Origin: Reinekea marinisedimentorum
GTDB taxonomy: Bacteria > Pseudomonadota > Gammaproteobacteria > Pseudomonadales > Natronospirillaceae
Reading direction: 5' to 3'
DNA: 55,179 nt
Assembly (NCBI RefSeq): GCF_004341165.1
Contig: NZ_SLZR01000021.1
Span: 1-55,179 of the forward strand
A program made the translations under genes and the position numbers. Shown here in pieces: positions 1-55,179 of the stretch (position 1 is its first letter; every line of letters begins with the position of its first letter). Below the pieces are notes generated by a model. The model was not told the DNA's origin. It was given only the letters and a program-made list of their open reading frames with translations, and did no database searches.

Positions 1-420
1 CACGGCCGTGGCAGCAACCACTGTATTGTTACGCTACTGGAGCGTAAAACCGGACTGGTCATGATAGGAAAGCTAGCTGACAAATCAACGAGATCGCTTA
101 ACAAAAAAGTTATCCGGTTAATTGCCAGAGACCCACTTAACTTTAAGACGATAACCGCGGACAACGGTACAGAATTCCATCAATACAAAATGATCGAAGC
201 CCGATGCCAAACCAAGTTCTATTTTGCCACCCCCTATCACTCATGGGAAAGAGGTAGTAACGAAAATGTGAATGGGCTGATCCGTCAATACCTTCCGAAA
301 ACCCAGAGCATGGAAAGCCTAACTCAACAACAATGCGACGTAATAGCAAATAAATTAAATAGCCGCCCCAGGAAACGATACGACTATAAAACACCGGAGG
401 AAATGTACTATGGAAAATAA
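1..420 (+). CDS. IS30-family transposase, C-terminal part (cut by window edge)
   Basis: The reading frame is open from base 1 with no start in view, so the gene begins outside the window; the ATG at 61 is internal. The visible 139 residues are the C-terminal part of an IS30-type DDE transposase catalytic domain. The second catalytic Asp lies in TADNGTEF and the Glu in RGSNENVNGLIRQYLPK, followed by the family's usual end (RPRKRYDYKTPEEMYYG). The first catalytic Asp would be upstream of the window. IS30 enzymes cut and join the terminal inverted repeats of their own element. The stop at 418-420 is a few bases before a probable terminal repeat. No frameshift is visible here, but activity cannot be judged from a fragment. 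Confidence 0.9.
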   Translation, partial: HGRGSNHCIVTLLERKTGLVMIGKLADKSTRSLNKKVIRLIARDPLNFKTITADNGTEFHQYKMIEARCQTKFYFATPYHSWERGSNENVNGLIRQYLPKTQSMESLTQQQCDVIANKLNSRPRKRYDYKTPEEMYYGK

Positions 421-447
421 CTATCGGTGTCGCACTTCAAACTTGAT
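1..447 (+). mobile_element. Right end of an IS30-family insertion sequence
   Basis: The transposase stop is followed by TGTCGCACTTCAAACTTGAT at 428-447, which is the kind of sequence I recall at IS30-family termini. The left end is outside the window, so the inverted repeat and target duplication cannot be checked and the outer boundary is approximate. Confidence 0.55.
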
Positions 448-692
448 ACTAAGAGGCTCAAGGGCAATCGGAAAAAATGTGACGGCTTATTTTTCACAGA
501 TTCGATCAACGAAGGGCGGTAACAAATTGCTACCAACCGCAATTCAGCTGAACGCCACGGCTGCTCTGAGATACAGCGTTATTCAACGTGGTATGGTGAA
601 ATTTTTGGGCTACTGGGCGAAGCAAACAGTTACCTAACTTTACGCACGGCCCACTATGCACCTGTGCCTCAGCGGCAGCGTAAGGCTGCCGC
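448..692. other. Non-coding stretch after the IS end
   Basis: I see no convincing gene here. A 75-codon open frame at 410-637 starts inside the transposase 3' end, has no ribosome-binding site and has no recognisable product. No clear terminator was found. Confidence 0.4.
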
Positions 693-1148
693 TTAGCGGT
701 TGAGGGTTTTTCCCAGGCAGGTTGCCACTGGCTCATTCTTTTCTGCAAGCTCCGCAAAGGGGCTGTCGTTTGTTGTTTCCAGTAACGCCAGATAACTGAA
801 GGCGCTTTCGCTCATGGCAATAAAGTAAGACCGGTTTAACCCCCGTCGTTGCCAAACGGTTGGGAAGAACGCAGCCAGAAACAGGGCGGTATCGCCCAGG
901 GTCTGTATTAAACCATTACGTTCTCTTTTGCTACTGGCAGACAGTGCATCGCGGTATAAAAAGGCCAGCGTTGGCAGGCTTTTGCCATCACCTTCCTGCA
1001 TAAAAATCTGGTCGCTGTGGGCATAGCGTACCGCCAGGTTGACTACATAGTGCTGGCTTTTTTCGTCCAGTTTAAGTTCGATTTTTCGGCATTCGGCACG
1101 AAAATTTTGGTAGAAAAACTCAGTCATCGTCTGATCAGAAATATGCAT
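693..1148 (-). CDS. Conserved hypothetical protein (about 151 aa)
   Basis: I do not recognise a named domain. The protein is soluble, with no signal peptide or membrane helix. Two hydrophobic blocks, GDTALFLAAFFP and YFIAMSESAFSYLALL, resemble an uncharacterised proteobacterial family seen as a stand-alone gene. The frame stays open upstream to 1232, but that extension (rich in Lys, Phe and Cys) runs into the groESL promoter, so I start at the ATG at 1148; the ATG at 1127 is also possible. No strong Shine-Dalgarno decides between them. It is divergent from groES and shares a short intergenic region with it. Confidence 0.6.
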   Translation of the reverse strand: MHISDQTMTEFFYQNFRAECRKIELKLDEKSQHYVVNLAVRYAHSDQIFMQEGDGKSLPTLAFLYRDALSASSKRERNGLIQTLGDTALFLAAFFPTVWQRRGLNRSYFIAMSESAFSYLALLETTNDSPFAELAEKNEPVATCLGKTLNR

Positions 1149-1212
1149 ATTGTTCACACGACAGATATCTCTTGGCTCAACAAAGAAATTACATTTTGAT
1201 AATTTTTTAGCA

Positions 1213-1241
1213 CTTGAAATTAAAAATAACAATCCCTATTT
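1213..1241 (+). promoter_or_regulatory. Heat-shock (sigma-32) promoter of groESL
   Basis: CTTGAAA at 1213-1219 and CCCTATTT at 1234-1241 are separated by 14 bp. This closely matches the sigma-32 consensus (CTTGAAA, 13-15 bp, CCCCATnT). It lies about 90 bp before the groES start. No CIRCE/HrcA inverted repeat was seen. Confidence 0.85.
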
Positions 1242-1333
1242 TTTTGCCCGAAGCAGGATTGGTATGAACGATGACTGTTTATAACACCTTCTTCAATAAT
1301 TTTTATTCAGTTATTCATTATTGGAGAAAGCAA

Positions 1334-3276
<1,943 letters not shown>

Positions 3277-3298
3277 GCCGCTCAGTACGAATGGAAAT

Positions 3299-3330
3299 AC
3301 CAAAGAGGAAGCGGATGCTTCCTCTTTGGT
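3299..3330 (+). terminator. Hairpin terminator after groEL
   Basis: A perfect 14-bp stem (3299-3312 with 3317-3330) closes a GGAT loop 22 bp after the groEL stop. The downstream side has only a short T-containing run, so it may be an imperfect intrinsic terminator or an mRNA-stabilising hairpin. Confidence 0.6.
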
Positions 3331-3349
3331 TGTGGATAACCCCGCCGCC

Positions 3350-3446
3350 GAAAAGGTATCACTTAAATGGACCGCTGCAAGTATCGTCCTGATACGCTCG
3401 ACGAAAACATCCATGTTTTCGACGTCCATTTAAGTGATACCTTTTC
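3350..3446. repeat. Folded inverted-repeat element 1 (three-way-junction family)
   Basis: Arms of 23 bp (3350-3372 and 3424-3446) are perfect reverse complements. The 51-bp core starts CGCTGCAAGTAT and holds two small hairpins: GTATC/GATAC around GTCCT, and CGAAAACAT/ATGTTTTCG around CC. Three further elements with the same plan but unrelated arms lie at 28389-28798. Confidence 0.8.
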
Positions 3447-3507
3447 ACCGCCTCGAAGGCAGCGGTAGTTTTGTCATCAGTCTGAGAGGAAGCCGATTCC
3501 TCTTTTT

Positions 3508-4401
3508 TTATGGGTTTAATTCTGAATTCAGATAAGCATCCAGTATTTGGCTAATCGAGATATCCACCGCCGTCAAACCATAGCCAACGTTCCAGGCGTA
3601 AGGGTCCAGATAAACCATCTGATTTTTCTGAGCGGCCGGGGTTTGTGCGATCACCGCATTTTGCATCAGCGTCCGGGCCGCTGCTGCCTGCCCCAGGCCG
3701 GCATCCCGGTCGAGAATAAACAGCCAGTCCGGATGCACGGAAAGTATCCATTCAAATGAAACCAGCTGGCCATGATCGCTGCTTTCCGTGTTGTCTATCG
3801 CTGAAGGAATGGCTAAATCCTGATACACCCAACCCAGTCGGGAGGCCGTGTTAAACGCGTAAACCTTACCGCCTCGCACAACCAGCACTAACGCCTTGCC
3901 TCGCTCAGGGGCGATGCTTTTTACCCGGCTGACTTTCTGCTGAATGGCGGTGAGTTTGTTTATGGCCTCCGCCTCCTTATTGACTAAACGCGCAAGTGCC
4001 AGCGTCTGTTCGTGAAATTGCTGAAAGAAGCCACCGCCCCAAACCGAGGAGTCAAACACCTCGGTAATACCCGACAACTGTTTTTTAAACTTTGCCGAGC
4101 GCGGACCAATAACAATTAAATCCGGGTTGAGCGCGGCGATGGCTTCGACATCCGGTTCAAAAAAAGTCCCGATGTTTTGGTAGCTATCGTTTTGGTATTT
4201 TTGTAAATAGTCGAGTGCATATTGCTGCACCAGCCCCTGTACCGGCACACCGAGGGTATCGAGCGTATCCAGTGCGGCCAGGCTCAGGGTCGCGATCGTC
4301 TGTGGCTGCTGAACCGGCGCAGCTGCTAGCTCTGCAGCCTGCACGTTGTGGCGGGTCATCAGCAAAAGAATAAGGACGCAATGTGTTAAAAATTTATGCA
4401 T
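3508..4401 (-). CDS. Siderophore ABC transporter substrate-binding protein (FatB/CeuE type)
   Basis: This 297-residue periplasmic protein would bind a ferric siderophore and deliver it to an inner-membrane ABC transporter. A Sec signal peptide (MHKFLTHCVLILLLM...VQA) is followed by class III binding-protein landmarks: SLAALDTLDTLGVPVQGL, NIGTFFEPDVEAIAALNPDLIVIG, and SFEWILSVHPDWLFILDRD. I start at 4401, where the signal peptide begins; the longer frame to 4602 reads into the acylase gene. There is no lipobox. It is the second gene after the acylase (31-bp gap), so it is probably expressed from the Fur-box promoter at 6.78 kb. No permease or ATPase gene is adjacent, so it is an orphan binding protein here. 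The ligand cannot be read from sequence. Confidence 0.85.
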   Translation of the reverse strand: MHKFLTHCVLILLLMTRHNVQAAELAAAPVQQPQTIATLSLAALDTLDTLGVPVQGLVQQYALDYLQKYQNDSYQNIGTFFEPDVEAIAALNPDLIVIGPRSAKFKKQLSGITEVFDSSVWGGGFFQQFHEQTLALARLVNKEAEAINKLTAIQQKVSRVKSIAPERGKALVLVVRGGKVYAFNTASRLGWVYQDLAIPSAIDNTESSDHGQLVSFEWILSVHPDWLFILDRDAGLGQAAAARTLMQNAVIAQTPAAQKNQMVYLDPYAWNVGYGLTAVDISISQILDAYLNSELNP

Positions 4402-4432
4402 GGTCAGGCTCGCTGTTTTTTCTTTTTTGCCA

Positions 4433-6712
4433 TTACTGCGGCAGGTAGTGAAGGGTAAGGCTGTGGCTGATACGTGCCTGTGCCAGCTGATCGGGGTGGA
4501 ACGGCACCGGACTGAGTTTTTTATTGGAAAACTGCCACACCGCTTTATGTTTGTTGCGCCTGTTGGCGTTCTCACTCTGGCCATGGCTGAGCAATGCAGC
4601 AACCTGCAGTCTGTCGTTCTGCCACTCGCTCAGCTGCACATAAGCGCTGCCGAACAGGATATGGGTAAAGCCATTAGAGGTGAGCTCTGCCGGCATTTCA
4701 CTGTTGAGAATTCCTTCCTGGTAGTTGCCTCCGTGCAGTGGCACCCAGGCATCACCGGCCTGTTGTTTCAGTACCTTGCCCCATGCAATATCCGGCTCAA
4801 TCGCCAGTTGCTGCAGCTGGGTACATGCGTCTTCCAGTGCTGAAAAAATGGTGGCTTCAGTGGCCTCATTTAATGTCAGTGAGGTGCCGAGTGCCGGGTC
4901 GCCATTCACCGGCACCTGCAACAGTTTGGCTTCAATTACCCGGTTCCAGAATTGATTAAACAGCAGGGCGCCTTTGCTTTCTGAATTGTTTTTCCGGTCC
5001 CAGCGCTGCAAAGCGGCCAGCGCCTGCTGCACGGTTTGCGAACGGTCTTCTCTGGGTAATGTCAGCAGTTCATCGAGAAAGGTTTCTGCCGCATAGTTGC
5101 GGTTATCAAAAAGTAGGGTCAGTGCCTGTTGGCTGTTGATTTTGCCGGTGCGCTGCAGCTCACCGATGCGCTTGTGAGACATCACCAGCCGTGGGTCGTA
5201 GCGTAAGCCGGCCGCGATATGCTTCCCCGCACTGTGCTCCGCTTTGTGCTGGCCGAACACGGCGGCGTAGTCGCGCTGCTCAATGCCCCATTCGGTAAAT
5301 TTGTAGCTGTTATTGGTGTTGTGAATAATGCCGCGCGAAATGACGTTCGGGTAAAAATCGCTGTCGGCTTTCAGCGGTACGCCCTTGCTATCGCGAAAGC
5401 GGCTTTCATTTTTGCTGCCATCGAGCACGTTAAACGCAACAGCGTCGCCATTTATGCGGCAGCGCGCCAGCTGTTCATCACTGGCAGCCAGTACGTTACC
5501 GGCAACGCAATAGGCCACTTCGCCATAGCGGTCGGCGGCCAGCAGCTGGCAGAGAATGCCGCGATGGTTTTCAATCGCGTTAACAAAGCTCTGGCTCGAG
5601 GTGGATTTCGCGACGGCAAGAAACTGATCAATGCCTTTGGCATTTTGTTCACCGGCATTGGTGATGGCGTACCAGCCCTGTGGTTTGTTGGGGCGTTCCG
5701 GCAGGTGGTAAAGCGGGCCTAATTCAGAAAAGGCAAAGGTGAAGCATTGTGTTTCCAGATCGCCGGCTTCGGTGAGCACCTCAATGTGGATGTTTTTAAA
5801 CTGTAGCGGTTTTGTTTGGCCACCCAGTTGGTAGCTGGGCTGTGCTGAATTGGGTTCCACCTGCATGCGCTGCATAACAAAGGCCGTTACCGTGACGGCA
5901 TCCAGAATGGTCCAGGACACATCGGCGTTGTAACCGGTCATCGGCAGCGGGAAGCCCAAAAAGGAGCTGCCGGCCACATCGAGCTCACCGGGAATAGTCA
6001 GGTGATACTGATGCATGTAAATGCGCTGCTGATGCGGCGTTCTTTTCCAGGCTGAGTGCGGGTTGGCCAGCAGGATGGCGCTCTGGTTCTCGGTTACATC
6101 ACCACCAAACGCCCAGCCGTTGCTGCCAAAACCGCCTTCAATGCCCACCGGTTGGCTGTGTGGCGATGGCGCAGTGGCGGTGGCCCGCTGGTGCTGCCAG
6201 TAGTCTGAGGTGGCGACCAGATGCGGGCCGATCTCGATCAGCTCTTTCATGATGCCGAAGCGCATGGTTGCGCGGACCACATCGTCGGTATGAAACCTCA
6301 CCAGCGGCTCTTCGCTGAAGAGCTGTGATTTATCATATTCGCTGAGCTGGCTGGCGTACTCATTCAGGCCGTCCACATAGCCTTGCAGGTAGTCTCTGGC
6401 ATCGTTACTCAGTTGCAGCCATGCCTGGTTGACCCAGTGCTGAGGCAGCCTCAGCCGGTACATTAAATCGGAATTCAGGTTGGTGGTAGTCAGAAACCCA
6501 ATGGTCGAGCTGCGTTCTGCGCCAAAGTATTTGCTGCGTTCACCACGCAGTGCAATGGCCTGGGCAGAGAGCTCGGCCAGCCGGTCGTGCGCATGAGCAT
6601 AGCCGTAGCCATAACCCAAAGCCCGATAGCTGCTGGCCTGAATATGAGGGATTTCGTGTTCTGTCCAGTGAATGGTGACATCTAAGGGGCTGGCATGCAG
6701 TGGTTGTTTCAA
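4433..6712 (-). CDS. PvdQ-family N-terminal nucleophile acylase without an export signal
   Basis: This 759-residue protein belongs to the penicillin acylase/PvdQ group, which hydrolyses acyl amide bonds such as fatty-acyl tails of siderophore precursors, acyl-homoserine lactones or lipopeptides. The autoproteolysis site is GSNGW with nucleophile Ser197. Counting Ser197 as beta-1, His219 is beta-23 and Asn465 is beta-269, the positions I recall for the PvdQ catalytic residues. The alpha chain (about 196 aa) starts almost directly at the mature PvdQ-like segment (IHWTEHEIPHIQ...YRALGYGYGYAHAHDRLAE). The only plausible start is a TTG at 6710-6712 with GGAG 10 nt upstream; the frame closes at 6764 without encoding a signal peptide. 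A cytoplasmic location is therefore inferred, unlike periplasmic PvdQ. The Fur box and the siderophore-binding gene downstream suggest it processes an acylated siderophore. Confidence 0.88.
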   Translation of the reverse strand: MKQPLHASPLDVTIHWTEHEIPHIQASSYRALGYGYGYAHAHDRLAELSAQAIALRGERSKYFGAERSSTIGFLTTTNLNSDLMYRLRLPQHWVNQAWLQLSNDARDYLQGYVDGLNEYASQLSEYDKSQLFSEEPLVRFHTDDVVRATMRFGIMKELIEIGPHLVATSDYWQHQRATATAPSPHSQPVGIEGGFGSNGWAFGGDVTENQSAILLANPHSAWKRTPHQQRIYMHQYHLTIPGELDVAGSSFLGFPLPMTGYNADVSWTILDAVTVTAFVMQRMQVEPNSAQPSYQLGGQTKPLQFKNIHIEVLTEAGDLETQCFTFAFSELGPLYHLPERPNKPQGWYAITNAGEQNAKGIDQFLAVAKSTSSQSFVNAIENHRGILCQLLAADRYGEVAYCVAGNVLAASDEQLARCRINGDAVAFNVLDGSKNESRFRDSKGVPLKADSDFYPNVISRGIIHNTNNSYKFTEWGIEQRDYAAVFGQHKAEHSAGKHIAAGLRYDPRLVMSHKRIGELQRTGKINSQQALTLLFDNRNYAAETFLDELLTLPREDRSQTVQQALAALQRWDRKNNSESKGALLFNQFWNRVIEAKLLQVPVNGDPALGTSLTLNEATEATIFSALEDACTQLQQLAIEPDIAWGKVLKQQAGDAWVPLHGGNYQEGILNSEMPAELTSNGFTHILFGSAYVQLSEWQNDRLQVAALLSHGQSENANRRNKHKAVWQFSNKKLSPVPFHPDQLAQARISHSLTLHYLPQ

Positions 6713-6760
6713 GCTCAGGGGGCTCCGCGGTCGCTGGCGTATTCGCGCAATAGGCGGAGT

Positions 6761-6803
6761 ATTCTAAGAGTTGATGCTCTTTATGCAAATGATAATTATT
6801 ATT
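6761..6803 (-). promoter_or_regulatory. Fur box overlapping the acylase promoter
   Basis: Bases 6785-6803 (GCAAATGATAATTATTATT) match 15 of 19 positions of the Fur consensus. On the minus strand a TTGCAT -35 (6788-6783) and TAGAAT -10 (6766-6761) are spaced 16 bp, with the Fur site over the -35. It lies about 70 bp upstream of the TTG start, so iron repression of the acylase and binding-protein operon is expected. Confidence 0.8.
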
Positions 6804-6864
6804 GTTTGTGTGATGGCTGTGCCCAGCTGTGCAGCTTACGGCCTGGTGTTTGCCGCATAAGGGG

Positions 6865-7665
6865 TTACTCCAGCGGCTGAATGCTGCGGCAGAACAGCCG
6901 GTAATCCTCGCCGTAGGCATCGATGCAATACTGCAGTAACAGGCCTTCCTGCTTCATTTGGTTAAGCGCGCTTTCCATCTTCGGTGCGTACTCAAAGTGC
7001 CGGGTGTGAATGTAGGGGTAGAGCAGGGTGACATCCATTAACCCGGCGGCGGTCAGTACATCTTTGTACTCTTCGCCATCCAGGGCGGGTTCAACAGCGA
7101 TGTTGCCGTGCACAAAAACATCGGTTCGGTTGTACTTCAGTTTAAGCAGGCCTTCGCGCAGGTCGGTGGAGTTTGTCAGGTTCTCCGGGGCAACCCATTG
7201 CTTCAAATTGAGGTCTGAAATAACGATGCCTCGCACATAGTCGATGCGCAGGTTCAGGCTTTCAAAACTCGACCAGCCATTGGGCAGAAACAGGTTGTCT
7301 TCCACTCTGGCATAAGCAACGGTGTTCAGTTTTATAACCGGCACGTTAATGCGCAGCTGGTCTTTAAAAAGCTTCTGATAGTCATAAATACGGGTGAACT
7401 GGCCGTCTATATCGCCAGCTTGCGCGGCCACGTTGGCGCGTTGCCCGGGGAAGTACACAACCTCCAACGGTACACCTATACGCCGGAACAGTTCGGCATA
7501 AACCCGTTTCAGCCAGTCTGAAGTTGGCGAGTTTGGGTCCTGGCTGGAATGCATTATAAACACCGGCCGGGCCTCATCTTCATTTGCCTGAACAGGGCTT
7601 AGAGCGATTGCACTCAGCAGCATCAGCACAAAACAGACTGGTTTTTTTACGCTGTTCGTCATCAT
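6865..7665 (-). CDS. Periplasmic solute-binding-like protein (transporter substrate-binding fold)
   Basis: This 266-residue exported protein has a signal peptide (residues 1 to about 27, ending PVQA-N). It resembles the small bacterial extracellular solute-binding family 3 proteins that occur without transporter genes: PTSDWLKRVYAELFRRIGVPLEVVYFPGQRANVAAQAGDIDGQFTR is the typical first lobe of such proteins. The second lobe includes KYNRTDVFVHGNIAVEP and a C-terminal YCIDAYGEDYRLFCRS with two Cys that could pair. It has no neighbouring permease. A sensory or hypothetical role is as likely as transport. The start could be either of two adjacent ATGs. Confidence 0.7.
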   Translation of the reverse strand: MMTNSVKKPVCFVLMLLSAIALSPVQANEDEARPVFIMHSSQDPNSPTSDWLKRVYAELFRRIGVPLEVVYFPGQRANVAAQAGDIDGQFTRIYDYQKLFKDQLRINVPVIKLNTVAYARVEDNLFLPNGWSSFESLNLRIDYVRGIVISDLNLKQWVAPENLTNSTDLREGLLKLKYNRTDVFVHGNIAVEPALDGEEYKDVLTAAGLMDVTLLYPYIHTRHFEYAPKMESALNQMKQEGLLLQYCIDAYGEDYRLFCRSIQPLE

Positions 7666-7836
7666 GAATATGGATTATCACTACCCTATGGTCATTCATA
7701 GAGTAGATGGCTGTGGCTAATTTCGCGAACCGGGCGGCATGACATTTAAGTTGCACTATTATGAGGTGATAAACAGCGATCGCTCATCTGAAAACGGGCT
7801 TGGTGCGTATAAGTTCAAAACAGTCGAGGATGTAAA

Positions 7837-8400
7837 ATGCAATTAGGTGTCTTCCCGTTACCGGTATTTCTGTTGCCGGGCGGCGTTACTAAACTGAGAA
7901 TTTTTGAACCGCGTTACCTGCGCCTGGTGAAGGAGGCGGCCGGCGATACCGGCTTTGCACTCACGCTGTATCAACCTCAGCTGCCGTTTCAAACGTACCC
8001 GATTGGTGCCTGGGTAAAGTTTTCAGATTTCACACAGCTGGATGATGGGCTGCTGGGCGTGACGGTTGTGGCTCAGCAACTGGTCAGCCTTTCTAAACTG
8101 AATATGGAAGAGGATGAGCTGCGCATTGCGCAGGCCAGGCCAATCAGCCACTGGCCAGAGCTGGCGGTGCAGCCCGAGCATGCCGAGCGCACAGCCCATG
8201 TGTTGCGTGATGTATTCGCCGAATATGGCGAGCTTGCCGAGTTGTACCCGCAGCCGCGCTTTGGTGATGCGGCCTGGGTTTGCGGCCGCCTGCTGGAGCT
8301 GCTGCCTATACCGCTGCAGGAAAAGGTGAAGTTCTATCAGCCTGAAAGCTTTCCGGCGGCATGGCAGCTTTTGCAGAGTGTGATTACCGATGACCAGTAA
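7837..8400 (+). CDS. LON N-terminal substrate-binding-domain protein
   Basis: This 187-residue stand-alone protein covers the N-terminal domain of ATP-dependent protease La without ATPase or protease parts. The family signature is clear at the start: LGVFPLPVFLLPGGVTKLRIFEPRYLRLVKEA. The central strands (GAWVKFSDFTQLDDGLLGVTVV) and the helical end (AAWVCGRLLELLPIPLQEKVKF) also fit. Such proteins are common in gammaproteobacteria and their role is unproven; binding of misfolded protein is the usual guess. GAGG lies just before the ATG. It is convergent with metE, ending 15 bp from it. Confidence 0.85.
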   Translation: MQLGVFPLPVFLLPGGVTKLRIFEPRYLRLVKEAAGDTGFALTLYQPQLPFQTYPIGAWVKFSDFTQLDDGLLGVTVVAQQLVSLSKLNMEEDELRIAQARPISHWPELAVQPEHAERTAHVLRDVFAEYGELAELYPQPRFGDAAWVCGRLLELLPIPLQEKVKFYQPESFPAAWQLLQSVITDDQ

Positions 8401-8415
8401 CCTGCAGCGCCGGCT

Positions 8416-10689
8416 CTACAGCGCCGCGCGTAACTCTTTCGCGGCATCCACCATGTTCTTCAGTGCCGGCAATACTTCCTGCCACTGGCGGGTTTTTAAG
8501 CCGCAATCCGGGTTGACCCACAGCCGCTCTGCTGGAATGCGCGCCTTGGCCTGATTCATCAGCTGCGCCATTTGCTCAACCGTAGGAATGTTCGGTGAGT
8601 GAATATCGTAAACGCCCGGTCCAATCTGGTTGGGGTATTCAAACTCATCAAACACATCGAGCAGTTCCATATCGGAGCGCGAGGTTTCAATGGTGATCAC
8701 GTCGGCATCCATCTGCGCGATGGCTTCAATAATGTCGTTGAACTCGGAGTAGCACATGTGGGTGTGAATCTGAGTTTTATCATCAACGCCATTCGCGCTC
8801 AGGCGGAAGGCATCCACGGCCCAGTTCAGATAGTGCTGCCACTGTGATTTCCGTAATGGCAAGCCTTCGCGCAGGGCGGCTTCGTCTATCTGAATAATCT
8901 TAATACCGGCCTTTTCCAGATCTTGCACTTCATCGCGAATGGCCAGCGCCAGCTGCCGGCAGGTTTGGCTTCGGGGTTGATCATCGCGCACGAACGACCA
9001 GTTCAGAATCGTCACCGGGCCGGTGAGCATGCCCTTCATCGGTTTGTTGGTTAGCGATTGCGCATAGCGCGCCCAGTCGACAGTGATTGGCTTTGGCCGG
9101 CGAACATCGCCAAACAGGATGGGCGGCTTCACGCAGCGTGAACCATAACTCTGCACCCAACCGAAGCGGCTGAATACAAAGCCTTCCAGTTGCTCACCGA
9201 AGTACTCCACCATGTCGTTGCGCTCGGCCTCGCCGTGTACCAGAACGTCCAGGCCCAGTTCTTCCTGCTCTTTCACCGCGCGCCAGATTTCTGCCTGCAT
9301 ACGGGCTTCATATTCTTCGGCTGAAAGTTGCTGCTGGTTAAAGGCGCGCCGCGCCGCGCGGATTTCTGGTGTCTGCGGGAACGAGCCAATGGTGGTGGTG
9401 GGGAAGCTCGGCAATTGCAGTGCGTCGGCCTGTAACTTTGCCCTCTCAGCGAAGCTGCTCTGACGCTGGCCGTCGCTTTCGCCGATGGCTGCAACGGACT
9501 GTTCAACGGCTGCGTTGTGTACCCGCGTTGAGTGGCTGCGGCTTTCAATCGCCAGGCGGTTTTCTGCCAGCTGCTCTGCAACACTGGCGCGGCCCTGATT
9601 AATGGCGCTGGCCAGGGTATTCAGCTCGGTCAGCTTCTGGCGGGCAAAGGCCAGCCAGTTTTTAACTTCAGCATCCAGCGTTGGTTCGCTTTCCAGGCAC
9701 ACCGGTACATGCAGCAGCGAACAGGAGGGCGCCAGCCACAGCCGCTCTTTCAGTTGCTCTGCGACAGGCTCCAGCCAATCGAGCAGGCGGTTCAAATCGG
9801 TTTTCCAGATGTTGCGGCCATCGATCACGCCCAGCGACAGCACCTTGTGAGACGGCAGCCAGTCAATCACCTTGCAGACTTCACTGTGACCGCGCACGGC
9901 ATCGATGTGCAAACCGGCCACCGGCAGCTCGCAGGCCAGGCGAAGGTTTTGTTCCAGAGTGCCAAAGTAGGTGGTTAGCAACAGCTTGGGCCGTTCAGAC
10001 TTCAGTGTGTGGTAGCTGCGTTCTATTGCGGAGCGCCAGGCATCGTCGAGCTCGGTCACCAGAACCGGTTCGTCTATCTGAACCCATTCGGCCCCGGCGC
10101 TGGCCAGTTCATCCAGCAGTTGGCGGTAAACCGGCAGAAGTTTATCGAGCAGGTTCAGGCGGTTGCTGCTGTCTTTGCTTTTCGCCAGCCACAGGTAGGT
10201 AACCGGGCCAATGACAACCGGCTTGGCATGTACGCCCTGCTGCTGTGCTTCCGTAAACTGGGTCAGCAGGCGCTCTGAGTTGAGCGAAAACTCCGTATCG
10301 GCACTGACTTCCGGCACAATGTAGTGGTAGTTGGTGTCGAACCATTTGGTCATTTCACCGGCGGCGACACAGTGGCAGTCCGAATCGTGCGCGGAGCGGC
10401 CGCGGGCAATGCGGAAGTATTGATCCAGTTCGCTGCCGCCGTGCTGGCCACGTTCCGGCAGGTTGCCCAGGGTGTGGCTCATATCCAGCACCTGATCGTA
10501 AAGCGAGAAATCGCCAACCGGCACCCAATCCAAAGTGGCCTGTGTCTGCCAGTTCTGTTGGCGAAGGGTCAGCGCTGTATTTTGCAGCTCGGCAGCGTCG
10601 CTTTTGCCGTGCCAGAAATCTTCCAGTGCGAACTTCAGTTCGCGTTTTCCGCCGATGCGCGGAAAGCCTAAGTTGTGTTGTGTTGCCAT
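8416..10689 (-). CDS. metE: Cobalamin-independent methionine synthase MetE
   Basis: This 757-residue cytoplasmic enzyme transfers the methyl group of 5-methyltetrahydropteroyl-triglutamate to homocysteine. Both duplicated barrels are present: an N-terminal start [19 protein letters not shown] and a C-terminal catalytic barrel beginning [15 protein letters not shown]. Zinc ligands are seen in [10 protein letters not shown] (His, Cys) and in [10 protein letters not shown] (Cys). The start at 10689 gives the standard N-terminus; the longer frame to 10779 covers the promoter region. It is divergent from metR, 118 bp away, with a palindrome between them. No cobalamin riboswitch fits in that space, so control is probably by MetR and homocysteine. 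Confidence 0.97.
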
Positions 10690-10749
10690 GTGAGCGCTCT
10701 CAGTATTCGTTGTTGGCTGTAAGACAGAACGCAGAATAGGCAATAGTAA

Positions 10750-10778
10750 TGATGAGTAAAAATGGTTTATTCTCATCA
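10750..10778. promoter_or_regulatory. Palindrome in the metE-metR intergenic region (probable LysR-type operator)
   Basis: TGATGAG at 10750-10756 is mirrored by CTCATCA at 10772-10778 with a 15-bp A/T-rich spacer. Its position between the divergent genes fits MetR binding, though it does not match the enteric MetR consensus TGAA-N5-TTCA. Confidence 0.45.
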
Positions 10779-10807
10779 ATCTATTAATTTAATTCATGGT
10801 TTGAAAC

Positions 10808-11695
10808 GTGATTGAACGCATCCATTTGACCATTCTGCGGGAAATAGACCGGCGCGGCTCACTCACCGCAGCGGCTGAAAGCCTGAATCTGACCCAGTCG
10901 GCGCTGAGCCATACCATTAAAAAGCTGGAAGCCTTAAAGGGCGTGAGCCTGTGGCAGAAAGACGGCCGGAAGATCCGCCTGACCGAAGCCGGCGAGTACC
11001 TGCTGAGTCAGGCCAGCCGCGTTCTGCCGCAGCTGGAGCGCATCGATGAAGTGCTGGATCAGTTCGCCAAAAGCGAGCGCGGCAGTTTGCACATCGGTAT
11101 GGAGTGTCACCCTTGCTACCAGTGGCTGCTGAAGGTGGTTGAGCCTTTTCTACAGCAATATAACGGCATCGATATCGACGTTAAGCAGCGCTTTCAGTTT
11201 GGCGGCATGGCGGCGTTGTTTAATCACGATATTGATATCCTGATCACGCCGGACCCGATCCTGAAAGACGGCATTGCCTTTGAAAAGGTGTTTCCTTACG
11301 AGCAGGTTTTACTGGTCAGTAACGCGAACCCGCTGGCGCAGAAAGCCTTCGTTGAAGCGGCCGATTTATCCGACCAAATACTCTTTACTTACCCGGTAGA
11401 AATTACCCGGCTGGATGTGTTTCAGCAGTTTTTACTACCTGCGCAGTGCCGGCCGAAGAAACATAAAACCCTGGAAGATACAGAAATTATTCTGCAGATG
11501 GTCGCCAATAATCGCGGTATTGCCACACTGCCTAAGTGGCTGGCGCAGGCCCACCAGAAAACGCTGCCCATCTCAACCGTGCGCCTGGGCAAAGAAGGCA
11601 TCCATAAAAACATTCATGTGGGTTATCGGGTGCCGGATAAAGACGATATATACATTCGCGATTTTATTAAGCTGGCGCTTGGTCAGGCGCTGTAG
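10808..11695 (+). CDS. metR: LysR-type regulator of methionine synthesis MetR
   Basis: This 295-residue transcription factor starts with GTG. The N-terminal winged helix-turn-helix is clear: LTILREIDRRGSLTAAAESLNLTQSALSHTIKKLE. The ligand domain contains the MetR-like block GSLHIGMECHPCYQWLLKVVEPFLQQ, where homocysteine acts as co-inducer in studied members. Its divergent position next to metE is the classical MetR arrangement and supports the assignment over a generic LysR protein. It probably activates metE and represses itself. Confidence 0.92.
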   Translation: MIERIHLTILREIDRRGSLTAAAESLNLTQSALSHTIKKLEALKGVSLWQKDGRKIRLTEAGEYLLSQASRVLPQLERIDEVLDQFAKSERGSLHIGMECHPCYQWLLKVVEPFLQQYNGIDIDVKQRFQFGGMAALFNHDIDILITPDPILKDGIAFEKVFPYEQVLLVSNANPLAQKAFVEAADLSDQILFTYPVEITRLDVFQQFLLPAQCRPKKHKTLEDTEIILQMVANNRGIATLPKWLAQAHQKTLPISTVRLGKEGIHKNIHVGYRVPDKDDIYIRDFIKLALGQAL

Positions 11696-11921
11696 TTGCA
11701 CACAAACTGCTGAAATACTGCGAATTAATCTGCAAACAAATTGCCCGGTATTTATTTGGTTGGGAAGTGAGAGCTGACACTCAGATACCGTGGTCTGTTG
11801 TTTAAATTCTGAACTGATGGTCCTAAAGTAAAAGAACAAAATAATAATTTGGACTAACTACTGACGTCCGTAGCGGATCATGCGCATTCACTGGATTGCT
11901 CAATAGTAAAAGGTATTCAAC

Positions 11922-14789
11922 GTGTTTCTGACTAAAAAGATTTGGCTGACAATCGGGTTGGCTGCTGGCCTGTTTCTGGTGGGTTGTGATTCCAGCTCTC
12001 TGGGGAGCAGCGAATCACTCAGCGATGGCGACGTTGCCGATCAGGTGGATAACGGTACAGAAGACAGCACCGATGAAAATACTGCTGACAACGACTCCGA
12101 AGATGACAGCAGCGCCGATGGTGATGATGGCGATATCGAGGACGCCGTCGATTATCTGGAAGGCGAAGATGTAACCTACGACGAATGTAATACCACAGCG
12201 CAGTGTCAGACGCTGTGGGGCAGCACCGCTTACGATTGTGTGAACAGTCAATCTGATACCAGCTATTGCATGTGCGCAGACGGCCTTTGTTCAGATGTCT
12301 TTGCCGACGACGATGACGACAGCAGTACAGACGATGATAATGATGAGGCATCGGAAGATCCCGGCTCGGATACAGAGACTGCCGGCACTTGTACGGTCAC
12401 GGGTACGCTGGAGCAATGGCACCGTGTGGAACTGTTATGCCAGGGCTTTCAGGCGAGCGAGGCGGACGATGCCACCTTTACAGACTACCGCTTCAACGTG
12501 ACCTTTAGTCAAAACGACTTAACCTATGCAGTGCCGGGGCACTTTGCGGCCGACGGTGCCGCCGCCTACACCGGTGCCGCGACCGGCGATACATGGCGGG
12601 CATACTTTGCGCCACCAACGACCGGTGAATGGCAGTACAGTGTGTCGTTCCGAACCGGCAGCAGTATTGCGGTTTCTGAAGAGCCCGGTGACGGTGTCGC
12701 TGTTGACGAGTTGGATGGACTTTCTGGCATGTTCTCGGTTGCCGATGCCAGCGCTTCAGCGACCGACCTGCGTAATCACGGTTTGCTGCGCCATGTTGCC
12801 GGTGAACACTATTTGCGATTCGCGGGTGATGGCTCGATATACATCGAGGGCGGCATGGACAGTCCGGAAAATATTTTCGGATACGACGAGTTTGATAATA
12901 CCTACAAATACGATAATGCCAGCAGCTGCAAAGGCATACTGCATTCATTTGCTGAGCATGAAGATGACTGGCAAGACGGTGACCCTTCCTGGGGTGATGA
13001 CGAGCGCGGTAAAAGTTTAATCGGGCTGATTAATTACATTGCCGGCCATAAGGTGAATGCAATGTATGTCATGGCCAACACCGTTAATGGAGATGGCTGC
13101 GATGCACACCCCTGGACGGAATACAATGAAAACAGCGATGTGAAAACCTTCGATATCAGCAAGTTGGATCAGTGGGAAATTGCCTTCGATCACATGACTG
13201 AAAACGGCATTATGATTCACCTGGTGACCCAGGAAACGGAAAACGACCAGGATTTAAATGGCGGTGACCTTGGGCTGGAGCGCAAGCTCTATTATCGCGA
13301 ATTAATATCGCGCTTTGCGCACCACCCAGCCATTCAGTGGAACCTGGGCGAAGAGAATACCAATACCACCGCGCAACGTCAGGCGTTCGCCGAGTTCTTT
13401 AAAAGTTTCGATCCATACGGCCATCAGATCACCCTGCATACATACCCGTCTCAGCAGAGTGAATATGAAGGAATGCTGGGCGATTCAAACTTTGATGGCC
13501 TGACTATTCAGTACAGCGCCATTCCAGAAACTGATGGCCTGAACAGCAGCTATGGCGAAGGTGTTTACGGTGATGTGGTTTATTGGCATGAAGCCTCCGA
13601 AGCCGCCGGACATCGCTGGATCGTTAGCTTTACGGAAGCATCGGGCAGCAATGCACCGACACCGTATGATGAAGTCAGCGATCGTCAGCGAATTTACTGG
13701 ATGTGGGCCAGTGTCATGTCTGGTGGCGCCGGCTTTGAATGGTATTTAAAGAATGATGGCTCTGGCCATGCTTACGATCTGGCGGTTGAAGACCTGCGCG
13801 AATTCGACAGCTATTGGGCGCAAAGTGGCTATCTGGTGAGCTTTTTTGCAGACACCCTGCAAGGCCAATTCGGTATGGATTTACAGGATCTCAGCCGAGA
13901 TAACGATGCAACCGACACCGGAACCGATTGGGTACTGTCCGATGCCGGTAACGCTTATGTTATTTATCTGCGCGAAGGTGGGGCGACAAATATCACGCTG
14001 CCGAATGACGATACTTATCAGCTTCACTGGATGAACCCGCGCACAGGCGAATACAGCCAGACCACCAGTATCAGCGGGGCCGGAAATGTCAGTCTGAGCT
14101 ACCCGGCAGATTACAGTGATGAAGATTGGGTGGTGCTCGTGGTTGCTGAAAGCTTCCTTAATGCAACGGCGGATGAAGCGACTGCAACGACCTATGCAGG
14201 CGCCGATGGCCTGGTCATTATAGAAGCGGAAAACACCCTGACCGAAGACCTGGGCGAATGGTTTGAAGATACCGCTGTTTCCGGCTACACCGGAGACGGT
14301 TATCTGGAGTTTGACGGCAATTCGGCCATCAGTGGCAACCCGAACTCACCACTGGAATATACGTTCACGGTGGACCAGAGTGGGCTCTACTATCTGCATA
14401 TGCGAGCATCGAAGGAAATACTGGAAATTAATGGTGAAACCCGAACCGATGTGGCGAACGATGCTTATGTTCGTCTGGAAGGCAATTTCGATGCCGGTGA
14501 TAACGTCTGTGATCAGCACGGCTGCGATGCCGATTTGGATACGCTGATGACCGATACAAAAATGTACGGTGGCAGCAACCTATCATTCAGCTGGATGTAC
14601 GGCAACAGACTGGATTTAGGCGGTGATACCAACAAACGGGTTGCGGTTTACCGCCTCTATGCCGGCGAGCCATACACCTTTGTACTGTCGGGTCGCTCGC
14701 GTTACTTTAAGGTGGATCGGATTATGTTTCGCCACGAAGACTTATCAGCCTCCAGTGGCGATTACATTAGCTTGGCGGAAACCAAATAG
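11922..14789 (+). CDS. Large lipoprotein with DUF5060 and a glycoside-hydrolase-like barrel
   Basis: This 955-residue surface lipoprotein starts with GTG and has a lipobox at Cys22 (LFLVGC). Two acidic Asp/Ser/Glu linkers (about 23-80 and 126-155) flank a small segment with six Cys (89, 95, 106, 116, 118, 123), likely disulfide-bonded. A DUF5060 beta domain follows (EQWHRVELL... TGEWQYSVSFRTG), then a barrel resembling uncharacterised glycoside hydrolases (PAIQWNLGEENTNT, SGGAGFEWYL), where Glu in NLGEEN could be catalytic. About 740-955 is a carbohydrate-binding-like beta domain (VIIEAENT... SPLEYTFTVDQSGLYYLHMRAS). The substrate is unknown. It converges on kdgK with one base between the stops, suggesting at most a shared theme of uronate polysaccharides. 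Confidence 0.8.
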   Translation: MFLTKKIWLTIGLAAGLFLVGCDSSSLGSSESLSDGDVADQVDNGTEDSTDENTADNDSEDDSSADGDDGDIEDAVDYLEGEDVTYDECNTTAQCQTLWGSTAYDCVNSQSDTSYCMCADGLCSDVFADDDDDSSTDDDNDEASEDPGSDTETAGTCTVTGTLEQWHRVELLCQGFQASEADDATFTDYRFNVTFSQNDLTYAVPGHFAADGAAAYTGAATGDTWRAYFAPPTTGEWQYSVSFRTGSSIAVSEEPGDGVAVDELDGLSGMFSVADASASATDLRNHGLLRHVAGEHYLRFAGDGSIYIEGGMDSPENIFGYDEFDNTYKYDNASSCKGILHSFAEHEDDWQDGDPSWGDDERGKSLIGLINYIAGHKVNAMYVMANTVNGDGCDAHPWTEYNENSDVKTFDISKLDQWEIAFDHMTENGIMIHLVTQETENDQDLNGGDLGLERKLYYRELISRFAHHPAIQWNLGEENTNTTAQRQAFAEFFKSFDPYGHQITLHTYPSQQSEYEGMLGDSNFDGLTIQYSAIPETDGLNSSYGEGVYGDVVYWHEASEAAGHRWIVSFTEASGSNAPTPYDEVSDRQRIYWMWASVMSGGAGFEWYLKNDGSGHAYDLAVEDLREFDSYWAQSGYLVSFFADTLQGQFGMDLQDLSRDNDATDTGTDWVLSDAGNAYVIYLREGGATNITLPNDDTYQLHWMNPRTGEYSQTTSISGAGNVSLSYPADYSDEDWVVLVVAESFLNATADEATATTYAGADGLVIIEAENTLTEDLGEWFEDTAVSGYTGDGYLEFDGNSAISGNPNSPLEYTFTVDQSGLYYLHMRASKEILEINGETRTDVANDAYVRLEGNFDAGDNVCDQHGCDADLDTLMTDTKMYGGSNLSFSWMYGNRLDLGGDTNKRVAVYRLYAGEPYTFVLSGRSRYFKVDRIMFRHEDLSASSGDYISLAETK

Positions 14790-14790
14790 G

Positions 14791-15810
14791 TTATCGGTTC
14801 AGGCGCGAATTGCCTTTCGACATGGCCGAGCGGATTTCGGCCTCGGTCACCAGGTTTAAATCGCCACTGATGGAAAGCTTCAGAACGCTCGCCGCAATGG
14901 CGAAGTCGATGCATTCCTGATCTGCAAAGTTATTCACAATGCCGTGGATTAACCCGGCACCAAAGGCATCGCCCGCCGCTACACCTTCCATCACATTGAT
15001 GTTGTGGATCGGCGTTTCAAAGAACTGATCATCCTTATACAGAATGGCCATCCAGTCGCTCTGCTCCACCGAGTGGATGTTACGCAATACGCTGGCCACG
15101 GTTTTGCAGTTCGGGTATTGCTTGGTAATTTCCTTCATGCCCAGGCGGAAATCTTCAATCTGGTCGATGCCGTGCGCCAGGTTGCCATCGAACGCCTTAA
15201 TGCCGAGCATGGCTTCAAAGTCTTCATCGTTGGCGATGCATACATCGACAAACGGCATGATGTCTTTCATGGCCTGCTGAGCCTGTTCCGGCGACCACAT
15301 TTTGCCGCGGTAGTTGAGATCGCAGATAACGGTGATCTGGTTCTCTTTGCAGTAGCTCAGTGCCGCGCTCAGCGCCTTGGCCAGCTCGTCAGAAACCGCC
15401 GGTGTTACGCCAGAAAAGTAAAAGATGCCGACGTCTTTCATCAGCTCCGGCCAGTTGAATTCTTCGCTTTTCGCGGTCGCTACCGAACTGCCGGCACGGT
15501 CGTAAACCACGCCGGTACCGCGTGCGCCGTTACCCTTTTCAAATACATACATACCCAGACGCGGGCCGCCACGCAGAATACGGCGGGTATCCACACCGTA
15601 TTTACGCAGTGTTGCCAGGGCGGCATCGCCCAGCGCGTTTTCAGGTAATTTGGTCAGGTAAGCGGCATCGTTATTGAGCAGCGCCAGCGAAACTGCTGTG
15701 TTTGCCTCGGCACCGCCGTAACCGGCTTCAAAGGTATCGGTTTGAATAACACGCTGAAAGCCAGCCGGTTTTAAACGCAGCATCATTTCGCCAAACGTTA
15801 ATGTTTTCAT
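14791..15810 (-). CDS. kdgK: 2-keto-3-deoxygluconate kinase (PfkB family sugar kinase)
   Basis: This 339-residue enzyme would phosphorylate 2-keto-3-deoxygluconate to KDPG, joining alginate, pectin or glucuronate breakdown to the Entner-Doudoroff pathway. The PfkB features are an N-terminal FEAGYGGAEANTAVSLALL substrate segment, YDRAGSSVA as in KDG kinases, and the C-terminal EGVAAGDAFGAGLIHG with the catalytic Asp. The final helix resembles that of other gammaproteobacterial KDG kinases. I use the ATG at 15810, which has an excellent AAGGAG seven bases upstream; the ORF could be extended by seven codons. The KDPG aldolase is not in the window. Confidence 0.85.
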   Translation of the reverse strand: MKTLTFGEMMLRLKPAGFQRVIQTDTFEAGYGGAEANTAVSLALLNNDAAYLTKLPENALGDAALATLRKYGVDTRRILRGGPRLGMYVFEKGNGARGTGVVYDRAGSSVATAKSEEFNWPELMKDVGIFYFSGVTPAVSDELAKALSAALSYCKENQITVICDLNYRGKMWSPEQAQQAMKDIMPFVDVCIANDEDFEAMLGIKAFDGNLAHGIDQIEDFRLGMKEITKQYPNCKTVASVLRNIHSVEQSDWMAILYKDDQFFETPIHNINVMEGVAAGDAFGAGLIHGIVNNFADQECIDFAIAASVLKLSISGDLNLVTEAEIRSAMSKGNSRLNR

Positions 15811-16051
15811 GGGTTCTCCTTTTGCGAACAATGATTGAATGAAACACTCAGAAAGAGTGGCGAGTACAAGCGGTCGGTGCGATGGTTCTTCGTTATCTGA
15901 TGCAGCCTGTTCCGGCTGCTTTTAAGAGGTGGAAAATGTAGCAGATTTGCCGGTTCATTAGGGCGGGTATTCACAATCTTTAATCAGGTGGTGAATCCAG
16001 ATGGCCACGATGAGCGTACAAGGGATTGTTGAGGCTGAAAACGAACCTGAA

Positions 16052-16528
16052 ATGAATATCTTTGTGCTCGATACCGATATAGAAACCTGCGCCCGCTACC
16101 ATTGCGATCAACACGCCATAAAAATGATTCTCGAGAGCGTGCAGCTGCTTTGCACAGCACTGAACAAAAAGGGCTTTGAAACGCCCTATAAGTCGACGCA
16201 TGTGAAGCACCCCTGTGTTTTGTGGGTGGAGGAGTCGTACGATAACTTTCTGTGGCTGCAGGAGCTGACGCTGGCACTGAACCGTGAATACCGTTATCGC
16301 TTCGAAAAGCCGCAGGATCATAAGTCGATTTCCGTGCTGCCGAAGATTGAAGCCTTCACCTTTGAAAGCAAAGGGCTTACCCCTTTCCCACAGGCAATGC
16401 CCGATGAATACAAGGTGCCGGGCGATGCCGTTGCCGCCTACCGCAACTTCTACAACGGCGATAAGCTGCGCTTCGCTAAATGGACCAAGCGGTCAGTGCC
16501 TGGCTGGGTGAAGGTGCCGGTGGTGTAG
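16052..16528 (+). CDS. Conserved hypothetical protein of a phage-associated family
   Basis: This 158-residue protein begins MNIFVLDTDIETCARYHCDQHAIKMILES, followed by KSTHVKHPCVLWVEES and a conserved end (AMPDEYKVPGDAVAAYRNFYNGDK...FAKWTKR). I recall the same pattern in uncharacterised proteins of bacteriophages and some bacteria. Conserved His, Cys, Asp and Arg/Lys residues suggest an enzyme acting on nucleic acid or nucleotides, but this is not established. The frame extends upstream to 16001; I chose 16052 because homologous starts as I remember them begin at MNIFVLD. No nearby phage genes are visible. Confidence 0.65.
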   Translation: MNIFVLDTDIETCARYHCDQHAIKMILESVQLLCTALNKKGFETPYKSTHVKHPCVLWVEESYDNFLWLQELTLALNREYRYRFEKPQDHKSISVLPKIEAFTFESKGLTPFPQAMPDEYKVPGDAVAAYRNFYNGDKLRFAKWTKRSVPGWVKVPVV

Positions 16529-16741
16529 CCGCGAAGGGCGCCGTTTGCCAGTGTCGTCAGGCACAATTCCGGCCGTTTACTGCAAAGGCTGATTTCTGTC
16601 ACAGCAGCGCCCGCCAAGGGTATTCATGCCTTGAAAATCGGGTATTATTAGCAGGTTTGTCGCTCGTACCCGCTGGTTCAAATAAGCCGGGCCTGGGGTG
16701 CTAAAATAACTTGCTCTGTTACTCAAAAGGTTAATCACGCC

Positions 16742-17929
16742 ATGTTTTCACATCTACAGCCTCGCCCTGCAGACCCGATTCTGGGGCTTTCCGTTAAGTT
16801 CGCCGCCGACACTAACCCGAACAAGATTGACTTAGGTGCCGGTATCTACAAAGACGCAGCCGGTAATACCCCGGTTCTGGCCTGCGTTAAAGCCGCTGAA
16901 CAATTCCGTGTAGATAATGAAAACACCAAGGCTTATATCAACTCAATGGGTTCAGCCCTGTTTAACGAAAAGTTCACCGAACTGATGCTGGGTGAGCACC
17001 GTGTGATTGCTGAAAAACGTATTCGCACGCTGTCTACTCCGGGCGGTACCGGCGCACTGCGTATTGCCGGTGAATTCATCAACAGCTGCAAGCCGGGCGC
17101 CACCATTTGGGTGAGCAACCCAACCTGGGCGAACCACCAGGGCGTATTCACGGCCGCTGGCTTAACGGTGAAAACCTACCCGTACTACGATTACGAAAAC
17201 AACTGCCTGGATTTCAACGGCATGCTGGAAGCGCTGAAAGATGTGCCGGCCGAAGATGCCGTGCTGATTCACGCCTGCTGCCACAACCCTAGCGGTATGG
17301 ATTTAAACAACGAGCAATGGCAACAGGTAGCCGAGCTGGTGAAAGAAGTGGGCTTCACGCCGGTGGTTGATATGGCCTATCAGGGCTTTGGTGATGGCCT
17401 GGAAGCCGATGCCTACGGCCTGCGTTTAATGGCAGATATCGTCGACCGCATGGTTATCTGTGGTTCCTGCTCGAAAAACTTCGGCCTGTACCGCGAGCGC
17501 ATCGGTGCTTGTTCAGTCATCAGTGCCTCTGCTGCAGAAAGCGATACCGTGGGGACTATTCTGCCGGCGATTGTGCGCGTGAATTATTCCATGCCGCCAG
17601 CGCACGGTGCTGCGATTGTAGAAACCATTCTGAACTCGGCTGAACTGACACAGCAATGGTATGGCGAACTGGCCGAAATGCGCGACCGCATCAACGGCAT
17701 GCGTCAGTTGCTGGTCGATAAACTGATTGAAAATGGCGTACAGCAAGACTTCAGCTTCATTACCCGCCAAAAGGGCATGTTCTCATTCCTGGGTATCAGC
17801 AAAGAGCAGGTGCAGCGCATTCAGGATGAATCGAGCATCTACATTGTTGGTTCCAGCCGAATTTCGATTGCCGGTATTTCACCGAGCAATGTCGATTACC
17901 TGGCGCAATCGATTGCGAAAGTGCTGTAA
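16742..17929 (+). CDS. aspC: Aspartate/aromatic aminotransferase, class I
   Basis: This 395-residue PLP enzyme interconverts aspartate or aromatic amino acids with their keto acids using 2-oxoglutarate/glutamate. The PLP lysine lies in SCSKNFGLYRERIG, the Asn of the cofactor site in HACCHNPSGMD, and the carboxylate-binding Arg near the C-terminus in SSRISIAGI. The start MFSHLQPRPADPILGL and the length are typical of the AspC/TyrB subgroup; which substrate dominates cannot be told. A strong terminator follows. The last codons and the terminator recur in degenerate form at 19.03-19.12 kb. Confidence 0.9.
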   Translation: MFSHLQPRPADPILGLSVKFAADTNPNKIDLGAGIYKDAAGNTPVLACVKAAEQFRVDNENTKAYINSMGSALFNEKFTELMLGEHRVIAEKRIRTLSTPGGTGALRIAGEFINSCKPGATIWVSNPTWANHQGVFTAAGLTVKTYPYYDYENNCLDFNGMLEALKDVPAEDAVLIHACCHNPSGMDLNNEQWQQVAELVKEVGFTPVVDMAYQGFGDGLEADAYGLRLMADIVDRMVICGSCSKNFGLYRERIGACSVISASAAESDTVGTILPAIVRVNYSMPPAHGAAIVETILNSAELTQQWYGELAEMRDRINGMRQLLVDKLIENGVQQDFSFITRQKGMFSFLGISKEQVQRIQDESSIYIVGSSRISIAGISPSNVDYLAQSIAKVL

Positions 17930-17955
17930 GTTTTAAGATTTTTTCTAGAAAGTAG

Positions 17956-17987
17956 AAGCCCGCTTTGAGTTTTCAAGCGGGCTTTTT
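17956..17987 (+). terminator. Intrinsic terminator of aspC
   Basis: A 10-bp stem, AAGCCCGCTT (17956-17965) with AAGCGGGCTT (17975-17984), is followed by a T run. The stem also ends with As on the other side, so it may serve the convergent GFA gene too. Confidence 0.85.
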
Positions 17988-17991
17988 ATTG

Positions 17992-18399
17992 CTATTCCGG
18001 AAAACCCTCGGTCTTCTTCACATTCAAGCCTGCCTTATGCCAGCCTGTCTGCTCCGCACAAAATATTTGAGCATCGGGCATCTTAGATGGTTCTTCGTTT
18101 AATGAGCCGGCCGGTACCTTCAGGGCTTTTTTGTTTCCGCTCAAGTAGGGCAAGGCTGAACCGCACACACTGCAAAATGCTTTAGTAAAGGCGCGGGTTG
18201 GGTGTTGGTAACGGGTAATTTTATCTTCGCCCCGAATCCACTCAATGTTATCGGGCGCGGTGAATAGATTAGAAGCATGCGCTGAGCCTGTGAGTTTTCG
18301 GCATTGCTCACAATGGCAGAAAAAGAACTTGGTGAAATCGTCCTTCAGTTTAAAGGCCACGCTTGCACAGCAACAGCTGCCGGTAAGTTCTTTGGTCAT
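17992..18399 (-). CDS. GFA/CENP-V family zinc protein
   Basis: This 135-residue protein belongs to the glutathione-dependent formaldehyde-activating enzyme family, a small zinc-binding beta fold. The Cys ligands are visible: GSCCCASV, FCHCEQCRKLTGSA and FCSVCGSALPY. Members are mostly annotated by similarity and only a few bind glutathione adducts, so catalysis of S-hydroxymethylglutathione formation should not be assumed. It lies two bases downstream of the FlaR-like kinase gene on the same strand, probably an operon. The pair is flanked by the aminotransferase gene and a decayed copy of its 3' end. Confidence 0.85.
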   Translation of the reverse strand: MTKELTGSCCCASVAFKLKDDFTKFFFCHCEQCRKLTGSAHASNLFTAPDNIEWIRGEDKITRYQHPTRAFTKAFCSVCGSALPYLSGNKKALKVPAGSLNEEPSKMPDAQIFCAEQTGWHKAGLNVKKTEGFPE

Positions 18400-18401
18400 G
18401 T

Positions 18402-18992
18402 TTAGCCTCGCACTTGGTCTGTTGGGTGATGTGTTGGGTCAACTGTATTTTGATCTGCTTTTGTTGATTGCAGCTTAAGGTACTCATCGGCCATTTTAGG
18501 GTTACTCAGGTGAACAAAATTAATATGGCTGTATTTCGGGTTCGCGCGTAACTGCTGGTATCGTTGGCGGTTGCTTTTGTGGGTTTTTATTGTCCACAGA
18601 ACGATCGAGTCTTTGCTGAAAAATAATTTTTGGAATGACTCTTTGTTACCTGTACCCGGCCAGAGCTCTCGGCCACTTATTAAACGACTCAGTGCCCGTT
18701 TTACCGCCTGAAAGAGGGTTCTGCTGAAGGCGTAGTCCAGCCAGATAATGGTGTCGGCCTCGGCCCATTTGATTGGCCCGGTTCGGTTGTAATTGCCATC
18801 CAGTACCCAGCAAGGTCGAGCCAGACTTTGCTTTACAATGGCAAAGAATTCTTCATCCGCGGGCTTGCCCCAATTTGGTTGCCAATAGAGGGCATCCATT
18901 TCAATGTAGGGGTAATTCAGTTTGGCCGCTAACCTGCGGCTGAATGTCGATTTGCCGCTACCGCTGGTGCCGACTACGTTAATTTTCTTCAT
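18402..18992 (-). CDS. P-loop kinase-like protein (FlaR/adenylate kinase-like)
   Basis: This 196-residue P-loop NTPase starts with a Walker A loop, VVGTSGSGKSTFSRRLA, then YIEMDALYWQPNW and WVLDGNYNRT, the pattern of the 'topology modulation/FlaR' adenylate kinase-related proteins. The Walker B region is TIIWLDYAFSRTLFQAVKRAL, and RQRYQQLR is a lid-like basic segment. The substrate is not known for this family. A strong AGGAGG-type site precedes the ATG. The C-terminal 25 residues (Gln/Thr/His/Pro-rich) go beyond the usual family end. It is co-directional with the GFA gene. Confidence 0.8.
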   Translation of the reverse strand: MKKINVVGTSGSGKSTFSRRLAAKLNYPYIEMDALYWQPNWGKPADEEFFAIVKQSLARPCWVLDGNYNRTGPIKWAEADTIIWLDYAFSRTLFQAVKRALSRLISGRELWPGTGNKESFQKLFFSKDSIVLWTIKTHKSNRQRYQQLRANPKYSHINFVHLSNPKMADEYLKLQSTKADQNTVDPTHHPTDQVRG

Positions 18993-19031
18993 TACAGCCT
19001 CCTTAAATGCGATTTCACCGGCCAGTGAAGC

Positions 19032-19120
19032 TTACCTGGTAGACTATTGCGAAAGTGCTGTCGATTTTAAGATCGATTTATAGAAATAAGAAGCCCACGA
19101 ATCGTTAAGATTAGCGGGCT
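19032..19120 (+). repeat. Degenerate second copy of the aspC 3' end and terminator
   Basis: TTACCTGG, then CTATTGCGAAAGTGCTGT, then TTTTAAGAT and AGAAGCCC recur here in the same order as at 17896-17960. The stop codon of aspC (TGTAA) is replaced by TGTCG and the terminator stem (about 19091-19119) has two mismatches. The copy encodes nothing. It brackets the GFA and FlaR-like genes together with the true aspC end. Confidence 0.75.
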
Positions 19121-19177
19121 ATTTCTATCTTCTGCTGTTTAGCTGCAGTGAAAATTTAAACTGAAAAAACTAACCGG

Positions 19178-20002
19178 TTAAGAACGCGGGCGATAAGCAA
19201 TTTCAATCATCGATTGGCTGTTCGCCGGTGCAAATGGCACCGTGCCGCCGGTAATCGGCTGAATATACACATGCTGCATGGTGATATATTCATTGTAGTT
19301 TTTCATCATATCGAAATCGTCCGGTGCGCCTTCAATCAGCAGGTAGTCTCCGTTATCCATTGTAAACAGCTTAAATTCCGGCAGTTCAGCCTGATAGAAG
19401 GCGAGAATTTCGTCTAATGAATCTGGCGAAGCGAAGGTGGCACCGGGCAATGCCTTTTGGCCTTCCCTGATTTCCATGCCGTCCACCAGGTGCATAATCA
19501 CCTGGCTGTTGCTATAAATGGGTAAGCTAATAACGGCGAGTGTGCCTTCACTGGCTTTGGCCATCATAGCCATGGCTTGCTCCAGTTCAGCCATATCCTC
19601 TGCCTGATGTTGCATCATCTGTTCAGGCGCTATGGCTGCGTAATCGTCTTCATCGTCATCATCATTTCCAGGCTTACAGGCGTTGAGCTTTGCCTCACTT
19701 ATGCCCATTCCCTGAACATTTTTGTCCATACCTTGTACAACGCAGTTTGACAGGATGTCAGGAAATTTGCCTGAATCTGCATTTTTATGCTGGCTATAAC
19801 AACTGTCCATTACCTGAACAGCAATGCTTTCAAGTTTGGCAGAGCTCACGCCTAAGCACTGGGCAACAGGCTCAATCTCTTGCGCCATAGACTGCTTCAT
19901 CATTGAAGACATCATGTTAAAGGTTGCCTCGTTCTGGGCTTCGCCAGCAAAACTACCTGCAGAGATTAAAAGAAGGGCGGTAACAGAGAATATAGATTTC
20001 AT
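19178..20002 (-). CDS. Exported hypothetical protein, Met-rich with an acidic spacer
   Basis: This 274-residue protein has a signal peptide (MKSIFSVTALLLISAGSFAG). The mature part has a Met/Gln-rich N-terminal helical domain with Cys in VAQCLGV, DSCYSQ, LSNCVVQ and NACKPG, possibly two disulfides. A DDDDEDD spacer follows at about residue 112, then a helix (EQMMQHQAEDMAELEQAMAMM) and a C-terminal beta domain (IYSNSQVIMHLVDGMEIREGQKALPGATF). I recognise no family. The start at 20002 has AAGGA six bases upstream; the ATG six bases earlier is too close to that site. No operon partner is evident. Confidence 0.6.
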   Translation of the reverse strand: MKSIFSVTALLLISAGSFAGEAQNEATFNMMSSMMKQSMAQEIEPVAQCLGVSSAKLESIAVQVMDSCYSQHKNADSGKFPDILSNCVVQGMDKNVQGMGISEAKLNACKPGNDDDDEDDYAAIAPEQMMQHQAEDMAELEQAMAMMAKASEGTLAVISLPIYSNSQVIMHLVDGMEIREGQKALPGATFASPDSLDEILAFYQAELPEFKLFTMDNGDYLLIEGAPDDFDMMKNYNEYITMQHVYIQPITGGTVPFAPANSQSMIEIAYRPRS

Positions 20003-20740
20003 TTGCATTCCTTGATGTTGGGCTTCCCAGATAGCGAGGGGAGGCTTAATCTAGCTTTACCCCACGCGAAAGTAGCAACATTAACAGGGTTACAAAGTAA
20101 AGCTGTTTAGTGGTTCACACATCTGGAGATAGCCTACTCAACTAAGAGCCAACCCGCAATTGGTCCCGTTCCTCATACTCTTGAATAGCTGAGCCGAAAC
20201 CCCTATGCCAGTCACGTCAGCGTCTTCGCCGATGGCTGTTAAACACCGGTTTTCATTATTTCCTGATCTATATTTCTATTTTTTTAAAGTGCTGTTCCTA
20301 AGTCGTAACGACGGTCTGAAATTTTCAGAATGACTTTTCTGGAAGCTTTTAATGTTTTTTAGGTTAAGAGTTAAATGCGCAGGTCAGTTCCGATTTATTA
20401 TGGCTACTGACTCTAAAATATTCAGTGTGCTCGTTAAATATAGTGATTGAGTTAATAAATATATTTTTACTGTTAGGTGATTATCTCTCTTTAGTATCTT
20501 GTAAAAATATTTTTCAAAAAAAATAAATAACTGAATTATTTTATGAGAATTGCTGCTCAAATTAGTATTAAAAGTAGCATGGAGAGTGTGACATCTCTCG
20601 TGTTTTAAAGTAATCACACTGTCTTAGGAAATTAGAACGGCCTATGGTTCTCCGCATAATAATAAATGTTATCAATATTTATTTTTTAAAAATTATTGAT
20701 ACGAAACTAACTATTATTTTTTATTCTTAAGGAGAATTAG
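20003..20740. other. Long intergenic region with an A/T-rich half
   Basis: No gene is supported. From about 20265 to 20735 the DNA is much richer in A/T than the surroundings and ends with AAGGAG before the GTG of the GH5 gene, so it probably holds that gene's promoter and leader. A 77-codon minus-strand frame at 20384-20617 has no recognisable product. Confidence 0.5.
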
Positions 20741-22573
20741 GTGAATAATTCACTATTCAATTTAACAGCAAGCTCATTACTGCTTGTGTTTTTAGCGGGT
20801 TGTTCCGTGGAGTCTGATGTAGTTGATGATATTTTATCTGATACAGAGGATACGTCTGAGCAGACGACCGATGATACAACGACCGATGATTCAACTGATG
20901 ACTCTGAAGATTCAACCGATGACTCTGATGATTCAACTGATGACTCTGATGATTCAACTGACGACTCTGATGATTCAACTGATGACTCTGATGATTCAAC
21001 TGACGACTCTGATGATTCAACTGACGACTCTGATGATTCAACCGATGACTCTGACGATTCAACCGATGACTCTGACGATTCAACCGACGACTCTGACGAT
21101 TCAACCGATGACACGGCTTCCTCTGTCACGGGTATTTACCGTATTGACGAAAACGGCTATATCACTGAGAACGGCTCCCCCTTTGAACCTAACTGTGTAA
21201 GCTGGTTTGGTCTGGAAGGCCAGCATGAACCTAGCGATGCTGAATACAATGCCGGTGGCGCACCAATGGAGCTTTATGTAGGAAACATGTGGTGGGTCCA
21301 GGACGGCAGTGAATGGCCAGCCAACGGTACTGGTCGTACTATTGAACAGACTATCGAAGAAGCGATGGCTGAAGGTGTCAATCTGATTCGTCTGCCGATT
21401 GCACCGCAAACATTGGATGCTACCGACCCTCAAGGTGTTGGTTCTATTGGTGAGTATGCATTCAGTACTGTTTCAAGTGATTACTCATCAGACTACAGCG
21501 CTGATGAAGTTGTACTGAAAAACCACCCAGATGTAGTGCAGGAAAACTCTCGTCAGGCACTGGAAGATTTCATTACTACAGCAGATGCTTATGGCCTGAA
21601 AGTTATCATCGATATCCACTCATGCTCGAACTACATTGGCTGGCGCGCTGGTGACCTGGAAGCAACACCTCCATATGTAGATGCTGATCGTGTTGACTAC
21701 GATTACACCCGTGAAGACTATGCCTGTGGTGTAGATGCTGGTGATGGTGTAACCGTACACGAGTATAACGAAGAGTTGTGGCTGGAAACATTGGCTGAAG
21801 TTGCTGGCCTGTCTGAAGAGTTAGGCGTAGACAACATCTTGGGTGTTGATATCTTCAACGAACCTTGGAACTACACTTGGTCTGAATGGAAAGATCTGGC
21901 AGAGAAAGCTTACGATACTATCAGTGCTGTAAACGACGATATGCTGATTATTGTTGAAGGTGTTGGTTCTGCACTGAAAGATGACACAGCTGTTGAACAT
22001 GGTGATGAAAGCTCAGCGCCAAACTGGGGTGAAAACCTGTATGGCTTCGCAAGCGATCCATTGGATATTCCACAAGATCGTTTGATTCTGTCTCCACATA
22101 CTTACGGTCCTTCTGTGTTTGTGAAAAATATATTCCTTGAACAGACTGAAGCATGTGAAGGTCTTGAAGGTGATGACGCAGGTGAAGCCGGTTGTGATAT
22201 CGTGATTGATTCTGAAGCCTTGGAAGCCGCTTGGGAAGAACACTTCGGCTACCTGCGTGATGAAGGTTATGCGGTACTGGTTGGTGAATTCGGCGGAATG
22301 ATTGATTGGCCAGCAGGTGCTGATGATTACTATCAAGATCTGTGGGATCACCTGAGTGACGATAATGTTGACGAGCAATGGCAGAATGCCTTGGTTGACT
22401 ACATGGTTGATCAGGATATTGAAGGTTGTTACTGGTCTCTGAATCCAGAATCAGCAGATACTGGCGGTTTATATAATCATGCTTGGGAAGCTGACACCAA
22501 CGAAGGTGGTTGGGGAACCTGGGAAGACTTCAACGATACTAAATTAGACATTGTGAAAAAGCTTTGGAACTAA
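20741..22573 (+). CDS. Glycoside hydrolase family 5 lipoprotein with repetitive acidic linker
   Basis: This 610-residue lipoprotein, probably an endo-beta-glucanase or related glycanase, starts with GTG after AAGGAG and has a lipobox LVFLAGC. Residues about 25-124 form an acidic linker dominated by a seven-residue repeat STDDSDD. The GH5 barrel follows: GVNLIRLPIAP, IIDIHS, the acid/base Glu374 in DIFNEPWN, HTYGPSVF, and the nucleophile Glu516 in LVGEFGG. Further features are WSLNPESADTGGLY and several Cys that may form disulfides (ACEGL, GCDI, DYACG, HSC). No separate carbohydrate-binding module is seen. The exact GH5 subfamily and substrate cannot be assigned by eye. An intrinsic terminator follows. 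Confidence 0.92.
   Translation: MNNSLFNLTASSLLLVFLAGCSVESDVVDDILSDTEDTSEQTTDDTTTDDSTDDSEDSTDDSDDSTDDSDDSTDDSDDSTDDSDDSTDDSDDSTDDSDDSTDDSDDSTDDSDDSTDDSDDSTDDTASSVTGIYRIDENGYITENGSPFEPNCVSWFGLEGQHEPSDAEYNAGGAPMELYVGNMWWVQDGSEWPANGTGRTIEQTIEEAMAEGVNLIRLPIAPQTLDATDPQGVGSIGEYAFSTVSSDYSSDYSADEVVLKNHPDVVQENSRQALEDFITTADAYGLKVIIDIHSCSNYIGWRAGDLEATPPYVDADRVDYDYTREDYACGVDAGDGVTVHEYNEELWLETLAEVAGLSEELGVDNILGVDIFNEPWNYTWSEWKDLAEKAYDTISAVNDDMLIIVEGVGSALKDDTAVEHGDESSAPNWGENLYGFASDPLDIPQDRLILSPHTYGPSVFVKNIFLEQTEACEGLEGDDAGEAGCDIVIDSEALEAAWEEHFGYLRDEGYAVLVGEFGGMIDWPAGADDYYQDLWDHLSDDNVDEQWQNALVDYMVDQDIEGCYWSLNPESADTGGLYNHAWEADTNEGGWGTWEDFNDTKLDIVKKLWN
20888..21112 (+). repeat. 21-nt tandem repeat inside the GH5 linker
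   Basis: Eleven in-register starts of GATTCAA occur every 21 nt, giving ten full units plus a partial. Each encodes (D)STDDSD. Copies differ only at third codon positions (ACT/ACC, GAT/GAC), and neighbouring units share variants, as expected from recent unit duplication. Length changes by multiples of 21 nt would preserve the frame. Confidence 0.95.
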
Positions 22574-22650
22574 GCTAAGAATTTAACGATAGTGTTCAAT
22601 TTAAAAGGGGTATAGGTATATAAGTACTACTGCCCCGCAGTTTAACTTAC

Positions 22651-22683
22651 AAGGCGATCCACATTAGAGATTCGCCTTTTTTG
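22651..22683 (+). terminator. Intrinsic terminator of the GH5 gene
   Basis: AAGGCGA at 22651-22657 pairs with TCGCCTT (22672-22678), followed by six Ts. It lies 78 bp after the GH5 stop. Confidence 0.8.
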
Positions 22684-22793
22684 TTAGACTTCCCAATACC
22701 ATTAACGGCCAATGGGTTCATTGCTCGCTTTTAGTCTCATACTTCGTTATTAGGTTGGTCTTCGGGCCCACTAGCCTGAGCATTTCAGGGGGT

Positions 22794-23081
22794 TGTCGGG
22801 CTAAAGCCCGACAGATGTGCTTTTGTAGGTTGGCCTTTAGGCCAACACCGGTTGCCGCTGGGTTTGTGGTTGGCATGTCGGGCTGAAGCCCGACCTACAG
22901 AAGCGATGTTTTTGTAGGTTGGCCTTTAGGCCAACACCGGTTGCCGTTGGGTTTGTGGTTGGCATGTCGGGCTGAAGCCCGACCTACAGGAGCGATGTTT
23001 TTTGTAGGTTGGCCTTTAGGCCAACACCGCTTGCCGCTGGGTTTGTGATTGGCTTGTCGGGCTGAAGCCCGACCTACAGGG
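22794..23081. repeat. Tandem array of REP-type palindromes
   Basis: Three units of about 90 bp start at 22824, 22913 and 23003. Each has GTAG plus the hairpin GTTGGCCTTTAGGCCAAC, a 30-bp spacer, and the inverse-orientation hairpin GTCGGGCTGAAGCCCGAC followed by CTAC. A lone half precedes the array at 22794-22812. GTAG-type tetranucleotides next to palindromes in head-to-head pairs are typical of REP/BIME elements mobilised by RAYT transposases. The array sits between the convergent GH5 and RraA-like genes. Confidence 0.9.
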
Positions 23082-23098
23082 GCTGAATTGCCGGTGAA

Positions 23099-23578
23099 CT
23101 AAACGATTTTTGCTGGCGTCACAATTACGCCATCGGTATCGGCATACAGGTACTGGCCTTGTTTAAATTCCACACCACCGAATGAGAGATCATTACCGCG
23201 TTCACAACTGGTAACCGGTATCGATTTACGCGGGCAGGTGCCAATGGCATACAGTGCCACGGGAATGTCTTTAATCTGGAAGGTATCGCGAATATAGCCG
23301 TTGACGATTATGCCGGCGTAGTTGTTCTGGTGGGCGAATTTCATCAGGTTTTCTCCGACGACAGCGAAGTATTCGCGGCTCACATCCACCACCACCACCT
23401 TACCGGTGCCGTCTTCATCGCGCAGCAGCGAGATCAGCCCTGCATTGTTCTTATCCAGCTTAATGGTAACGATTTCGCCTTCGCATTTTTCGGCGCCGCC
23501 GTAGTTGTGGTAGCCCGCTTCCAGTACGTGGGTGATTTCGCTGTGTTCGTCACAAATATCGGCGGTAAAGAATGTCAT
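23099..23578 (-). CDS. RraA-family protein (aldolase/RNase E regulator fold)
   Basis: This 159-residue protein has the RraA signatures TADICDEHS at the start, GTGKVVVVDVSREYFAVVGENL and AGIIVNGYIRDT, with the Arg-Asp pair that is catalytic in 4-hydroxy-4-methyl-2-oxoglutarate aldolases. E. coli RraA instead inhibits RNase E; the family contains both activities and sequence alone does not separate them. The start at 23578 follows AGGAAG; nine more codons upstream are unlikely. It is divergent from the glutamate mutase operon, 152 bp away. If functionally linked, an aldolase acting on a branched C5/C6 keto acid would fit better than RNA decay, but this is only a contextual guess. Confidence 0.85.
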   Translation of the reverse strand: MTFFTADICDEHSEITHVLEAGYHNYGGAEKCEGEIVTIKLDKNNAGLISLLRDEDGTGKVVVVDVSREYFAVVGENLMKFAHQNNYAGIIVNGYIRDTFQIKDIPVALYAIGTCPRKSIPVTSCERGNDLSFGGVEFKQGQYLYADTDGVIVTPAKIV

Positions 23579-23730
23579 GGTTGCTTCCTGTGTTGATGGG
23601 TTCAATTGGGGTTAATCGTGCGGCCAATAGCAGACTGTATGCCGCCATCAGCAATGCCGCACAGCCTTGATTGTTGGTAATATTAACGCACATAACCACA
23701 TCTACATACAGGCATAGGGTAGTGAAGCCA

Positions 23731-24144
23731 ATGAAGGTAGTCACCGGCGTTGTGGGTAACGACATTCACGTTGTCGCCAACCGCTTAATAGATTTGTCGT
23801 TACGGGCGCGAGGCTTTGATGTCTTTAACCTGGGCGTAAACACGTATTTGGAAGAGTTCTTTGATGCAGCCGTTGAAACGGGGGCTGATGTAATTCTTAT
23901 CTCCTCGCTTAATGGTGAGGCAGAAGGCTGGGGCCGCGAGGTTCGGGCCATTAAATCGCGCTATAAAACACTGGACGACATCATCATGATGATTGGCGGC
24001 AACCTGGTGGTGGGCAGCGGTAATGCTGAAGATATTGAGCCGCGCTACAAGAACTATGGTTTCGATATCGTCTGTCATCAGATCGACCTGAACACCGGCC
24101 TGGATATGCTGGAAGAATTCATTAAAGAGAGAAATAACCCATGA
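23731..24144 (+). CDS. glmS: Glutamate mutase (methylaspartate mutase) cobalamin-binding S subunit
   Basis: This 137-residue subunit carries adenosylcobalamin for the rearrangement of L-glutamate to (2S,3S)-3-methylaspartate. The B12-binding loop is NDIHVVANRL with His13 as the cobalt ligand; the family's DxHxxG motif has Ala16 in place of Gly. LISSLNGE and MMIGGNLVVGSGN are the usual following loops that contact the corrinoid tail. The start at 23731 gives the standard N-terminus; the open frame reaches back to 23671. Not to be confused with glucosamine-6-phosphate synthase, which shares the name GlmS. It is the first gene of a four-gene, overlapping operon. Confidence 0.93.
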   Translation: MKVVTGVVGNDIHVVANRLIDLSLRARGFDVFNLGVNTYLEEFFDAAVETGADVILISSLNGEAEGWGREVRAIKSRYKTLDDIIMMIGGNLVVGSGNAEDIEPRYKNYGFDIVCHQIDLNTGLDMLEEFIKERNNP

Positions 24145-25511
24145 GCCTGTTACAGGAAGAACGAGAAATCATCCTCAGTAACGAGTTTGTCGAATCCTTC
24201 GATTTCGCTGAGGTGACAGAATTCGTTAAGAACGCCAGTAAAGACCTGTTTATTTCTCACCATTTCAAGAATAAGCCCAAGGGTAAAATGCTGGTGCAGC
24301 CGCGTGGTGGATTCCCGACCTATAAGAAACAGTTTGAACTGAGCGAATTCTTCGTGAAGTCGAATGTGGATGTACTGCCACTGACCATCGATTCCAACAC
24401 CCGCCTCAACGACTACGCCACAGCGCAAAAGATGCTGCGCCTGAGTGAAGAAAACGATGTCGATATGCTTAACGGCTACCCGCTGATTAACCACGGCTAC
24501 CGCACCACGCGCAAAATGTTCACACACTTTAATAAGCCGGTGAGCCTGCGCCACGGTACGCCGGATGCGCGCCTTTTGATCGAAACCGCCATTGCCTCGG
24601 GCATTTTTGAGATTGAAGGCGGGCCTATTACCTACCTGTTGCCCTATTCCAAAAACTTCCCGCTCGATAAAGCCTTTTTGTACTGGAAGTATGTAGAGCG
24701 TGTGTGCGCCAACTACTCTGGCCTGAACGAGCCCATTAACCGCGAATCGTTCGGCCCGCTCACGGCGACGCTGGTACCGCCAGCCATTACTATTGTGGTT
24801 CAACTGCTGGAAATGCTGCTGTCGCTGGAAGAGGGCGTGAAGTCGTTCTCGGTATCGTTCGCGCAGCAGGGTTCCATGATGCAGGATGCCGTCACCAGTG
24901 AAGTTCTGATGAAGATGGCCCGGCACTATGCGGAAGAAATCGACTGTGGCGATGCCGCCATTAACCTGGTTTACCACCAGTGGATGGGCGCCTTCCCAAC
25001 CAATAAAGACTACGCCGAGCAGCTGATTAACATGTCTACGGTGATCGCCAAGCTGGTGGGTGCCGATAAGATCATCACCAAAACCCGTGAAGAAGCTGCG
25101 GGCATCCCAACCAAGGAAGCCAACGCCAAAACCGTGGCCAACACTCAGTACACTCTGGGCATTTTGAATGGACTGCCGAAGATTGTGGACGCCGAAGAAG
25201 AAGAGATTCTGACTCTGGAAGTTCAGGCCATTATGGAAGCGGTATTCAACGACCCGGCCGATACCCTGTGGCGTAAGGTGTTCAACTGCATTAAGAACGG
25301 CATTATCGATGTGCCATTCTCGCCGCACATCATCAACCACAACAACATGATCACCATTCGCGATGCGCAGAAGAACATCCGTATCATCGATCGTGGCAAT
25401 GTGCCCATTCCCGACCGTTGTTTTAAATACGAGCGCGCACAGTGCGATTTAACCAAAGATACCACCAGTATCGTTAATGACATCGTTCACGATATAGGAA
25501 TTATGCAATGA
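24141..25511 (+). CDS. glmE: Glutamate mutase (methylaspartate mutase) catalytic E subunit
   Basis: This 456-residue TIM-barrel subunit binds glutamate and positions the coenzyme. Compared with the clostridial enzyme as I recall it, the substrate 'arginine claw' is complete: Arg55 (VQPRGG), Arg88 (SNTRLN) and Arg137 (LRHGTPDAR). Glu159 (EIEGGP), Tyr165 and Tyr169 (ITYLLPYSKN), and the KTREEAAGIPTKEAN segment are also kept. Glutamate is therefore the likely substrate. The start overlaps the glmS stop as ATGA and the stop overlaps glmL likewise. No methylaspartate ammonia-lyase gene, the usual partner in glutamate fermentation or the methylaspartate cycle, is in the window. Confidence 0.95.
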   Translation: MSLLQEEREIILSNEFVESFDFAEVTEFVKNASKDLFISHHFKNKPKGKMLVQPRGGFPTYKKQFELSEFFVKSNVDVLPLTIDSNTRLNDYATAQKMLRLSEENDVDMLNGYPLINHGYRTTRKMFTHFNKPVSLRHGTPDARLLIETAIASGIFEIEGGPITYLLPYSKNFPLDKAFLYWKYVERVCANYSGLNEPINRESFGPLTATLVPPAITIVVQLLEMLLSLEEGVKSFSVSFAQQGSMMQDAVTSEVLMKMARHYAEEIDCGDAAINLVYHQWMGAFPTNKDYAEQLINMSTVIAKLVGADKIITKTREEAAGIPTKEANAKTVANTQYTLGILNGLPKIVDAEEEEILTLEVQAIMEAVFNDPADTLWRKVFNCIKNGIIDVPFSPHIINHNNMITIRDAQKNIRIIDRGNVPIPDRCFKYERAQCDLTKDTTSIVNDIVHDIGIMQ

Positions 25512-26734
25512 GCCAGAACGTTGACAAGCAGCCCGAGCAGGCTGGCAACAAGCTGTTTATCGATGTCGGCAGTACCTACTTTAAGGTCAGCACGCCGACC
25601 AGTATTGAGCAGCACTTTCGCGATTTTAATAAGACCATTCTCGATGACCTGATGCATAAGTGCGGCAGCACGGTCGATCAGTTTGCGAAAGAAGATATCT
25701 ACATCTGTTCCTCGGCGAACGGTGGTTTAAGCACGCTGTTGATCGGCATTACCAACTCGTTTTCGATCAAGTACGCCACCAACATTGCGTTTAACTCCGG
25801 CATTAACATTATCGATACCGTGCTGCTGCAGAACATTGAAGAGTACTCTATCCCCAGCGATTTGATCGATGTGGTGATCATTGTGGGTGGTACCGATTCG
25901 CACGGCAATATCTTTAACGACAGCCTGTACAACTATGTGCAGCAGCTGAATTACTCCAACATTGTCTATGTGGGTACCCAGCAGGATGCCGCCCGCGTGC
26001 AGGAGAATATTCCCGGCCTGGTGGTGCTGCCGAACATCATTGACGACCGCCTGCACATTGTGGAAGAGCACCTGAAAGAGTACCTGACCAACCTGTACCA
26101 GCAGGATATTGAAGGCAAGGAAGATATTAAGCACCTGTACGAGAAAACGGCGAATCAGATCTTCTCTACGCCTTACATCGTCAACAAGGCGCTGCCGCTG
26201 ATCGATGCCTCCTTCACGGTGGCGAACCCCTTTATTCTGCTGGATATCGGCGGTGCCACCACCGACGTGCACTATTCCAAAGACCTGGTCGATGAAAACA
26301 TCGTGACCGAAAACGAATACGACCGCTTAGTCTTTAAAAAGCTCGGGGTTTACAAATCGCGCCAGTCGCTGATTTTTGCCGCCAAGAATAACGAATTCGT
26401 TTACGAGCTGCTGATGCACCTGAAGGTGACGGAAAACATCTTCAACGAGCACGATGAAAAAGCGACTAAAATTTTAATGCAGCTGGCGATTTTCCTGGTG
26501 CTTTGCAAAATGTCGCATTACCGCAAGGCCTACATTACTCTGAAGTTGCTTTCGATTAACTCGATTGTGTTCACCGGTGGTATAACCAAGGTATTGTCGG
26601 TCGCCGAGGTGGAAGACATCATCGCTTTCTTCTATAAAAAGATATTGACGTCCGATCACAAGCCAACGGCCATCCTTGATACGAATTACGACATTTGGAC
26701 TCTGGGTGCGAAGGAGAAAAATCTATGTCGATAA
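25508..26734 (+). CDS. glmL: Glutamate mutase reactivase/activator MutL-like protein
   Basis: This 408-residue protein has the actin-like ATPase (ASKHA) fold of MutL/GlmL proteins, which restore mutase activity by exchanging damaged cobalamin. The phosphate-binding loops are LFIDVGSTYFKVS near residue 16 and FILLDIGGATTDVHYS in the second half, with SIVFTGGITKVLS near the C-terminus. It starts inside the glmE stop (ATGA). Its retention right after the two mutase genes indicates a B12 enzyme that works under conditions, probably aerobic, where inactivation is frequent. Confidence 0.9.
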   Translation: MSQNVDKQPEQAGNKLFIDVGSTYFKVSTPTSIEQHFRDFNKTILDDLMHKCGSTVDQFAKEDIYICSSANGGLSTLLIGITNSFSIKYATNIAFNSGINIIDTVLLQNIEEYSIPSDLIDVVIIVGGTDSHGNIFNDSLYNYVQQLNYSNIVYVGTQQDAARVQENIPGLVVLPNIIDDRLHIVEEHLKEYLTNLYQQDIEGKEDIKHLYEKTANQIFSTPYIVNKALPLIDASFTVANPFILLDIGGATTDVHYSKDLVDENIVTENEYDRLVFKKLGVYKSRQSLIFAAKNNEFVYELLMHLKVTENIFNEHDEKATKILMQLAIFLVLCKMSHYRKAYITLKLLSINSIVFTGGITKVLSVAEVEDIIAFFYKKILTSDHKPTAILDTNYDIWTLGAKEKNLCR

Positions 26735-28296
26735 ACACGGTAAGAGCTTTATTGGAAGACGCCGCGGCAACACATGGCGATAAAGTTGCGGTGAAACTGA
26801 ACGAAAAGAGCATCAGCTACAGCGAGCTGCTCACCCGGGTCAATCAGGTGGCGTTCTACTTAACCGAGCTGAACCTGCCCAGCGGTGCCCGCGTGGGTAT
26901 CTATTCCGATAAATGCATCGAGCAGGTGGTGGCCATTCTGGCGGTGCTTTCGACCGATACCATCTTAGTACCGCTCACCAAAATGCTGGTGGCCGAGCAG
27001 GTGGAGTACATCATCAACGATTGCGATATTCAGTGCGTGATCACCGATAAGCTGAAGCTGGAGAACATCGAAGATGTAAATTTCAAAGGCCATGTCATCA
27101 GCTATGAAAAAACCGAGCAGAACATCCCGTGCTTTGAAGAGATTTATAAGTACTACAACAAGCCGTTCCAGTGCGAAGTGAACAGCCACGATAACGCGGT
27201 GATCACCTATTCGTTTGGCTTAACCGGCACGCCCAAGGGCATTGTGATTTCGCACCGCAATCTCACTGATTCCGCCGCGGTCGTCTGCCGTTACTTAGGG
27301 TTACAGGAAGATGACGTTATTTCCGGCCTGCTGATTTTTAACCTCGATTACGGCCTGAACCAGATTTTCTGCTCGCTGTTTAAAAAGGCGACACTGGCAC
27401 TGCACCGCTTTATTTTGCCGACCGATTTCTTCAATCATTTAATCGACGATAACGTCACGGTACTGGCACTGATGCCGGTGCACATTTCGCAGATATTCGA
27501 TGAAGACTTAAGCCCAATTCCTAACGCCGAGCTGTTTGATAAACTGCGCATCATTACCTCATCGGGCGGTAACCTTTCGGCCAAGATGATCAAGTACAGC
27601 AAGCGCACCTTCCCCCAAGCCAACTTCTACTCGATGCATGGTTTAACTGAAGCGTTCCGCTCTACCTACCTCGACCCGGCGCAAATTCAGATTCGCCCGG
27701 ATTCGATCGGTAAAGCCATTCCGGATGTTGAGCTGTATGTGGTCAATGAGCAGGGCAAAGAGTGCGCGCCGCGTGAAGTGGGCGAACTGATCCACCGCGG
27801 CGGTTACATCTATCGCGGTTACTGGAACGCGCCGGAAGAAAGCAAAGAGCGCTTTAAGTCGGTTCAAATTCTGAAAGACGTGATCAATCTGGAAGGCCAG
27901 CTGAACGATGAAATCGTGGTGGCTACCGGTGATTATGTTTATAAAGACGAGGAAGGCTACCTGTACTTTGTTTCCCGTCACGATGACATGATCAAGACCC
28001 GTGGCTTCCGTGTTTCGCCGTTCGAGATTGAATCCGTTGTTGAAAAGAACTTGCCGCAGATTAGCCAGTGCGCGGTGTTTGGTATCGATAACGAGCAGAT
28101 TGAAGAAGAGATTGTGCTGGTTTATTCGGCACCGGGTGAACTCAGTGAAAAAGAAATTGAGTTTGAACTGAAGAAGCACCTGGCTTCTTACATGATTCCT
28201 TCACGCATTGTTTATAAGCGTTCTTTGCCGCTGATGCAGAGCGATAAGCACAGTGTTAATAAAGAAGCGCTGAAGCGGGAGCTGACGGCGGATTAA
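26725..28296 (+). CDS. Adenylate-forming ligase (ANL superfamily) of the glutamate mutase operon
   Basis: This 523-residue enzyme would activate a carboxylate as an acyl-adenylate and pass it to CoA, a carrier protein or an amine. ANL core motifs are present but partly unusual: A3 is YSFGLTGTPKG instead of YTSGSTGxPKG; A5 is SMHGLTEAFR; A7/A8 are TGDYVYKDEEGYLYFVSRHDDMIKTRGFRVSPFEIE; the A10 lysine lies in SDKHSVNKEALK. The start at 26725 has AAGGAG upstream and overlaps glmL by 10 bp, so it is coupled to the mutase. The operon logic suggests 3-methylaspartate or glutamate as substrate, which is an inference. No carrier domain, condensation domain or stand-alone PCP is in the window. An intrinsic terminator follows. 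Confidence 0.88.
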   Translation: MSINTVRALLEDAAATHGDKVAVKLNEKSISYSELLTRVNQVAFYLTELNLPSGARVGIYSDKCIEQVVAILAVLSTDTILVPLTKMLVAEQVEYIINDCDIQCVITDKLKLENIEDVNFKGHVISYEKTEQNIPCFEEIYKYYNKPFQCEVNSHDNAVITYSFGLTGTPKGIVISHRNLTDSAAVVCRYLGLQEDDVISGLLIFNLDYGLNQIFCSLFKKATLALHRFILPTDFFNHLIDDNVTVLALMPVHISQIFDEDLSPIPNAELFDKLRIITSSGGNLSAKMIKYSKRTFPQANFYSMHGLTEAFRSTYLDPAQIQIRPDSIGKAIPDVELYVVNEQGKECAPREVGELIHRGGYIYRGYWNAPEESKERFKSVQILKDVINLEGQLNDEIVVATGDYVYKDEEGYLYFVSRHDDMIKTRGFRVSPFEIESVVEKNLPQISQCAVFGIDNEQIEEEIVLVYSAPGELSEKEIEFELKKHLASYMIPSRIVYKRSLPLMQSDKHSVNKEALKRELTAD

Positions 28297-28325
28297 CGAC
28301 TGTTTAGTTAAACTGCTAGTGAAAG

Positions 28326-28354
28326 GGCTGCGCTGAAAGGTGCAGCCTTTTTTT
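28326..28354 (+). terminator. Intrinsic terminator of the glutamate mutase operon
   Basis: GGCTGC (28326-28331) pairs with GCAGCC (28342-28347), followed by seven Ts. It lies 30 bp after the ligase stop. Confidence 0.9.
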
Positions 28355-28388
28355 ATGCCGCAAAAACAATGTAAACCACAGGTTTCAA

Positions 28389-28498
28389 GCGATTGTTCAG
28401 ACACCCTTTTTTGAGGCGTCGAAAAGCATGGATGCTTTTCGCCGAGCGATACATGGATGTACTCGAGCGATCTCAAAAAAGGGTGTCTGGATAATCGC
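28389..28498. repeat. Folded inverted-repeat element 2
   Basis: The 27-nt arms (28389-28415 and 28472-28498) are reverse complements with three mismatches. The core has two hairpins with CATGGATG tips: CGAAAAGCAT/ATGCTTTTCG around GG (28420-28441) and TACAT/ATGTA around GG (about 28450-28461). The reverse complement of this core aligns with the core of element 1. Confidence 0.8.
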
Positions 28499-28561
28499 GG
28501 GATTGACCACAGAATGTTCGGCAACCTAGAAATTTATTATCCAGAGTTCGTGGTTATGCCC

Positions 28562-28667
28562 GCGACTTTCCGGTCGCTTATTTTTAGGTCGCTGCAAGTA
28601 TGTCCATATAAGCTCGGCGGGCGGGTCCATCCGCCCGACGCCTAAAAATAAGCGACCGGAAAGTCGC
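28562..28667. repeat. Folded inverted-repeat element 3
   Basis: Perfect 27-bp arms occur at 28562-28588 and 28641-28667. The core begins CGCTGCAAGTATGTCC, nearly identical to element 1, and contains the hairpin CGGGCGG/CCGCCCG (28618-28637) with TCCAT in the loop and a weaker TATG/CATA hairpin. The arms share no sequence with the other elements. Confidence 0.8.
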
Positions 28668-28706
28668 TACAGTATCGTGGCGAGGTTTGATTCAGAGCTT
28701 TTGAGT

Positions 28707-28798
28707 CATGCTCCTGACCAATAAGGGCATCTGAGGCATGGATGCCGAAGCTGAGCTCCATGGATGGATTTATGCGTCCCTTATTGGTCAGGAGCATG
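28707..28798. repeat. Folded inverted-repeat element 4
   Basis: Perfect 21-bp arms (28707-28727 and 28778-28798) surround a core with two hairpins: GGCAT/ATGCC around GG (28735-28746) and TCCAT/ATGGA around GG (28757-28768). Outside the arms, CAGAGCTT and AAGCTCTG (about 28693 and 28815) extend the palindrome with an interruption. Confidence 0.8.
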
Positions 28799-28912
28799 GC
28801 TTAAAAGCGGTGTAAAGCTCTGATGATCCAAGCATCCTTTTCGACGCCACAAAAAAGGCCACACCCATCGGTGCAGCCCTGCTCATTGAAGTAGGCTGAG
28901 TTGATCTAACCC

Positions 28913-30391
28913 TTAGTCTGCATCCCGTACCAGCAATGCATAGTTGAAAATACCAATATAGTCAGCGGCATTTTCAGACGCACTCAGGTCGAAGACGGTC
29001 GTCGTATCGCTTGGGTCAAACGCATACGGATAGGCTTCACCATACAAACGCTCCCACAACGCACGTGCCAGTGCTGGCTGCTGCGTTGCCGCACCGGTAA
29101 TGTCTTTGTAGTCGTTACGCATAGCACCCGGGCCGTGGGTATCGACAAAATCATCAACCGTCGCTGTCGCCGCGGCAGAAGAAGAGCTATCGCTTTGCGG
29201 CGCTTCACCCGGAGGCGGGCCCTGTGGCATTTCACCGTCTGGCATATCCGTACCCTGACCGGCAGGCGCACCGTCTTCCATCAGGTTAATGCCCCAGGCA
29301 CGGCCAAAGGCAAAGTACAGCGCGGTATCCGGGAAGTCACCACTGGTGGTGCTGGTCCACATGTAGCTGTCTGGGCGGCTCAGGTTAAAGTAGTTGGCAT
29401 CGGTTGCCGGCAGCGCGGTTTTACCGTACTGCACAATGCTCTGCAGCTCTTTGGCATCCGGCAGACGCCAATCGTTATAGCCCAGGTAATTGATGTCGTT
29501 CATCTTCTGGACCCAAGCCAGAGTATCGACCCAGGTGCGGCCCAAGCCGAAGCTGGCGTCTTTCATATGACGGGTACTGCCGTCATCGTTGACCGCACCG
29601 CTGTCCTGCTTGGTCCACATAAAGCCGGTCGCATGGTCGGTGATGGTGCCGTCGCCATTGTCTTCAAAATCGTTTACGCCATAAACGTTTTCCTGCCCGC
29701 GCACAGCACGCACGCCAGCGGGGATCGAACTGCCCTCGGCAGAGCCATCAATCAGGTAACCATCACCGTACGATTTTAAATGACCATCGGCCCAGTTAAA
29801 GCCGTAATTCTTTTCGTTCAGTTCATAGTCGTTTTGTGCCGGCATGACGGTGACCGAGCTGGTCCAGTACGAGCCGGTGTACGGGCGGTTTTCATCGTAG
29901 AAGAAATCGAAATAGTCGGTATCGATGTATGGGATGGCATTCGAAACGTCCTGCGCATCCAGGTTGCCGCCCAGGTGCGCGATTGAGAACGATTCCTTAA
30001 TGGTTGGTAACCGCCAGTCGCTGTAACCGCCAACATTCAGGCTAGCCACATAGGCGATGGCATCATCGTAGGTCATCTTGTCGGCAGGCGGTGTCTTCTG
30101 CCACATCAGGCCGGTGTTGTTGTCGGTGATGGTGCCGTCGCCGTTATCGGTATAGGAAGGCTGTAAGCCCTGGTATTGCGCATCCTGACCGTACAGCGGG
30201 TCGCCCTTTTCCGGGGCTTCAATAATGTTGCCATCGGCATCGTAAAAGTCGGTTTGCATCGCGTCGGTAACCGCGAATTTAACCTTAGGTAGTTCGGCGG
30301 CAGTGTCTTCTGCAGCCATGTAGGCGCATCCGCTGGTAACGGATAGGAGCCCGATCGAGAGTGTCAAGTAAGCGAGTCGGTTGGAATTCAT
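28913..30391 (-). CDS. Lipoprotein with two DUF1566 (Lcl C-terminal-like) domains
   Basis: This 492-residue lipoprotein has a signal peptide and lipobox (SVTSGC) at about Cys22. Two DUF1566 repeats are evident, each with DNGDGTITD, GLMW/GFMW and a GYSDWRLP or GYNDWRLP motif followed by W-T-S segments. This formylglycine-enzyme-like or lectin-like beta fold is common in exported proteins of unknown role. The C-terminal 90 residues contain a Met/Pro/Gly stretch (GTDMPDGEMPQGPPPGEAPQ) and an Ala/Ser linker, then a helical end. The start at 30391 follows AGGGG; the frame reaches to 30454. A hairpin with a T7 tail lies in its leader. Confidence 0.75.
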   Translation of the reverse strand: MNSNRLAYLTLSIGLLSVTSGCAYMAAEDTAAELPKVKFAVTDAMQTDFYDADGNIIEAPEKGDPLYGQDAQYQGLQPSYTDNGDGTITDNNTGLMWQKTPPADKMTYDDAIAYVASLNVGGYSDWRLPTIKESFSIAHLGGNLDAQDVSNAIPYIDTDYFDFFYDENRPYTGSYWTSSVTVMPAQNDYELNEKNYGFNWADGHLKSYGDGYLIDGSAEGSSIPAGVRAVRGQENVYGVNDFEDNGDGTITDHATGFMWTKQDSGAVNDDGSTRHMKDASFGLGRTWVDTLAWVQKMNDINYLGYNDWRLPDAKELQSIVQYGKTALPATDANYFNLSRPDSYMWTSTTSGDFPDTALYFAFGRAWGINLMEDGAPAGQGTDMPDGEMPQGPPPGEAPQSDSSSSAAATATVDDFVDTHGPGAMRNDYKDITGAATQQPALARALWERLYGEAYPYAFDPSDTTTVFDLSASENAADYIGIFNYALLVRDAD

Positions 30392-30452
30392 TGTGTACCC
30401 CTGTAATCGAGTTTTTGGCTTGAGTAGTTGCCGATTTTTTCTGTTTGGAGTC

Positions 30453-30481
30453 AAAAAAAGAACCCGTGTGGCTTAGGGCTC
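30453..30481 (-). terminator. Terminator-like hairpin in the leader of the DUF1566 gene
   Basis: On the minus strand GAGCCC (30481-30476) pairs with GGGTTC (30465-30460), one G-U included, followed by seven Ts ending about 60 bp before the ATG. No gene lies immediately upstream on that strand for it to terminate, so it may be an attenuator. Confidence 0.5.
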
Positions 30482-30834
30482 GCGGAGAAACGTCACTACC
30501 AAGCGTTCGCAACAGGCCGGTAAAAAACGCTGCTGGCCGCTGCGGGGTGAAGGATATATTTATGAGTAATAGGAATCTATAGCGGAAAAAATCAGCACAT
30601 TTCTGCCGTGAATAGAGGTAACAATCGGTATTCAGCCGCAGCCGTAACGGCCGCACAAAACAAACAGGCGTAGCTGATCATTTTGGATTCTTAATCGCCG
30701 GTAGCGATACAGGGGTCTCGTAAGTAGTGGTGTGAGAGGGATATTTCAGGTGGCCGGGCTCAACTAAGGCGGCGTCTGCAAAAGAAACGTGCAGCCGCCT
30801 GCCCAATGAAATTACCTAACACTGACAAAAAATA
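30482..30834. other. Intergenic region between the DUF1566 gene and cfa-type gene
   Basis: No gene is supported. A hairpin at 30767-30800 (AGGCGGC/GCCGCCT with TGCA/TGCA and a 3-nt bulge) lacks a T tail. A weaker ACTGA/TCAGT hairpin at about 30819-30838 overlaps the methyltransferase stop. One of these may end the ECF-controlled operon. Confidence 0.4.
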
Positions 30835-32067
30835 TCAGTACTTTCGTGCCACAAAATGAACGGTGCTGGTGGCGCGTTCCATAAAGGCACCTTCGCAATA
30901 GCACAAATAAAATTGCCACAGGTTTTTGAAGCGGTCATCGTACCCGTGCTGACAGATATGCGGCCAGTTTTCCATAAAACGCTGGTGCCAGTGGTTCAGC
31001 GTTCTCGCGTAATCCAGGCCAATATCGCTGATGGATTCCGTCACCATGCGGGTGTTTTTGGTCAGTCGTTCGGTTAGCAATGTTACCGAAGGCAAAAAGC
31101 CACCGGGGAAAATATAGCGCTGAATAAAATCGACATTGTTTAAGTAGTGCTTCAGGCGCTGGTCGGCAATGGTAATGGCCTGCAACAGCATTTTGCCCTG
31201 TGGCTTCAGCAGTGCATCGCATTGCTTAAAAAAGGTGTTCAGGTGCTCGTAGCCAACGGCTTCGATCATTTCCACAGACACCAGCTTATCGTATTGGCCG
31301 GTCAGCAGGCGGTAATCCTTCTTCAGAAGCGTAATTTGCTCCTGAAGACCCAAGTCTTTGATCCGAGCTTCCGCATAGGCGTGTTGAGCATCGGAAATGG
31401 TCGTCGTGGTTACCTTGCAGCCGTAGTGCTGAGCCGCGTAAATCGCTAACCCGCCCCAGCCGGTGCCAATCTCCAGCAGGTGATCCTCCGGTTGCAGCGC
31501 AAGCGCATCGCAAATGGTTTTGAACTTGTTAAGCTGGGCATCGTCGAGCGTTTGCGACTCATCTGCAAACACCGCAGATGAATAAGCCATCTCTTGATCG
31601 AGAAACTGCCCGAACAACTCGTTGCCTAAATCGTAATGCGCCAGGATGTTTTCTTTGGAACCCTGCACACTGTTGCCGCGCTTGCGGTGAAAAATCTTAT
31701 TTTTTGCTGCGCTGATCCAGCTGAAATACTTTTCTACCCTGTCGGTTACCTTTTGAGCACGAACAAAAAAACGGATCACGTTGGTCAGGTTATCGGTCTG
31801 CCACTTTTCATCCATATAGGCTTCGGCGGCACCAATGCTGCCGCCGCGAATGAACTGCTGGTAAACCGCCAGATCGTTGACAACAAGGGTTGCCGTCAAC
31901 GGCTCGGCATTTTCAGGTTGCCTGCCAAAGCGGAAGCGTTCGTTACCTTCAATGATGTGCAGCACACCGTTATCGATCTGAGAGAAGAAGTAATGCACCA
32001 GGGCCCGGCAGCGCAGAGTCAACCAGCTGTGGTGTTCCTTACTCAGCAGTTTAAATGTCTGTTCCAT
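30835..32067 (-). CDS. Cyclopropane-fatty-acid synthase-type SAM methyltransferase
   Basis: This 410-residue enzyme uses S-adenosylmethionine to alkylate the double bond of membrane phospholipid acyl chains. The SAM-binding loop is LLEIGTGWGGLAIYAA; the family's catalytic-domain segments NILAHYDLGNELFGQFLDQEMAYSSAVF and KLVSVEMIEAVGYEHLNTFF are intact, as is YIFPGGFLPS. It is the last gene of the NTF2/SDR/FAD/DUF1365 operon under the ECF-type promoter. In ChrR-controlled regulons such homologues are linked to methylated or furan fatty acids rather than plain cyclopropanes, so the product here may be one of those. No signal peptide; peripheral inner-membrane site expected. Confidence 0.9.
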   Translation of the reverse strand: MEQTFKLLSKEHHSWLTLRCRALVHYFFSQIDNGVLHIIEGNERFRFGRQPENAEPLTATLVVNDLAVYQQFIRGGSIGAAEAYMDEKWQTDNLTNVIRFFVRAQKVTDRVEKYFSWISAAKNKIFHRKRGNSVQGSKENILAHYDLGNELFGQFLDQEMAYSSAVFADESQTLDDAQLNKFKTICDALALQPEDHLLEIGTGWGGLAIYAAQHYGCKVTTTTISDAQHAYAEARIKDLGLQEQITLLKKDYRLLTGQYDKLVSVEMIEAVGYEHLNTFFKQCDALLKPQGKMLLQAITIADQRLKHYLNNVDFIQRYIFPGGFLPSVTLLTERLTKNTRMVTESISDIGLDYARTLNHWHQRFMENWPHICQHGYDDRFKNLWQFYLCYCEGAFMERATSTVHFVARKY

Positions 32068-32092
32068 TGTCTAAACCTCGTTAGCTGTTGCC

Positions 32093-32869
32093 TTACTTTA
32101 TCGTTGGGCTTTCAGTTTTTGTCTGGTAGGGGACAAATTTAATCTTTTTTATAAACAGGCGCAGCGCCTGTACATAAATGCCTTTTAATACCGATAGCGT
32201 CATCATCGGCTGTTGGTGCCAAACGCTTTTTAGGTTCTGGTTATTCAGTGCCAGCTTTTTCATCGCCAGTGTAGCGTCAAAGGCCACGGCACCATCGGTG
32301 CGTTTGTTTTCAATGCGAACACTCACTGCCTCGCTGTCATCCAAGGGTGGTTTGACCTGCCAGAAATACTTCATGTCTAAATCCATAAAGGGCGAGACAT
32401 GAAACGATTTCTCTGTTGGCTCCGGCCTGGCCATATCCACCAGATAATAGTGCCGCTGGTTCCACGGCGTATTGCTCACCTCTACCAGCATGTGACTGCA
32501 CTCGCCGGTTTCGCTGTAGCAGAACACAAAGTTCGCCGGGCTGAAGTAAAGCCCAAAGCAACGGCACTGCACCAGCAGCCTGTAACTTGCCGGTGCTTCA
32601 CGCAGACCCAGCTCTTTCAACTTGTCAGTTATACGCTCGCGCAGCGTAGGCCGATCACCCTTGATGTAATCGCTTTGCTTAAACCGGATCGGTTTAAAGC
32701 GGCCGGTGCCAAACAGGCGCAGGCCATCCAGTTTGTTTTGCTCCAGCTCGTCTACATCCAGCGCCAGCATATAGAGCGGGTAGGTAAAGCTGTGGTGCTT
32801 CTGCTCGAAACGCCGGTGATTAACCTTACCACTGTAAATAACGCTTTTTAGTGCCGCTGTGGTTGCCAT
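32093..32869 (-). CDS. DUF1365 protein
   Basis: This 258-residue protein shows the DUF1365 pattern: YSGKVNHRRFEQKHHSFTYPLYMLALDVDEL, CRCFGLYFSPANFVFCY, VEVSNTPWNQRHYYLV, and KSFHVSPFMDLDMKYFW. The fold and activity are not established. The gene nearly always lies between an FAD-dependent oxidoreductase and a Cfa-type methyltransferase, as here, so a role in modification of unsaturated membrane lipids is likely. It starts 3 bp after the oxidoreductase stop and precedes the methyltransferase by 25 bp. The C-terminal Lys-rich helix may touch the membrane. Confidence 0.88.
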   Translation of the reverse strand: MATTAALKSVIYSGKVNHRRFEQKHHSFTYPLYMLALDVDELEQNKLDGLRLFGTGRFKPIRFKQSDYIKGDRPTLRERITDKLKELGLREAPASYRLLVQCRCFGLYFSPANFVFCYSETGECSHMLVEVSNTPWNQRHYYLVDMARPEPTEKSFHVSPFMDLDMKYFWQVKPPLDDSEAVSVRIENKRTDGAVAFDATLAMKKLALNNQNLKSVWHQQPMMTLSVLKGIYVQALRLFIKKIKFVPYQTKTESPTIK

Positions 32870-32872
32870 AAA

Positions 32873-34138
32873 TTACCCCGTCGTTTTCAGGAAGCAGCCG
32901 AAGCGCCCGGCAACATCGACCGCGCTTTTCACGCCATCTTCATGAAAGCCGTTGTACCAGTAAGCACCGGTAAAGTGGGTGTGGTTGATGCCGCATATTT
33001 CGTTGCGCCGTTGCTGTGCTTCGATCGACTGTAAGTTAAAAACCGGATGATGGTAGGTGAAGCGGCGCAGTATTTTGCCTGGGTCGATGGCGGCATCCTG
33101 GTTCAGTGTGACGCAATAGGTTTGCTCGGTCTGCAAACCCTGCAGAATGTTCATGTTGTAGGTGACGCTGGCCGGGCGATCGCGGTCGCCATCCAGCTGA
33201 TAGTTCCAGGCCGCCCAGGCGCGTTTGCTGTTGGGCAGCATGTTGCTGTCGGTATGCAACACCACGCTGTTGGCGCGGTACGGAATGGCACCCAGTACCG
33301 CTTGTTCTGTGCTACTGGCATCGGCCAGCAGGGCCAGCGCTTCATCGCTGTGGCAGGCAAAGATGACTTCATCGAAGTGTTCACTGTCGGCGTTCTCGAA
33401 ATCTATGCTGACGCCGCTAGTATTGCGGGTCACAGCCTTAATGTTTGCATTCAGTTTTATCCGCTCTGCAAACGGCTGGCACAGCGGCGCAATGTACTCT
33501 TTGGAGCCACCGGGAATGACATACCACTGAGGCCGGTTTTGAATATCCAGTAAGCCGTGGTGTTGAAAAAAGCGGATGAAAAACTTCAGCTCGAAGGCTT
33601 CCATCTCTTGCAGCGATGACGACCAGATGGCTGCACCCATCGGCAGAATGTAGTGCTCGGCAAAGAAGCGGGAGAAGTTTTCCCGCGCCAGAAAACTGCC
33701 CAGCGTTTCATCGTTGCCGTCCATGCCCATGTAGTAGAGCCGTTGGCAGCTTTTGTTGAACCGAAGAATCTCGCGGATCAGGCCGATAAATTTTGGGCTC
33801 AGCAGGTTTTTACGCTGGGCAAACAGCGTATCCAGATTGTGGCCGTTGTATTCCAGGCCGGTCTGCTGATTGCTGACAGAAAAGCTCATGGTGGTCGGCT
33901 GTTTTGCAATGCCGATCTCAGCCATTAGCTTTAAAAACAGCGGGTAGGTGCGGTCGTTAAAGACAATAAAGCCGGTATCCACACTCAGCGGCTTGCCGTT
34001 ATCGTCAACCTCGACCGTAGCGGTGTGACCGCCAATGTAGTCGTTCTTTTCAAAAACGCTGACCCTGTGTTTTTTTGAAAGCAAATAGGCGGCGGTTAAT
34101 CCGGAGATGCCGCTGCCGATCACTGCGATGTTTTTCAC
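32873..34138 (-). CDS. FAD-dependent amine oxidase-type oxidoreductase
   Basis: This 421-residue flavoprotein has an N-terminal dinucleotide-binding motif (IAVIGSGISGLTAAYLLSKKHRVSVFEKND) and the GGHTATV segment of the family. The DTGFIVFNDRTYPLF, PMGAAIWSSS and VIPGGSKEY motifs match oxidoreductases that accompany DUF1365 and Cfa genes. The substrate is unproven; desaturation or oxygen insertion into a methylated acyl chain is a reasonable inference from the Rhodobacter furan-fatty-acid pathway. The start overlaps the SDR stop by 4 bp, so the genes are translationally coupled. Confidence 0.88.
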   Translation of the reverse strand: MKNIAVIGSGISGLTAAYLLSKKHRVSVFEKNDYIGGHTATVEVDDNGKPLSVDTGFIVFNDRTYPLFLKLMAEIGIAKQPTTMSFSVSNQQTGLEYNGHNLDTLFAQRKNLLSPKFIGLIREILRFNKSCQRLYYMGMDGNDETLGSFLARENFSRFFAEHYILPMGAAIWSSSLQEMEAFELKFFIRFFQHHGLLDIQNRPQWYVIPGGSKEYIAPLCQPFAERIKLNANIKAVTRNTSGVSIDFENADSEHFDEVIFACHSDEALALLADASSTEQAVLGAIPYRANSVVLHTDSNMLPNSKRAWAAWNYQLDGDRDRPASVTYNMNILQGLQTEQTYCVTLNQDAAIDPGKILRRFTYHHPVFNLQSIEAQQRRNEICGINHTHFTGAYWYNGFHEDGVKSAVDVAGRFGCFLKTTG

Positions 34139-34857
34139 GTTGCATTCCTTGCCATAATTTTGCGCCAGATAATATCTGGCAATGTGTTAAATAATTTTAG
34201 TATGAAAATAAATTTCCCGGGGAATTCAATCGTGGCCTTGCCTTTTTGCAACCCCTTAAAAGCGGCTGCGGCAGCCTGTTCACTGCTGATTAAAAACGGC
34301 ATATCAAAGTCGTTCTTATCGGTCAGTGGGGTTTTCACAAAGCCCGGTCGAATCAGCGAAACATGGATGTCGTGTTTTTTCAGATCCAGCGCCATGGTTT
34401 TTGCCAGGTAGTCGAGCCCGGCCTTGGAAGCACCATAAGCCTGCGCCCGTGGGAACGGCAGGTAAGTAACACTGGAGCTGACAAACGCAATGCGCCCGCC
34501 GGTTTTTATTTTGCTGACCAGTGCCTGCAGTAGATAGCCGGTCGCAATCAGGTTGGTGGTGATCACTCGCTGGAACAGGCTGGAATCAAAACGGGTGACG
34601 TCATCGATGTATTCGCAATCACCGGCATTAAGAATGGCCAGGTCGATATCTTCTATTGGGCCGAGCGTATGCAGTACATCCTGCTGATCGGTTATGTCGA
34701 AGTTCAGTGTGCGAATGTTGCCGTTACTGCGGGCCAGCTCGGCAAGGCGCTGCTGGTTGCGGCCGCAGGCAATTACGGTGCAGCCGTTTTCGGCATACAG
34801 CAGCGCCAGGCTTTTACCCAGGCCAGAGCTGGCACCGGTAATGAGAACTTTCTTCAT
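34135..34857 (-). CDS. Short-chain dehydrogenase/reductase
   Basis: This 240-residue NAD(P)-dependent enzyme has the glycine motif TGASSGLGKSLA, an NAG motif (LAILNAGDCEY), the catalytic Ser in AFVSSSVTYLP and Tyr/Lys in YGASKAGLDYLAK. CGRNQQ after the second strand suggests NADPH preference. The C-terminal extension (FPGKFIFILKLFNTLPDIIWRKIM) is amphipathic and could bind membrane. It lies between the NTF2-like gene (4-bp overlap) and the FAD oxidoreductase (4-bp overlap). The substrate is unknown. Confidence 0.9.
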   Translation of the reverse strand: MKKVLITGASSGLGKSLALLYAENGCTVIACGRNQQRLAELARSNGNIRTLNFDITDQQDVLHTLGPIEDIDLAILNAGDCEYIDDVTRFDSSLFQRVITTNLIATGYLLQALVSKIKTGGRIAFVSSSVTYLPFPRAQAYGASKAGLDYLAKTMALDLKKHDIHVSLIRPGFVKTPLTDKNDFDMPFLISSEQAAAAAFKGLQKGKATIEFPGKFIFILKLFNTLPDIIWRKIMARNAT

Positions 34858-35312
34858 TTCGATGCCCGCCTCTTCACCTGTTTAACGAACGCGCCGATCA
34901 CCGGAATTTGCTCGTAAAGCATGGCGCCCAAATCCAGGTAGTCGCGGTGGTAGTGCACGCGGCCATCGTGGCCTTTCAGCCGTGAGTGACCCTCAACGGT
35001 GACGGTTTTGCCGTTGTTGAGTTTGGGGTGGCGGTAGTTCATCACCCAATAGATGGCCGCTTCACGTTCGTTGAAGATGACGTCGGTAATCTCAAACCGG
35101 CATTCTTTCAGGTTGGTGTACAGGTTATGGAAGTAGCTCTGCAGATTACTGAGGCCACTGACGAAATGCATAGGGTCCTGAAACTCAACGGACTCAGCGT
35201 AGATGTCTTCAAGCAGGGTCAGGTTGTCTGTACTCAGCTGTTGGTAAGTGGTAACAAACTTGCTCAGCCAGTCTGGTTGCCCAGTCGTGGTGGAGCGGTT
35301 GTGGTTATCCAT
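34854..35312 (-). CDS. NTF2-like (SnoaL-type) small protein
   Basis: This 152-residue protein has the NTF2/SnoaL cone fold signature: LLEDIYAESVEFQDPMHFVSGLSNLQSYFHNLY, then ITDVIFNEREAAIYWVMNYRH and GHSRLKGHDGRVHYHRDYLDLG. It could be an isomerase, a ligand carrier or a scaffold; nothing here decides. It is the first gene of a five-gene operon on the minus strand. The start is 45 bp after the -10 element of a promoter shared with the sigma gene. The C-terminus is basic (KQVKRRASK). Confidence 0.85.
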   Translation of the reverse strand: MDNHNRSTTTGQPDWLSKFVTTYQQLSTDNLTLLEDIYAESVEFQDPMHFVSGLSNLQSYFHNLYTNLKECRFEITDVIFNEREAAIYWVMNYRHPKLNNGKTVTVEGHSRLKGHDGRVHYHRDYLDLGAMLYEQIPVIGAFVKQVKRRASK

Positions 35313-35357
35313 AAAGCCCTCCGAAGGGTGCTCAGAGCGTTATTAACGTTGTATGAA

Positions 35358-35385
35358 TATACGTGGCTACCTGGCTCTGAGATCA
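35358..35385 (-). promoter_or_regulatory. ECF-type promoter of the NTF2/SDR/FAD/DUF1365/cfa operon
   Basis: On the minus strand TGATCT (35385-35380), a 16-bp spacer and CGTATA (35363-35358) match the motif before the sigma gene and before the DUF2878 gene with identical spacing. Confidence 0.82.
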
Positions 35386-35416
35386 CTGGTCTATAAAGAG
35401 TAGACGCTTTATCGGA

Positions 35417-36370
35417 TTAATGGGTGTAGCGCAGCTTCAGCTCTTCCGGGTGCGGATTAAAGTAAAACTGCTGCTGCAGATAGCTTTGTGGGTACAGCTT
35501 CAGGTAGTGCTTTATTTGCTCGATGGGCACCAGCAGTGGCACCAGCCCTTGGCGGTAGCGGTGAATCTGCTCTGCCAGAATCTGTCGCTCCTGACTGGTC
35601 AGGTAATCGCCAAAATAACCCTGCAGGTGCTGCAGCGTGTTGGTGTGCTTTTTACGCGTGGCGATAATCTTCAGCGTTGCCATGCAACCGCTGATGTATT
35701 GCTCGGCCTGTTCCTCAACTGCCAGGCTGGCATCCGCCAGGATTTGCCCAAGGCGCTTCACCGCCAGTGGGTCGTGGCTCATCAGGGTGTATTTCATGCG
35801 GCTGTGAAAATCGATCAGGCGCTTGCGGGTGATGCCGGCCTGCTTCAGCTTTAACCATTGATTGTAGGCAAAGACGCGGGCGACAAAATTTTCGCGCAGG
35901 GCGGCGTCGTTCAGCCGGCCGTTTTCTTCACAGGGCAGCAGTGGGTTGGCCTGCATGATGGCCTGGGCAAATACGCCGACGCCATCGTGCCGGCTCGATT
36001 GACCGCTGGCGGCATACACCTTAACCCGTTCCATACCGCAACTTGGGCTTTTGGCGCAGAAGATAAAGCCGCTCAGGTGTGAAACATGCTGCGCCACCTG
36101 TTCGCTGTATTCCTGCATGGGCTCGGTCACATCGTTACTGCCATCGGCCGATGAAACAATGATGTTGCCGTCGATCTCGGTCTGGCGAATGGTCGGCCGT
36201 GGCACACTCATGCCAACGGCAACTTCCGGGCAGTAAGTTTTATAGGAAACATGCTTGCCCAGCTCTTCCACACAGAAGTGCGACTTTTTAGCGCTGCCAT
36301 CGTAACGCACCTTTTGCCCGGTTAAACAGGCGCTGATGCCAATCAGAATTGAGTCAGATACAGAGTCCAC
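35417..36370 (-). CDS. DUF523/DUF1722 fusion protein (YbgA-type)
   Basis: This 317-residue protein joins an N-terminal DUF523 domain (ISACLTGQKVRYDGSAKKS, YCPEVAVGMSVPRPTIRQ, FIFCAKSPSCGMERVKVY) to a C-terminal DUF1722 domain (LIDFHSRMKYTLMSHDP, YFGDYLTSQERQILAE). The Cys in ACLTG, CPE and SPSCG are typical of DUF523. The GTG start at 36370 has GGGAGG five bases upstream; the longer frame reaches into chrR. It follows chrR by 43 bp and is probably in the sigma operon. I recall such proteins near photolyase and ECF/ChrR genes, but no molecular activity is known to me. Confidence 0.85.
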   Translation of the reverse strand: MDSVSDSILIGISACLTGQKVRYDGSAKKSHFCVEELGKHVSYKTYCPEVAVGMSVPRPTIRQTEIDGNIIVSSADGSNDVTEPMQEYSEQVAQHVSHLSGFIFCAKSPSCGMERVKVYAASGQSSRHDGVGVFAQAIMQANPLLPCEENGRLNDAALRENFVARVFAYNQWLKLKQAGITRKRLIDFHSRMKYTLMSHDPLAVKRLGQILADASLAVEEQAEQYISGCMATLKIIATRKKHTNTLQHLQGYFGDYLTSQERQILAEQIHRYRQGLVPLLVPIEQIKHYLKLYPQSYLQQQFYFNPHPEELKLRYTH

Positions 36371-36413
36371 GGCGACCTCCCTTAATTTATTATTTGGCCC
36401 TGGCGTTGTTCCA

Positions 36414-37064
36414 CTAGTAAATAAGCTTACCAATCGGGTTCAGCAGCTTGTTCAGGCCCTTGTTAAAGTGCATGGAATTGTTGAGCACAGTGTAGCAGAG
36501 ACAGCCTTCATCGGTGACGGGGCTATGATGGTGCTCGCCGTTCAGCATGATGAAATCACCCGCAACATAGCTGCCCATATCGTCATGGAAGCTGCCATCA
36601 AGAATCAGCGTCAGCTCAAAGCCATTGTGGGTATGCTCCGGTACGCTGTTGTTGGGCAGAATCTGCAGCAGGCTGGCGCGAATGTCGCCATCATCGAGCG
36701 AAAGCCGGCTACGGGCAATGCCGCCAATGCCGCTCCACTTACCGGCGGCAACATTATTCAGCGCTGCCGGCAGTTGATAGCTGACACCGTTCACCGTCAG
36801 TGTTTTGTGCTGATAGCTGTTTGCCACGTCAATGGCATCGCTGCTGGTAATGGCATCGATCATGGCGCTCATATCCAGGCCGATCGGTTCGGCTTCGGCC
36901 AATTCAAAGTGCTGCTCGGCGTGCACCTCGTTCAACTGGGCAATGTCTGCCTGGCAGGCCGGGCACAACTCACGGTGCATGGCGATGCCGGCAGCCAGTG
37001 CGGCCGGCAGTTCGCCCTGTGTGTAGGCAACAAGGAGGTCATGGCTTGGGTGGTGCTTAATCAT
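36414..37064 (-). CDS. chrR: ChrR-type zinc anti-sigma factor with cupin domain
   Basis: This 216-residue protein would hold the ECF sigma factor inactive until a signal, singlet oxygen in Rhodobacter, triggers release. The N-terminal anti-sigma domain has the zinc ligands His30-x3-Cys34-x2-Cys37, with His5 as a candidate fourth. The C-terminal cupin domain has a second metal site: His144 and His146 (PEHTHNGFE), Glu150, and one of His178-180. These positions parallel those I recall for Rhodobacter ChrR. The start overlaps the sigma gene stop by 8 bp, the normal sigma/anti-sigma arrangement. Confidence 0.93.
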   Translation of the reverse strand: MIKHHPSHDLLVAYTQGELPAALAAGIAMHRELCPACQADIAQLNEVHAEQHFELAEAEPIGLDMSAMIDAITSSDAIDVANSYQHKTLTVNGVSYQLPAALNNVAAGKWSGIGGIARSRLSLDDGDIRASLLQILPNNSVPEHTHNGFELTLILDGSFHDDMGSYVAGDFIMLNGEHHHSPVTDEGCLCYTVLNNSMHFNKGLNKLLNPIGKLIY

Positions 37065-37701
37065 GGTTGTCTCCTATGTTTTGTTTCAGTTTGGCCAGCG
37101 CCAGACGCAGGCGGGATTTAACGGTGCCCAGCGGAATATTCAATTGTTCAGCCAGTTGTTCGTGGGTGAGTTCCTGAAAGTAAAAGCCCTGCACCACTTC
37201 TTTTTGTGCTTCGGGCAACTCTTGCAGGTGTTCGTTAATCAGTGTTCTGTTTTTATCTTCAGCGAGGTCGGCAACCGGGTCGTCATCGGCCTCCATCAGT
37301 GGCCAGAAGTCGTCACTGAGGCAGTCTTCCTTGCTGTTATTGATTTTGCGCAGCAGGTCGAAGGCTGCGTTACGCATCACCGTAAACACCCAGGTGGTGG
37401 GCGCGCCCTTGTCCTGATTGTAAAGGTGTGCCTTGCGCCAGACGTTAGTCATGGTTTCCTGCACGATCTCATGGGCCAGCGCCTCATTGCCGAATTTGCT
37501 GATCGCAAACTGGCGAATTTTAGGTGCAAAGAATTTAAACAGCTCAGTAAAGGCTGCTTTGCTTCGGCTGCCGGCGACATCGCTTAACCAACGAGCCAGC
37601 TGCTGATGTTCAGTTTCTGTTTTCTCAGTTTCTGTTTTCATAGCTATAGGTTTAATGCCAATTGCGTTGCTTGGCAATAAACCGATTGAATGAGCTTGCA
37701 T
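37057..37701 (-). CDS. rpoE: ECF sigma factor of the RpoE-ChrR (ECF11) type
   Basis: This 214-residue sigma-70-family factor has region 2 (AFTELFKFFAPKIRQFAISKFGNEALAHEIVQETMTNVWRKAHLYN... PTTWVFTVMRNAAFDLLRK) and region 4 (LQELPEAQKEVVQGFYFQELTHEQLAEQLNIPLGTVKSRLRLALAKLK). Pairing with a ChrR-type anti-sigma assigns it to the singlet-oxygen group rather than envelope-stress RpoE. I keep the ATG at 37701, which has GAGG nine bases upstream and lies 36 bp after the -10; an internal ATG at 37641 is possible but has no clear site. It appears to activate its own promoter and two metabolic operons in the window. Confidence 0.92.
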   Translation of the reverse strand: MQAHSIGLLPSNAIGIKPIAMKTETEKTETEHQQLARWLSDVAGSRSKAAFTELFKFFAPKIRQFAISKFGNEALAHEIVQETMTNVWRKAHLYNQDKGAPTTWVFTVMRNAAFDLLRKINNSKEDCLSDDFWPLMEADDDPVADLAEDKNRTLINEHLQELPEAQKEVVQGFYFQELTHEQLAEQLNIPLGTVKSRLRLALAKLKQNIGDNHD

Positions 37702-37737
37702 GAATCATCGCCTCGGATCCGTTTTTTGCTGGTAGGT

Positions 37738-37765
37738 TTTACGCAGCAGCCGGCCGGCCGGATCA
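37738..37765 (-). promoter_or_regulatory. Autoregulated ECF promoter of the sigma/chrR operon
   Basis: On the minus strand TGATCC (37765-37760), 16-bp spacer, CGTAAA (37743-37738). The same -35, spacing and CGTA core occur at 35.4 and 49.4 kb. Confidence 0.85.
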
Positions 37766-37929
37766 CACTAATAAGGTTTTTATCGTAATTTTTAAGCGGC
37801 CGGCTCAGGCCTGCGTTCATTTCAGCTTAGATGTACTTAAAAGATCGCATTGCCAGAATGGCTGAGCTGGTCTTTGCTTGTGCTGACTCGTTCAAGGCGT
37901 TTTTACCTTTGCAAAGCAGGAGGCAGTTT

Positions 37930-38373
37930 ATGAAACAGCTTGTTTATTCCATCAGCATTCATCAGCCACGGGATATTGTTTTTCAGAAACTCACCGACAG
38001 AGCGCTGTTCCCGCACTGGGCAACGCCCTGGGGCCCGGACATGATCTGTGAGGGCGATTGGCGGCAGGGTGGGCACGTATCCTATATCGGCCAATCCGAG
38101 GGTGGCACCAAAATGCACATTGAAACCCTGGTGCTCGATGAAATGATCCGCGCGCACCACGTGGCCATGGTGAACCCGCAGAATGTTGAAGTGCCGCTCA
38201 GCGACGACATGATGAGAAAGTGGATCGGCACCGAAGAAAGCTACTATCTCAGGGAAGAATCGCCCTCTATAACCACGCTGGAAGTCGTCATCGTGACCGA
38301 TGATGCGTTTGAAGAAATGATGTCCGCCTGGCCAAAGGCTCTGCAGCTGTTTAAAGAGCTGTGCGAAGCCTGA
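37930..38373 (+). CDS. SRPBCC (START-like) domain protein
   Basis: This 147-residue protein resembles activator-of-Hsp90-ATPase-like or polyketide-cyclase-like SRPBCC proteins: IHQPRDIVFQKLTDRALFPHWATPWGPDM, GDWRQGGHVSYIGQSEGG, and the long C-terminal helix WPKALQLFKELCEA. These form a deep hydrophobic pocket. Ligand unknown. The ATG at 37930 follows AGGAGG; the frame reaches upstream to 37831. It is divergent from the sigma operon but its own upstream DNA lacks the TGATCC/CGTA motif, so membership in that regulon is not supported. The following 289 bp to the TonB receptor hold no gene. Confidence 0.75.
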   Translation: MKQLVYSISIHQPRDIVFQKLTDRALFPHWATPWGPDMICEGDWRQGGHVSYIGQSEGGTKMHIETLVLDEMIRAHHVAMVNPQNVEVPLSDDMMRKWIGTEESYYLREESPSITTLEVVIVTDDAFEEMMSAWPKALQLFKELCEA

Positions 38374-38662
38374 GCTGTCTCTGATTGGAGCTCAACCGGG
38401 CCCCATCCTGAATTGCCTGCATGCTGATTGGCAGCAGGCTTGCCCCTTCGTTTTATTAATCCGCGCATTAACAGTGTTCGCATCAATTAAATGGCACGCC
38501 ATTGTGAAGTTGCATCCACGAATACTGTTCGATTTATGCGCTATTCAATTTGATAACTACACTGAGTTTATAAGGAAAGTTGCAGGTTTCGCCGTTTAAG
38601 GGTGCCGGCATGCTTTTAACGTGACGTTGTTCGGATCATCAAATCTACAGAAGGAGTTCCCG

Positions 38663-40660
38663 ATGAACCATCCATCGCGTTCACTGCGCGGCGGCCTGGC
38701 TTCGTATTCAGGTTGTTTGGCTGCGGTGATTCTGGCCATGATTGGGTCGGCGGTTCAGGCATCAGACGTTGAAGATTTACTGGATCTGTCGCTGCAGGAT
38801 CTTCTCGATACCAAGGTGACATCGGTTTCCCGGCATCAGCAAAATTTGCTCAGTGCACCGGCTGCGGTCTATGTGGTGACCAGCGAAGAGATTCGCCGGC
38901 ACGGCTTTACGTCGATTCCGGAAGCGCTGCGCATGGTACCGGGCCTGCATGTCGCCTCAATTGACGGCAATAAATGGATGGTCAGCAGCCGCGGACTTTC
39001 TTCCCGCTATGGCAACAAGCTGCTGGTGCTGATCGACGGCCGTTCGGTCTACATCCCTTCGTTTTCCGGTGTTTACTGGGATACGCTGGATGTCATGATG
39101 GCCGACATCGACCGCATTGAGGTTATCCGAGGCCCCGGAGCCGCGCTCTGGGGGGCGAATGCGGTAAACGGCGTTATTAATATTATTACGCTGTCAGCCG
39201 ACCAGACCCAGGGCGGTCTGATCGAGGTTGCCACCGGCACCTATCTGGAGCATGAAGCCAACTTTCGCTATGGCGCTGAACTGAACGAGAACACCCACAG
39301 CCGGGTGTATGTAAAAAGCCGCGGCTACGGAGAAAACACCCTCTGGGAAGATGGCGAGGATGCCAACGACGACTGGCAGATTGCCAGTGCCGGCTTCCGT
39401 ATTGATGGCACGGTTGACCACGATGACCGCTGGACGCTTCAGGGCGATGCCTATCAGGCGGATGAAAACCAGCTGATCAGTACGCTCTATGTGCCGACAA
39501 CAGAAGTCGTGCAGTTTGGCGTGGAAGATGACTATGAAGCCTCCGGCTGGAATGTGCTGGGCCGCTGGGAGCATTCATTTGACGATCAGGCCAGCGCACA
39601 ACTGCAGATGTACTGGGATCACACCGAGCGCGATGAAATATACATTGGCCAGCAGCACGATACCTACGATTTAGACTTCCAGCACCATGTCAGCCCCGGC
39701 AGTAAGCATTCGGTCCTTTGGGGCATGGGCTATCGCCACATTGATGCCGAATATGACAACAGCTATGTCATTCAGATGCTGCCGGAAGACCAGACGCTGG
39801 ATCTGTACAGCGCCTTTGTTCAGGATGAAATCACCCTGGTGCCGGATACCCTGACCCTGACGCTGGGCACCAAACTGGAGTACAACTCGTTTACCGAATT
39901 TGAAGTACAGCCATCGGCACGCCTGCTGTGGATTCCGGCCGCGGGTAAAAGTGTGTGGGCCAGTGTTTCCCGAGCGGTACGCACGCCTTCTTTTTTAGAA
40001 GACTCCAGCGTGTTGCTCACCACGCCCACCATGACGCTTTCCAGTGGCAGCTCTTTGGAAGCAGAAGAGCTGATTGCCTATGAGCTTGGCTACCGCTATC
40101 ACGGCAGTAACCGGCTGACCTTCGACGCCAGCCTGTTTTTCAATCAGTACGATAACTATGAATCCTACGAACTGGTTTCAGCGACCGAGCTCTACTATGA
40201 CAACAACCTGTATGGCTACACCTACGGCGTTGAGTTTTCCACCGTCTGGCAGGCCAAGCCCTGGTGGCAGCTGAAGGCCAATTACGGCCTGGTGCAGATA
40301 GAAATGGATAAAACCGATGACAGCCTCGACTTAACGAGCGATGACAACGTTGAGGCCGCCTCGGCAGAGCACATCTGGTCGCTGCAGTCGTCGATTAACG
40401 CCGGTGCGAAATGGGAATGGGATACCTGGCTGTACTTCGTCAGTGAGATTGAAAAACCCAGCAACACCACCGATACCAGCGTAGACAGCTACATCAGCCT
40501 GAACACCCGCCTGGCGCGCAAAATTATGCCGGGCATGGAGCTTTCCATAGTCGGCAACAATCTCACCGACAGTTACCACATGGAGTACATCGGCGAACTC
40601 TATTCATCACCGACCGAGATGCAGCGCTCGGTGTACGCAAAACTTCGTTGGGAGTTTTAG
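38663..40660 (+). CDS. TonB-dependent outer-membrane receptor
   Basis: This 665-residue receptor has a signal peptide ending SAVQA-S at about residue 34. A plug domain follows (VTSVSRHQQNLLSAPAAVYVVTSEEIRRHG, RIEVIRGPGAALWGANAVNGVINII), then a beta-barrel ending in an aromatic residue (YAKLRWEF). The DLSLQDLLDTKVTSVSR segment is typical of receptors that sit next to YfiR-like and c-di-GMP genes. The start follows AAGGAG. Three genes (receptor, YfiR-like, GGDEF-EAL) are consecutive with gaps of 36 and 1 bp and are likely one operon. There is no Fur box upstream, so the ligand need not be iron. Confidence 0.92.
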   Translation: MNHPSRSLRGGLASYSGCLAAVILAMIGSAVQASDVEDLLDLSLQDLLDTKVTSVSRHQQNLLSAPAAVYVVTSEEIRRHGFTSIPEALRMVPGLHVASIDGNKWMVSSRGLSSRYGNKLLVLIDGRSVYIPSFSGVYWDTLDVMMADIDRIEVIRGPGAALWGANAVNGVINIITLSADQTQGGLIEVATGTYLEHEANFRYGAELNENTHSRVYVKSRGYGENTLWEDGEDANDDWQIASAGFRIDGTVDHDDRWTLQGDAYQADENQLISTLYVPTTEVVQFGVEDDYEASGWNVLGRWEHSFDDQASAQLQMYWDHTERDEIYIGQQHDTYDLDFQHHVSPGSKHSVLWGMGYRHIDAEYDNSYVIQMLPEDQTLDLYSAFVQDEITLVPDTLTLTLGTKLEYNSFTEFEVQPSARLLWIPAAGKSVWASVSRAVRTPSFLEDSSVLLTTPTMTLSSGSSLEAEELIAYELGYRYHGSNRLTFDASLFFNQYDNYESYELVSATELYYDNNLYGYTYGVEFSTVWQAKPWWQLKANYGLVQIEMDKTDDSLDLTSDDNVEAASAEHIWSLQSSINAGAKWEWDTWLYFVSEIEKPSNTTDTSVDSYISLNTRLARKIMPGMELSIVGNNLTDSYHMEYIGELYSSPTEMQRSVYAKLRWEF

Positions 40661-40696
40661 CGCAATTCTATCAATGCACGGAGTATGTGGCATGTT

Positions 40697-41233
40697 ATGA
40701 AAAGATTCGCAATCACGGTAAAAGCAGTAACACTGATCCTTCTGGTTTTTATGAGCGCCCAATTGGTTGCTCAGGATCAACTGCGTGATTACGAATTGAA
40801 AGCGGTACTGATATACAAACTCGCTAAGTTTGTAACCTGGCCGGAAGACTCCGGCACCACCTTCAACATTTGTGTTTATGGCCAGAACCCCTTTGGTGAG
40901 GCCCTGGATAAGCTAACGGGCGAGCTGGTGAACAACCAGCCGATCACCATCCGCTACCGCTCGCGCATTACCACTGATCTGAACGATTGTAATGTGCTGT
41001 TTATTGCCACCAGCGCGAACGGTCACCTTAACCGCATTTTACTGGCAACCTCCTACAGCCCTGTGCTGACGATCAGCGATATTCAGAATTTCGCCAGCTT
41101 TGGCGGCATGATTGAGCTGACCAATGCGAACCAGCAAATAGGCTTTCGTATCAATGTAAAGGCAGCAAAAGCGGTTGAGCTGAACATTGCCTCGCCGCTG
41201 CTGGAGCTGGCCACCATAGTGGGGGGGCGCTGA
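40697..41233 (+). CDS. YfiR-family periplasmic regulator (DUF4154)
   Basis: This 178-residue protein has a signal peptide (ITVKAVTLILLVFMSAQLVAQ) and the DUF4154 pattern: LKAVLIYKLAKFVTWPED, NICVYGQNPFGEAL, CNVLFIATSANGHLNRIL, FASFGGMIELTNANQQIGFRINVKAA. In Pseudomonas, YfiR binds the periplasmic part of the diguanylate cyclase YfiN and represses it. The neighbouring membrane GGDEF-EAL gene fits that pairing. Two in-frame ATGs (40685 and 40697) are possible; GGAG at 40680 is too close to the first and rather far from the second. A run of seven Gs lies six bases before the stop region. Confidence 0.85.
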   Translation: MKRFAITVKAVTLILLVFMSAQLVAQDQLRDYELKAVLIYKLAKFVTWPEDSGTTFNICVYGQNPFGEALDKLTGELVNNQPITIRYRSRITTDLNDCNVLFIATSANGHLNRILLATSYSPVLTISDIQNFASFGGMIELTNANQQIGFRINVKAAKAVELNIASPLLELATIVGGR

Positions 41234-41234
41234 T

Positions 41235-43355
41235 ATGCCCGGGCTGCACAACCTCTCCGTTGCAGCGAAGATCCGTTGGATGATCGTCTCGGTTGCGGCC
41301 TTCGCGTTGCTGCTGACAACCGCAATTTCGGTTTCCGTCGAGGTGAACAATACCCGTAATGCGCTGTTAGACCGCGTACAGATACTTTCCAATGTCATCA
41401 GCACCCACGTTACCGCGGCATTGAGCTTTGGCGATGCCCAAACCGCAACCCGGCTGTTGCAATCCATGGATTTCGATGCCGATATCATCCATGCGCAAAT
41501 ATATGAAATAGCTGAAGATGCACAGGCGTTTGCGAGCTATGACAACCCAGACTTTAAAGCAGCACACGAAATAGACAGCAGCCATCATGACTATTCTGTG
41601 CTGGAGCCAGGTCACGACTTTACCCTGGGCCGGCTGAATCTCGCCAGCCCGATTGAATTGGATGGCGAGACCATCGGCATGCTCTGCATTGAAGTGAGCC
41701 TTGCCAGTTTATGGCTGCAAATTTTACGTTACCTGCTGTCATCGCTGGCGATACTGCTGGTGGTACTGTTCTTCGTTTACCTGCTGGCGCGAAGGCTGCA
41801 ACGGCGTATTGCCGGTCCGTTTGAAAACCTGGTGCAGGGCATGAAAAACATTTCGGCCAGCAATGATTTTTCTCACCGCATTGAAAAGGGTGAGAACGAT
41901 GAAGTCGGCCAGATCATTGATAACTTCAATGAAATGATCGGGCAGATAGAACGCAGTAATCTGCAGATTCAGGCGAAAAACAAAGAGGTAGAGCAGCATG
42001 CCTTTTATGATGCCCTGACTGGCCTGCCTAACCGGCGCATGCTGATGCAGCAGTTGAGCAAAGAGCTGAACCGCTGCTCGCGAACCTTTAAAACCGGTGC
42101 ATTGCTGTATCTGGATCTCGATCATTTCAAGACCATTAACGACTCACTCGGCCATACCACCGGCGATATGCTTCTGAAAGAGGTTGCCCATCGGTTGCGC
42201 TCTCATCTTAGAAAGGGCGATACCCCGGCAAGGGTCGGTGGTGATGAGTTTGTGGTGATTCTCACCGATCTGGATGAGAACGTCGGTGTGGCTGCAGAAA
42301 ACGCACTGTCGGTCGCCGAGGCGCTGCGTAAGCAGCTTTCGTCACCCTACGTTATTGAAGAGCGCCGCTTGCATTCTTCGCCCAGTATTGGCATTGCGCT
42401 GTTTCATCACGCCAATGACAGCGCCGATGATCTGATTAAGCAGGCTGACCTGGCCATGTATAAAGCCAAAGAAGACGGCCGTAACCTGGTGCAGTTCTTT
42501 GCAGCCGATATGCAAAAGCTGGCCTTGCGGCGTATGCATATAGAAGAGGACTTGCGCCACGCGTTGGAAAGCGACCCAAACCAGCTGGAGCTGCACTATC
42601 AGCCGCAGGTGAATCACAACGGGGAGATCTTTGGTGCAGAGGCGTTAATCCGCTGGAATCACCCAACCAATGGCCGTATCAGCCCGGAAGAGTTTATCCC
42701 GGTTGCCGAGGTGACCGGTTTGATACACCCGCTGGGCAAATGGGTGTTGAGCCATGGTTTACAGCAGCTTTCGGTGTGGCAATCGAAGGGGTTAAACACG
42801 CAACTGGCCATTAACATCAGCCCCAATCAGTTTTTGCAGGAAGGCTTTCTGGAGACAGTGACCGAGGCGGTAAAAACCTGCGGCGTAAATGCCGAGCGCT
42901 TTGAGCTGGAGATTACCGAAAGCGTGATCATGCGCGATATCGATGAAGTGGTGGAGCTGATGAAAGAGCTGAAAACTCTGGGCATCAAGTTTTCAATCGA
43001 TGATTTCGGCACCGGCTATTCGTCACTGCAATACCTGACCAAGCTACCCATTTCAAAGCTGAAGATCGATAAATCGTTCATCAACGACCTGTTTACCGAC
43101 CCGAACGATGCCGCCATTGTGAATACCATTATTGCCATGACCAAACACCTGGGTGTGGCGGTTATTGCCGAAGGTGTGGAAACCCTGGAGGAAGCCAACT
43201 TCCTGTTCGAAAACGGTTGCGATGCCTTTCAGGGGTATTACTACGACCGGCCCATGCCGGCCACCGATATGGAAGGCCGCCTGCTGCAGCAAAAGGCCGG
43301 CTTTACTGCAATAGAAGCCGACACCGGCGAAGCTGCCAGTGCCGGTGGGCACTAG
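41235..43355 (+). CDS. Membrane GGDEF-EAL protein (c-di-GMP cyclase/phosphodiesterase)
   Basis: This 706-residue inner-membrane signalling protein has two membrane helices (about 16-33 and 158-180) around a periplasmic sensor of the CHASE8/YfiN type, then a HAMP linker (ENLVQGMKNISASNDFSHRIE). The GGDEF domain is intact: RVGGDEFVV, with an RKGD inhibitory site exactly five residues before it. The EAL domain is also intact: GAEALIRW, ITESVIM, DDFGTGYSS, LKIDKSF, IAEGVET. Both synthesis and hydrolysis of c-di-GMP are possible. It starts one base after the yfiR stop. The preceding receptor and YfiR-like protein suggest envelope signals set its activity. Confidence 0.93.
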   Translation: MPGLHNLSVAAKIRWMIVSVAAFALLLTTAISVSVEVNNTRNALLDRVQILSNVISTHVTAALSFGDAQTATRLLQSMDFDADIIHAQIYEIAEDAQAFASYDNPDFKAAHEIDSSHHDYSVLEPGHDFTLGRLNLASPIELDGETIGMLCIEVSLASLWLQILRYLLSSLAILLVVLFFVYLLARRLQRRIAGPFENLVQGMKNISASNDFSHRIEKGENDEVGQIIDNFNEMIGQIERSNLQIQAKNKEVEQHAFYDALTGLPNRRMLMQQLSKELNRCSRTFKTGALLYLDLDHFKTINDSLGHTTGDMLLKEVAHRLRSHLRKGDTPARVGGDEFVVILTDLDENVGVAAENALSVAEALRKQLSSPYVIEERRLHSSPSIGIALFHHANDSADDLIKQADLAMYKAKEDGRNLVQFFAADMQKLALRRMHIEEDLRHALESDPNQLELHYQPQVNHNGEIFGAEALIRWNHPTNGRISPEEFIPVAEVTGLIHPLGKWVLSHGLQQLSVWQSKGLNTQLAINISPNQFLQEGFLETVTEAVKTCGVNAERFELEITESVIMRDIDEVVELMKELKTLGIKFSIDDFGTGYSSLQYLTKLPISKLKIDKSFINDLFTDPNDAAIVNTIIAMTKHLGVAVIAEGVETLEEANFLFENGCDAFQGYYYDRPMPATDMEGRLLQQKAGFTAIEADTGEAASAGGH

Positions 43356-43359
43356 TGGC

Positions 43360-43557
43360 TCAGCTTTCGATCACATCAAACCCAGCCATTTCAACGGCTT
43401 CTGTCAGCGCTTCTTTATCGGCATTGCCGGTAATTTGCGCCAGCTTGGTCTCCAGTGAAAAGCTAACACCTTCCACGCCCTTTACCTGAGTCAGTGCTTT
43501 TTCGATAGACTTCACGCAGCCGTTGCAGGTTGCCCCTTCAATTTTCAGTTCAATCAT
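43360..43557 (-). CDS. copZ: Copper chaperone (HMA domain, CopZ-like)
   Basis: This 65-residue cytoplasmic metallochaperone is a single heavy-metal-associated domain with the metal site GATCNGC near residue 10 and the usual GV-x-GVSFSLETKLAQI strand pattern. It would deliver Cu(I) to CopA. The start overlaps the copA stop by 4 bp, so the two are coupled. Confidence 0.92.
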   Translation of the reverse strand: MIELKIEGATCNGCVKSIEKALTQVKGVEGVSFSLETKLAQITGNADKEALTEAVEMAGFDVIES

Positions 43558-45926
43558 GTGTTGTTTCCTTCAGGTTGATGTTCAGACAGGCTTTTTGGGT
43601 TCCAGCGCAGCAGCAACACCGAGCTGCTGACCACGCTGACACTGGAAAACGCCATCGCCGCACCGGCAACAATAGGGCTGAGCAGGCCAAAGGCCGCCAG
43701 CGGAATACCAATGCAGTTGTAAATAAAGGCCCAGAACAGGTTCTGATAAATCTTCTGCTGGGTTTTTTGTGCAATCTGAATGGCCTCGGCCACCAGGTTA
43801 ATATCCGGGCGCATCAGGGTAATGCCGGCGGTTTCCATCGCAACATCGGCACCACTGCCCATGGCGATGCTGACATCGGCCTGCGCCAGAGCCGGGGCAT
43901 CGTTAATGCCATCGCCCACCATCACCACCGGGCTGGCCTTTTTCTGCAGCTGAATCACGGCCTGCGATTTATGCTCGGGCAGTAATTCGGCCATCTGGTG
44001 ATCCAGCGCCAGGGTTTGCTGCACCGAGTCGGCCACGCTTTTGCGGTCGCCGGTGAGCAACCAGATTGCCCAGTTGCGCTGCTTCAGCCATTGAATCAGC
44101 CCGGCTGATTCAGCACGGATGGCATCCGAAATATCGAAGCGGGCCATCAGCTGATCATCCATGGCCACCCAAACCGGGGTGGCGTCGCCGGCCAGATGTT
44201 CAAAGTGAGGTGGTTCGAGCGTCAGGCCCTGTTCGCTGAACAGCCGCTGGTTGCCGATGATCAGCCGGTGTTGCAGCGTTGAGGCAATTACACCTCGGCC
44301 GGAGACGTTTTCGAACGTCATCTCATCGCTGCTGGCGTCGGCATCCTTGAGCGACTCGACCATGGCCCGCGCCAGTGGGTGCTGGCTTTGCTGCTGAGCC
44401 TGTTTAACCAGCGCCAGCAGGGCCGGCGTGGCTGACCAGTTTTCCAAATTCTGCACCTGTGGCGTACCCACGGTGAGGGTGCCGGTTTTATCGAAAGCGA
44501 TGGTGCCGGCGCGCTGCAAAAGATGCAGCTGATTGATATCGCGCACCAGTACCCCGCGGCGGGCACCGACACCGGTAGCGGCCATAATGGCTGTTGGCGT
44601 AGCCAGCCCGAGCGCGCAAGGGCAGGCAATCACCAGCACGCTGACGGCCGCCACCACGGCGGCATCGAACGAGACCAGCCAGCTTTGCAATGCAAAGGTG
44701 AGCACCGCAATGGCGACCACCACCGGCACAAACACGGCGGAAATTTTATCGACCTGCTTCTGGATTTCCGGCTTTTGCATCTGCGCGTTGTTGACCAGTG
44801 AAACAATCTGCTTAAGGCGGAAATGCTCCGGTGATTTATGCACACGCACGCGTACGCTGCCGTCCATATTACGGGTGCCGGCCAGAACGGTATCTTCGGC
44901 CGCCTTGCTCACCGGCAGACTTTCCCCGGTCAGCATCGACTCGTTCACCGCAGTTGTGCCGGAAATAATAATGCCATCGGCAGGGACGGTATCGCCCGGC
45001 TGAATTTGAATTTCATCGCCCACCGCCAGTTGTGAAACCGGCGTCTCTATCAATTGCCCGGCCTGCCACTGTTGCGCCACCGGTGGCTGCAACGCCATCA
45101 GCTGATGAATGGCATCGCCGGCCATGTTTTTGGCGCGTGCCTCCATCCATTTACCGAGCATCACCAGGCTGATGACCACGGCCGCGGCTTCAAAGTAGAG
45201 GTGATGACTGCCCACCACCAGCCACAGGTACAGGCTGTAGCCATAGGCGGCCGATGTGCCCAGCGCCACCAGCACATCCATGTTGGCACCGCCGTTTTTC
45301 AGCGCGTGGTAAGCGCCTTTATAGAAGCGGGCACCCAGCCAAAACTGCACCGGCGTGGTCAGTGCAAACTGCAACCAGCCGGGCAGCATCCACGGCAGCC
45401 CGATCATGCTGGCGACCATGCCGATGACCATAGGTAAGCTCAGCGCAAGGCCGATCAGCGCCTGCTGCAACAGTTGCGTGTGTGAATCCTGATGGGTCTT
45501 TTCGGCGCTGCTGGCTTTAACCACGGGGTAGTTGATGGCGGCCAGGCGCTCCTGAATCTGTGCCTGCGAGCAGACGCCTTCGGTCCATTCAACCTGAATC
45601 TGACTGGTCGCCGGGTTGGCCGAAACCGAGACAACGCCGGGCATACGCCGCAGCGCTTTTTCTATGCGCGCGGTACAGGCGGCACAGGTGACATTGGCAA
45701 CATTCATCTGCGCGCGGCTGGTTTCGGTACTGAAGCCTGCCTGTTCAATCCACTGGGCAACCTCGGCCAGTTGCCGGTTGGAATCGACACGCAGATCGAG
45801 CGTTTCCAGCGCCAGGTTCACGCTGGCCTGCTCCACGCCGGGCCGTTTACTGAGGGATTTTTCCAGCCGGTTAACGCAGGCTGCGCAGGTCAAGCCGTTC
45901 ACCGGGATAATAACGTGGCTGCTCAA
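43554..45926 (-). CDS. copA: Copper-exporting P1B-type ATPase CopA
   Basis: This 790-residue inner-membrane pump exports Cu(I). Two N-terminal HMA domains carry GLTCAACVNRLE and NVTCAACTARIE. Eight membrane helices follow, with the transport motif CPCALG, the TGES actuator loop (LTGESLPV), the phosphorylation site DKTGTLT, the HP motif (SQHPLARA), and GDGINDAPAL. The MxxSS and YN signatures near the end (IYNCIGIPLAA, FSSVSVVSSS) fit the Cu(I) subclass. A MerR-type promoter lies upstream. No CueR gene is present in the window. Confidence 0.96.
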   Translation of the reverse strand: MSSHVIIPVNGLTCAACVNRLEKSLSKRPGVEQASVNLALETLDLRVDSNRQLAEVAQWIEQAGFSTETSRAQMNVANVTCAACTARIEKALRRMPGVVSVSANPATSQIQVEWTEGVCSQAQIQERLAAINYPVVKASSAEKTHQDSHTQLLQQALIGLALSLPMVIGMVASMIGLPWMLPGWLQFALTTPVQFWLGARFYKGAYHALKNGGANMDVLVALGTSAAYGYSLYLWLVVGSHHLYFEAAAVVISLVMLGKWMEARAKNMAGDAIHQLMALQPPVAQQWQAGQLIETPVSQLAVGDEIQIQPGDTVPADGIIISGTTAVNESMLTGESLPVSKAAEDTVLAGTRNMDGSVRVRVHKSPEHFRLKQIVSLVNNAQMQKPEIQKQVDKISAVFVPVVVAIAVLTFALQSWLVSFDAAVVAAVSVLVIACPCALGLATPTAIMAATGVGARRGVLVRDINQLHLLQRAGTIAFDKTGTLTVGTPQVQNLENWSATPALLALVKQAQQQSQHPLARAMVESLKDADASSDEMTFENVSGRGVIASTLQHRLIIGNQRLFSEQGLTLEPPHFEHLAGDATPVWVAMDDQLMARFDISDAIRAESAGLIQWLKQRNWAIWLLTGDRKSVADSVQQTLALDHQMAELLPEHKSQAVIQLQKKASPVVMVGDGINDAPALAQADVSIAMGSGADVAMETAGITLMRPDINLVAEAIQIAQKTQQKIYQNLFWAFIYNCIGIPLAAFGLLSPIVAGAAMAFSSVSVVSSSVLLLRWNPKSLSEHQPEGNNT

Positions 45927-45960
45927 GGGGGAGCCTCCTGCTTAACAGTTAATCGCCTTC

Positions 45961-45991
45961 AGCATGTCATTTAGAGCCGCTCTAACGTCAA
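45961..45991 (-). promoter_or_regulatory. MerR-family (CueR-like) promoter of copA-copZ
   Basis: On the minus strand TTGACG (45991-45986) and CATGCT (45966-45961) are separated by the long 19-bp spacer typical of MerR-controlled promoters. The spacer contains the perfect palindrome TTAGAGCGGCTCTAA (45985-45971). Confidence 0.72.
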
Positions 45992-46037
45992 GGGCTTTAA
46001 ACAGCGTTTACATAAAATGCTTGGCAAATTATTTTAA

Positions 46038-46299
46038 GGGCACCTCTAATAACTCTGATATGTCTCTGCGGAGTCTAAAAAGCTCAGCGGCAAGGCGACG
46101 ATGAAAAATCATAGTTATTCTATCTTTTGAAATCGTCAACGCAGTCGATGGGCTTTTTAGGACCGCCCTTTGGGGCCTTCAGGAAAAACATCTGTCGTTG
46201 TTGCGATTCTTGCAAAGGTCTCGACATTCGCTGCGAACCGCGCCTAGTCAGCTGTTTTTCCTGAAGGCCAGAGATATATCAGAGTTATTAGAGGTGCCC
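46038..46299. mobile_element. MITE-like element with 31-bp terminal inverted repeats
   Basis: The 262-bp element begins and ends with GGGCACCTCTAATAACTCTG in inverted orientation; the repeats span 31 bp with one mismatch. It is flanked on both sides by TTAA, a possible 4-bp target duplication. Inside are two further inverted pairs, CTAAAAAGC (46075-46083 with 46152-46160) and a 17-bp pair (46174-46190 with 46253-46269). No coding frame is present. It lies between copA and the Cys-rich gene. Confidence 0.8.
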
Positions 46300-46363
46300 T
46301 TAAATAAATCAGCCCCGTTTGAGCATCAGTTTGGTAAACTGCAGGCAACCCACAGGAATCTGC

Positions 46364-46738
46364 ATGATCACTAAAAGCTACAGAAAATTAATCTCTATTT
46401 TCGCCAGCGCTGTAATGTTCAGCGTGATGCTTTTGCCTGTTTCCAGCTTCAGCAATGCCGGCGAGCCGCTGACGGCCTGCGCCGATCAGATGGCGCATGT
46501 CACTGTGATGCAACCCCAAGCTGCCGACCAGACGATGCCTGTGGTCGCAGGTTGCGATGCAGATCTCAGCTGTGACGCTGGTCAGTGCCCGCAGGCCTCC
46601 TGTTGTGTGGTGTCCATTGCCCTGCCGGCCACCTTCAGTTTTAACCTGCTGCCGCCGGCGGCAACGCAATTGACCGTGCTCGCTGTTTTTGGGGTGTCTG
46701 CGCCCCGGGAGCTTTGGCAACGCCCTCCTATCGCCTGA
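46364..46738 (+). CDS. Small Cys-rich exported or membrane protein of a copper-context operon
   Basis: This 124-residue protein has an N-terminal signal or anchor (KLISIFASAVMFSVMLLPVSSFSNAG) and a short cysteine-rich centre (TACADQMAHVTVM...VAGCDADLSCDAGQCPQASCCVV) followed by a hydrophobic segment. I recognise no named family, though such Cys/Met/His-bearing proteins accompany copper genes. AGGAA precedes the ATG at 46364; an extension to 46319 is possible. It is followed 52 bp later by a DUF411 gene and a cytochrome c gene, and is opposite to the nearby copA operon. Confidence 0.65.
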   Translation: MITKSYRKLISIFASAVMFSVMLLPVSSFSNAGEPLTACADQMAHVTVMQPQAADQTMPVVAGCDADLSCDAGQCPQASCCVVSIALPATFSFNLLPPAATQLTVLAVFGVSAPRELWQRPPIA

Positions 46739-46790
46739 AACGCGCCCTTCTTTTAAATACGTTAATTAACAATTCGTTTCAGGAGTTTTT

Positions 46791-47225
46791 ATGAATTCAT
46801 TCCGTCTGATGCTGGTTGCCGGCATTCAAATTTTTGTTTTTGCCATGGCCGAAAGCATAACCGTTTATAAATCGCCCACCTGCGGCTGCTGTTCACAGTG
46901 GGTCTCTATTATGGAAGAGGCCGGGCATGAGGTGACCGTGCATCACAGTGACAGTCTTCAGAGCATTAAGGATGATCTGGGCTTACCGCCTCAGCTGGCT
47001 TCGTGCCACTCTGCGGTCATTAATGGCTATGTTTTTGAAGGCCATATCCCGGAAGCAGATATCCTTTCGTTTCTTGAAAACCCACCGCAGGGCGCCAGGG
47101 GCTTAGCGGTGCCGGGCATGCCAGCGCGTTCGCCGGGTATGGCGCGACCGGGGCAATCTTATAAAGATTTCAACGTTATCGCCTTTCACGAAGACAACCG
47201 CTTCACGCTGTACCGGAAGTATTAA
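46791..47225 (+). CDS. DUF411 copper-associated periplasmic protein
   Basis: This 144-residue protein has a signal peptide (MLVAGIQIFVFAMA) and the complete DUF411 pattern: ITVYKSPTCGCCSQWV with a CxCC site, LASCHSAVINGYVFEGHIPEADI, and a Pro-rich GARGLAVPGMPARSPGM segment. Members of the family bind metal and are encoded near copper-resistance genes. AGGAG precedes the ATG. It is the middle gene of a small plus-strand operon with the Cys-rich gene and a cytochrome c. Confidence 0.9.
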   Translation: MNSFRLMLVAGIQIFVFAMAESITVYKSPTCGCCSQWVSIMEEAGHEVTVHHSDSLQSIKDDLGLPPQLASCHSAVINGYVFEGHIPEADILSFLENPPQGARGLAVPGMPARSPGMARPGQSYKDFNVIAFHEDNRFTLYRKY

Positions 47226-47227
47226 CC

Positions 47228-47767
47228 ATGCGCATAGCATGGCTGATGCTTCCGCTGCTCTGCGCGGCTGTTTGGGCCAGTGACGCGCAGCTGGAATACG
47301 GGCGAGAGCTGTTTTTAACCTCCGGCGGCTATGGTTGTGCCGTTTGTCACGGCCCGGTGGCTGACGGTGCCGGCCAGGCCGGTGGTTACATTCGCGGTGC
47401 CTCGCTGGAATCGTTGCAGCAAAGCCTGCAGCAGGTGGCACCCATGCAGCCTCTGGCCAGCCTGTTCAGTGAGCAGGATGTGAACGCACTGGCGGCCTAC
47501 CTTTCGTCGCTGGCACAAACGCCGCTGCTGTCTCTGACCTTCAGTGAGGGCAGCTGGCAGGTGCAATATGAGCGCTGGCAGGCGGGGGATGTCGTCGATG
47601 TTGTGGTGTTTAACAACAGCTTCGAAAGCCTGCCGGTGAACCTGTCACCGCTGGGGATCGAGCCTTTTCAACTCGCGCCGTTGGAACGGCAAGCGAAAAC
47701 CGGCCAGGTGACCGATTTAGCGCAGAACCTGGCGCACCTGAAGGCAAGGTTCTCGTTACTGGAGTAA
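47228..47767 (+). CDS. Exported c-type cytochrome
   Basis: This 179-residue protein has a signal peptide (MRIAWLMLPLLCAAVWA) and a single haem-attachment site CAVCHG at about residue 37, within EYGRELFLTSGGYGCAVCHG. The cytochrome part ends near ALAAYLSSLA (Met in VAPMQPLA or similar would be the distal ligand). A C-terminal beta-rich extension of about 75 residues (LTFSEGSWQVQYERWQAGDVVDVVVFN) follows. It starts 2 bp after the DUF411 stop, so it is likely co-transcribed. Its redox partner is unknown. Confidence 0.85.
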   Translation: MRIAWLMLPLLCAAVWASDAQLEYGRELFLTSGGYGCAVCHGPVADGAGQAGGYIRGASLESLQQSLQQVAPMQPLASLFSEQDVNALAAYLSSLAQTPLLSLTFSEGSWQVQYERWQAGDVVDVVVFNNSFESLPVNLSPLGIEPFQLAPLERQAKTGQVTDLAQNLAHLKARFSLLE

Positions 47768-47805
47768 CCCTGCTCAGGCGGTTGCCGATTGTTCGGCACC
47801 GCCTG

Positions 47806-48378
47806 CTATTCAAGACCGGCTGTTGGCAGCAATGGCGTATTGCGGCACCGGCTGACCGGCGCTTCTTTATCGAAGAAGATGGAAAGCTCGGCCACCTGAA
47901 TGCCAAATTTTTTCATTTTGGTGCGGTTAAACAGGCGGTGTTCGTCGATCTGGTAAATCCAGTCGTCCAGAAACAGCTGATAGGTTTTATCGCCCACATC
48001 CACATTCAACTTGTACTGCCAGCGGAATACGCTGCCACGAATGCTGCCCTTGGCAGTGCCGACTACATCGTGCGCGGTGCCGGTGTATTGGCCTTCGGCT
48101 GTCTTCTGCAGGCGCCAGATGCGCTGATCGGTTTCACCGTCGTCGAAGTAAAAGGCTTCGTCCAGCGTGCCGGTGTTGCCGTCCCAGGAGCCGATGATGT
48201 CGACACAGAAGCGGCGCGTCACCTTGCTCTGATAATCCTCCAGAATCCCCCAGGCGGTCACCGGGCCGTTGAAGTAGGTGGCCAGATCAAACGCCGGTTG
48301 GCTTTCCGGGTAGTCACTCAGTTGGGTGGTGCAGGCGGTCAGCGTCAGGCTGAAAAAAACGATCAACAACGGCTTCAT
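47806..48378 (-). CDS. DUF3833 lipoprotein
   Basis: This 190-residue lipoprotein has a lipobox (SLTLTACTTQ) and DUF3833 motifs: FDLATYFNGPVTAWGILEDYQSKVTRRF, GTLDEAFYFDDGETDQRIW, and GSVFRWQYKLNVDVGDKTYQLFLDDWIYQID. Function unknown. It is the last gene of a three-gene minus-strand operon whose promoter carries the ECF motif. In other gammaproteobacteria I recall this gene alongside the Cfa/DUF1365/FAD set, supporting membership in the same membrane-lipid regulon. Confidence 0.88.
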   Translation of the reverse strand: MKPLLIVFFSLTLTACTTQLSDYPESQPAFDLATYFNGPVTAWGILEDYQSKVTRRFCVDIIGSWDGNTGTLDEAFYFDDGETDQRIWRLQKTAEGQYTGTAHDVVGTAKGSIRGSVFRWQYKLNVDVGDKTYQLFLDDWIYQIDEHRLFNRTKMKKFGIQVAELSIFFDKEAPVSRCRNTPLLPTAGLE

Positions 48379-48894
48379 TTAAACGCCTCCCAGAAGTTTT
48401 TTGCGCATCTTCGGCTGGCTGGTTTCCGGCGACAGCCAGATGCTGACGAACATCGGTCCAAACTCCGGTTCGGCAATTTCACCGGTCAGCACGCCATTGA
48501 AATAAAAGTGGGTGCGGCCATTGGCAACGTGCATGCTCAGCGTGTCGCCTTCGGAAACATCCGGCCAGTAGTTGAGCAGCTCTTCCATGAACGGCTCAAC
48601 ATCGGCTTGCGGTACGCCCAGGTGTTGCCACTGCTTGTAGGTTTGCTCCACCAGATCGCTGCTTTTGATGTTTTGCAGGTAGGTGATTTCCAGCATGTAC
48701 TCACCGGCGTGTGGCTGGTTGTAGCCTTCAAAACGGCCGCTGGGGGTATAAAGCCGGCTCTGATACACATTCCAGAACATGATCTTGAGCGTCGCCTCGC
48801 CCACTAGCTGAAGGTTGGCAGGCTTGTAGGCCAGGGCGTTGCCGGCCAGCACAACGGCGGCCAGCAGCAGAAGCTTACTGAAGAGATTTCGCAT
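48379..48894 (-). CDS. Chalcone isomerase-like exported protein
   Basis: This 171-residue protein has a signal peptide (LLLAAVVLAGNALA) and the chalcone-isomerase-like pattern LVGEATLKIMFWNVYQSRLYTPSGRF, MLEITYLQNIKSSDLVEQT, and FNGVLTGEIAEPEFGPMFVSIWLSP. In plants the fold includes both isomerases and fatty-acid-binding proteins; a fatty-acid ligand suits the regulon context here. The stop abuts the DUF3833 start and the start overlaps the DUF2878 gene by 20 bp. Confidence 0.88.
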   Translation of the reverse strand: MRNLFSKLLLLAAVVLAGNALAYKPANLQLVGEATLKIMFWNVYQSRLYTPSGRFEGYNQPHAGEYMLEITYLQNIKSSDLVEQTYKQWQHLGVPQADVEPFMEELLNYWPDVSEGDTLSMHVANGRTHFYFNGVLTGEIAEPEFGPMFVSIWLSPETSQPKMRKKLLGGV

Positions 48895-49363
48895 AATTGA
48901 ATCGCCTTGCGGTACTGATCAAAACAAAGACATTAAGAAGCAGCAGCCAAACCACGCCGAGTAACAGGTAGGTTGAAAGGGTGGAAAGGCCAAAGCTGAC
49001 CGCGCCGAGGCGTTCTGCCGCCAGATAACTGAGCGGCGCAAAAAGAAGACCGGAGATATGCGCAGCATAGGGCAGCCTGGCAACCCACTTCAGGCTGTGG
49101 TTGATGGTGCTGGCAAACGCCAGCCACAGGAACAGCAACCAGTAGGGTGTGGCGGTGAACTCGAACACACCGGCGAAGGTCAGCAGAACATCGGCCAGCA
49201 GGCCGATACCCGCAACCGCCGCCATCACCTTGGCTTCGTGCAGGGTGTTGTTGACGATGCACAGGTGAAAGCACAGACCAATGATTGCCAGCGGAATAAA
49301 GGCATTGCCGATTACAACCAGGCCAAGCCACAGCGCGTTAAACAGAAGGGCATTGATAATCAT
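48875..49363 (-). CDS. DUF2878 membrane protein
   Basis: This 162-residue inner-membrane protein has about five hydrophobic helices and the family's LLFNALWLGLVVIGN start, plus HEAKVMAAVAGIGLLADVLLTFAGVFEF and LFLWLAFASTINHSL. Function unknown. It is the first gene of the DUF2878/chalcone isomerase-like/DUF3833 operon and is preceded 31 bp upstream by a promoter matching those of the sigma gene and the NTF2 operon. Confidence 0.88.
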   Translation of the reverse strand: MIINALLFNALWLGLVVIGNAFIPLAIIGLCFHLCIVNNTLHEAKVMAAVAGIGLLADVLLTFAGVFEFTATPYWLLFLWLAFASTINHSLKWVARLPYAAHISGLLFAPLSYLAAERLGAVSFGLSTLSTYLLLGVVWLLLLNVFVLISTARRFNYAKSLQ

Positions 49364-49393
49364 GGGAACATCCGCTTTAACAGGGTTGCTGTG

Positions 49394-49421
49394 ATTACGC
49401 GGCCGGCTGCTCTTTGGATCA
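49394..49421 (-). promoter_or_regulatory. ECF-type promoter of the DUF2878/CHI-like/DUF3833 operon
   Basis: On the minus strand TGATCC (49421-49416), 16-bp spacer, CGTAAT (49399-49394), identical in layout to the promoters at 35.4 and 37.7 kb. Confidence 0.84.
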
Positions 49422-49488
49422 GCAAAAACAGAAAGAAATGCAGGCGAATGCTGTTCTAAAATTGCCTGCGATTCGGTTGGTGTATTTG

Positions 49489-50781
49489 TTAGCTGGTTGA
49501 CTGGCTGAAGAACAGCCCGATTCTGAAATCGCCACCCAGATAATCTTTGATCTCCTGGGTGTATTCGTTTCGGTTCAGAGCCTTGGTGATGGACAGCTCG
49601 GGGTATTCGGCCAGGTTCAGCATCAGCGCCTGCTTGGCCGGGATATCCGGGTTGAAAATGATCACCGTCGGGTTCAGCAAGTCATCGCTGTTGCAAGCGC
49701 TGACCAGCGCAATGGATTCATCACTGAGCAATACAATGGTGCCCGGCGGGTATACGCCAAAGTTGCGAACGAACAGCTGAACGTAAGTGTTATCCAGCTT
49801 GCCTTTGAAGTTAGAGTAGAGGTTGGCCATCGCCGTTTTTGGGCTTTGGCTTTCTGTTTCATGGTGCGGATTGCACAGCGTATCGTATTGGTTTGCCACC
49901 TGCAGTATGCGCGTCAGGTGAGAAAGCTCTGCGTTGGTGGCAGATTCCGGATACCCCGTACCGTCCAGAAAAACATGGTGATGAGCGATCATGTTAACCA
50001 CCTCTTCCGGCACAATGTTCAAATGCTCCAGCAGAAAAGCCCCTTTTTCGACATGGGTTTCCATGATCTTTTCTTCCGCCTCGGTCAGTGGCGTCTTTTT
50101 ATCTGTCACAGCCGGTGGCAGCAGTGCCTTACCCACGTCATGTAAAATAGAAGCAAGCCCAACCAGGCTGATATCGCGCGCTGGCAAGCCCAGGCTTTTG
50201 GCCAGTGCCATGGTGAGAATGGTGACGTTGATGGCGTGGCTGGAAGCGGTAAATTCATTGTTGGTCAGGCTGACCAGGCTGACAACGATACTGGGTTCCT
50301 CTTCAACCTGCGCCGAAATATGCTCAATCACCTCAGAGGCATCTCTGACGGCATTGGCCGGTGCCGATTTAAGATCGCGGATGAGTGTATTCACCCGCTT
50401 CTGGGTTTCATGGTATTGCTGCTCGGTTTTAATTCTTTCGCGCCGGAAGTCTCTGGCTTTATCCAGGCTGCGCTTCTTCTCCTGCCACAGCTCTGAAAGC
50501 ACCTCGTCGACTTCATCGTCACTGTCAAGCAGGGTTGCGACCTGCTCGCGCTCAGGCACTTTATTGCCCTTCTCCAGCACCGCTTTGACCACCTTCCCCG
50601 AAGATTTGTGCACGAGCACCTTAACCTTACGCAGACCCAGCTTTTTAATCTGGTCAATCTCGGCATCGTTCTTTAACGTGAATGACCGAAACAGAAAGGG
50701 GTGCTCTGTCCAATTGAGCTCCAGGTCTATGTATAAACCGGGCTGTAAATGCTCAACAGGGATGTAGGTGGATTGCGTCAT
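49489..50781 (-). CDS. HD-GYP domain c-di-GMP phosphodiesterase
   Basis: This 430-residue cytoplasmic protein would hydrolyse c-di-GMP. An N-terminal DUF3391 domain (YIPVEHLQPGLYIDLELNWTEHPFLFRSF) is followed by a charged helical linker and the HD-GYP domain. Metal-site motifs are visible: SSHAINVTIL, ASILHDVGKALLP, METHVEKGA, AHHHVFLDGTGYPE, and ILQVANQYDTLCNP. A C-terminal extension with FGVYPPGTIVLLSDE is usual for this subgroup. The residues needed for catalysis appear complete. It is a separate unit, 125 bp upstream of the DUF2878 gene on the same strand. Confidence 0.93.
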   Translation of the reverse strand: MTQSTYIPVEHLQPGLYIDLELNWTEHPFLFRSFTLKNDAEIDQIKKLGLRKVKVLVHKSSGKVVKAVLEKGNKVPEREQVATLLDSDDEVDEVLSELWQEKKRSLDKARDFRRERIKTEQQYHETQKRVNTLIRDLKSAPANAVRDASEVIEHISAQVEEEPSIVVSLVSLTNNEFTASSHAINVTILTMALAKSLGLPARDISLVGLASILHDVGKALLPPAVTDKKTPLTEAEEKIMETHVEKGAFLLEHLNIVPEEVVNMIAHHHVFLDGTGYPESATNAELSHLTRILQVANQYDTLCNPHHETESQSPKTAMANLYSNFKGKLDNTYVQLFVRNFGVYPPGTIVLLSDESIALVSACNSDDLLNPTVIIFNPDIPAKQALMLNLAEYPELSITKALNRNEYTQEIKDYLGGDFRIGLFFSQSTS

Positions 50782-50870
50782 AGGTGCGTTCTGTGGCCGA
50801 TGTTACTTTATGTTTGTTCCATTAACAGAGTGTAGCTGTACATGGAACGCTGTGTAGTATTGTCTTGCCG

Positions 50871-51797
50871 TTAATCACGGCCGGCACTGCGGGTGGTGGC
50901 AAACAGCCCGGCAAAAATCAGCGCCATGCCGGCTAGCTGGTACAGGTGAATGCTCTCGCCGAGAAACAGCAGCGACAGCACCACACCAAACACCGGCAAC
51001 AGATTAATCGATTGCCCGGCACGGGCCGGCCCTAACCGCGCGACGCTGGTCGAGTAAATAAGGTACGCCACTACCGACGGCATGATGCCAACATAGGCCA
51101 GGGCAAAGGCCGCATGGTAAGACCATTGCGGCGCGCCAACCGTTGTAAGCTCACCCAGATAAAAGGGCAGCAGAATGACAACACCGATCATCATTTGAAT
51201 GCTCATCAGGCCATAGCGGTTTATTGCCGCCGGCATGTTTTTGATGGTCAGGGTATAAACCGCCCAGCAGATCATAGCGCTGAACACCCAGATATCGCCG
51301 GGGTTTAAGCTGAACGACAACAGCTGCTGCAGGCTGCCGTGAGAAACAATGGCAAGCACACCCATGAACGAAATAATCATGCCCAGCCACTGATTAACGC
51401 GCAGCTGCAGTTTTAAAAACAGTACACCAAACAGGCTGATCAGCAGTGGAATGAAGGCGTTCAGAATCATGGCGTTGTTGGCCGTGGTCGATTGCAAACC
51501 AACGTAGATCAGCGAGTTAAAGGCGCAGATGCCGGTGACCGAGGCCAGTAAAATACGGCGGCGGTGTTGCCGGTACAGTGGCCATTCTTTAGCCAGAATG
51601 CGCCAGGTAAAGGGCAGCAGCACCAAGCTGGCGATCACCCAGCGTAAAAAGGAAAGCGTGAGCGGCGGCACTACACCGCTGACCGAGCGGCCGACAATAA
51701 AGTTGCCGGCCCAGAACAACGGTGGCAGTGTCAGCAGAGCAATGGTGGTGAAGAGCGCTTTTAGGTTGGGTGACGAAATCGTTGCTGTCTGTTGCAT
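50871..51797 (-). CDS. EamA-family (DMT superfamily) transporter
   Basis: This 308-residue inner-membrane protein has ten predicted helices in two EamA repeats (LPPLFWAGNFIVGR... and IWVFSAMICWAVYTLTIK...). It probably exports a metabolite; the substrate is unknown. The ATG at 51797 follows AAAAGG; the frame extends to 52112 but that part overlaps the LysR gene and its terminator. It lies downstream of the LysR gene on the same strand, separated by an intrinsic terminator. Confidence 0.9.
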   Translation of the reverse strand: MQQTATISSPNLKALFTTIALLTLPPLFWAGNFIVGRSVSGVVPPLTLSFLRWVIASLVLLPFTWRILAKEWPLYRQHRRRILLASVTGICAFNSLIYVGLQSTTANNAMILNAFIPLLISLFGVLFLKLQLRVNQWLGMIISFMGVLAIVSHGSLQQLLSFSLNPGDIWVFSAMICWAVYTLTIKNMPAAINRYGLMSIQMMIGVVILLPFYLGELTTVGAPQWSYHAAFALAYVGIMPSVVAYLIYSTSVARLGPARAGQSINLLPVFGVVLSLLFLGESIHLYQLAGMALIFAGLFATTRSAGRD

Positions 51798-51876
51798 GCT
51801 GAACCTTTTGTTGATTGAGCCGACCAAAGATGCCGGCATTGCGGTGCCATCCAGAGCGATGGCTACGCAGCTTATC

Positions 51877-51918
51877 AAAAAAAAAGGCGGCTGAAATACT
51901 CTGATAAGCCGGCCGCCC
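51877..51918 (-). terminator. Intrinsic terminator of the LysR gene
   Basis: On the minus strand GGCGGC pairs with GCCGCC across an 18-20 nt loop and is followed by nine Ts (51885-51877). It separates the LysR gene from the EamA gene. Confidence 0.8.
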
Positions 51919-51945
51919 TGTATGACCCGGCAACCCGCCGGAGCA

Positions 51946-52866
51946 TTAAGAAAACGGCTTAAGCATGGCGCTGTTGCCTTCGCTCTGGGTATAGCGCAGA
52001 AACACATTGGCGATCGGCGATAACGCCTTGCCGTTCGGCCAGACAAACGACCAGTGGCTGGGAATGGGCATGTCTTTAACATCGAGTTTAACCGTGCCTT
52101 CATCGCCACCAAAGCTCAGCGCGTGAGACGACAGAATGGAAAACCCAAGGTTGGCCAGCACGCAGTGCTTAATGGCCTCGTTACTTTCAATGGTCATCTT
52201 GGTTTTCAGTTCCAGCCCGTGAATTTTAAAAAACTGCTCAATAGAACGGCGCGTACCAGAGCCGGGTTCGCGGGCAATAAAGTGATGCTCGGTCAAATCT
52301 GCCAGCGTTAAATTTTGCTGGCGCGCCAGCGGATGCTCCGGTGCGCAAATGGCAATCAGCGGGTTGGGCAGAAACTCTTTGCTGCTGATATGGGCTAAAT
52401 CGGGCACATGACTGAACACATAAAAATCGTCTTCGGCTTCTTCCAGGCGCGCCACCACCTGATCGCGGTTGCCCACCTTCAGCTGAATTTCAATGCCCGG
52501 GTAGCGTTCGCAAAACGGCCCCAATAAGTGCGGAATAAAATATTTAGCCGAAGTGACCACCGCCAGCTTGAGCGTGCCGCGGGTCAGGCCGCTGAGGCTG
52601 CTTAGATTGGTTTGCAGCTGTTCAATTTCGCGCAGAATTTCATTGGCCGAGTGCGTTAACAACTCGCCGGCTTCGGTAAAAACCAGCTTCTTACCGATTT
52701 GATCGTAAAGCCGTACATCGTTTTGATTGGCCAGTTTTTTCAGCTGCATAGACAGCGTGGGCTGCGTCAGGTTCAGGAATTGCGCCGCCTTGCTGATCGA
52801 TTTAAAGCGATACACCGCAGAAAGAATCTCAAGCTGCCTTAATGTGCCTAAACGATTCGATTGCAT
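51946..52866 (-). CDS. LysR-type transcriptional regulator (CbbR-like)
   Basis: This 306-residue regulator has an N-terminal winged helix (LRQLEILSAVYRFKSISKAAQFLNLTQPTLSMQLKKLANQ) and the LysR ligand domain (GTLKLAVVTSAKYFIPHLLGPFCERYPGIEIQLKVGNRDQV). REPGSGTRRSIEQFF is characteristic of the CbbR/CysL group. The effector is unknown. The ATG at 52866 gives the standard length. It is divergent from the universal stress gene, with a 121-bp A/T-rich region between, so it may control that gene or the EamA transporter. Confidence 0.9.
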   Translation of the reverse strand: MQSNRLGTLRQLEILSAVYRFKSISKAAQFLNLTQPTLSMQLKKLANQNDVRLYDQIGKKLVFTEAGELLTHSANEILREIEQLQTNLSSLSGLTRGTLKLAVVTSAKYFIPHLLGPFCERYPGIEIQLKVGNRDQVVARLEEAEDDFYVFSHVPDLAHISSKEFLPNPLIAICAPEHPLARQQNLTLADLTEHHFIAREPGSGTRRSIEQFFKIHGLELKTKMTIESNEAIKHCVLANLGFSILSSHALSFGGDEGTVKLDVKDMPIPSHWSFVWPNGKALSPIANVFLRYTQSEGNSAMLKPFS

Positions 52867-52987
52867 GCTGTTACCCCAGATCAAAATGTATAGATTTTAT
52901 TCTATAGCTTTAATAGTAATTATCTATTTTTATTTATACCTGTGTTTGTGGAGGATAAAGCCAACCCTCAACAGGCAGGTGAACAAC

Positions 52988-53959
52988 ATGCATGACCCAA
53001 ACGTGATTGTACCCATTTTTAGTTCTCAACCGCTGGATCAACAATACGATCAGGCGTTTGCCTTTTTGAACGCCCGTAATGCAACGCTGCATCTGGTTGC
53101 GGTTAATAACACACCCGCGGTGATCCATGCCGACTCAGCAGAGCTGCGCGACCAGCAAGCGCAAATTCTGAAAATGGCGCAGTACCTGAAGTTTGAAACG
53201 CTCGACCGCATGGCCGTTCAGGTGCAGCAACGGTTTCCCTGTTTGCGCTTTGAATACCACGCAGGTCGCGAGCTGATGGTGCAGCAGGTTCAGCAGCTTA
53301 CACACAAGCTGTCTGCCGATTTGCTGCTGTTGCCGGCGCACCTGGCAGCCAGCGACTGCGCCGAGCGTGACCAGGCCGCCAGCCTGATCAGCCAAGCCAG
53401 TGTGCCGGTGTGGGCGGTAAGCGCAGCCCAGCCCGATAGCGGTATGATTTTGGGCGCACTGGATATTCCGGTGAATAACCGCCACGCCGATCGCTTTAAT
53501 CGAATCCTGGTGATTACCGCATCGCAGCTGGCCGCCGGCCAGGGGGTAGAGCTGTTGTTGCTGCACGGCTGGATGAACGGCAACGAGCAGTTTTTGAAAA
53601 AGTGGCTGCGCCTGAACGAGATGGACATCGCGCGCATCTCCCGCGCTGATAAACAACAACGGCTGTCGTACCTTAAAGACTATGCCCAGGCGGCAGAGCT
53701 GGCCGGTGCTGCAGTGCGTTGCCAGGTGAGCGCGGCCGGTTCTGCGGAGGCGTTGGCAGAGTTGTGCAATCAGCTGAGCCCGCAACTGGTTGTCGCCGGT
53801 ATCTCGCAACACGGCAGCGGCACCCTGGGTGCCAATGCTCAACAGTTACTGAGCAAAGCCAACGCCGATGTGCTGCTGATCCCCGAAGCGACACAACCTG
53901 GCAATCTGTTTGCTGCCCAACGTGCAGCCGACGTAAAACTGAGGAATAAAGAAACCTAA
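52988..53959 (+). CDS. Universal stress protein with two Usp domains
   Basis: This 323-residue cytoplasmic protein contains two UspA-like halves of the UspE arrangement: an N-terminal half (PNVIVPIFSSQPLDQQYDQAFAFLNARNATLHLVAVNN... LSADLLLLPAH) and a C-terminal half ending with the nucleotide-binding-like LSPQLVVAGISQHGSGTLGANAQQLLSKANADVLLIPEA. The ATG at 52988 has GGCAGGTG upstream; the longer frame overlaps the LysR gene. The stop shares one base with the psiE start. Confidence 0.85.
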   Translation: MHDPNVIVPIFSSQPLDQQYDQAFAFLNARNATLHLVAVNNTPAVIHADSAELRDQQAQILKMAQYLKFETLDRMAVQVQQRFPCLRFEYHAGRELMVQQVQQLTHKLSADLLLLPAHLAASDCAERDQAASLISQASVPVWAVSAAQPDSGMILGALDIPVNNRHADRFNRILVITASQLAAGQGVELLLLHGWMNGNEQFLKKWLRLNEMDIARISRADKQQRLSYLKDYAQAAELAGAAVRCQVSAAGSAEALAELCNQLSPQLVVAGISQHGSGTLGANAQQLLSKANADVLLIPEATQPGNLFAAQRAADVKLRNKET

Positions 53960-54402
53960 TGGTTAAAAATGAAGAACGTCTCATAAAGCAGCTGAAAAAG
54001 GTTATTCGTTTTTCCGTTCGGCTGCTCTCCATCATGATGGTTTTTGTCATCGTGATGGGCGTGGTAGATGTTGCGTGGACACTCTATGAAAAGCTGGTGG
54101 CGGCACCGAAATTTATTCTGACCATATCCGATATGCTGGCCACCTTTGGTGCTTTTATGGCGGTGCTGATCGCGATAGAGATATTCGTCAACATCACCAT
54201 TTACCTGCGTGATGATGTCATTCACGTAAAAATTGTTATCGCCACCGCGCTGATGGCCATTGCCCGGAAAGTAATTATTCTCGACTTCAGCGAAATAGAG
54301 GCTGTTTATGTGTTCGCCATCGCGGCCGTAACACTGGCTATGGCGGTTGCCTATTACTTAATACACAGCCTCAACGATAAGCAGCATGAGGAAGAGCCTT
54401 AG
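53959..54402 (+). CDS. psiE: PsiE-family membrane protein
   Basis: This 147-residue inner-membrane protein has four hydrophobic helices and PsiE motifs (IAIEIFVNITIYLRDDVIHVKIVIATALMAIARKVIILDF). In E. coli PsiE is induced by phosphate starvation; its function is unknown. It overlaps the Usp stop by one base, so the two genes form a stress-related operon. The C-terminus is cytosolic and acidic (KQHEEEP). Confidence 0.88.
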   Translation: MVKNEERLIKQLKKVIRFSVRLLSIMMVFVIVMGVVDVAWTLYEKLVAAPKFILTISDMLATFGAFMAVLIAIEIFVNITIYLRDDVIHVKIVIATALMAIARKVIILDFSEIEAVYVFAIAAVTLAMAVAYYLIHSLNDKQHEEEP

Positions 54403-54446
54403 TGGCCGAACTTTACGCATGGCCCTCTAGCTGTAATTCCAATCCC

Positions 54447-54484
54447 AAACCCTAAAGTGCAATAGCAGTGCTTTAGGGGTTTTG
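54447..54484 (+). terminator. Terminator after psiE
   Basis: AAACCCTAAAG (54447-54457) pairs with CTTTAGGGGTTT (54471-54482), one base unpaired, followed by Ts. A second hairpin follows at 54502-54520. Confidence 0.7.
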
Positions 54485-54501
54485 CATTATCTGAAAATAA
54501 C

Positions 54502-54520
54502 GCACTCCGCTACGGAGTGC
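54502..54520. repeat. Short perfect hairpin
   Basis: GCACTCCG, CTA loop, CGGAGTGC. The surrounding AATAA and TTATT extend the symmetry. It may be a second terminator of the Usp-PsiE operon or a protein-binding site. Confidence 0.5.
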
Positions 54521-54707
54521 TTATTACACGCCCCTCGCGATATAGAATAACACTACCCACGGTGACCCTAACCCTTGAAGAGAGTCATCACATACAACAA
54601 AGCAACGAGGTATTGCGGGCTTAACGGAGCAGGCACAAAAAACACAGCTTGCCAGCAAACAGAGAGCGGTTGGTGAAACCAACCCAGTGTTTCTACGGTT
54701 TGCTATC

Positions 54708-55005
54708 TGTCGCTTTTTGCGGAAATTTCGTGGTTTTACGACAGCTGTCGCAATTGCTGGAAATTACAAGAAATCCGAAGATTACAAGCATTAAAACATT
54801 GTTTTAAGTATGGGCTGTAATCTGTTGATTTTATTGGTTTTTAGGGTTATCGCGTATCTCCGAACATTGCGACACATGTCGCTTTTTATGGAATATTGAC
54901 ATTGACAGAAAATGCCGAGGTGCTCAATATGACTGGTCTGTAGCGGCGTTTTATATGTCGCGTTAATTTGAAAACTACGACACGGAAGAAAGCGACAGGT
55001 GTCGT
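54708..55005. repeat. Cluster of TGTCGC/GCGACA sites in a gene-free region
   Basis: Nine copies of TGTCG(C/T) or its complement fall within 298 bp: 54708, 54738, 54746, 54869, 54877, 54956, 54977, 54992 and 55000. Six are paired as palindromes with a 2-bp centre at 54738-54751, 54869-54882 and 54992-55005, spaced 131 and 123 bp. Two of the copies continue as TGTCGCTTTTT-NN-GGAA (54708 and 54877). The whole 54403-55179 stretch has no convincing gene. Confidence 0.75.
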
Positions 55006-55179
55006 AGAACAAACTGTTGAACATGCCCGAGCGGAGCTCGGAGGTGCCCCATCCTAAACTCTTTCCTTGAAACTGGATGTCCAAGGGTCTTCACCTTTTA
55101 CGGTGGGTTAATGTTTCAGAGTTAGTCCACCCAGATAGAACATTATCGCGGTTTTGTAGCGTGTCTCACTTCTAAATCC

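Follow-up and report, generated by a model that had tools for sequence, protein, structure and literature searches.

A conserved glutamate mutase and ligase unit with an RraA-like partner, possibly for the activation of 3-methylaspartate

Classical operons for glutamate mutase have the gene order glmS-glmL-glmE-methylaspartase, and three alphaproteobacterial glutamate mutase operons continue into genes for methylaspartase, CoA-transferase, and CoA ester lyase. For the vicenistatin/sceliphrolactam starter, a glutamate mutase (VinH/VinI) and an ANL enzyme (VinN) are likewise combined for 3-methylaspartate. VinN activates 3-methylaspartate as a β-amino acid in vicenistatin synthesis, with D230, F231, S299, and R331 as its substrate residues (PMC11253843). 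A second precedent concerns the RraA fold: the HMG/CHA aldolase, which has this fold, also decarboxylates oxaloacetate (PMC5065237). Here, we compare these systems with a locus of Reinekea marinisedimentorum. The window (the whole stretch of DNA that was analysed, 55,179 nucleotides) comprised the following features:

23731-24144, plus strand: glmS, B12-binding subunit of glutamate mutase (NF002612, 154 bits; cut-off 110)
24141-25511, plus strand: glmE, catalytic subunit of glutamate mutase (PF06368, 382.7 bits)
25508-26734, plus strand: glmL-like gene (MutL) for a short, diverged accessory ATPase (PF13941, 88.4 bits)
26725-28296, plus strand: ANL ligase, probable 3-methylaspartate-activating enzyme (PF00501, 212.5 bits)
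about 28321-28352, plus strand: intrinsic terminator of the glm-ligase operon (-23 kcal/mol, z -4.5)
23099-23605, minus strand: rraA2, RraA-like, divergent from glmS (PF03737, 109.3 bits)
16742-17929, plus strand: aspartate-type aminotransferase, an optional neighbour (NF006719, 564 bits)

We propose, with about even confidence for and against, that the four operon genes and RraA2 constitute a B12-dependent module for carboxyl-activated 3-methylaspartate whose acceptor would not be a dedicated carrier protein.

The glutamate mutase operon and its spread

The coordinates confirmed the predicted overlaps of 4 bp (glmS/glmE), 4 bp (glmE/glmL), and 10 bp (glmL/ligase), with all four genes on the plus strand. 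The single terminator claimed to close this operon was recovered as a rho-independent hairpin at the position given above; it was absent from the list of a simple terminator scan. An Rfam search of the window returned no B12 riboswitch at the gathering score 5′ of the unit. The sole Rfam match in the window was TwoAYGGAY, located downstream.

The profile scores of GlmS against TIGR01501 (101.9 bits; cut-off 135.8) and of GlmE against TIGR01503 (367.9 bits; cut-off 390.1) remained below the cut-offs, as did the score of the ligase against its best NCBIfam family, TIGR03098 (442.6 bits; cut-off 592), while GlmL fell far short of NF040745 (71.5 bits; cut-off 475). Therefore, we regard all four products as diverged family members. 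Alignment with the solved glutamate mutase (6h9e/1cb7) placed GlmE Arg55, Arg88, and Arg137 on Arg66, Arg100, and Arg149, and E159, Y165, Y169, K314, and E318 on E171, Y177, Y181, K326, and E330. The arginine claw of the original prediction is thus complete, and all eight mapped pocket residues were invariant in the 82 aligned sequences (window included). In the solved enzyme, the substrate arginines Arg66, Arg100, and Arg149 as well as E171, Y177, and Y181 have catalytic roles. The B12-binding motif of GlmS proteins is D-x-H-x-x-G; GlmS of the unit has DIHVVA at this place, with D11 and H13 kept and A16 at the glycine position (74/74 aligned sequences). Judging from family membership and the pocket, GlmS and GlmE would form a glutamate mutase yielding 3-methylaspartate.

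A survey across genomes, suggested along with the original prediction, was based on the best 80 of 220 relatives fetched (some counts refer to 82 or 83 loci). The unit recurred, mostly intact, in Gammaproteobacteria, Campylobacterota, Burkholderiales, and one member of the Rhodothermales, and GlmE identity among these 80 loci was 79-90%. At least 85% of the ligase length was found in 76 of 82 loci; four of the six shortfalls were contig ends, one locus (L069) had an in-frame stop followed by a contig end, and one (L012) had a truncated ligase. Neither the wide conservation nor the RraA-like partner nor the VinN-like pocket described below had been part of the original prediction.

RraA2 is a near-strict partner of the unit

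The probable start of RraA2 is the ATG at 23578, from which its residues are numbered (97, 98, and 101 correspond to 99, 100, and 103 in another alignment). At least 85% of its length was present in 67 of 82 loci. Of 135 genomes from a single Campylobacterota genus, 22 encoded GlmE, 23 encoded RraA-family proteins, and 21 encoded both, so that RraA2 accompanied GlmE in 21/22 genomes and occurred in 2/113 of the others (Fisher p 2.6e-21, shared ancestry ignored). This co-occurrence shows that RraA2 is a near-strict partner of the glm-ligase unit. The predicted four-gene unit is real but incomplete, with RraA2 as a fifth, near-strict partner. In one genome (G474), RraA2 occurred although GlmE was missing, and no glm gene lay in the roughly 5 kb adjoining it in the direction of glmS. 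A contig-end artefact was rejected for this genome, which stands as an exception: the contig stops about 250 bases beyond rraA2, on the side opposite to that expected for glmS.

The second RraA-family protein encoded by R. marinisedimentorum is 29% identical to RraA2, which was also distinct from two copies presumed to be canonical RraA. The motif of RraA-fold class II pyruvate aldolases/decarboxylases consists of an R-D pair and a third acidic residue. R97-D98 of RraA2 was kept in 66/66 linked copies, and position 101 was Gln in 65 of them. Based on the family and this pair, the most probable function of RraA2 is that of a Mg-dependent decarboxylase or aldolase with a 2-oxo acid from the pathway as its substrate.

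Such an activity could serve a different route, in which glutamate is converted to 3-methylaspartate, an aminotransferase forms 3-methyloxaloacetate, and RraA2 releases 2-oxobutyrate for isoleucine or propionyl units, with a minor part for the ligase. The oxaloacetate decarboxylation by an RraA-fold aldolase fits this route. An isoleucine route through methylaspartate was reportedly described in 1972. A candidate aminotransferase lies about 5 kb from RraA2 here and adjoins it in many relatives; its closest solved relatives are aspartate aminotransferases (NF006719 carries the name aromatic amino acid transaminase). In the fetched DNA, it was found at 33 of 53 gammaproteobacterial loci but at none of the 27 others, of which 22 were from Campylobacterota and 5 were otherwise non-gamma or unassigned, and two of the sampled genomes that lack the unit encode relatives with 70% and 57% identity. 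Moreover, the IlvA regulatory domain scored over the cut-off in 31 of 50 unit-bearing genomes, including that of R. marinisedimentorum, and the route would leave the conserved, overlapping ligase unneeded. The IlvA result and the lack of strict partnership led us to set the isoleucine route aside as the main reading, and we consider it unlikely.

The ligase and the use of 3-methylaspartate

Among solved structures, VinN (3wvn) was the top match for the pocket segment of the ligase (E 4.6e-18; next protein, 7.4e-11). Ligase residues D208, Y209, S280, and R312 aligned with VinN D230, F231, S299, and R331 and were invariant in 77/77 sequences; the loop before R331 aligned free of gaps, and Y209 is a conservative replacement of F231. 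Two results count against the same substrate: F311 occupies the position of VinN K330, and VinN ranked only 20th among solved structures when the whole ligase was compared. A shorter pocket query gave no match at E 0.001, and an AlphaFold2 model built from 18 close relatives was poor (mean pLDDT 52.7). Since TIGR03098 ligases of unknown substrate also have D208 and R312, the pocket is no proof of specificity for 3-methylaspartate. Taken as a whole, the alignments suggest that the ligase probably activates 3-methylaspartate with ATP.

The canonical motifs of ANL adenylating enzymes include the A3 P-loop and a lysine in A10. The A3 motif of the ligase (YSFGLTGTPKG), which had been noted as atypical, was indeed altered in all 77 sequences, with an invariant YSFG followed by L/M/V/I, T/S, and G. 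A10 contained a two-residue insertion, with lysine K508 in 56/77 and K508 or K510 in 58/77. Adenylation could therefore be changed or lost, and the ligase could now be a partner of the mutase with a binding or regulatory function, in keeping with a gene that overlaps glmL or starts within about 106 bp of it across the loci (tblastn ends). However, the invariant pocket and the retained A7/A8 core (G402, D403, G427, and R429 in 77/77; K424 in 76) argue for kept catalysis and make this loss quite unlikely.

Methylaspartate fermentation and the methylaspartate cycle both depend on methylaspartate ammonia-lyase (methylaspartase). In line with the original prediction, no methylaspartase, co-regulated or otherwise, was found in the genome of R. 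marinisedimentorum (best match, 16.6 bits; cut-off 27), and a clear one was found in 1 of 50 unit-bearing genomes. This gap could be filled by a CoA-first breakdown of glutamate, in which the ligase forms 3-methylaspartyl-CoA, an unlinked ammonia-lyase converts it to mesaconyl-C4-CoA, and hydration and cleavage yield C2 and C3 products. The variant is chemically reasonable because CoA enzymes follow methylaspartase in the three alphaproteobacterial operons, but no such lyase or hydratase was recognised by eye among the neighbour clusters present in at least 4 of 83 loci (the largest cluster beyond the unit, RraA2, and the aminotransferase spanned 15 loci), and the route has no place for RraA2. 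We find it very doubtful.

Peptide or polyketide use was not borne out as a general rule; the original prediction had mentioned glutamate mutase feeding nonribosomal peptides as a known case and had proposed a carrier search. Five of 16 unit-bearing genomes searched (G395, G397, G538, G391, and G386) had one phosphopantetheine-binding domain each (E 0.001 or better), presumably AcpP. No conserved carrier open reading frame (ORF) was recognised by eye among ORF clusters of at least 35 aa that recurred in at least 8 loci and lay up to 2.5 kb downstream of the ligase or 1.8 kb upstream of glmE; recognised among them were known genes, frames overlapping these, a cytochrome c-like ORF in 9 loci, and a downstream minus-strand ORF in 10 loci. 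The exosortase-type decarboxylase TIGR03099 scored over the cut-off in 3 of 50 unit-bearing genomes, that of R. marinisedimentorum not among them. Use by nonribosomal peptide or polyketide synthases or of the exosortase type was thus set aside as a general rule. The least probable alternative is a vicenistatin-like starter, carrier-loaded 3-methylaspartate being decarboxylated to a 3-amino-2-methylpropionyl unit for a natural product or glycan: the first two steps and the ligase pocket resemble VinH/VinI and VinN, two TIGR03098 ligases sit with a decarboxylase and an acyl carrier protein (ACP) among glycan genes, and some unit-bearing genomes seem to have multidomain synthases (among them G370, where several of the 11 carrier domains lie in long frames), but the decarboxylase and carrier counts speak against it, and the second carrier protein of R. 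marinisedimentorum is unlinked to the unit, in a region that, judged by eye, seems to hold genes for glycans and sulfotransferases.

The complete mutase pocket, the missing methylaspartase, and the VinN-like ligase pocket fit an activation of 3-methylaspartate and not its fermentation; the original prediction is supported in this part, while peptide or polyketide use as a general rule is not. In the activation pathway, GlmS/GlmE would convert L-glutamate to (2S,3S)-3-methylaspartate with B12, and the GlmL-like reactivator would keep the mutase running, as family and pocket suggest. By alignment with VinN, the ligase would activate 3-methylaspartate at the expense of ATP, with the carboxylate β to the amino group as the probable site; D208 may bind the amino group, R312 and S280 may face the other carboxylate, and Y209 may pack the substrate. 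The carrier counts point away from a dedicated carrier protein and towards CoA, the general AcpP, or, by direct transfer, an amine as acceptor of the acyl group. RraA2 might, for example, remove 3-methyloxaloacetate arising from transamination of 3-methylaspartate. That no enzyme using the activated product was found counts against this pathway.

In the open full-text literature, no paper on the glm-ligase-RraA unit was found among the matches listed; there was also none pairing methylaspartate mutase with RraA or methylaspartate with Sulfurimonas. We tentatively raise the possibility, itself rather doubtful, that marine bacteria have a widespread, unrecognised B12-dependent branch of glutamate metabolism. 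In this branch, 3-methylaspartate would be made in carboxyl-activated form with no machinery for peptides, polyketides, or fermentation, and an RraA-like protein would be an essential enzyme of metabolism. If true, the end product would be a novel small metabolite, conjugate, or cofactor. If the activation pathway is right, 3-methylaspartate serves free-living marine bacteria in a conserved way outside fermentation and antibiotics, and a group of RraA proteins, which family models describe as RNase E regulators, would gain a metabolic role. The reading also predicts a B12 requirement, which could matter in B12-limited seawater.

Comparison with known systems

The aspartate, aromatic, serine, and arginine residues of the VinN pocket are aligned in the ligase of the unit. 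In contrast to vicenistatin synthesis, the VinL carrier, the VinO decarboxylase, VinM/VinK, and a polyketide synthase were not recognised at the locus, which instead has GlmL and RraA2, altered A3 and A10 motifs, and mostly marine Gram-negative hosts. With the classical operons, the unit has the mutase subunits, the reactivator, and the mapped pocket in common; however, its GlmE is at most 39.5% identical to plasmid-borne relatives among the 20 of 30 matches listed, and it is not flanked by genes for methylaspartase, CoA-transferase, or CoA ester lyase. The closest named family of the ligase, the exosortase A-associated acyl-CoA ligases (TIGR03098), shares its TEAFRST motif, D208, and R312, whereas four TIGR03098-like ligases have the canonical YTSGSTGKPKG and NGK(I/L/F)DR motifs, unlike the ligase of the unit, and two annotated TIGR03098 loci have a decarboxylase and an ACP nearby. 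Finally, RraA2 is a PF03737 member of the RraA/HMG-CHA aldolase family with the R-D pair, but it differs from that family as a near-strict partner of glm genes.

The four-gene unit and its mutase subunits

The original prediction of a single unit was borne out: genes for GlmS, GlmE, a GlmL-like protein and an ANL ligase lie on the plus strand with overlapping coordinates, and a gene for an RraA-like partner protein (RraA2) is divergent from glmS.

Genes of the operon and its divergent neighbor
23731-24144, + strand, glmS
24141-25511, + strand, glmE
25508-26734, + strand, glmL-like gene
26725-28296, + strand, ligase gene, followed by a hairpin terminator
23099-23605, divergent, upstream of glmS, rraA-like gene

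The arginine set expected for GlmE was complete. R55, R88 and R137, together with the pocket residues E159, Y165, Y169, K314 and E318, aligned with two solved glutamate mutases (275 and 279 bits), and each of the eight was invariant in 82 of 82 sequences. GlmS residue 16, which we take to be the glycine position of the DxHxxG cobalamin motif, was alanine in all 74 aligned sequences. The genome (GCF_004341165.1) contained one GlmE copy, and the predicted absence of methylaspartase held there, with no match over the cut-off. A TwoAYGGAY RNA (Rfam, 45.2 bits versus a cut-off of 43) was located at 28690-28815, in the stretch that separates the operon from the gene after it. Positions 20741-22573 encode what by eye is a putative lipoprotein glycoside hydrolase with a long Asp/Ser/Thr-unit repeat near its N-terminus.

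Distribution of the unit and of RraA2

A sample of 369 genomes from the window's class contained five with the GlmE family (PF06368), four of the operon's type and one (G014) divergent. The survey across genomes proposed with the original prediction was performed on the best 80 of 220 relatives from a scan of named genomes. Their GlmE was 79-90% identical to that of the window, and by record titles they comprised 53 gammaproteobacterial, 22 Campylobacterota, 3 betaproteobacterial, 1 Rhodothermales and 1 unassigned entries; the top identity of plasmid-borne GlmE relatives among the matches listed was 39.5%. Adding loci L007 (which contains L055) and L009 gave 82 loci, in which copies with at least 85% query coverage numbered 81 for GlmS, 81 for GlmE, 78 for GlmL, 76 for the ligase and 67 for RraA2. 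The ligase was short at contig ends in L013, L047, L068 and L078; in L069 (from 10558) it had an in-frame stop followed by the contig end, and in L012 (Colwellia MAG, 3424-4509) it was truncated within its contig, the latter two defects reflecting either assembly error or decay. The Aliarcobacter MAG STC_124 had the unit on two contigs (L072 and L074), due to either duplication or mixed strains.

RraA2 was short in 15 of the 82 loci. Five of these lie at contig ends (L009, L012, L035, and L007 with L055, which share one contig), and the other ten had no RraA2 beside the unit (L018, L020, L045, L069-L074 and L076). The Arcobacter-group loci L070-L074 and L076 had an unlinked copy that clusters with the operon-linked Malaciobacter copy, the genome of L045 (G516) had RraA2 (74%) on another contig, and a genome search that left out L069 gave matches to the RraA family (PF03737) elsewhere in the L018 and L020 genomes. 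All 50 genomes with the unit (carriers) that were searched had a PF03737 protein, a count that is weak alone because many have at least two copies, some presumably canonical RraA. In the Aliarcobacter-group loci L092, L094, L097, L099 and L101, the unlinked RraA2 gene adjoins one that, judging from its sequence, is presumably gamma-glutamylcyclotransferase-like; two genes beyond it in L097, L099 and L101 lies a presumably OvoA-like gene (ovothiol synthesis).

In the 369-genome sample, just two genomes, G000 and G265, had RraA2 at ≥60% identity; none of the remaining 45 matches exceeded 43%. Of the two further carriers in the sample, G190 had an incomplete copy where its contig stops, and none was seen in G051, whose contig ends inside glmE. 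Within the genus of G395 (genome of L031, titled Sulfurimonas; n = 135), GlmE was present in 22 genomes, PF03737 in 23 and both in 21 (Fisher p = 2.6e-21, shared ancestry ignored). The exceptions were G465, whose contig breaks off inside glmS on the expected rraA2 side, G474, with RraA2 and no GlmE, and G490, with a weak 76-bit relative. The link between RraA2 and the unit is more than adjacency, because rraA2 is separated from glmS by further genes in G428 and G538, and the two are on separate contigs in G516.

Ligase pocket and RraA2 function

The closest NCBIfam model for the ligase was TIGR03098 (exosortase A-associated ligases), scoring under its cut-off. Against solved structures, the whole ligase matched gramicidin synthase subunits first and VinN, the 3-methylaspartate-activating ligase of vicenistatin synthesis, 20th; for residues 194-422, VinN came first (3wvn, E 4.6e-18; next other protein, 7.4e-11). 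The VinN residues named in section 2.3 of PMC11253843 (D230, F231, S299, K330 and R331) correspond to D208, Y209, S280, F311 and R312 (single constant offset, loop ungapped), all invariant in 77 of 77 sequences. Four TIGR03098-like relatives (L125, L111, L112 and L113) share D208, R312 and TEAFRST and have Thr or Ser at position 280; their A3 and A10 are canonical. The pocket thus fits an amino dicarboxylate, and the peculiarity of the operon's ligase lies in its nucleotide-side motifs (A3 and A10). Another mutase-adenylation neighborhood, of a different kind, is present in L122 (Roseibium aggregatum plasmid): a 664-aa protein annotated as glutamate mutase subunit E is encoded there together with an amino acid racemase, an adenylation protein and an aromatic amino acid lyase.

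In RraA2, R97-D98 was kept in all 66 linked copies and position 101 was Gln in 65 of them. According to passages of PMC5065237, oxaloacetate decarboxylation is a further activity of HMG/CHA aldolase, most homologues have either of two catalytic motifs, and family members are found even where RNase E is absent. We infer that RraA2 may be an oxaloacetate-type decarboxylase acting on 3-methyloxaloacetate.

Possible fate of the product and known systems

The phosphopantetheine-binding carrier domain (PF00550) was searched for in 22 genomes, 16 of them with the unit. G395, G397, G538, G391 and G386 each had a single match (frames of 80-100 aa), which is probably the general acyl carrier AcpP; matches were more numerous in other genomes (maximum of 11, G370). 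The window's own genome had two, the second in a region of putative glycan/sulfotransferase genes (by eye). The exosortase-type decarboxylase TIGR03099 exceeded its cut-off in 3 of 50 carriers. A clear methylaspartase was found in one of the 50 (G383, 364 bits), the L044 genome of Pseudomaricurvus alkylphenolicus, on contig C70; eight more matches passed the cut-off but were weak (≤48.8 bits) and partial, which is the pattern that cross-hits within the enolase superfamily would give. Because of these PF00550, TIGR03099 and methylaspartase counts, neither the vicenistatin nor the fermentation continuation is general. The proposed biosynthetic use of 3-methylaspartate was supported in part.

The combination of glutamate mutase with a VinN-type ligase is already known from macrolactam antibiotic pathways, and the literature searched held no account of a version that is widely conserved, linked to RraA and carrier-free.
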